A stretch of DNA of 24,323 nt from positions 1 to 24,323 of IMG/VR virus record IMGVR_UViG_3300035187_002882, one strand, 5' to 3'. This document shows, in pieces, positions 1-24,323 of the stretch. The translations under genes were made by a program, and so were the position numbers. The notes under the pieces were generated by a model. The model worked only from the letters and a program-made list of their open reading frames with translations. It was not told the origin of the DNA and made no database searches. Every line of letters starts with the position of its first letter. Position 1 is the stretch's first letter. This DNA is from a virus.

Positions 1-412
1 CATGATTTAACAAACACGCCAATTGCGTTTCACCATTTCCTCTCATCATATTCTTTTTGTGGTCTGGTGTCAATAGGTCAGCGAAAAGATTTGAAGCTGT
101 AATGATCACGGTCGCGGCTGTGGCTACACCAACAGCAATCCATCTAAATCTAGAAAGATCATTCACTCTATTTTCTATCTTATCTAGATCTGATCTTTGA
201 TTTTTAATTAACTCCAATAGAGCTTCATCAGCCTTCTCAGTTTGATCTAATCTGGCTTCATGTTTTGTCAAGATCATAGAAATATTTTGATTCGCTTCAG
301 ATATTTTAGATACAGCACTTTCTAATTTATAAAGCATTTCTCTAGAAAGCTCTTCATAGATATTAAGCTTTTCCTCAAGAACTGCCAATCTCTCGTCTGA
401 TCTTGGTTGCAT
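1..412 (-). CDS. Coiled-coil, single-membrane-span protein, 3' end cut by window edge
   Basis: The reading frame opens at ATG 412 and stays open to base 1, so about 137 residues are visible and the C-terminus lies outside the window. A GGAG ribosome-binding site sits seven bases before the ATG, inside the end of the upstream gene, which stops four bases away. Residues 5-88 are highly charged with a heptad-like pattern (coiled coil). Residues 90-107 (FRWIAVGVATAATVIITA) form one membrane span, followed by a short charged tail. This layout resembles small phage membrane proteins such as XhlA-type or holin-accessory proteins, but I see no diagnostic motif and assign no function. Confidence is high that it is a gene and low for its role. 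Confidence 0.75.
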   Translation of the reverse strand, partial: MQPRSDERLAVLEEKLNIYEELSREMLYKLESAVSKISEANQNISMILTKHEARLDQTEKADEALLELIKNQRSDLDKIENRVNDLSRFRWIAVGVATAATVIITASNLFADLLTPDHKKNMMRGNGETQLACLLNH

Positions 413-416
413 CTGA

Positions 417-779
417 TTACTCCGCTTTAGGGTTTGCAATATGATGAAGTGCCGCCATTCTTTTATCATAGAAATACTTTATAACTTCATTAGGCTGCAA
501 TCTAGTAATTTTAGCAACAGTAATTGCTTCAGGTCTGTATATTTTTCTTAAAACCAATTTGATTTCAGATACACTTTTTCCATATAAAATAAATTCACTA
601 AAATCAATTTCAATTTTAAATGGAAAGTAACCAACAGACTCTTGAATTGATTCTGATACGGGAGATTTAAACTTTCTCTTTTTCTTTTTCTGTGATGCTA
701 GTTTACCTGGAGGTTCATGAGCTGGAGGCAGTGCAACTTCAGAACCAGTTCCTACAGAATTAGTAATTGCACCATCCAT
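417..779 (-). CDS. Conserved phage protein of unknown function (120 aa)
   Basis: I do not recognise a family. The N-terminal 45 residues are low complexity, rich in Pro, Gly and Ser, and include a basic stretch (KKKKRKFK, residues 31-38). The C-terminal two thirds look folded, with alternating hydrophobic strands and a helix near residues 80-110. The ATG at 779 overlaps the stop of the upstream 122-aa gene by one base (TAATG), which suggests translational coupling. It sits between two other unknown genes downstream of an Ig-domain structural gene, so a late or virion-associated role is possible but only inferred from position. Confidence 0.7.
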   Translation of the reverse strand: MDGAITNSVGTGSEVALPPAHEPPGKLASQKKKKRKFKSPVSESIQESVGYFPFKIEIDFSEFILYGKSVSEIKLVLRKIYRPEAITVAKITRLQPNEVIKYFYDKRMAALHHIANPKAE

Positions 780-1147
780 TAAATCTTCTCCAACTGTTTT
801 TGTGCTTCTATCTCAATTTCTATGTTTGCTAATGTTCCCAAGTCACTTGGATATCTATCTAAAAATAATAAAAATGTCTTTAATAGGCTCCAATGCTTAT
901 ACTCTAACTTGTAGAGTAAAAGAGGTATTGTCGCCTCATTAAAGACATTAAATAAAATGATTAAATGATTTAGTATTAGATGAACTCTTAAAGTTCCAGA
1001 ATTCAAATACTTATTAAATAATCTTTTTAGATACTTAAATCTATTAAGATCTTCCAAGAAATCATCCATAGTAACAGACTGTGGATTATCATAATGTTTA
1101 ATAGCAAACATCATATAGTTGCTTTCATTCAGTTCATTAAATCTCAT
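779..1147 (-). CDS. Conserved phage protein of unknown function (122 aa, helical)
   Basis: This is a mostly helical protein with a central hydrophobic, leucine-rich segment (about residues 52-80, including LILNHLIILFNVF) and a second one near residues 85-95. It has no signal peptide and no clear membrane topology. From memory it resembles a short protein conserved in T4-like marine phages, but I cannot name a characterised family. Two ATAAATA late-type elements lie just upstream (1161-1167 and 1177-1184), so late expression is likely. There is no strong Shine-Dalgarno in front of ATG 1147. Its stop overlaps the start of the next gene by one base. Confidence 0.7.
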   Translation of the reverse strand: MRFNELNESNYMMFAIKHYDNPQSVTMDDFLEDLNRFKYLKRLFNKYLNSGTLRVHLILNHLIILFNVFNEATIPLLLYKLEYKHWSLLKTFLLFLDRYPSDLGTLANIEIEIEAQKQLEKI

Positions 1148-1160
1148 ACCAGTATATTAC

Positions 1161-1167
1161 TATTTAT
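1161..1167 (-). promoter_or_regulatory. T4-type late promoter element (ATAAATA)
   Basis: On the minus strand the sequence AATAAATAG lies 14 bases before the ATG of the 122-aa gene. It matches seven of eight bases of the T4 late consensus TATAAATA. It is the nearer of two such elements in the 35-base gap after the Ig-domain gene. Confidence 0.45.
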
Positions 1168-1176
1168 TTTTTGTTT

Positions 1177-1184
1177 TATTTATC
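1177..1184 (-). promoter_or_regulatory. T4-type late promoter element (GATAAATA) overlapping a stop codon
   Basis: The minus-strand sequence TGATAAATA contains the TGA stop of the Ig-domain gene (1183-1185) fused to an ATAAATA late element. It probably serves the 122-aa gene, alone or together with the element at 1161-1167. Confidence 0.4.
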
Positions 1185-2025
1185 AGGTTCCAAAGGTTAG
1201 CGTTGCAGAACCATTGGAAATAACCTCTTCAGTTCCACCCTCAGATGTAACCTTTACTCTATACTTGTAACCATTAAGTGCAGTATCAGCTAGACCACTG
1301 TATGAAAGTGTAGCTGTAGCCATTCCCGAATATGTAACTCCAGAATCTAAAGATGCAGTAACATTTCTCCAGGTTGTTCCTGAAGCAGTTTGACGCTGCC
1401 ACTGATAGATAAGAGTTCCAGGAGTTCCTGTTGTTGTGGTGGTAAGTGTAAATGTTCCAGCACCACTTGAAGAAGTTGAATTGGCTGGCTGAACACTGAT
1501 AGTAACTGCAGAAGCAACGTCTGCAGCTGGATTATCAGAGTAATCTCCAGCAACTGCTGCAGTTGCTTTGACTACTGCAATACACTCTGATTTGTGTCTG
1601 GTCTTACCAGCAGCATCTGTATATGTCTTATATACCCACCAACCAGGAGAAGTGAGACCTCTGACTCTGTTTTCGTTTAAAGCTACCTCAGTAGTATCGA
1701 CAAAGATTAGTGAACCTACATTAGTATCACCACCTTTTACTACATACTCAGCAACTGCCTTTGGAGCTGTTCTGCGAATCGCATTTGCAGCAGTTACAGT
1801 TCCAGTAGATCCAGCATATGCTTTATGAAGCTCTAAGGAAGTAGCACTTGTGACTTCTCTTACAATATACTGAACACCAGATAGAGCAAGGATGTCTCCA
1901 GGTTCAATATAATCAGCAGTTGCAGTATTAGTGAAACTTCCAGTAGTAGTTACTGTAGCATCTCCGTTAACTACAGCAACGTTTGTTGCTAAAGCTTTAG
2001 CATCGATTTTTCCGAAAATTGCCAT
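1183..2025 (-). CDS. Virion structural protein with a C-terminal Ig-like domain (280 aa)
   Basis: The protein is rich in Thr, Ala, Val and Ser, typical of beta-rich phage decoration or fibre proteins. Residues about 1-165 look like a beta-rich particle-binding part. Residues about 172-280 carry an Ig-like pattern: YQWQ, then a Trp, a TLSYSG strand, and the YKYRVKVTSEGG strand that normally holds the second core position. Ig-like domains of this kind occur on phage surface proteins such as Hoc and tail proteins and are thought to bind carbohydrate or cell surfaces weakly. The gene stands alone between a terminator plus TATAAATA late promoter (upstream) and two late-type elements (downstream), which supports strong late expression. 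Whether it belongs to the capsid, neck or tail cannot be read from the sequence. Confidence 0.75.
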   Translation of the reverse strand: MAIFGKIDAKALATNVAVVNGDATVTTTGSFTNTATADYIEPGDILALSGVQYIVREVTSATSLELHKAYAGSTGTVTAANAIRRTAPKAVAEYVVKGGDTNVGSLIFVDTTEVALNENRVRGLTSPGWWVYKTYTDAAGKTRHKSECIAVVKATAAVAGDYSDNPAADVASAVTISVQPANSTSSSGAGTFTLTTTTTGTPGTLIYQWQRQTASGTTWRNVTASLDSGVTYSGMATATLSYSGLADTALNGYKYRVKVTSEGGTEEVISNGSATLTFGT

Positions 2026-2053
2026 GTTTCTTTTTTAAACAGTTCCTAAAAGA

Positions 2054-2061
2054 TATTTATA
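2054..2061 (-). promoter_or_regulatory. T4-type late promoter, exact TATAAATA
   Basis: The minus strand reads TTTTTATAAATATC, an exact match to the T4 late promoter core, 29 bases before the ATG of the Ig-domain gene. It overlaps the T-run of the terminator at 2061-2089, so read-through transcripts end where late transcripts begin. Confidence 0.7.
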
Positions 2062-2089
2062 AAAACAGGGAGTCAGAGACTCCCTGTTT
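2061..2089 (-). terminator. Rho-independent terminator
   Basis: A 12-bp perfect stem (arms AACAGGGAGTC and GACTCCCTGTT plus one more A-T pair) closes a three-base loop and is followed on the minus strand by five T residues. It lies directly after the stop of the 52-aa gene and ends transcripts of the two small upstream genes. Confidence 0.85.
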
Positions 2090-2246
2090 ACTTTACTTTG
2101 CGAACCAAAGCTCTAAGAAAACTTCTAAGTAATTGAAATATACTATTCGACTTAATCCAAGGTATTAAAGCCAATATCTCTGATATTAGCCATAAGGTAG
2201 CAAAAATAACTGTTACTCCATGAGCAACAACTAGACATGTTATCAC
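2088..2246 (-). CDS. Small membrane protein (52 aa, GTG start)
   Basis: The start is GTG at 2246, overlapping the TGA stop of the 57-aa gene as GTGA. The frame has no internal ATG, so GTG is the only reasonable start. Residues 2-31 are strongly hydrophobic (one long or two short membrane spans, with ends VITCLVVAHG and ILALIPWI), and the tail (residues 32-52, ending in RALVRKVK) is amphipathic and basic. This layout fits a small inner-membrane phage protein. A holin-like role is possible but unproven. The stop lies on the upstream arm of a strong terminator. Support comes from the coupled start and the protein-like composition. Confidence 0.55.
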   Translation of the reverse strand: MITCLVVAHGVTVIFATLWLISEILALIPWIKSNSIFQLLRSFLRALVRKVK

Positions 2247-2416
2247 TTACAATTCTTAAGAAGAGCTGCTCTTACTGAGCTTGCAATAACATCATCGATA
2301 TCATTATCTGTAGTCTTTACATATCTATCAACAAGATCTACCACTAGTCTTTTGGTGTGGCAGGAATTTAAAAAAGCAAATAAAATTGGTCTTACTAATT
2401 CTACAACGTTTGCCAT
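2243..2416 (-). CDS. Small conserved phage protein (57 aa)
   Basis: The ATG at 2416 is preceded by a good Shine-Dalgarno (AAGGAG, six bases upstream). The product starts MANVVELVRPILFAFLNSC and is probably helical, with a hydrophobic first third and an acidic patch (TTDNDIDD, residues 36-43). It contains two cysteines (19 and 56). I recognise it only as the type of short protein often seen in T4-like cyanophages, with no assigned function. It is the first gene of a two-gene unit that starts at a CATAAATA late element (2461-2468) and ends at the terminator at 2061-2089. Confidence 0.7.
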   Translation of the reverse strand: MANVVELVRPILFAFLNSCHTKRLVVDLVDRYVKTTDNDIDDVIASSVRAALLKNCK

Positions 2417-2460
2417 GATTTTCTCCTTAAAGCAAATTTAACTTTGGAGGAACCCCTTTT

Positions 2461-2468
2461 TATTTATG
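2461..2468 (-). promoter_or_regulatory. T4-type late promoter element (CATAAATA) containing a stop codon
   Basis: On the minus strand CATAAATA includes the TAA stop (2464-2466) of the upstream lysine-rich gene. It lies 44 bases before the ATG of the 57-aa gene and matches seven of eight bases of the T4 late consensus. Confidence 0.5.
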
Positions 2469-3231
2469 ATTTTTCGTCTTCTTTCTTGAGCTTAACCTTC
2501 TTTTTCTTTAAAGAAGCATTATGTGCTTTAACATCGGGTCTCCAATCTTCTTCCCCAGGCTCATCTCTATCTTTATAGTGCCCAGAATAAGTTTGATATC
2601 TACCATAATATCTTTCGGAAACTTGTTCTGATTCCTCCGACATACCATGAAGGGTTTTCCCTCTGGTTAGCTTATCAATAGCATGAGCACTTCTTAGGGT
2701 CTTTTCTGCGTAATCAGCACCATCTCTCTTTGGTAATTTAGTTGTGCTGTATTTCGGACCTGTTTTCTTTTCACCTGGCTTACTAGTAGATCTCCACTCT
2801 CTCTCATGCTTTTTTTCTGCTGCTCTTTCTTGTGCAGCTAACTTTCTTAGTTCTTTTCTTTCTTCACTGCTCTCTTCAACATATTCAGTTTCTTCAAAAT
2901 GCTTGCTAGCTGCCTTGACCATATCACGATGTGCTTTGGTCTTTTTCATATCAGCAATAGCCTTTTCATTATTTTTTTGACGCTTGTTCATATCAGTTTC
3001 TAGATATGAATCGTCTTTCTTTGCTTCTTCAATTTTATCATCATGTGTGCTGCAGCCTTCATCTTCCTCCCCCTTTTCCTTTTTCTTGAGGGATGCTTTC
3101 GCTTTGGTTTTCATCTCTTCGATTAAACCTTTAATACTGTCTCTATAAGTTTCTTTCATGAGATCTTCTGTTTTAGGATTTACAACTACACGTTTAAATT
3201 GCTTTCTCTTGGTGCTGTTATTATTCTCCAT
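2464..3231 (-). CDS. Lysine/glutamate-rich low-complexity phage protein (255 aa)
   Basis: I do not recognise a domain. The protein is extremely hydrophilic, with long runs of Lys and Glu, predicted coiled-coil or disordered segments (residues about 25-160) and a basic tail (ASLKKKKVKLKKE). This is the composition of T4 internal head or scaffold-core proteins rather than of an enzyme. The ATG at 3231 is preferred to an upstream TTG at 3237. It overlaps the stop of the 549-aa gene by 11 bases, so the two are probably translated together from the late element at 4899-4905. A prohead-core or internal-protein role is inference. Confidence 0.75.
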   Translation of the reverse strand: MENNNSTKRKQFKRVVVNPKTEDLMKETYRDSIKGLIEEMKTKAKASLKKKEKGEEDEGCSTHDDKIEEAKKDDSYLETDMNKRQKNNEKAIADMKKTKAHRDMVKAASKHFEETEYVEESSEERKELRKLAAQERAAEKKHEREWRSTSKPGEKKTGPKYSTTKLPKRDGADYAEKTLRSAHAIDKLTRGKTLHGMSEESEQVSERYYGRYQTYSGHYKDRDEPGEEDWRPDVKAHNASLKKKKVKLKKEDEKS

Positions 3232-4870
3232 CTTCAATCCCCATTGCTTGACGCCAAGAATATGATTCTCTATTAAGTTGCTTCTTCTCAGAAGGAGTTA
3301 GAGCACCTCTCTGAGCACCTCTTGCTGCTTGCTTTGCTTTTACAGCAGGATCATTTGACTTGTGAGCATAACCATGGAGACCAGGAGATGATGATGTTGT
3401 CTTACGGAAGTCACCTCTTTGCTTTCTCGCAAGTTCTTGTCTCGCCTTTGCCTTCTTATCGTCACCATAGGTTGGTCTGTTCTCAAGTGCAGTTGCTCTA
3501 TCTGCAGACTTACCGCCACCAGTAGACTTAGCAATCTTATTACGAATAGGTGCTTCATCATATCCACGCTTTGCCATTGCAGTTGCTTCATCAATTTCAA
3601 ACTGCTCCTTAGCAATCTCACCCATTGCCTTTTGCTTACGCAGTTTCTTAGGATTCTTGGTTACTGAACCACCATATCCCTCTCCATCATATCCAGTATG
3701 ACCATAATCATCAGCACCTCTAGACCAATTTCTACGAGCTTGATCCATTTCACCTCTTGAACCGTAGCGATTACTTCCACTTGCTAGTCGATTCTGTCTG
3801 CTTGCGTGCTTTTCTGCTTCCTTTACTTTTTTGGTTTTCTCACCCCTTTGTGAATACTCACTTGCAGGTTTACGCATTCTACTAAGAGTCAGTTTACTCA
3901 TTGCAGATCTAGCATTTGGAGTTTGACCATAAGAACCCTCTGCTTCAGCAATTACATCATCATCAATTTCAAACTCTTCTTTGCGAGTTGTCATTGCTTT
4001 AGCAATCGCAGCACGGCGATTCTTTAGATACTTATCGTTCTTATCATTCTTCTTGCCATCATTATCAACGTCGGAATCTTCCTTACCTACAGCATCTAAA
4101 GCTTCTCCAAGCTTTCTACCACCTCTACGAGCAGTTAAGACTGCTGCAATTGCTGCCTTTCTTCTTTCTTCTTTAGTTCTTCCTGCTAGTTGAGCAGACT
4201 TCGAAGATTGGAAATCTTTGATTGCAGTTCCCATATCAGTTTTAGATGTAATCTTTTCATCTAAATGCTCTACTGATTCTTTGGGAACACAGTTGGGAAC
4301 ATCTCTACTACCTTTCTTTTTCATCCCAACCATTTCATATCCTTTCCAGCAAGGATCATCTTGCTTTCCTTTATTTCCAATATATTTTTTCTTTTCATCT
4401 AGCATCTGCTGATGTAGATCTTCAATATCAATTCCTTCCTGAACGCCAATTCCCATTGCTGCCTTGATGCCAAGGTCAGAAGGCTTTCTTGCAGACTTGT
4501 TGCCCTTCTTGTCTGTAATCATATAGCTACCATCAGATCTCTTACTGGTAACTACAACTTGCTGACCATTGTATTGATATACTCTACCAATATTTCTATC
4601 TTCAGTTTCTTCTCTCTTCTTCATCAACTTATCTTTTTCAACTGGAAATCCAGCATAACCTTCCATAGGCTCATCATACTGCTCCACTTCAGAATAAACT
4701 TTTAATGCAGCATCCTTTAATCTCTTTGTTGGAAGAGCTTGATTGTTAGCAATAAACTCAGAAAAGCTGATCTCTTCCATAAGACCAAGCTCAACCTGTC
4801 TGAGAATTTTTGTTTGCTCTTCAATAGAATAGCCAATTAATGAAGAGGCTAGGGAAAGTGAAAGACTCAT
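3221..4870 (-). CDS. Modular lysine-rich phage protein with a calcium-loop-like motif (549 aa)
   Basis: This large hydrophilic protein has several recognisable modules. Residues about 90-140 form a small beta unit (GRVYQYNGQQVVVTSKR onward). Residues 174-197 form a CWKGY...VPNCVP unit with two cysteines. Residues 267-276 read DVDNDGKKND, the DxDxDGxxxD spacing of calcium-binding loops. A repeat follows: KEEFEIDDD at 297-305 and KEQFEIDEA at 421-429. Residues 307-310 read IAEA, which matches the T4 prohead protease cleavage rule (Ile/Leu-x-Glu before Ala). The rest is Arg/Gly/Ser/Lys-rich and probably disordered. A late element lies 29 bases upstream. A virion or prohead-internal role is likely but not proven. 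Confidence 0.75.
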   Translation of the reverse strand: MSLSLSLASSLIGYSIEEQTKILRQVELGLMEEISFSEFIANNQALPTKRLKDAALKVYSEVEQYDEPMEGYAGFPVEKDKLMKKREETEDRNIGRVYQYNGQQVVVTSKRSDGSYMITDKKGNKSARKPSDLGIKAAMGIGVQEGIDIEDLHQQMLDEKKKYIGNKGKQDDPCWKGYEMVGMKKKGSRDVPNCVPKESVEHLDEKITSKTDMGTAIKDFQSSKSAQLAGRTKEERRKAAIAAVLTARRGGRKLGEALDAVGKEDSDVDNDGKKNDKNDKYLKNRRAAIAKAMTTRKEEFEIDDDVIAEAEGSYGQTPNARSAMSKLTLSRMRKPASEYSQRGEKTKKVKEAEKHASRQNRLASGSNRYGSRGEMDQARRNWSRGADDYGHTGYDGEGYGGSVTKNPKKLRKQKAMGEIAKEQFEIDEATAMAKRGYDEAPIRNKIAKSTGGGKSADRATALENRPTYGDDKKAKARQELARKQRGDFRKTTSSSPGLHGYAHKSNDPAVKAKQAARGAQRGALTPSEKKQLNRESYSWRQAMGIEDGE

Positions 4871-4897
4871 TTTTTAGTTTTACCTACTTTTATAATA

Positions 4898-5929
4898 CTA
4901 TTTATTTTTTCTAAACTCTGAGAATTTTACAACAGGTTGCCCTGGTGTCATTTTTTGAACATCCTCTCTATACTTATCGCCTCCAACATACCAATTATTT
5001 CCTGTCGATGATTGATCTGCAGACTCTTTCTTATTTACTTCATTCAATGAAGTAAGCCAAGCTCTATGAGAATTATTATCCTGATCAACAAAAATCAAAT
5101 AGTTGGTTCCTCTGTGTAATACTTCTCCTCTAATTCCAGTATCCATGTGCTCAACAATGGCACCAATCTTATAGATATTTTCTAGAATATAGTGATGGCG
5201 TAGTGTTTCATAATCTAAGCTAGGAGCAATCTCCCATACTTCATGAATTGATTCGACCTTTTTCTTTTTGGCAGCAGGCTTCTTTTTCTCTTCTTTCTTA
5301 GCCATTGCTGCCTGAACATCTTGCATTAATTTTTTCGAATGCTCTGGATCTGTTCCTTTTGGCATCCCAGTATGAAAGCTTTCATGATCATCTTTTTGAG
5401 CATGTAATCTTTGCTTAGATGCAGAAAGTGTTTCAATCGGATCCGTCGATTCTTCATCTCGGGCTCCTGCAGATTGAACATCAATCTTTTTAATATTTGG
5501 ATACTTATCTTTATACTTGTCGAATAAAGATTGGAACTCTTCTACACGATCGTCACCTACTACCATCTTTACATGAGTATGTCCCTCATCGTGTAGACTT
5601 GACATAATATCAAACACATTTCTGTGCTCTCCAGTAGTATCAATTTTATCCGCATGTTTTGGAAACAAATTCTGCATATGCGTAACCTTAGTCTTATGAT
5701 CTAAGGGATTCTTTTTTGCGTCTTGTGATGGGCTAGCATAAACTCTATAGTTCTTACAAGCTTTACCACAAGAATCTAAAAGTTTACCATGACCAGCATG
5801 TGGAGGATTGAATCTTCCAAAGGTAAAAGCAATTTCCTTTTTCTCGGTAGGTTTTTTGGGGGCAGCTTGACCAGTTGTGGCTTTCTTTAAAGTCTCTACT
5901 GCTTCAAGAATAAATTGCCTAAATTTCAT
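4898..5929 (-). CDS. HIGH-motif nucleotidyltransferase (cytidylyltransferase/NMNAT-like), 343 aa
   Basis: Residues 34-50 read AFTFGRFNPPHAGHGKL, the nucleotide-binding signature of the cytidylyltransferase superfamily (HxGH, H44-H47). SASKQR at 169-174 fits the second, C-terminal signature. Family members transfer a nucleotide to a phosphorylated substrate (NMN, phosphopantetheine, glycerol- or choline-phosphate); the substrate here is unknown. A lysine-rich linker (residues 211-226) leads to a C-terminal beta domain (about 250-298). The first ten residues, MKFRQFILEA, resemble the T4 capsid-targeting peptide with a gp21-type site after ILE. ATG 5929 overlaps the stop of the ligase-like gene as ATGA and is preferred to TTG 5938. 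The TAG stop lies at the edge of an ATAAATA late element. Confidence 0.8.
   Translation of the reverse strand: MKFRQFILEAVETLKKATTGQAAPKKPTEKKEIAFTFGRFNPPHAGHGKLLDSCGKACKNYRVYASPSQDAKKNPLDHKTKVTHMQNLFPKHADKIDTTGEHRNVFDIMSSLHDEGHTHVKMVVGDDRVEEFQSLFDKYKDKYPNIKKIDVQSAGARDEESTDPIETLSASKQRLHAQKDDHESFHTGMPKGTDPEHSKKLMQDVQAAMAKKEEKKKPAAKKKKVESIHEVWEIAPSLDYETLRHHYILENIYKIGAIVEHMDTGIRGEVLHRGTNYLIFVDQDNNSHRAWLTSLNEVNKKESADQSSTGNNWYVGGDKYREDVQKMTPGQPVVKFSEFRKNK
4899..4905 (-). promoter_or_regulatory. T4-type late promoter element (ATAAATA) abutting a stop codon
   Basis: The minus strand reads AAAAATAAATAGTA, where the final TAG is the stop codon (4898-4900) of the nucleotidyltransferase gene. It lies 29 bases before the ATG of the 549-aa gene and matches the ATAAATA late core. 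Confidence 0.5.
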
Positions 5930-7122
5930 TTTTTCCAATCCTTAGCTACTGTAAAATTTGCTCTAGAAAATTCAAGTCTGTCTACAAGTTTCATTGCCAT
6001 CCCATCTTTAATTGCAACAAATCCTTCTGGAGAAGTCGCACGGTATCCATTTTCATCCTCTAAAAATGTTCCCACACCTTCAATCTTCTTAAGCTTATTG
6101 ATAAGCTGAATTTTTGCAGCCATCAAATTTTTAAATCCAGATAGTGCTGCAAACATAGTAGATTTATTACTATTTAGAAATTTGAGAGAATCTGCACGTT
6201 TCTTTTCCCACTCTAGTTTAGCTTTTTCTGTTTTCTTTTTGGTGATTTCTGCCTTATATCTTGCCTCAACAAAGGAAGCAAAGCCAGCAGCCATTGCACT
6301 AGAATTACTAGGAATGACTCCCTTTTTAATTACATCGTTGAAGTAAATTTTAAATAAGGCTGCATAGTCAAATGACTTTGTGCCCCCGCCAATAATATCC
6401 AGAAATGGTTTTCCCTGCTTTAAGTTTCTTTCAGCAACAGTAATGCTATTGTTGAGTTTTGCTTTTTCAGTTGTGCTCAAATTAGCTGCACCCCCAACAT
6501 TTTGGAATGTTGCAGAGAATACAGCAACTTTAGAATATCCCTGATATGGAGATACATCAACACCAAACCCAGCATTCATAGTTGCCATACTAGTTCCAGT
6601 ATAGTGAGTATGAAATACAATACCCATTTCACTATTGCCTACTTTTTTACCAAGCTCCGTATTTGCGTCAACACAATAAGTAATTGTGTTTGGTCTAAAT
6701 CTATAGCAATCTTTACCCCCCATCTTTGCTAACGGAGGGGTTTGAGTATATAAAAGATCTCCTTGAATTACTCCTTTAATTCCAAGCTTGGATAAATGTG
6801 CTAAACACATCTTTAATTTATCTTTAATTGGATGATCTCCATACCAAAGATCTATGTCTGCATCATCGTAGCATATCTTCGGTTCAGTTTTTGCAAAAAC
6901 AGATTTCGTGCCAACAAAGAAAAATCCTGTTTCAGGATCAGTTCCACAAAAAATAGCAGGGGCGCCATCCCATTTAACAGTTACTTTCGTTCCTGTTCCA
7001 TTTCCATTTTCAGTAAGCATATCTCGAAGAGACTTTAAAAATGTCAATGCATTCTGAGCACCAGCATATCCATTATTAAAGATGTCATCTTCTAAGTGTT
7101 CTAGGTGAGTGTTTTTTGCCAT
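5926..7122 (-). CDS. Predicted covalent nucleotidyltransferase (DNA/RNA ligase-like), 398 aa
   Basis: The sequence shows ligase-superfamily motifs in order. Motif I is KWDGAPAI (K50, D52, G53; K50 would be the AMP-accepting lysine). A motif III-like strand is FFFVGTKS (67-74). Motif IIIa is VIQGDLLYT (118-126). Motif IV is EGFVAIK (366-372). Motif V is MKLV (377-380). ATP-dependent ligases and capping enzymes use these to form a lysyl-AMP/GMP intermediate. The spacing between IIIa and IV (about 240 residues) is much larger than usual and holds a separate region with a charged coiled coil (about 288-320). I recall no experimental study of this phage family. The ATG at 7122 overlaps the upstream stop (TAATG), and the stop overlaps the HIGH-motif gene (ATGA), so both enzymes are probably made together. 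Confidence 0.65.
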   Translation of the reverse strand: MAKNTHLEHLEDDIFNNGYAGAQNALTFLKSLRDMLTENGNGTGTKVTVKWDGAPAIFCGTDPETGFFFVGTKSVFAKTEPKICYDDADIDLWYGDHPIKDKLKMCLAHLSKLGIKGVIQGDLLYTQTPPLAKMGGKDCYRFRPNTITYCVDANTELGKKVGNSEMGIVFHTHYTGTSMATMNAGFGVDVSPYQGYSKVAVFSATFQNVGGAANLSTTEKAKLNNSITVAERNLKQGKPFLDIIGGGTKSFDYAALFKIYFNDVIKKGVIPSNSSAMAAGFASFVEARYKAEITKKKTEKAKLEWEKKRADSLKFLNSNKSTMFAALSGFKNLMAAKIQLINKLKKIEGVGTFLEDENGYRATSPEGFVAIKDGMAMKLVDRLEFSRANFTVAKDWKK

Positions 7123-8471
7123 TATGGTTGAACTCCAATTGTATCTCGATATGGATTGCCGATAGAAGACTTAACTCTCAAGTAAAAGTTATCAGAGGGA
7201 TCTAATCTATTTCTTAGATGGTTTTCCATGTAAAACTCAGGCAGCCCCCTAACAGTTCTAAACTTATAGTATACAACTTCCCTCATAACAAACTCTTCCA
7301 TCACCTTACGGTATGTGAATTTTTTCTTCACTGAGCTAAGTTTGCCGATAGAAGTTTGAGCAATAAGAGAAGCTAATGATACATATCCTTTAGCTTGAAT
7401 TGTGGGATGACCCTCCCTCCAGTATGTCACTCCTTCATTATAATACTCTGCAGCGAGGTCAAGCCATAGGTCTTGTGCCTCTTGCACAACTGTCTCCTCG
7501 GGATCGCCATCTACAGGAACCATAGAAGTTATACCGTTTACCACTGAAGTTGGAAATTCACTAGGATAAGTCTCAACTGCAAATTTCAAAGCTTTGAATG
7601 ATCCAACTCTAACACCATCTCCAGCAAGTATCTCTAACATCTTAAAATCTGGTGTTGATCTATATTCAACTGCCCACTGATCATGATCATATCTAGATAA
7701 TAGATTTACAATATCTGATGTTTTTACTACGTTAGTGGTTCCAGATATCTTCTTAACTGAAAATTTATATTCTCTTTCTTTATCATCATAGATCAAAAAG
7801 TCAACCAGAGGAAAGTTCCCTTCTATTGGTAAAAATACTAATCCGTTTCTTTTGTTTAGTTCAGGGAATCCATAGCTAGCTAAATCAGCTTCTGCTCTAT
7901 CTAATACACAAAGTGGAGCAATAATCTCAGAAAAATCTTTATCTACTGCATTCATGCAGTCAATATATTCAGAATTTTGAAGTTCATTAAATGCAGCTAC
8001 TAATCCAGGTCTATCTGATGGATCATGATTAATACAATATTCCGTCAATTCCTTTAAATAATTTTTAAGAATCATTGGAACTTCATTATCTGGTCTCAAG
8101 TCGATAGCCTTAATGACGGCATCATAATATTTTTTGACTGTCATTTTTGAACCTGTGATCCCAACAAATCTTTCTGGCTTTAAATCACAAGTAACTTTGA
8201 CTTTTCCTCCAGTGGATACTCCAGGCTTATTTAAATTTGGTGTTGCAATCCAACCTTCTTTATTAGAGTCGAAAGTTATCTTCACCCTAGGAACATAATT
8301 TGTAGCATCGATCGGATGAACATGCACAACAGCAGCCCTAGGAAGATCTGCAATTTTTGTAGCTCTTGCCCCGTCTCCATTATATATTGGGCTCTCTTTC
8401 CTAAGGGTTATTTGAAAACCCTCAGAATAATATCTGGTATACTTATACCAAGAATCCCTAATACTTGCCAT
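7122..8471 (-). CDS. Conserved phage protein of unknown function (449 aa)
   Basis: I do not recognise a characterised family. Residues about 18-80 look like a small SH3-like beta barrel (ending in KEGWIATPNL). A helical middle (110-200) follows. At 219-241 the sequence PLVDFLIYDD...FSVKK has the strand-turn-strand shape and Asp...Lys spacing (D224, K240) of PD-(D/E)XK nucleases, but the key acidic residue before the Lys is replaced by Ser-Val, so this is weak. The C-terminal half has a Tyr/Glu-rich helical region. A terminator hairpin ends immediately before the ATG, with a CTAAATAG late-like element on its upstream side. It heads a coupled chain of three genes (449, 398 and 343 aa). Confidence 0.75.
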   Translation of the reverse strand: MASIRDSWYKYTRYYSEGFQITLRKESPIYNGDGARATKIADLPRAAVVHVHPIDATNYVPRVKITFDSNKEGWIATPNLNKPGVSTGGKVKVTCDLKPERFVGITGSKMTVKKYYDAVIKAIDLRPDNEVPMILKNYLKELTEYCINHDPSDRPGLVAAFNELQNSEYIDCMNAVDKDFSEIIAPLCVLDRAEADLASYGFPELNKRNGLVFLPIEGNFPLVDFLIYDDKEREYKFSVKKISGTTNVVKTSDIVNLLSRYDHDQWAVEYRSTPDFKMLEILAGDGVRVGSFKALKFAVETYPSEFPTSVVNGITSMVPVDGDPEETVVQEAQDLWLDLAAEYYNEGVTYWREGHPTIQAKGYVSLASLIAQTSIGKLSSVKKKFTYRKVMEEFVMREVVYYKFRTVRGLPEFYMENHLRNRLDPSDNFYLRVKSSIGNPYRDTIGVQP

Positions 8472-8472
8472 T

Positions 8473-8497
8473 AAAAAAGAGGGGAGTTTACCCCTCT
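8473..8497 (-). terminator. Rho-independent terminator before the 449-aa gene
   Basis: The stem AGAGGGG/CCCCTCT (7 bp, six-base loop) is followed on the minus strand by six T residues and then directly by the ATG of the 449-aa gene. It closes the transcript of the replication block after the MazG-like gene. Confidence 0.8.
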
Positions 8498-8503
8498 ATT
8501 TAG
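8496..8503 (-). promoter_or_regulatory. Late-promoter-like element (CTAAATAG) on the terminator arm
   Basis: The minus strand reads TTCTAAATAGAGGGG, where the TAAATA core runs straight into the 5' arm of the terminator. It is a weak match to TATAAATA (TAAATA kept). A start site a few bases downstream would fall inside the hairpin and abolish it in that transcript. Confidence 0.35.
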
Positions 8504-8505
8504 AA

Positions 8506-9039
8506 TTAAATGTCTCCGTCTTTCCTGTTTTCGGATCGCTCTACACTAAAATTTCCTTCAGGATATCGAGCAGCCAATTTAAGCGTATTGATAAAGATAA
8601 CTTCATCAAAGCTAACACCAAGTGCAAGACATGCTTGTGCAGCATACCACATAATGTCACCCAGTTCTTTGATAAGATGTTCGTGATTGTCGTCATTCCA
8701 CGGCTTTCCTTGGAAAAGCATTTTCTTTACAATCTCTTGAAACTCTCCAGCTTCTGCAGATAGACCAGCAGCAGCGGTTGCAAGACGAGATACTTTACAT
8801 CCCGATTCTTCAAGATCTAAAACACGCTGAACAAAACTAGAAGTTTGCTTCGTGCATTCACTAGTAGTGAGATCTACAAACTCAACATATTTATGGAAGT
8901 CTGCTTCAAATTTACCATCGGTAGCATCTTCAGTTTTTGCTTGGGCTTCTTTAACACGCTTTGATCCTTGAGGAGCAAAGCCTTTTTTGTTAGCAATATC
9001 TTCTACTGTAGGAATTTTATTTTCTTGTTGTTCTGACAT
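8506..9039 (-). CDS. MazG-like nucleotide pyrophosphohydrolase (177 aa)
   Basis: Residues 90-135 carry the all-alpha NTP pyrophosphohydrolase pattern: EAGEFQE (E96, E99 and E102) and, one helix later, ELGDIMWY (E125, D128). These ExxE and ExxD residues bind Mg2+. The family cleaves nucleoside triphosphates to monophosphate and pyrophosphate. In cyanophages MazG has been proposed to alter nucleotide or ppGpp pools, but this protein has an extra 60-residue charged N-terminal region and is more like the MazG/phosphoribosyl-ATP pyrophosphohydrolase-like proteins of T4-type phages than compact bacterial MazG. The ATG lies three bases after the stop of gp41, and the gene is closed by a strong terminator. 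Confidence 0.8.
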   Translation of the reverse strand: MSEQQENKIPTVEDIANKKGFAPQGSKRVKEAQAKTEDATDGKFEADFHKYVEFVDLTTSECTKQTSSFVQRVLDLEESGCKVSRLATAAAGLSAEAGEFQEIVKKMLFQGKPWNDDNHEHLIKELGDIMWYAAQACLALGVSFDEVIFINTLKLAARYPEGNFSVERSENRKDGDI

Positions 9040-9041
9040 AA

Positions 9042-10415
9042 TTAGACTTTGAACTCTTCGAATTTGGTGAAAGTTTTAAATTTCGATTGCTTCTCTTCTG
9101 GTTCTTGACCAGAATTAAGAATCCCATCTTGGGCAGACTGCTCGCAATCATACAGTCTCATTTTCGCTCTGTCAATACCAACGACAAATCTTTTGTTGAT
9201 GGTAGGATCATTATACCTGTTTTTTAATTGCTTTACAAGTATCTGACCTAGTTGTTCTAGTTCTTCTGTGCTGATCAATGCAAACATAAAGTCTGCAGTG
9301 GCAGGAAGACCAAAAGATTCGGAAGTATCTGTAAGTTCAACATCAGAGTTTCCATATCCACTACGAGTGGTTTGGGTAGCAGAAACAATAGGAACATTTT
9401 CCTCTACAGCTAATCCACGAAGTTCTTCAGCAATTGCTTTGACAAAGGTATAGCTATTTACAATGTTTCCTTTGTATCTACTGCTGCTACAGATGTTCAG
9501 ATAGTCGATGAAAATAATATCAGGAGCGAAACCCTTTTTCATCAATAGCTCTTTAATCAAAGCTTTAAAGTGACCAACGTGAGCAGAAGCAGTAGGATAT
9601 TCTTTGATAATTAGTCTACCATGCGTCTTCTTGGAGATATTATCAACTTTACTTTCGAACAATGTTTTAGGTAGATCAGTAAGTTGACGGATGTTTACAT
9701 TCATCAAGTTAGCATCAATACGTTCAGCAATTCTTTCTTCTGCCATTTCCATGGTAATGTATAAAACATGTTTACCTTGCAGTAAACATGCTGATGCCAT
9801 ATGGCACATAAAAAGTGATTTGCCAACTCCAGTTCCTGCAAGTGCAATGTTCAGAGTTTTTTTTGGTAATCCACCTTTTGTAATTTTATTAAACATCTCC
9901 AAATCAAATGGAAGCTTTTCTTCTTTCTGATGGTAGAACTCGTATCTTTCTAATGAATCATTAATATAATCGTGACCCACATGCTCATCAAAAGAAGTAG
10001 ATAATGCCTCGCTCAATATAGTAGGGATTGCATCCTTAGATCTAGTCTTGTCTTTACCATCAGCAATCTTAACTGCATCCAATAAGGCAAGATATACTGC
10101 TCTTTCTTTGCACCACTTTTCTGTAGTATCCAAAAGCCATTCGTGATTATATTGATCACCATCTAAAGATGACAAGAATCCATCTATACTTTTGAATACT
10201 TCATCACTGAGATCTCTACGCTTTTCTATTTCAATCTTTACTGCATTTTCTTTTGGGAGGGAATCATACTCAGTGACATGCTTATAGATCTCCTGAAAAA
10301 TAATTTTATTTGAAAGAGTTTCAAAGTATTCCTCTTTAATATAAGGTAAAACTTTTCTTGTATACTTTTCTTCGAGTAGCAATTTTGAGATGATTATGTT
10401 TTCAATTTTTAGCAT
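9042..10415 (-). CDS. 41: Replicative DNA helicase gp41 (DnaB-like), 457 aa
   Basis: This is the hexameric 5'-3' replicative helicase that works with the primase and gp43. An N-terminal helical domain (residues 1-110) precedes a RecA-type motor. Walker A is GTGVGKS (194-200, K199, S200). YITMEMAEERIAERID (219-234) is the conserved DnaB helix after strand 2. Walker B is IIFIDYLN (301-308, D304). SATQTTR follows as the sensor segment. The length is close to T4 gp41. The ATG overlaps the stop of the upstream 2OG oxygenase (TAATG). The gene sits downstream of uvsX as in T4, but with an oxygenase gene in between. Confidence 0.93.
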   Translation of the reverse strand: MLKIENIIISKLLLEEKYTRKVLPYIKEEYFETLSNKIIFQEIYKHVTEYDSLPKENAVKIEIEKRRDLSDEVFKSIDGFLSSLDGDQYNHEWLLDTTEKWCKERAVYLALLDAVKIADGKDKTRSKDAIPTILSEALSTSFDEHVGHDYINDSLERYEFYHQKEEKLPFDLEMFNKITKGGLPKKTLNIALAGTGVGKSLFMCHMASACLLQGKHVLYITMEMAEERIAERIDANLMNVNIRQLTDLPKTLFESKVDNISKKTHGRLIIKEYPTASAHVGHFKALIKELLMKKGFAPDIIFIDYLNICSSSRYKGNIVNSYTFVKAIAEELRGLAVEENVPIVSATQTTRSGYGNSDVELTDTSESFGLPATADFMFALISTEELEQLGQILVKQLKNRYNDPTINKRFVVGIDRAKMRLYDCEQSAQDGILNSGQEPEEKQSKFKTFTKFEEFKV

Positions 10416-10987
10416 TATCGATAATGTAAATAGGTTCCTAAAATAAGCTTATCATCACTCACTGCCATTTTACCAGAATGTGGATACATCCACATAGGAG
10501 GAAACATTAGTAATCTACCTTCAACTGGATTGACAGAATAAGAAATGTTATCAAATACAGTCTCTCCACCAACCTCTACTGTATTGAGATACCAAAACAT
10601 CACTAAAAATCTTCTGGCAGAATCATGATTGCCGACATCGACATGGGTATCGAACCTGTCATCAGTTCCTTTACGATAAAGCTTCAATCGTATTTGTTCT
10701 AGGGCGTTCTCTGGAGGCCAACTGTCTTTGCAATTAGTTTCTTCCATATAGGTGTAACTATACTGCCTAATGTTGTCTACTAGTTGCGAATGAATTTTTG
10801 CCCAAAAATCATCATCTGAATTTGTTTCAATGTGATTTGTGATATTGAAACTAGTGAATTGAGGTTTACCCTCATGCTCCCACCTCTCATGTAGGGATGG
10901 GGTTTCCTTAAATTTTTTAACAATATTTCTACACACATTAGAGTCTAAAGCATTATCATAGACTCTAATATAATCTTTAAGCTCCAT
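10415..10987 (-). CDS. Prolyl-4-hydroxylase-like 2OG-Fe(II) oxygenase (190 aa)
   Basis: The double-stranded beta-helix signature is complete: FDTHVDVG gives the HxD iron ligands (H115, D117), WMYPHSG gives the distal His (H170), and DKLILGTYLHY supplies the basic residue for 2-oxoglutarate (K180). The family hydroxylates protein side chains or other substrates using 2OG, Fe(II) and O2; the target here is unknown. I prefer ATG 10987, which overlaps the uvsX stop by 11 bases and starts at the first conserved strand. ATG 11014 would add nine residues and overlap uvsX by 38 bases. It occupies the place where T4 has gene 40, between uvsX and 41. Confidence 0.85.
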   Translation of the reverse strand: MELKDYIRVYDNALDSNVCRNIVKKFKETPSLHERWEHEGKPQFTSFNITNHIETNSDDDFWAKIHSQLVDNIRQYSYTYMEETNCKDSWPPENALEQIRLKLYRKGTDDRFDTHVDVGNHDSARRFLVMFWYLNTVEVGGETVFDNISYSVNPVEGRLLMFPPMWMYPHSGKMAVSDDKLILGTYLHYR

Positions 10988-11981
10988 AGGAGAATTTCTT
11001 TCTCGCAATTTCATCTAGTTTCTCCATTACTTCTGGGGTAAAATATTCATCGGGATTTGCAAGAATTTGCTTAGCGTAGATTTTCTTACCATCCATTTCA
11101 TATCTTCCTGCCACGTTCTTCCACATTCCACCTTCTTCTCCAAGCTCAAGAAGACCATAATACCTATCTAATCCACGCTGGTCATAAAATAAACGAACCT
11201 CAACATCTTGATTTTCTTTACTTAGACGCGACTTAACAGCCTTTGCTTTGATAATATTTCCAACGACTTCTGTTCCATCTTTTTCCTTTTTCTTACTAAG
11301 ATAAATGATAGTAGAGCTGGCATACTTAAGACCACTGCCACCACCCATCTCTTTAGTAGGAACGTAAGCACCAATAACATCATAAGTATGATTCGTAACA
11401 AGCATTGGAATATTTGCCTGCCCAAGCTTTAAAGTTAACATTCTAAATGCACCCTTAATAAGTTGCGATTTAGTCATGTCACGAACTTGCTTATCATTTA
11501 AAGCATCCGTAATTTCCTTTTCAGTTGAGAGCATCCCCAAAGAGTCTAGCACAAACATGCAGGGCTTGCGCTCAAGTACAGCTTTCTTCATATAAATGTC
11601 AACTGCTTTGAGAGCTTTGCTTCTGAAGTCTTCAACTGTAACTACGTTAACGATAACTGTTCTAGTAATATCAACTCCACGAGACTCTAGAAGTGATTTA
11701 GTGATAGCAGCCTCAGTGTCAAAGTAGAGACAGTAACCATCGGGATTATTATCAAGAAAGTTCTTAACAACGGCGAGAGAGAAAAAAGTCTTTCCAGTAG
11801 AAGACTCTCCAGCAATAGCAGTAATCTTATTCCCAGATACACCGCCAAAAATGCTACCTGAAACCAGTGCATTAAAAATGTATGAACCCGTGTCAACATA
11901 AGTCTCTGTTTCATCAATATTGGAAGCTAGTTGTGTGAACTCACCACCAATTTCTTTTACAATGTCATTTAAAAAATTCAT
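10977..11981 (-). CDS. uvsX: UvsX RecA-like recombinase (334 aa)
   Basis: This is the strand-exchange protein of T4-type recombination-dependent replication. Walker A is GESSTGKT (58-65), preceded by the RecA-family core NKITAIAG. Walker B is CMFVLDSLGM (141-150, D146). TNHTYD and the glycine-rich loop KEMGGGSGLKYAS correspond to the sensor and DNA-binding loop 2. It is shorter than T4 UvsX (about 390 aa), mainly at the C-terminus. The ATG overlaps the gp43 stop as ATGA, so recombinase and polymerase are translationally coupled. Confidence 0.94.
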   Translation of the reverse strand: MNFLNDIVKEIGGEFTQLASNIDETETYVDTGSYIFNALVSGSIFGGVSGNKITAIAGESSTGKTFFSLAVVKNFLDNNPDGYCLYFDTEAAITKSLLESRGVDITRTVIVNVVTVEDFRSKALKAVDIYMKKAVLERKPCMFVLDSLGMLSTEKEITDALNDKQVRDMTKSQLIKGAFRMLTLKLGQANIPMLVTNHTYDVIGAYVPTKEMGGGSGLKYASSTIIYLSKKKEKDGTEVVGNIIKAKAVKSRLSKENQDVEVRLFYDQRGLDRYYGLLELGEEGGMWKNVAGRYEMDGKKIYAKQILANPDEYFTPEVMEKLDEIARKKFSYGA

Positions 11982-14467
11982 GAGAATAAAAACTCCAAAG
12001 ATGCTTGCTTTTCTGTCTTCCAGCCAATAGTGGTCAATATACCCTTTAGTGGATCTAGGAAACTTTTCTCAAATTGTAGATCATAATCAATTGATTTGTC
12101 AACACCAAACTCTGGCGGAAGATTTTGGAAGAATGAAATTACATTCTCATTGATTGAATTTGGTGTCTTGAGGTAAAGAAATTTAATTTTTTCTCCTTCC
12201 TGAATTAATGGATACTTACTAGTTAGTTTCTTTTTCTTCACCCAAAAGTTATAAAGAAGTGCTCCCCTAACATGGATTGGTGTTCCCTTACCATAAATTA
12301 AAACAGGGTCACTAAATTTAAGTATATTATTAACTCCCCTAGGAAAAGCAATTTCTTCTGGCGACATTGTTTTAAATTCTTTCCTGAAAGAAGAAATAAA
12401 CTGTTGAACTTGCTCTTCTGTTCCAGACATAATAAGTTTGAGCGCATCAGTAATTTTACTTCTACACGCAGCTGGAGTAGAAGACTTTACAGCTTCAATG
12501 CCCATAATCTTGAGTTTTGGTTCATGAAACCTAACCCCTTCAATATCCCAAGCATTTAGAATATAACGTTTCTTCGCTGTCCAGATGCCCTTGTCTGCAA
12601 TTGTCTCTCTCTTCATCTGCATCTTTTGATCATATGCATTTACATATGTCGCCAGCTCTTGGTAAGAACTTTCAATATATTTTTCAAGTTCCACATCACA
12701 GACCTTATCAAGGAAAGACACAATGCTTTCAGGAGTTTTCGTTCCCCCCTTGAATACAGCTTTAACCAGAGGACCCAGATTAAGATAAATGGAATCAGTA
12801 TCTGAAGCAATAACATAATCAACATTCTCAGTTTTTAATGTTTTATTTAGATACAGATTCATTTTGTTCTCGATCCAACGAATCGAGACTTGACCAGAGA
12901 GAGTAATCGCCTCGGCATTCGCCAAGTTGTAATAGCGAAAGTATTGATTTCCGATGGCACCATAGGCAGAGTTGAGTTGAATCTTTCTTGCCATTTGGAT
13001 GTTGTTACATCTGGAAATTTCTTTTTGAAGTGCCACGGTCGGAGCTTCTTCATATTTTGATTTCGCATCCAACATTTTACGTTTGTATATTTTTCGTTCA
13101 TCATAGATTTTCTGCATCATTTTTGGCAAAAATCCTTGGATTTTTGTTGTATACATTGCACCATTTGCACATACAGTGACTCCATCCAAATTGGATAGAT
13201 CCACTTGTTTGTTTAGAATTTTATCTACAGAAACATAAGGATGCTTTTCATCTAACAATGTTTCTGGAGAAATATTGTATTGCATAATCAAGTGCGGATA
13301 CAGAGAATTAAGGTCAAAAGAAACTACCCAATCGTATATCCCAGGAACTGGTTCCTTAACATATGCTCCTGCATATTTGTCATCTTTGTTCCCACCGAAT
13401 TTAGGAGGAACAACAACATTCTCCTTTTTCAAGTAATTGTAGATAAGGGTATCCCACATCCTAACTTGTGAATATACATCCTCAAAGTTAACCTTTGCAT
13501 CATATGCCATAGTAATTGCAAGTTCAATTAGCTTCATCTTATCTTCTAGTTGATCGACAAGATTAACGTCATGAATATTATACTCAACAAACCGTTGCCA
13601 GTCTGATGTGTAGAACTCTTTAAACGTTTCATATTCACTGTGGTCGAGTTTTCTTCCACCCAGTTCAATGAAAGCAATATGATCCAAGCGATACGATTCT
13701 TGATTTGTATAAGTAAACTTTTTATACAAATCTAAGTAGTCAAGAATATTAACTCCAACAATATTATACTGAAGATTCTTTCTACCCTTAACTGTAATTT
13801 CTTCCATGGATACTCTATTCCATGGGCTGAGACTCTTCATCCACTTTTCACCCAGAACACGATCTAATCTTCTGCAGATATATGGAATATCGTAAAGGTT
13901 ACAATTCCATCCAGTAACAACATCTGGAGTATTTTGTGACCACCAAGCATGAAAGTCGGTGAGCATTTCTTTTTCATTCCAAAAGACTCGATACTCAATA
14001 TCAGATGGAGTGACAAATTCTCTGGTTCCCCAAGTAATTGTTTTTTTGGTGCTGAGGTCTTTAATAGTAAAACATAAGATTTCTTCTGCAGCACTTTGCA
14101 CATCGGGGAATCCATTTTCGGATGCAACCTCAATGTCGATGGTGTAGATTTTCATTTGATTCATATCAAAATAAATCTCATCTGGGTATTCTTCAGATAT
14201 GAATTGATATAGAAACCTATCATATCCATAGACAGAAAAGTTTCCAATATTTTCATATTTTCTTAGGAAATCCCTAGCATCTCTAGCACCATCAAATTGT
14301 ATTGGCTTTACGGAAGTTCCATTTAAACTTTTATATTCGGAGGGCTTATTTGATGGCACAAACAAAACTGGAGACGATTTTGTTCTATATGAAACTGGAA
14401 TACCATCTTCATAACCACGATACAAAATATCGTCTCCAAAGAGCGTAATGTTTGTGTAAAATTTCAT
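11978..14467 (-). CDS. 43: Family B DNA polymerase gp43 (829 aa)
   Basis: All family B motifs are present (numbered from the TTG codon one residue upstream of the ATG). Exo I is IDIE (D112, E114), Exo II is WNCNLYDIPY (D194), and Exo III is YNIHD (Y297, D301), so proofreading should be intact. Pol A is DLNSLYP (D386), Pol B is KIQLNSAYG (K496, N500, Y503), and Pol C is SDTDS (D557, D559). The C-terminal QASLEFLFS is a clamp-binding peptide for gp45. It is shorter than T4 gp43 (898 aa). ATG 14467 shares its first base with the TGA of the previous gene and is preferred to the TTG at 14470. Confidence 0.96.
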   Translation of the reverse strand: MKFYTNITLFGDDILYRGYEDGIPVSYRTKSSPVLFVPSNKPSEYKSLNGTSVKPIQFDGARDARDFLRKYENIGNFSVYGYDRFLYQFISEEYPDEIYFDMNQMKIYTIDIEVASENGFPDVQSAAEEILCFTIKDLSTKKTITWGTREFVTPSDIEYRVFWNEKEMLTDFHAWWSQNTPDVVTGWNCNLYDIPYICRRLDRVLGEKWMKSLSPWNRVSMEEITVKGRKNLQYNIVGVNILDYLDLYKKFTYTNQESYRLDHIAFIELGGRKLDHSEYETFKEFYTSDWQRFVEYNIHDVNLVDQLEDKMKLIELAITMAYDAKVNFEDVYSQVRMWDTLIYNYLKKENVVVPPKFGGNKDDKYAGAYVKEPVPGIYDWVVSFDLNSLYPHLIMQYNISPETLLDEKHPYVSVDKILNKQVDLSNLDGVTVCANGAMYTTKIQGFLPKMMQKIYDERKIYKRKMLDAKSKYEEAPTVALQKEISRCNNIQMARKIQLNSAYGAIGNQYFRYYNLANAEAITLSGQVSIRWIENKMNLYLNKTLKTENVDYVIASDTDSIYLNLGPLVKAVFKGGTKTPESIVSFLDKVCDVELEKYIESSYQELATYVNAYDQKMQMKRETIADKGIWTAKKRYILNAWDIEGVRFHEPKLKIMGIEAVKSSTPAACRSKITDALKLIMSGTEEQVQQFISSFRKEFKTMSPEEIAFPRGVNNILKFSDPVLIYGKGTPIHVRGALLYNFWVKKKKLTSKYPLIQEGEKIKFLYLKTPNSINENVISFFQNLPPEFGVDKSIDYDLQFEKSFLDPLKGILTTIGWKTEKQASLEFLFS

Positions 14468-14736
14468 CAATCCTCTTCCGATTTTGAAGCTTCTAGATAA
14501 AGGTCTAAAAGCTGCTTGTTCGGATCCACTATAGTCAAAATCGATTCCGATGTCAAGAACAAATCTCGCTGGTCACACATCTTCGGATATTTCTCCATAA
14601 TTGGATGTGTGCTGTCATGAGCATAAGTTATACTATAACATTTTTCAATCAGAAGAGATGGTTCCTCATCCAATTCAACTACAGAGCCAATTAAATAAAA
14701 TTGAGGATTACTCTGCAATACTACTATCTTTACCAT
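14467..14736 (-). CDS. Small beta-fold protein, paralogue of upstream neighbour (89 aa)
   Basis: I do not know its function. The protein begins MVKIVVLQSNPQFYLIG and ends with DLFLTSESILTIVDPNKQL and a helix. This layout (KI.xLQ start, central strands, a terminal strand-plus-helix near a VDP/YEP turn) matches the 119-aa product just upstream, so the two look like diverged tandem copies of a small Sm/SH3-like fold. The ATG at 14736 lies 29 bases inside the upstream gene, and the stop overlaps the gp43 start. This coupling to the polymerase suggests a replication or regulatory role, but that is inference. Confidence 0.75.
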   Translation of the reverse strand: MVKIVVLQSNPQFYLIGSVVELDEEPSLLIEKCYSITYAHDSTHPIMEKYPKMCDQRDLFLTSESILTIVDPNKQLLDLYLEASKSEED

Positions 14737-15067
14737 CTGATTTCATCTCCGCAATTAATTCGTTATACTTTTCTAAAACTGAAGTATGGGGCTCATAGAT
14801 AGATGTGATCTGATGTAAAGATACAAATACACTATCTCCACTAGAAAGAGGAACCCAAGGGTATAATTCTAGCTTTAAATTATTAAGTTTTTTTGGTCCT
14901 TCCTGGTATTCTTCAAATAAAACTTCAGAGTTTTGCTGAATCATTACCATGTAAGGAAGGGTAAATGAATAAGCAATTGGTCTTTCACTTTCCGAGGAAT
15001 CCCTGACTTCTTTAATGTCAGCTATTACGTCTTCCCCGTTTTGAAGCCTTGCGATTTTTACTGTCAT
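14708..15067 (-). CDS. Small Sm/SH3-like phage protein (119 aa)
   Basis: The sequence starts MTVKIARLQNGEDVIADIKEV, a strand-turn-strand opening typical of small Sm-like or SH3-like barrels. Strands around 32-45 (YSFTLPYMVMI) and a terminal segment VFVSLHQITSIYEPHTSVLEKY follow. It has no catalytic motif, and an RNA- or protein-binding role is possible. A good Shine-Dalgarno (GGAG) precedes ATG 15067. The start lies 50 bases inside the 80-aa gene, and the end overlaps its smaller paralogue by 29 bases. Confidence 0.75.
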   Translation of the reverse strand: MTVKIARLQNGEDVIADIKEVRDSSESERPIAYSFTLPYMVMIQQNSEVLFEEYQEGPKKLNNLKLELYPWVPLSSGDSVFVSLHQITSIYEPHTSVLEKYNELIAEMKSDGKDSSIAE

Positions 15068-15260
15068 AATTTTTCTCCAAAAGTTGATCGAGAGTTCCTC
15101 TAATTATATCAGATAGTGCTCTCTTTTCTGTAATATTCTTTTCATCTGCTAGGTATCTTGCTAATGCTAGAACTTGATTCATATATTCACTAGGAATATC
15201 CAAGGTTAACATTTCCGAGTCTTCGCAGAATTTAGGGCATAGATTGATGTAATAATTCAT
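15018..15260 (-). CDS. Small phage protein of unknown function (80 aa)
   Basis: I choose ATG 15260 (MNYYINLCPKFCEDSE) because it has a GGGAG ribosome-binding site. The earlier in-frame ATG at 15293 would place the terminator at 15275-15302 inside the coding region. The middle (IPSEYMNQVLALARYLADEKNITEKRAL) looks helical, and the tail is very basic (KNRKASKRGRRNS), which suggests nucleic-acid binding. No family is recognised. The basic tail is also the region that overlaps the start of the next gene by 50 bases. Confidence 0.65.
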   Translation of the reverse strand: MNYYINLCPKFCEDSEMLTLDIPSEYMNQVLALARYLADEKNITEKRALSDIIRGTLDQLLEKNYDSKNRKASKRGRRNS

Positions 15261-15274
15261 AGTTTTCTCCCAAT

Positions 15275-15302
15275 AAAAAAGGGGTGGTCGCACACCAGCC
15301 CC
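15275..15302 (-). terminator. Rho-independent terminator before the 80-aa gene
   Basis: The stem is GGGG/CCCC plus TGGT/ACCA separated by one bulged C, with a five-base loop, followed by six T residues on the minus strand. It ends four bases before the GGGAG ribosome-binding site of the 80-aa gene. Confidence 0.75.
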
Positions 15303-15309
15303 TATTTAA
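15302..15309 (-). promoter_or_regulatory. Late-promoter-like element (TTAAATAG) on the terminator arm
   Basis: The minus strand reads AATTAAATAGGGG, with the TAAATA core touching the 5' arm of the terminator hairpin. It is the same arrangement as at 8496-8503 and a weak match to TATAAATA. Confidence 0.3.
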
Positions 15310-15382
15310 TTTTATTACTACCATAATGAAAGGAAATTAATTGGATTTTGCCAACGATTTCCTGCGGCGACGATAGTAATAT

Positions 15383-15390
15383 TATTTATA
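15383..15390 (-). promoter_or_regulatory. T4-type late promoter, exact TATAAATA, containing the hsp20 stop
   Basis: The minus strand reads GTATAAATAATA. The TAA at 15386-15388 is the stop codon of hsp20, and the eight bases match the T4 late core exactly. Transcripts would begin at the structured element 15314-15380. Confidence 0.6.
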
Positions 15391-15844
15391 CAATTCCATA
15401 ATATCTTCTTTTCTGTTGATCAGGAATGACTCTCATTAGTTCAACTTTCAGTAGACCATCAGCATAAGTGATATTACCAACTTCAACATCACTTGCAAGA
15501 TTGAACGATCTTGTAAATGTTCTCTTAGCTAATCCTCTATGAACATATTCATCGGATTCACTTTCTTCTGATCCTTTGCCCTTAGAGGAAATAACCAGAA
15601 CATTGAATTCTGTGGTAACTTGAATCTCTTCTTTCTTCCAGCCAGCTAGCGCCATTTCAATATACCATTTCGATCCAGATTCCTTCACAATATTATATGG
15701 AGGATAGCTAGTCATAGTGTTCGATCCAAATGCATGAACTCTGTTGACTACATCTTCTAAGCCAACACTATATTTGTGAACACCGTTTAGAATTGCTTCT
15801 AGGTCTTTAGTTGTGTATTTGTTGCTTGTAATATTCCAAGTCAT
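15386..15844 (-). CDS. hsp20: Hsp20 small heat-shock protein (152 aa)
   Basis: The protein contains an alpha-crystallin domain at about residues 48-142: PPYNIVKESGSKWYIEMALAG, then VLVISSKG, then the conserved loop and strand HRGLAKRTFTRSFNLASDV and YADGLLKVEL (the usual A-x-G-x-L position). Small heat-shock proteins form oligomers that hold unfolding proteins in a refoldable state. Phage versions are common in T4-like cyanophages and may protect assembling particles or host machinery. The N-terminal arm (1-45) is short and the tail ends near YYGIV. GGAG lies seven bases before ATG 15844. The leader (15845-15937) is long and structured, and transcription ends or restarts around TATAAATA at its stop. 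Confidence 0.9.
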   Translation of the reverse strand: MTWNITSNKYTTKDLEAILNGVHKYSVGLEDVVNRVHAFGSNTMTSYPPYNIVKESGSKWYIEMALAGWKKEEIQVTTEFNVLVISSKGKGSEESESDEYVHRGLAKRTFTRSFNLASDVEVGNITYADGLLKVELMRVIPDQQKRRYYGIV

Positions 15845-15937
15845 TGTTATTCTCCTATTAAGCGAGTGGTTTACATTACGGATCTAAAAGACTCCGCTTT
15901 AGCGAATGGGTAGCTGTGCCTCTTCCCATCACTACTA
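15845..15937 (-). promoter_or_regulatory. Structured leader of hsp20
   Basis: The roughly 93 bases between the TATAAT-like box and the hsp20 ATG have no reading frame. They can form at least two hairpins on the minus strand: ATGGG/CCCAT with a 14-base loop, and CGGA/TCCG extended by TCT/AGA (one bulge, TTT loop). The ribosome-binding site AGGAG lies downstream of them. It may be a translational control element, but no known riboswitch or thermometer class is recognised. Confidence 0.3.
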
Positions 15938-15943
15938 ATTATA
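15938..15943 (-). promoter_or_regulatory. TATAAT-like -10 box upstream of hsp20
   Basis: The minus strand reads ACTATTATAATTAG right after the terminator at 15953-15976. The 11 bases ACTATTATAAT are identical to the -10 region of the consensus promoter at 19671-19676. No good -35 box is visible at the expected distance, so it would need an activator or another sigma factor. Confidence 0.4.
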
Positions 15944-15952
15944 ATAGTTTAC

Positions 15953-15976
15953 AAAAAAAGCGGGGTTCGGAACCCC
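15953..15976 (-). terminator. Rho-independent terminator after the 47-aa gene
   Basis: The stem GGGGTT/AACCCC with a three-base loop is followed by GC and seven T residues on the minus strand. It closes the clamp/loader/regA unit after the 47-aa gene. Confidence 0.85.
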
Positions 15977-15998
15977 ACCATCAATAGTTCGGTTAATG

Positions 15999-16142
15999 TC
16001 ACCCATATTCAATAAACGACATTAATATATGGTTACCATCTTTCCTAACTTCATCTAAGTATTTTTTGCCCCAGCCAATGTTTTTCCAGAAAACTTTACC
16101 ATCAGGCTGCAGTAGCATGACTCTAAGATATCTGGAAGCCAT
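15999..16142 (-). CDS. Small phage protein (47 aa)
   Basis: The ATG at 16142 follows the regA stop by one base. The product (MASRYLRVMLLQPDGKVFWK, then a WGKKYLDEVRKDG segment) has the look of a compact alpha/beta mini-protein with an aromatic and basic surface. No family is recognised. A terminator follows 22 bases after the TGA stop, so it is the last gene of the clamp/loader unit. Tight coupling and protein-like composition support it as real. Confidence 0.6.
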   Translation of the reverse strand: MASRYLRVMLLQPDGKVFWKNIGWGKKYLDEVRKDGNHILMSFIEYG

Positions 16143-16143
16143 A

Positions 16144-16575
16144 TTATGCCGTTGCTTCTACTTTCTTTTTACCAATATTATACTTGCTCTCTAGAGTCCA
16201 CTCATGCTTTTCTTTATAAGCAATGATCTTAATTTGATTGAGAGGTGCAATATCTTCAATAGAATCTTGATTGACAATATCAATCAATCCCCAATCAGAA
16301 AGAAGTCTCGCAATGCGATTTCTCCTTTGAACATCATTAGCAGAAAGATTTGCAATTTTACCATCAAGAGCAAATAATTCCTTGAAGTGAACAATATAAT
16401 ACTTTCCTCTTTTATGAAGAATATGGCAAGACTGATAAAGCTTCTTTTCTTTTCTTGACGCAACTCCAATACGAGTTAACGTCTCACGAACTTTCAAGAA
16501 GTCATCAGGTTGTTTGAGAATAACCTCAACCATTTTATCCTGCGACCAATCATAATCTGTTTCAATGTTACTCAT
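16144..16575 (-). CDS. regA: RegA translational repressor (143 aa)
   Basis: From Met15 onward the sequence follows T4 RegA closely: VILKQPDDFLKVRETLTRIG, then LYQSCHILHKRGKYYIVHFKE, then RRNRIARLLSDWGLIDIV and KEKHEWTLESKYNIG. RegA binds AU-rich sequences around start codons of early phage mRNAs and blocks ribosome binding, including its own message in T4. There is a 14-residue acidic N-terminal extension relative to the 122-aa T4 protein. The ATG overlaps the gp62 stop as ATGA, matching the T4 order 62-regA. Unlike T4, gene 43 does not follow directly. Confidence 0.95.
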   Translation of the reverse strand: MSNIETDYDWSQDKMVEVILKQPDDFLKVRETLTRIGVASRKEKKLYQSCHILHKRGKYYIVHFKELFALDGKIANLSANDVQRRNRIARLLSDWGLIDIVNQDSIEDIAPLNQIKIIAYKEKHEWTLESKYNIGKKKVEATA

Positions 16576-16973
16576 GTTTTTCCTCCACGATATAATTTCT
16601 TTTTAATTAAATCTATCTGTTGTCTATTTAGAAGCTTAAGAGCAGATTTTGCTTTATCTTGACTATACCCAAAATACTCTTGAATAATCAAAACATCATC
16701 TTCTGTTTCTTTTTTACTCCAAGGAGAAAACCTTTTGTTTTTCCTCACACTATTTAGCAAATAATCATAATGAAGTTTTTTATCAATATGATATTTAACA
16801 TTCATTTCATTGACATGCATAATAGTGTCAATGAAATTTGCCAAGCACTTATTAATAATAAAAGGAGGATAGTTTTTTTCCCACCCTTTGTCTTCGGTTT
16901 CTAAAAGATTATTCTTAACATGATTAATCGAATTGAGATAATCTTTTAATGGGTAGTTTTTATCAAATGACAT
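16572..16973 (-). CDS. 62: Clamp-loader small subunit gp62 (133 aa)
   Basis: The assignment rests on position (44, 62, regA) and sequence character: PLKDYLNSINHVKNNL, NYPPFIINKCLANFIDTIMH, and LLNSVRKNKRFSPWSKK are typical of gp62 in T4-like marine phages. With four gp44 subunits it loads the gp45 clamp on DNA. It is clearly shorter than T4 gp62 (187 aa). The start ATG 16973 overlaps the stop of the upstream 2OG oxygenase by 11 bases. Confidence 0.88.
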   Translation of the reverse strand: MSFDKNYPLKDYLNSINHVKNNLLETEDKGWEKNYPPFIINKCLANFIDTIMHVNEMNVKYHIDKKLHYDYLLNSVRKNKRFSPWSKKETEDDVLIIQEYFGYSQDKAKSALKLLNRQQIDLIKKKLYRGGKT

Positions 16974-17487
16974 TCAAGTTACCAGCTACACTAATACGAG
17001 TTACATCAGATTTAAAGGGATATACCTGATGAGTCAACCACGAAGGAAAAATATATATTTCATTTTCTTTTGGTAGAAAAGGACCATACTCAAACCTATT
17101 AAACTTCTGAGGTTCTCCATATGTAAATGATATCTTACCAGAAAATTGACCTTCTTCAAATTGTAATTCTTTTGGTATTTGTAAGTATATAATAAATGAT
17201 AGATCTGAATTATGTCTGTGTGGAGGATTCCATTCATACCTTTTCTGGTAGTTTACCCAGCAAGATGTTATTTCATAACAAAATTCAGATAGATATTTGT
17301 TAGTGTGAAATTTAATTTCCTCTTCTGCTTTATGAGGCAAGTATATATACCTCTCATCTTCTATCTGACCAACTAAGTGTGGTCCTACATGTAAATCAGA
17401 CTCATTAGAAATATCTAATAATAGAGTTTTAATGTCGTCTGATATTTTGTCATAATATATCTTAGGACCAAAGGGAGTTAGGATCAT
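16963..17487 (-). CDS. Putative 2OG-Fe(II) oxygenase (174 aa)
   Basis: The core matches the phage/bacterial 2OG-Fe(II) oxygenase type of Pfam PF13759: PPHRHNSDLSFIIYL (H90, H92, candidate first ligands), EIYIFPSWLTHQVYPF (distal H153) and VTRISVAGN (R164 for 2-oxoglutarate). The substrate is unknown. It is inserted between the two clamp-loader genes 44 and 62, separated from 44 only by a 68-aa gene. The ATG overlaps the upstream stop as ATGA. It belongs to the same broad type as the oxygenase at 23141-23674, while the one at 10415-10987 is prolyl-hydroxylase-like. Confidence 0.8.
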   Translation of the reverse strand: MILTPFGPKIYYDKISDDIKTLLLDISNESDLHVGPHLVGQIEDERYIYLPHKAEEEIKFHTNKYLSEFCYEITSCWVNYQKRYEWNPPHRHNSDLSFIIYLQIPKELQFEEGQFSGKISFTYGEPQKFNRFEYGPFLPKENEIYIFPSWLTHQVYPFKSDVTRISVAGNLNVI

Positions 17488-17690
17488 AATTCTTTCACAT
17501 CAATTACTCGTATTTTACGTTTAAACTCAGGTATATGAGCTTTTGTCATAACAATTGCCTCCGCTTCCTCTGGAGTAGCTGCTTCAATTACAATTTTTTC
17601 GGTATAGAAATCTCTGGTTTGCTCATTACAATAATCAAAATCGCATGAGTAACAACCAGATTCTTTTTGATAGGTTACTTGAAACTGCAT
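17484..17690 (-). CDS. Small phage protein of unknown function (68 aa)
   Basis: The product starts MQFQVTYQKESGCYSCDFDY and ends KRKIRVIDVKEL. The residues EAATPEEAEAIV (around 36-48) resemble a short helix seen in small alpha/beta proteins that sample strand-helix-strand folds. Two nearby cysteines (13 and 16) could bind metal, but no full zinc motif is visible. It starts 16 bases inside the end of gp44 and overlaps the next oxygenase gene as ATGA. Confidence 0.7.
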   Translation of the reverse strand: MQFQVTYQKESGCYSCDFDYCNEQTRDFYTEKIVIEAATPEEAEAIVMTKAHIPEFKRKIRVIDVKEL

Positions 17691-18625
17691 CGTAGCATTA
17701 CCTCTGTTAAAAATGCAACTAAGTTAATTTCTTGGTCTGCAACAAAGGAAGATTTATATTGATATTCACCAATAATTAATACTGCTTCAGGAATACTTTT
17801 TGGCTCAAAATAAGAATACAGATTGTCATAGATTTTTCTCATGATAGTATTTGGATCGTTATCCATATTAGTAACAACCCACTTCTTCATGTTTGTGAAT
17901 TCTCTGTTGCGCAAATATTTAGCTAGCTCTGACATACTGTTATCAGAGAGAGCAGACAGAACGCCAACATCAACTTTCCCATTCGTCGAATATCTTTGAA
18001 GTTCATTAATACAACGCCTAAAATCTGGGAAGTATTTTAGGATCAGTTCTGCAATAACTTTTTCAGAATATTCAACATTTTCTAGAGAGAGAATTTCTTT
18101 AATTCTCTCCATGAATTTAATTGCCAATTCTTGCTTTGCCTTTCCCCTGATAGAAAAATCTACGACACTGCAGCGAGAATGAAGTGGATCGATGATTTTA
18201 TTTTTATAATTGCAAGTAAAAATAAATCTACAGTTACCATGAAATTCTTCCATGGCAGAACGAAGCAAAAGTTGAACGTCAGGGGTGGTATTATCAGCCT
18301 CGTCAATGATTAGAACTTTGTGCTTGCAAGAGCCAACCAAGGATACCGTTCCCGCAAATGTCTTAGCGGTATTGCGTACCGTATCAAGAAATCTGCCTTC
18401 GTCTGATCCGTTGATAACATATACATCTGCTCCCAATTCTTGACATAGTGCTTTAGCTACAGTCGTTTTTCCAATACCAGGAGTTCCGTGAAGGAGGAGA
18501 TTAGGGATTTCTCCCTTCTCTAAAAATCCACGGAATGTTGTTTTTGTTTCTTCTGGTAGGATACAGTCTTCAATTGTTTTGGGTCGATACTTTTCAACCC
18601 AAAGAAAATCATGATATGAACTCAT
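17675..18625 (-). CDS. 44: Clamp-loader ATPase subunit gp44 (316 aa)
   Basis: This is an AAA+ clamp loader. WVEKYRPKTIEDCILP is the conserved opening, Walker A is GTPGIGKTT (47-55), Walker B is LIIDEAD (105-111), and the SRC arginine finger is at 150-152. The C-terminal helical collar follows. It opens and loads gp45 together with gp62. The length is almost that of T4 gp44 (319 aa). It lies 13 bases after the gp45 stop with a GAGG ribosome-binding site. Confidence 0.96.
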   Translation of the reverse strand: MSSYHDFLWVEKYRPKTIEDCILPEETKTTFRGFLEKGEIPNLLLHGTPGIGKTTVAKALCQELGADVYVINGSDEGRFLDTVRNTAKTFAGTVSLVGSCKHKVLIIDEADNTTPDVQLLLRSAMEEFHGNCRFIFTCNYKNKIIDPLHSRCSVVDFSIRGKAKQELAIKFMERIKEILSLENVEYSEKVIAELILKYFPDFRRCINELQRYSTNGKVDVGVLSALSDNSMSELAKYLRNREFTNMKKWVVTNMDNDPNTIMRKIYDNLYSYFEPKSIPEAVLIIGEYQYKSSFVADQEINLVAFLTEVMLRCSFK

Positions 18626-18638
18626 TTATGCCTCACAA

Positions 18639-19322
18639 TTAATTTGGTTCTAGTGCGATAAAATATTCGAGTTTTGATTTACTGTCAACAAATTTAGCAG
18701 CATTTGCATCACTAATTTCCACATCATAGAAGAGTGGTGATTTTTCAGCTGCCATGACTCTCAAGTTTTCCATTTTCATGCAAAAACAAAATTCTCGATC
18801 ATCTTCACCAACTATAACAGAAAATGCATTAGAAGTATCATTCTCTTTATCTCTTACAGAGGCAACGATCGATCCAGTTCCATCAGAATAAAAACAAAGA
18901 TCTTTTACTTGATAGATTGAAGCTGCTCTCTGCAACTTAGCAATGTCATTGTAACTTAGCCTGAACTTACAATATGTCGAAGGGAATCTGATCTGATCTG
19001 GTGCCTTCTGAATAATTTCAGGATCTGCGTAAAAGATTTCAGTATGAGATTTGGAATTGTTATCTCGAATGATCAAACACTTCTCTTTACTAAGATCAAA
19101 TACTGGATTTTCGAACAGAGCCAGACCATTAATCACAAATCCCAAATCGTAAATAGGAATCTGCTTGGTGAAATCTTCCTCAACTTCCGCGTAAGCAATA
19201 ATGGTTTTACTTACTGACATTGTTGAGATTTTATTTCCAGGATTTATTACAATCGATTTATTAATAGAAATAAAGTTCTTAAGAATATTGATTGTATTTT
19301 TAGAGATTTGAACATTGCTCAT
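18639..19322 (-). CDS. 45: Sliding clamp gp45 (227 aa)
   Basis: This is the phage processivity clamp, a trimeric ring that tethers gp43 and, in T4, also activates late transcription through gp33 and gp55. The length (227 aa) matches T4 gp45 (228 aa), and the sequence pattern (ILKNFISINKSIVINPGNKI, YDLGFVINGLALF, MKMENLRVM, KFVDSKSKLEYFIALEPN) is that of T4-like clamps. It is placed directly before 44 and 62. The ATG overlaps the preceding stop as ATGA. Its presence fits the T4-type late promoters seen in this window. Confidence 0.94.
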   Translation of the reverse strand: MSNVQISKNTINILKNFISINKSIVINPGNKISTMSVSKTIIAYAEVEEDFTKQIPIYDLGFVINGLALFENPVFDLSKEKCLIIRDNNSKSHTEIFYADPEIIQKAPDQIRFPSTYCKFRLSYNDIAKLQRAASIYQVKDLCFYSDGTGSIVASVRDKENDTSNAFSVIVGEDDREFCFCMKMENLRVMAAEKSPLFYDVEISDANAAKFVDSKSKLEYFIALEPN

Positions 19323-19630
19323 GGTTTGAACTCCTGAAGACCGTTTTGTGTACGAGAATAATGCTTATCAAAATGAAGTAATAGCATAGCATAGTGAATT
19401 ACTTTCATTAAGTCTCGCTTGTTGCGACCTTCTTTATCACCATAACGACTCCCATACTTTAGGATATTTGCCTGACAAAAGGCAGAGGCAAGACCTTTGG
19501 CTGCCATCAGATCAATAGTCTGAATATCTTCATACTCTTCCTCGTCACCACAGTAATGACCTCGATATGTGCTAACTACATATTCTTCAATGTCTTTAAG
19601 AATTTTTTCTTCATTGTATTTCCACTGCAT
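19319..19630 (-). CDS. DUF3310-like protein (103 aa)
   Basis: The segment QANILKYGSRYGDKEGRNKRDLMKVIHYAMLLL (residues 53-86) fits the pattern of DUF3310 proteins (a hydrophobic helix, KYxxR, a basic glycine loop, then a DLxK helix), widespread in phages and without established function. The N-terminal part (YNEEKILKDIEEYVVSTYRGHYCGD) holds a GHYCGD element often conserved in these proteins. It is the first gene after a consensus sigma70 promoter (19671-19699) and is translationally coupled to the clamp gene. Confidence 0.75.
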   Translation of the reverse strand: MQWKYNEEKILKDIEEYVVSTYRGHYCGDEEEYEDIQTIDLMAAKGLASAFCQANILKYGSRYGDKEGRNKRDLMKVIHYAMLLLHFDKHYSRTQNGLQEFKP

Positions 19631-19645
19631 AATAATTCTCCAAGT

Positions 19646-19668
19646 AAAAAGGGGAGTTAACCTCCCCT
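19646..19668 (-). terminator. Rho-independent terminator overlapping a promoter start region
   Basis: The stem GGGGAG/CTCCCC (plus one A-T pair) with a five-base loop is followed by five T residues on the minus strand. It ends transcripts coming from the CobS-like gene, while the promoter at 19671-19699 would start inside it. Confidence 0.8.
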
Positions 19669-19670
19669 GT

Positions 19671-19699
19671 ATTATAATAGTGTCTTAGAACTTTGTCAA
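19671..19699 (-). promoter_or_regulatory. Consensus sigma70 promoter (TTGACA - 17 bp - TATAAT)
   Basis: On the minus strand TTGACA (19694-19699) and TATAAT (19671-19676) are separated by exactly 17 bases, a perfect match to the bacterial housekeeping consensus. The -35 box overlaps the TGA stop of the CobS-like gene. The expected start is near 19664, inside the 5' arm of the terminator. It drives the 103-aa gene and the 45-44-62-regA unit and is probably an early promoter read by host polymerase. Confidence 0.9.
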
Positions 19700-20814
19700 T
19701 TCTCCTCCGTGATTTCGATTTCGATTTCTGCAGAATTGTTAATATCTACAGTCTCATCAACTTTATCGTAAAGTTCTAGGAACGATTGCTTAGTCTCATC
19801 ATCAAATCGATTCAAGCAAACTTTGATTGCTTTAGTTCGATTCTTGAAGATACTGTAAGCCCGAATGATATGAGTCAAACGACGAGTGCTGATAATCTCA
19901 TCGATACCACCATCGTAAAACGTTTTACGAATGATATCTGCCCAGTCGGAAAGTTTTTGAGTAAAGCCAGGATCATCAATTTTAAGAGAATCACAAAGCT
20001 TATCGAGAATCTTACGCTCAACAGAGCTGCTGGGATATTCTTGCTCAAAGGTTACACAGAAACGCTCAAGGAAAGCTTCATTCAGAACATTAGTGCCGAT
20101 GAAGCGACCGTCATCAGAACCCTTGCCCTTGGTATTGGCAGTAGCAACAATATTAAATCCTTCAGAAGGCTTAATGAATTTACCTGTCTTCTTCAGAAAG
20201 ATACCTTTACCTTCAAGAATAGACTGGAGGCACAAGATCTTGTTAGAAGCAAGGTCAATCTCATCAAGCAAAAGAACAGCACCACGCTCTAGAGCTTCAA
20301 TCACGGGACCGTTGTGCCACACAGTCTCACCATTCACCAGACGGAAACCACCGATCAGATCATCCTCATCAGTTTCGATGGTGATGTTCACACGAATCAG
20401 TTCGCGCTTCAGTTGAGCACAAGCTTGCTCAACACAGAACGTTTTACCATTACCCGAAAGACCAGTAATAAACGTAGGATAAAAAAGACGGGATTGAATA
20501 ATTTTTTTAATATCGCTAAAATTACCAAACTTTACGAAGGTATCATCTTTTTTAGGAATGAGATTTTGAACTGGAACTTGCACTTCTTGCAGTTCAACTG
20601 CAGGTTCTGCTGCAGGAGCATTATAAGTATTTTCAAGCTGCTCTGCAGTCAAATTCCAGACACCCCGTTTAACTTTGTAAGGTTCAAGATGCTTCGTGGC
20701 TGTTGCATAAGAAACACCAACAACATTACAGTATGCTCGGAGCTGAGCAGTATTCAGTTCAGAGCCAAACTGAGCTTGAACGTCAGAGATTTCAAAATTA
20801 ACTTTGCGGGGCAT
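19696..20814 (-). CDS. cobS: CobS-like MoxR-type AAA+ ATPase (372 aa)
   Basis: This is a AAA+ ATPase of the MoxR/CobS kind: Walker A GLSGNGKT (118-125), Walker B LLLDEID (181-187), a sensor-like ATANTKGKG and the C-terminal helical lid (RRLTHIIRAYSIF). In bacteria CobS works with CobT in cobalt insertion into cobalamin. The phage gene is called cobS in cyanophage annotations, but no cobalamin gene is seen here, and its partner is more likely the adjacent HEXXH/VWA protein. Residues 1-65 form an extra helix-turn-helix-like domain (LNTAQLRAYCNVVGVSYATA). An extended -10 promoter and an AAGGAG-type site precede ATG 20814. Confidence 0.85.
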   Translation of the reverse strand: MPRKVNFEISDVQAQFGSELNTAQLRAYCNVVGVSYATATKHLEPYKVKRGVWNLTAEQLENTYNAPAAEPAVELQEVQVPVQNLIPKKDDTFVKFGNFSDIKKIIQSRLFYPTFITGLSGNGKTFCVEQACAQLKRELIRVNITIETDEDDLIGGFRLVNGETVWHNGPVIEALERGAVLLLDEIDLASNKILCLQSILEGKGIFLKKTGKFIKPSEGFNIVATANTKGKGSDDGRFIGTNVLNEAFLERFCVTFEQEYPSSSVERKILDKLCDSLKIDDPGFTQKLSDWADIIRKTFYDGGIDEIISTRRLTHIIRAYSIFKNRTKAIKVCLNRFDDETKQSFLELYDKVDETVDINNSAEIEIEITEEN

Positions 20815-20839
20815 TGGATCTCTCCTTGTTTACTGTTTA

Positions 20840-20848
20840 AGTATAGCA
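20840..20848 (-). promoter_or_regulatory. Extended -10 promoter for the CobS-like gene
   Basis: The minus strand reads CTGCTATACTT, that is TG-n-TATACT, an extended -10 box with no clear -35. It lies directly after the terminator that closes the VWA gene and 25 bases before ATG 20814. Confidence 0.55.
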
Positions 20849-20879
20849 GAAAAAGAAAGGGCTGAGCCAGGGCTCAGCC
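20849..20879 (-). terminator. Rho-independent terminator after the VWA gene
   Basis: The 9-bp perfect stem GGCTGAGCC/GGCTCAGCC with a very tight loop is followed by CTTTCTTTTT on the minus strand. It begins 15 bases after the TGA of the VWA gene. Confidence 0.85.
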
Positions 20880-20893
20880 AGTTTGAAAATTGG

Positions 20894-23104
20894 TCAAGAC
20901 ACAAGAGAGGCAAAGGAAGACAGCAGCTTTTTATTCGTAGTCTTAGCCTTGAGCATCTTACGAAATGAAGTCTTAATATCATTAAGAGATGCATTAGTGT
21001 CTATGGAAAATGCAGCATTTTCCGAAAGATTACTAGATGAAATCACATAGAGAGAATCATATTTTGATTGTTTGATTTCGTATGATCCATCTTTCTTCCA
21101 AATTTTAGATACACCTTCGACTTCAGAATTATTACCATAGGTTGTAATATTCATAATGTCTTTATAGAGCCTGGTAAATTCTGAAGTTTTAGCAACCCTG
21201 AATCCGATGATATTTACATAAGGAAAACGATCCTTAAGATTTTCCAAAAGAATAGAAGTTACAGAACTATTATATTCATAGGCGAATGAACGATATACAT
21301 TTCCCGTTTTGCGATCACGGAGAATACAATCATTACCAACAGAATTAGTTCCAAACTTATCTTTATCAGAATACTTACAATGGTAAGTCATGTTGTAAGC
21401 AATACCATTAGACTCACCATCGGTAAGTGTAATCAGATTGACCTTTTGAACTTTGTTCTTTTGTTGGAATTTAGGAATGATTTCACTCATTGCAAGAATG
21501 GATTCATTCAATGGGGTTCCACTGAGATCCAAGCCAGAAGGAATAGTATAACGAATATTATACCGAATGTCTGGGCTCATATCATACATGCTCACAATTC
21601 TCCAAACATTTTTGGCTTGACTATCAAAGTCTTTATTGTTTGCAGTTGAAGAGAGGAGATTAATGAGATGGAAATATTCTGGAATGTGGAAAGTATTTAC
21701 CACTTTCTCAGAACTTTGCATCATCAACTTTCCTACAAGCCTAGGATTCCAATCATAAGTAAATGCATAAACATCAAAGGGAATTTGAACTTTCTTACAG
21801 AACCAGCAAAGATTTAGAAGTTGCTTAAATGTATCGAAGATTGTTCCAGACATAGATCCAGACCAATCAAGGAGAAATAGCAATCCGTGATTTTTGCCAT
21901 CAGGAACAACTGTTACTTTTTTAAAGAGATCCTCATTGTATTTGTAAGTGTGAAGCTTAGACGTATCAAGAACACCAGTTCTAGAAACTGAAGATCGTTG
22001 ATATGCATCAGCAGACTTTTTACATTCAAACTCTTTAACCAGATAGTTGACTTCTTTTTGAGACTGTTTTTTGTATGCCTCAAAACTTTTATCGACTTCA
22101 CCAAAAGTATTGTTGGTGATAGCATTCTCTTTATTAAACTTTTCTTGAGCATTAAACTGCTCTGAAATGTAAGAATGAATTTCCTTATTATCAACAACAA
22201 TATTATCAATGAGCAATTTAGGATGCTCAATGTAAACTGTTCTAGATGAATAAAGATTGCTTTTATTTAGTTTTTGAGCTTCTTGATCAAAAGACCTTTG
22301 AGTGACAGATACATCTTCATCAGCTTTATCTCCCCCAAGATCTCCATCTGGAGAAAGATCTTGATCTTGGTTTTGGGATTCTTGATCGCCTTTAGAATTA
22401 CCAGTAGTTTCAGTATTAGAACCAGAGGTATTTTCTTGTTCAGATGCATCATCTTGGGATTCTCCCTGTTCAACATCAGAGGCAGTTCCACTACCTTGAC
22501 GATTGGTATTTACACTCTCACTAGAAAGTTCTGAGGGAGTTTCAAGTTGATCTTTTTGTTTTTCTTTAACATATTCATAAATCTTCTTACAAGCTTCCAA
22601 CACTTCGCTGAAAGTTTCAGTATTCAGAACAAGATCAACAAATACTTTTTCATCTTCAGAAAAAGGAATGCAAGAGTATGCACCCACTTTAAAATGAAGA
22701 TTAATTCTATCAATCAGGCTAAGTTTGGCTACGTCAGTTTCTTTGATGCCAAAGAAGTCATCCTGATCAAGTTCATTGTATCCACGATAAAAAGTCTTAG
22801 ATAGACCAGGATACCTACGTTTCATCAAACGCTCTACGCGAGCATCTTCCACGACGTTAACATAATCTCTGGGAACATCAGCAATAGAACTCCAATCTTC
22901 ATTAGGAGTATACAGAGCATGACCAACTTCGTGACCAACCAGAAGGTCATAAACAGTAGAAGATGCACGTTCCCAAAGAGGAAGAGTGAGAACCCTAGTG
23001 TCTACATTGAAACACGCAGTTTCTACTTTCTTGTGTTCAATTACAAGATTTTCGGTAGCGAGAAGCTTAGCAAGCTGACCTTTGACCTCGTGATTAATAG
23101 ACAT
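20894..23104 (-). CDS. CobT-like protein: HEXXH metallopeptidase-like domain plus VWA domain (736 aa)
   Basis: The N-terminal domain has a zinc-peptidase motif HEVGHALYTP (H58-H62) followed by NVVEDARVERLMKRRYPG (83-100), whose Glu/Asp may be the third ligand. Residues about 185-265 are an acidic, Gln/Ser-rich low-complexity linker, as in CobT. The C-terminal domain is a von Willebrand A domain with a complete MIDAS: DWSGS (D413, S415, S417), a Thr at about 530 (LSGTPLNES), and TDGES (D562). Such proteins pair with MoxR/CobS AAA+ ATPases, here the next gene. The pair may act as a remodelling or maturation machine. It is closed by a strong terminator, and its ribosome-binding site lies in a hairpin arm (23108-23153). 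Confidence 0.85.
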   Translation of the reverse strand: MSINHEVKGQLAKLLATENLVIEHKKVETACFNVDTRVLTLPLWERASSTVYDLLVGHEVGHALYTPNEDWSSIADVPRDYVNVVEDARVERLMKRRYPGLSKTFYRGYNELDQDDFFGIKETDVAKLSLIDRINLHFKVGAYSCIPFSEDEKVFVDLVLNTETFSEVLEACKKIYEYVKEKQKDQLETPSELSSESVNTNRQGSGTASDVEQGESQDDASEQENTSGSNTETTGNSKGDQESQNQDQDLSPDGDLGGDKADEDVSVTQRSFDQEAQKLNKSNLYSSRTVYIEHPKLLIDNIVVDNKEIHSYISEQFNAQEKFNKENAITNNTFGEVDKSFEAYKKQSQKEVNYLVKEFECKKSADAYQRSSVSRTGVLDTSKLHTYKYNEDLFKKVTVVPDGKNHGLLFLLDWSGSMSGTIFDTFKQLLNLCWFCKKVQIPFDVYAFTYDWNPRLVGKLMMQSSEKVVNTFHIPEYFHLINLLSSTANNKDFDSQAKNVWRIVSMYDMSPDIRYNIRYTIPSGLDLSGTPLNESILAMSEIIPKFQQKNKVQKVNLITLTDGESNGIAYNMTYHCKYSDKDKFGTNSVGNDCILRDRKTGNVYRSFAYEYNSSVTSILLENLKDRFPYVNIIGFRVAKTSEFTRLYKDIMNITTYGNNSEVEGVSKIWKKDGSYEIKQSKYDSLYVISSSNLSENAAFSIDTNASLNDIKTSFRKMLKAKTTNKKLLSSFASLVS

Positions 23105-23107
23105 GGT

Positions 23108-23153
23108 GTTCTCTCGAATACCCCTGTAGTATAGGGCATCCTATCGAGAGAAC
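23108..23153 (-). promoter_or_regulatory. Ribosome-binding-site hairpin in front of the VWA gene
   Basis: A perfect 10-bp inverted repeat (GTTCTCTCGA / TCGAGAGAAC) flanks a 26-base segment that can pair further (ATGCCC with GGGTAT-like bases). The 3' arm holds the GAGAG ribosome-binding site, with ATG 23104 just outside, so long transcripts should hide the site. It has no T-run and is not a terminator. The loop contains TATACT, a possible -10 box. Confidence 0.55.
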
Positions 23154-23674
23154 CTAGACCAGCGGACAGTTTCTGGAATGTCCATCATGAAGGATATGCT
23201 GACCCTCAGATCGTCGCTCTTATTCGGGGTGACTTCATGCTTCATATAACCATGCCAGAATACTATATCGCCATTATTCGGAACTTTAGTTGAAGTAAAT
23301 TCAACATAGGGTTTTAATCTATGAAGTGTCTCTACTGCTGGAGCTGGATTGTAAAATTTCAAAACTCCAGAATTTTCTGGAACACAAACGTAATATGTTC
23401 CAGCAACATCACATTCAGAATGATCATGAACTGATTGGTATCCATTTTTAGGATTTACATTAATCCAACATTCTTTTATAAAAAGATCTTTGTCATCACA
23501 TAGATCTAAAATATATTTTTCAAAATCTGGATACTCTTTGTGAATTTGATTTCTAGATCTAATCGTAGAATAGCCAGAATAAAATAAATTATCCTCAACC
23601 ATAATATGGTCTAGCTGTTCAATAACCCAATCATTGAATTCATTAAATATACAATTCTTATGAGATAAAATCAT
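23141..23674 (-). CDS. Putative 2OG-Fe(II) oxygenase (177 aa)
   Basis: The core fits the PF13759-like type: YQSVHDHSECDVAGTYYV (H83, H85), a GVLKFYNPAP strand, GDIVFWHGYMKHEVTP (distal H146) and DDLRVSISFMMDIP (R157). The reaction would use 2-oxoglutarate, Fe(II) and O2; the target is unknown. The ATG overlaps the gp46 stop (TAATG). The last codons double as the 5' arm of the inverted repeat that controls the VWA gene. Confidence 0.82.
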   Translation of the reverse strand: MILSHKNCIFNEFNDWVIEQLDHIMVEDNLFYSGYSTIRSRNQIHKEYPDFEKYILDLCDDKDLFIKECWINVNPKNGYQSVHDHSECDVAGTYYVCVPENSGVLKFYNPAPAVETLHRLKPYVEFTSTKVPNNGDIVFWHGYMKHEVTPNKSDDLRVSISFMMDIPETVRWSRFSR

Positions 23675-24323
23675 TACTCTTCAACCATTTTAGAAAAATC
23701 TTGAACTTTCTCAAATTTAATAGTTCTTTCAAATTTATCAATAAGAACTTCTCCCTTATGAGAGATAACAAATAAATTAGTTTCTGATCCTAAGGTTCTC
23801 AAGATCTTCATCAATTCATCTGTAGCTTGCGAATCCAGCGAGCTATCAAACACCTCGTCAAGTAATAGAAGATTTGTGTTTGTGCTATTTTTCATCTTAG
23901 CAATAGATCTCCAAGTAAATAACAATGCTAGATCAATCTTTTGCTTTTCTCCTTCTGAAAAGGAAGCATATGAGAATTCATCTCTATATCTAGATTTAAT
24001 TATTTCATTAAATTCTTCATCCAATGTAAAGTTCACATAGAAATCCATTTCTTGGAGATATGAATTAATTCTATTGTTTATAGTAGGAATATACTTACTA
24101 ATAACTTTAGATTTAATTCCACCATCTTTTAATAGATTAGCAATAACCTTAAATGAATTTAAATTTTTATTAATTTGACTAAGTTCAGATTCCCATTTGA
24201 TATGTTCTTCTTCATACTGACCAAGCTTTTGGATTTCTCTATCCAAATCTGGTTGCTCTTTCATTATTTCACTAGTGAGTTGATTCGACTCTAAAGCTAA
24301 CCTTTGCTCTTCTTTAAGAAGAG
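23674..24323 (-). CDS. 46: Recombination endonuclease subunit gp46 (SbcC/Rad50-like), 5' end outside window
   Basis: The frame is open to the right edge, so the N-terminal part with Walker A lies outside. About 215 C-terminal residues are visible: the end of the coiled coil (EEHIKWESELSQINKNLNS), the ABC signature FSEGEKQKIDLALLF, Walker B with D-loop LLLLDEVFDSSLD, and the H-loop VISHK. With gp47 it forms the Mre11/Rad50-type nuclease that resects DNA ends for UvsX-driven replication and degrades host DNA. It is placed upstream of the clamp genes as in T4, but with an oxygenase and the CobS/CobT-like pair between. Confidence 0.93.
   Translation of the reverse strand, partial: LLKEEQRLALESNQLTSEIMKEQPDLDREIQKLGQYEEEHIKWESELSQINKNLNSFKVIANLLKDGGIKSKVISKYIPTINNRINSYLQEMDFYVNFTLDEEFNEIIKSRYRDEFSYASFSEGEKQKIDLALLFTWRSIAKMKNSTNTNLLLLDEVFDSSLDSQATDELMKILRTLGSETNLFVISHKGEVLIDKFERTIKFEKVQDFSKMVEE

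Follow-up and report, generated by a model that had tools for sequence, protein, structure and literature searches.

A probable T4-like capsid-targeting decamer on a nucleotidylyltransferase of a Kyanoviridae-like phage, and candidate bearers of the same tag in other T4-like phages

The locus and its enzyme

The window, i.e. the whole IMG/VR fragment of 24,323 bases analysed here, carries T4-like replication genes together with small head-related genes, and comes from a phage of the T4-like (Kyanoviridae-like) type. Among isolates, the cyanophages P-TIM40, S-SZBM1, S-WAM1 and P-RSM6 of the Kyanoviridae are nearest (53.5-50% protein identity; 53% for S-SZBM1_140), and all of them share the gene order around the gene considered here, a minus-strand open reading frame of 343 amino acids with its ATG at 5929-5927, its last codon at 4901-4903 and its stop at 4898-4900 (Table 1). 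We accept this start because the ATG overlaps the TGA stop of DUF6267, the gene upstream, as ATGA and because homologues align from the ATG at 5929; a wrong start codon was rejected on the same grounds, and the upstream TTG would add only MEK. None of gp21, gp22 and gp23 is encoded on the 24-kb fragment, and a gp21-type prohead protease and the gp22/gp23 core are annotated in the relatives P-TIM40, S-SZBM1 and S-SCSM1.

Table 1. Positions of the gene, its parts and its neighbours in the window
Feature	Positions	Strand	Basis
Whole gene, HIGH-type nucleotidylyltransferase (phrog_395, PF01467)	4901..5929	-	translation, profile matches
N-terminal decamer MKFRQFILEA, putative T4-type capsid-targeting sequence; predicted prohead-protease cut after Glu9 (bases 5903/5902)	5900..5929	-	
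Linker, variable and low-complexity, residues 11-30, pLDDT ~60 or lower	5840..5899	-	alignment, model
Nucleotidylyltransferase fold, residues 31-213	5291..5839	-	model and structural matches
GRFNPPHAGH, (H/T)xGH active-site motif, residues 38-47	5789..5818	-	sequence, alignment
SASKQR, second catalytic-type motif SxSxxR, residues 169-174	5408..5425	-	sequence, alignment
C-terminal module, small, five-stranded (VEHMDTGIRGEVLHRGTNYLIF...AWLTSLNE), residues 256-298	5036..5164	-	
C-terminal tail, conserved, WYVGGDKYREDVQKMTPGQ...KFSEF, residues 313-343	4901..4993	-	alignment
DUF6267, upstream neighbour; ligase-like motifs KWDGAP, EGFVAIK	5926..7122	-	
Downstream neighbour (P0002); orthologue S-SZBM1_139 was detected in virions	3221..4870	-	
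Head-protein gene (phrog_613); relative S-SZBM1_136 was detected in virions	1183..2025	-	

Three of the surrounding frames deserve a remark of their own. In the DUF6267 protein the ligase-type KWDGAP lies near the start, and EGFVAIK lies near the end together with KLVDRLEFS. P0002 contains the repeat DxDNDGKKNDKxDKYLxxRRxAIxKAM, possibly a head-internal module, which also occurs in S-SCSM1_92 (a virion protein), P-RSM6_40, MED4-213_178, ACG-2014e_155 and S-PM2. At 417-779 on the minus strand, a frame of 120 amino acids matches phrog_696, 'major head protein' (2.7e-23), and is far too short for a major capsid protein.

The product firmly belongs to the HIGH nucleotidylyltransferase superfamily. 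It scores above the cut-off of Pfam CTP_transf_like (PF01467; 23.7 bits against 21), it possesses both GRFNPPHAGH and SASKQR, which bears out the HIGH-motif enzyme proposed in the first-pass annotation, and its AlphaFold model (mean pLDDT 84.5) displays a Rossmann-like nucleotidylyltransferase domain, with the small beta module and the conserved tail lying C-terminal to it and a Lys-rich linker at residues 214-230. The nearest solved structures are those of PPAT, NadM, NadD and NMNAT (Z 13.7-12.3, a spread of ~1.5; rmsd ~3-5, ~155 residues aligned), PPAT (Z 13.7) being marginally ahead of the other three (12-13). NadM, NadD, NadR and PPAT (CoaD) share with the window enzyme the fold, (H/T)xGH and SxSxxR, but structural-alignment identity amounts to ~9-15% and the window enzyme has the extra C-terminal module and tail. 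Both motifs are kept across an alignment of 63 orthologues, in which G46, H47, S169, S171 and R174 are invariant at identities down to ~35%, and this invariance argues that catalysis or ligand binding has been retained.

As to the substrate, the pyridine-nucleotide adenylyltransferase profiles of NCBIfam match most of the members, albeit all weakly (TIGR00482 in 58 and NadR in 54 of the 63). The window protein itself falls short of the NMNAT cut-offs (17.8 versus 112 bits for TIGR00482, 20.7 versus 341 bits for TIGR01526), and membership among the NMN/NaMN adenylyltransferases (NadD/NadM/NadR) was not accepted, as the curated models score far below their cut-offs; a profile search of PDB sequences returned weak matches alone (E ~0.1). 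We weakly infer a pyridine mononucleotide as the substrate, and would put an NAD-type adenylyltransferase activity at about an even chance. NAD as a target of the enzyme, which had been suggested earlier, is plausible as one among several options.

The decamer and its conservation

The product begins with MKFRQFILEA, followed by VETLKK. The capsid-targeting tag of T4 is textbook knowledge; the T4 proteins that bear it are internal head proteins, and these vary among T-even phages. The first-pass annotation had likened the decamer to this tag, and the comparison is correct because IPII and IPIII indeed begin with MKTYQEFIAEA in the T4 record (NC_000866). The window decamer has one residue fewer between K2 and the first aromatic, such that its F3, F6, I7 and E9 correspond to T4 positions 4, 7, 8 and 10, of which, in IPIII, residues 4 and 7 mainly serve targeting and residues 8 and 10 processing (review, PMC9026906). 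As in IPI, IPII and IPIII (MKTYQEFIAE/A; aromatics at 4 and 7, I/L at 8, E at 10, A at 11), the signal is short and lies at the extreme N-terminus, and a T4-type prohead protease is present in relatives of the window phage; the differences are that the T4 tag sits on small basic cargo, whereas here it precedes a 343-residue enzyme, that it is one residue shorter after K2, and that the phage is Kyanoviridae-like. The proposed prohead-protease rule before Ala likewise stands, as FILE/A fits (L/I)-x-E plus a small residue, and gp23 of P-TIM40, S-SZBM1 and S-SCSM1 has a matching [LI]xE/A site (LTE/A or LAE/A).

A scan of IMG/VR with the single window protein returned near-identical copies alone, and conservation was assessed in a set of 80 diverse long-form IMG/VR orthologues. 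The motif opens the protein in 79 of them, 74 being recognized by a strict regular expression and five by inspection (MKLSQFLSEA or MKLSQFLTEA in three, MKTFFSFLTEV, MKKFSQFILEF); the remaining one, L088, has no recognisable tag. The alignment of N-termini that had been called for thus favours the claim, F6, E9 and A10 being at least 90% conserved in the 63-sequence alignment. Among 52 distinct N-termini, in T4 numbering, position 10 is E in all 52, position 8 is I or L in 50 and position 11 is A in 48, positions 5, 6 and 9 are variable, and positions 4 and 7 served as the alignment anchor, which 88 of 89 sequences fitted. The residues conserved in these putative orthologue tags are the ones mapped by mutation in T4 (4, 7, 8 and 10). 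The linker between tag and enzyme varies from 20 to 125 residues, and distant orthologues have kept the tag in front of 80-125 residues that are otherwise different.

A relaxed regular expression, applied to all reading frames of the loci, gave 84 matches, of which 81 were orthologues and three came from two further tagged families; for scale, a slightly later locus set contains ~11,000 Met positions followed by 60 or more amino acids. A degenerate DNA pattern of the tag matched the whole T4 genome twice, in ipII and ipIII, and its reversed control did not match that genome at all; in 18 phage records a broader pattern gave 17 matches against 0 for the reversed control. Chance resemblance was ruled out by the orthologue conservation and the reversed-pattern control.

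The tag is nevertheless not universal in the enzyme family, a candidate generalization that was rejected because it is missing from the short-form clade, from two jumbo-phage homologues and from S-PM2. Short-form enzymes (~187 amino acids; ACG-2014e, MED4-213) have neither the tag nor the C-terminal module, and none of 80 short-form IMG/VR loci has the tag (all are at least 83% identical and so represent one lineage). It follows that tag and module travel together, and that the enzyme family can do without packaging into the head. In the short-form phages the module either has a small gene to itself or is fused with the protein that comes next, which is related to the virion-type neighbour. 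This module, G-x-VE...TG..G.(V/I).HRGxNYV...W(L/I), thus has three contexts, namely the C-terminus of the tagged enzyme (window 5036-5164), alone as 85 amino acids (phrog_4808), and the N-terminus of a virion-type protein (the further instances are L129:3034-3288, L128:2073-3380 and L135).

Virion proteomes and the proposed delivery of the enzyme

The suggestion that the enzyme is packed in the head finds support in proteomes of purified virions, which contain its orthologues in at least four cyanophages (PMC9146016, PMC9602691, PMC10665884, PMC3037559). Known there as a 'cytidylyltransferase/NMNAT-like' virion protein (T4-GC190), the orthologue was found in S-SZBM1 (S-SZBM1_140, MRFRQFIIEA) with 2 peptides, alongside its neighbour 139, gp21 and gp22 (PMC9146016), is listed for S-SCSM1 (ORF91, MKSFLQFLKEA; PMC9602691), was found in S-CREM2 (ORF154, MKNFSSFLTEA) with 3 peptides (PMC10665884), and is present in S-SM1 (MKKFSAFLNEA; PMC3037559). 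The tag probably explains why these relatives of the window enzyme occur inside purified particles. In S-PM2, where the enzyme has no tag and is attached to the end of DUF6267 as a fusion, the gene is encoded and the protein was not detected in virions; this single negative case, from a shallow proteome in which several known structural proteins were missed too (PMC3037559), is suggestive only. The enzyme is also tagged in S-CREM1 and is not named among the 14 virion proteins in the S-CREM1 paper, and the small tagged proteins S-SZBM1_191, S-SZBM1_192 and S-SCSM1_30 are not reported as virion-detected.

As the best explanation overall we strongly favour a tagged internal head enzyme that would be docked, trimmed and delivered, and would act as a pyridine-mononucleotide adenylyltransferase. 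During prohead assembly of this T4-like, cyanophage-type phage the decamer MKFRQFILE/A would dock the enzyme onto the gp22-type scaffold core; a gp21-type prohead protease would then cut after Glu9, and the mature enzyme, starting at Ala10, would stay in the head, enter the host with the DNA on ejection and act in the first minutes of infection. Its action would be of the adenylyltransferase type, most probably on NMN or NaMN to give NAD, with the outcome that the NAD pool is supported or protected. The individual steps merit different degrees of confidence: packaging by the tag is well supported and highly probable, trimming after Glu9 is, by analogy, very likely, delivery into the host would on the same T4 precedent be likely, and docking on the scaffold is taken over from T4.

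Several other readings can be weighed against this one. Residues 3-15 are helical in the AlphaFold model (pLDDT 78 over residues 1-10) and short amphipathic helices are common, so that the decamer could belong to the enzyme fold as its N-terminal helix, or be a helix for dimerisation or membrane binding, its likeness to T4 being convergent. However, it precedes a linker of variable length, is absent from short-form enzymes bearing the same family signature, recurs on unrelated proteins with nothing else in common, and is conserved at the T4-mapped positions, including a Glu-Ala/Ser junction for which a helix has no need, all of which renders this reading barely credible. It is also improbable that the enzyme is not specifically packaged and, being abundant in lysates, merely sticks to particles, with the tag serving sorting to replication sites or stability. 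The S-CREM2 authors do caution against carry-over of abundant proteins (PMC10665884), and the peptide counts given above for S-SZBM1 and S-CREM2 are low; nonetheless, the enzyme recurs in four proteomes, the S-SZBM1 virion list is devoid of other replication and metabolism enzymes (PMC9146016), and the untagged S-PM2 protein went undetected, subject to the shallowness of that older proteome. The internal head location of the T4 proteins that bear the tag also speaks against mere adherence.

Two further alternatives accept that the enzyme is packaged. One assigns it a structural or DNA-condensing role in the head, the fold being a relic, and may draw on the resemblance of its Lys-rich linker (residues 214-230) to basic internal proteins and on the fact that its neighbours are virion proteins; yet the five invariant residues of the 63-sequence alignment make such a relic a slim prospect. 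The other retains catalysis with a different substrate, namely pantetheine-phosphate, glycerol-phosphate plus CTP, FMN, or an RNA or nucleotide end handled with the ligase-like DUF6267. It is consistent with PPAT heading the structural matches and with the enzyme adjoining DUF6267, to which it is fused in S-PM2, whereas most of the profile matches among members, all of them weak, are to pyridine-nucleotide adenylyltransferases; we consider it a serious contender with somewhat less than an even chance.

If the favoured reading of a tagged and delivered adenylyltransferase extends to NMN or NaMN, the enzyme would resemble NARP1 (Adps + Namat) in its aim, i.e. NAD being available in the infected cell, but Namat is a NAMPT-like transferase and not a HIGH enzyme; no partner gene of the NARP1 kind was identified for the window enzyme. 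An enzyme making NAD would exemplify a metabolic or counter-defence enzyme delivered ahead of phage gene expression. Another parallel is offered by T4 Alt, an ADP-ribosyltransferase that is packaged and then delivered at infection. Alt too is packed into the head and has an N-terminal propeptide (PMC9026906), but it is unrelated as an enzyme, and the tag pattern matches ipII and ipIII in T4, not Alt.

Both the T4 tag and the cyanophage virion enzyme were already known, and it is the joining of the two, drawn from sequence comparison, that is seemingly new. The papers on the virion enzyme report, in their available parts, its presence in virions and not the tag, its cleavage site or its spread, and in the literature searched, mostly outside subscription journals, there was no report joining the virion enzyme with the tag or describing the tag in cyanophages. 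A nucleotidylyltransferase in cyanophage virions has been known since 2010 with its entry route unexplained, and the tag would supply one; it also ties a Kyanoviridae-type gene to a T4 mechanism and names the residues to mutate. We therefore regard the gene as encoding a further putative tagged internal head protein, the wider spread of the tag being an unproven claim.

Candidate bearers of the tag beyond the enzyme

The search for the same decamer on other proteins of related phages, proposed at the outset, was productive. S-SZBM1_191 begins with MKSFKSFLSES and S-SZBM1_192 with MKTFKQYITEA, and many further cases occur in other T4-like phages; in the phage records the matches beyond the enzyme include S-SZBM1_191-like proteins (phrog_1742), a Cys-rich DUF6321 protein and a small basic protein, among others. 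A strict scan of P-TIM40 revealed no second convincing tagged gene, and the 24-kb window holds no decamer beyond that of the tagged gene.

In IMG/VR a strict DNA pattern (MK[ST]FKQ[FY]hxE) matched at least 120 stretches, against a chance expectation of ~0.2 in 10^11 positions at 38% GC, the size of the collection being assumed. Among the matches listed, 80 loci contain 92 tagged frames, in 83 of which the Met is the first ATG of the frame, and a purine-rich site precedes 53 of the 92 as compared with 18% of all ATGs. These listed frames fall into ~45 clusters that have no similarity besides the tag, including adenylate kinase (2.8e-43), DUF6267 (1.2e-96), GNAT (3.8e-9), DPBB/RlpA-type (3e-12), glucosaminidase (3.8e-13), HAD-type phosphatase (5e-6) and phage lysozyme (5e-6) and, with weaker profile matches, ART-like and phospholipase-A2-like proteins. 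Conservation in the matches listed breaks off sharply past residue 11 and synonymous codons vary, and these two features alone are informative since the search pattern itself partly determined residues 2, 4-7 and 10. This break, and the 83 DNA versions that encode the 49 peptides of the 92 listed frames, led us to reject a repeat at the DNA level or a recombining start region. Of the contigs above 30 kb among the matches listed, 13 of 24 carry gp23 and 12 of 24 a T4-type prohead protease, all three listed contigs above 100 kb being included.

This distribution has the look that would be expected of a head-packaging tag. We consider it rather probable that, in environmental T4-like phages, M[KR]x[FY]xx[FY][ILMF]xE[ASG] serves generally as a modular tag for packaging into the head, and that varied cargo, namely adenylate kinases, acetyltransferases, phosphatases, lytic enzymes, DUF6267, ART-like and metallopeptidase-like proteins and nucleotidylyltransferases, would be carried in the head and delivered together with the DNA. 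A tag this short and specific turns the question of what protein cargo a T4-like phage injects along with its DNA into a sequence search, for which one strict scan has already provided the candidate places counted above; were the general tag true, virion-delivered effectors could be listed directly from sequence.

Several minor observations accompany these results. Unrelated tagged genes can be adjacent, two or three in a row and cassette-like (L276:6754-8317, L292:670-3897, L224:6302-7389). The DUF6267 protein of the IMG/VR contig L223 has a capsid-targeting decamer of its own, MKSFKQYLSEA. A tagged protein at L264:1723-2589 has an ADP-ribosyltransferase-type match (4.8e-4, below the cut-off), the packaged Alt of T4 being an ADP-ribosyltransferase as well. 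A zincin-like protein of 123 amino acids (HELVHYHQ) with the tag-like start MRFREFLNES, encoded at L123:1501 on the minus strand of IMGVR_UViG_3300047557_002951, is a possible head-delivered metallopeptidase. Finally, two small virion proteins, L103 (S-SCSM1_97) and L102 (S-CREM2 gp160), share with gp23 the N-terminal peptide GFxGxxxAxGPxAG(Y/F)DPLM, a mimicry-like resemblance.
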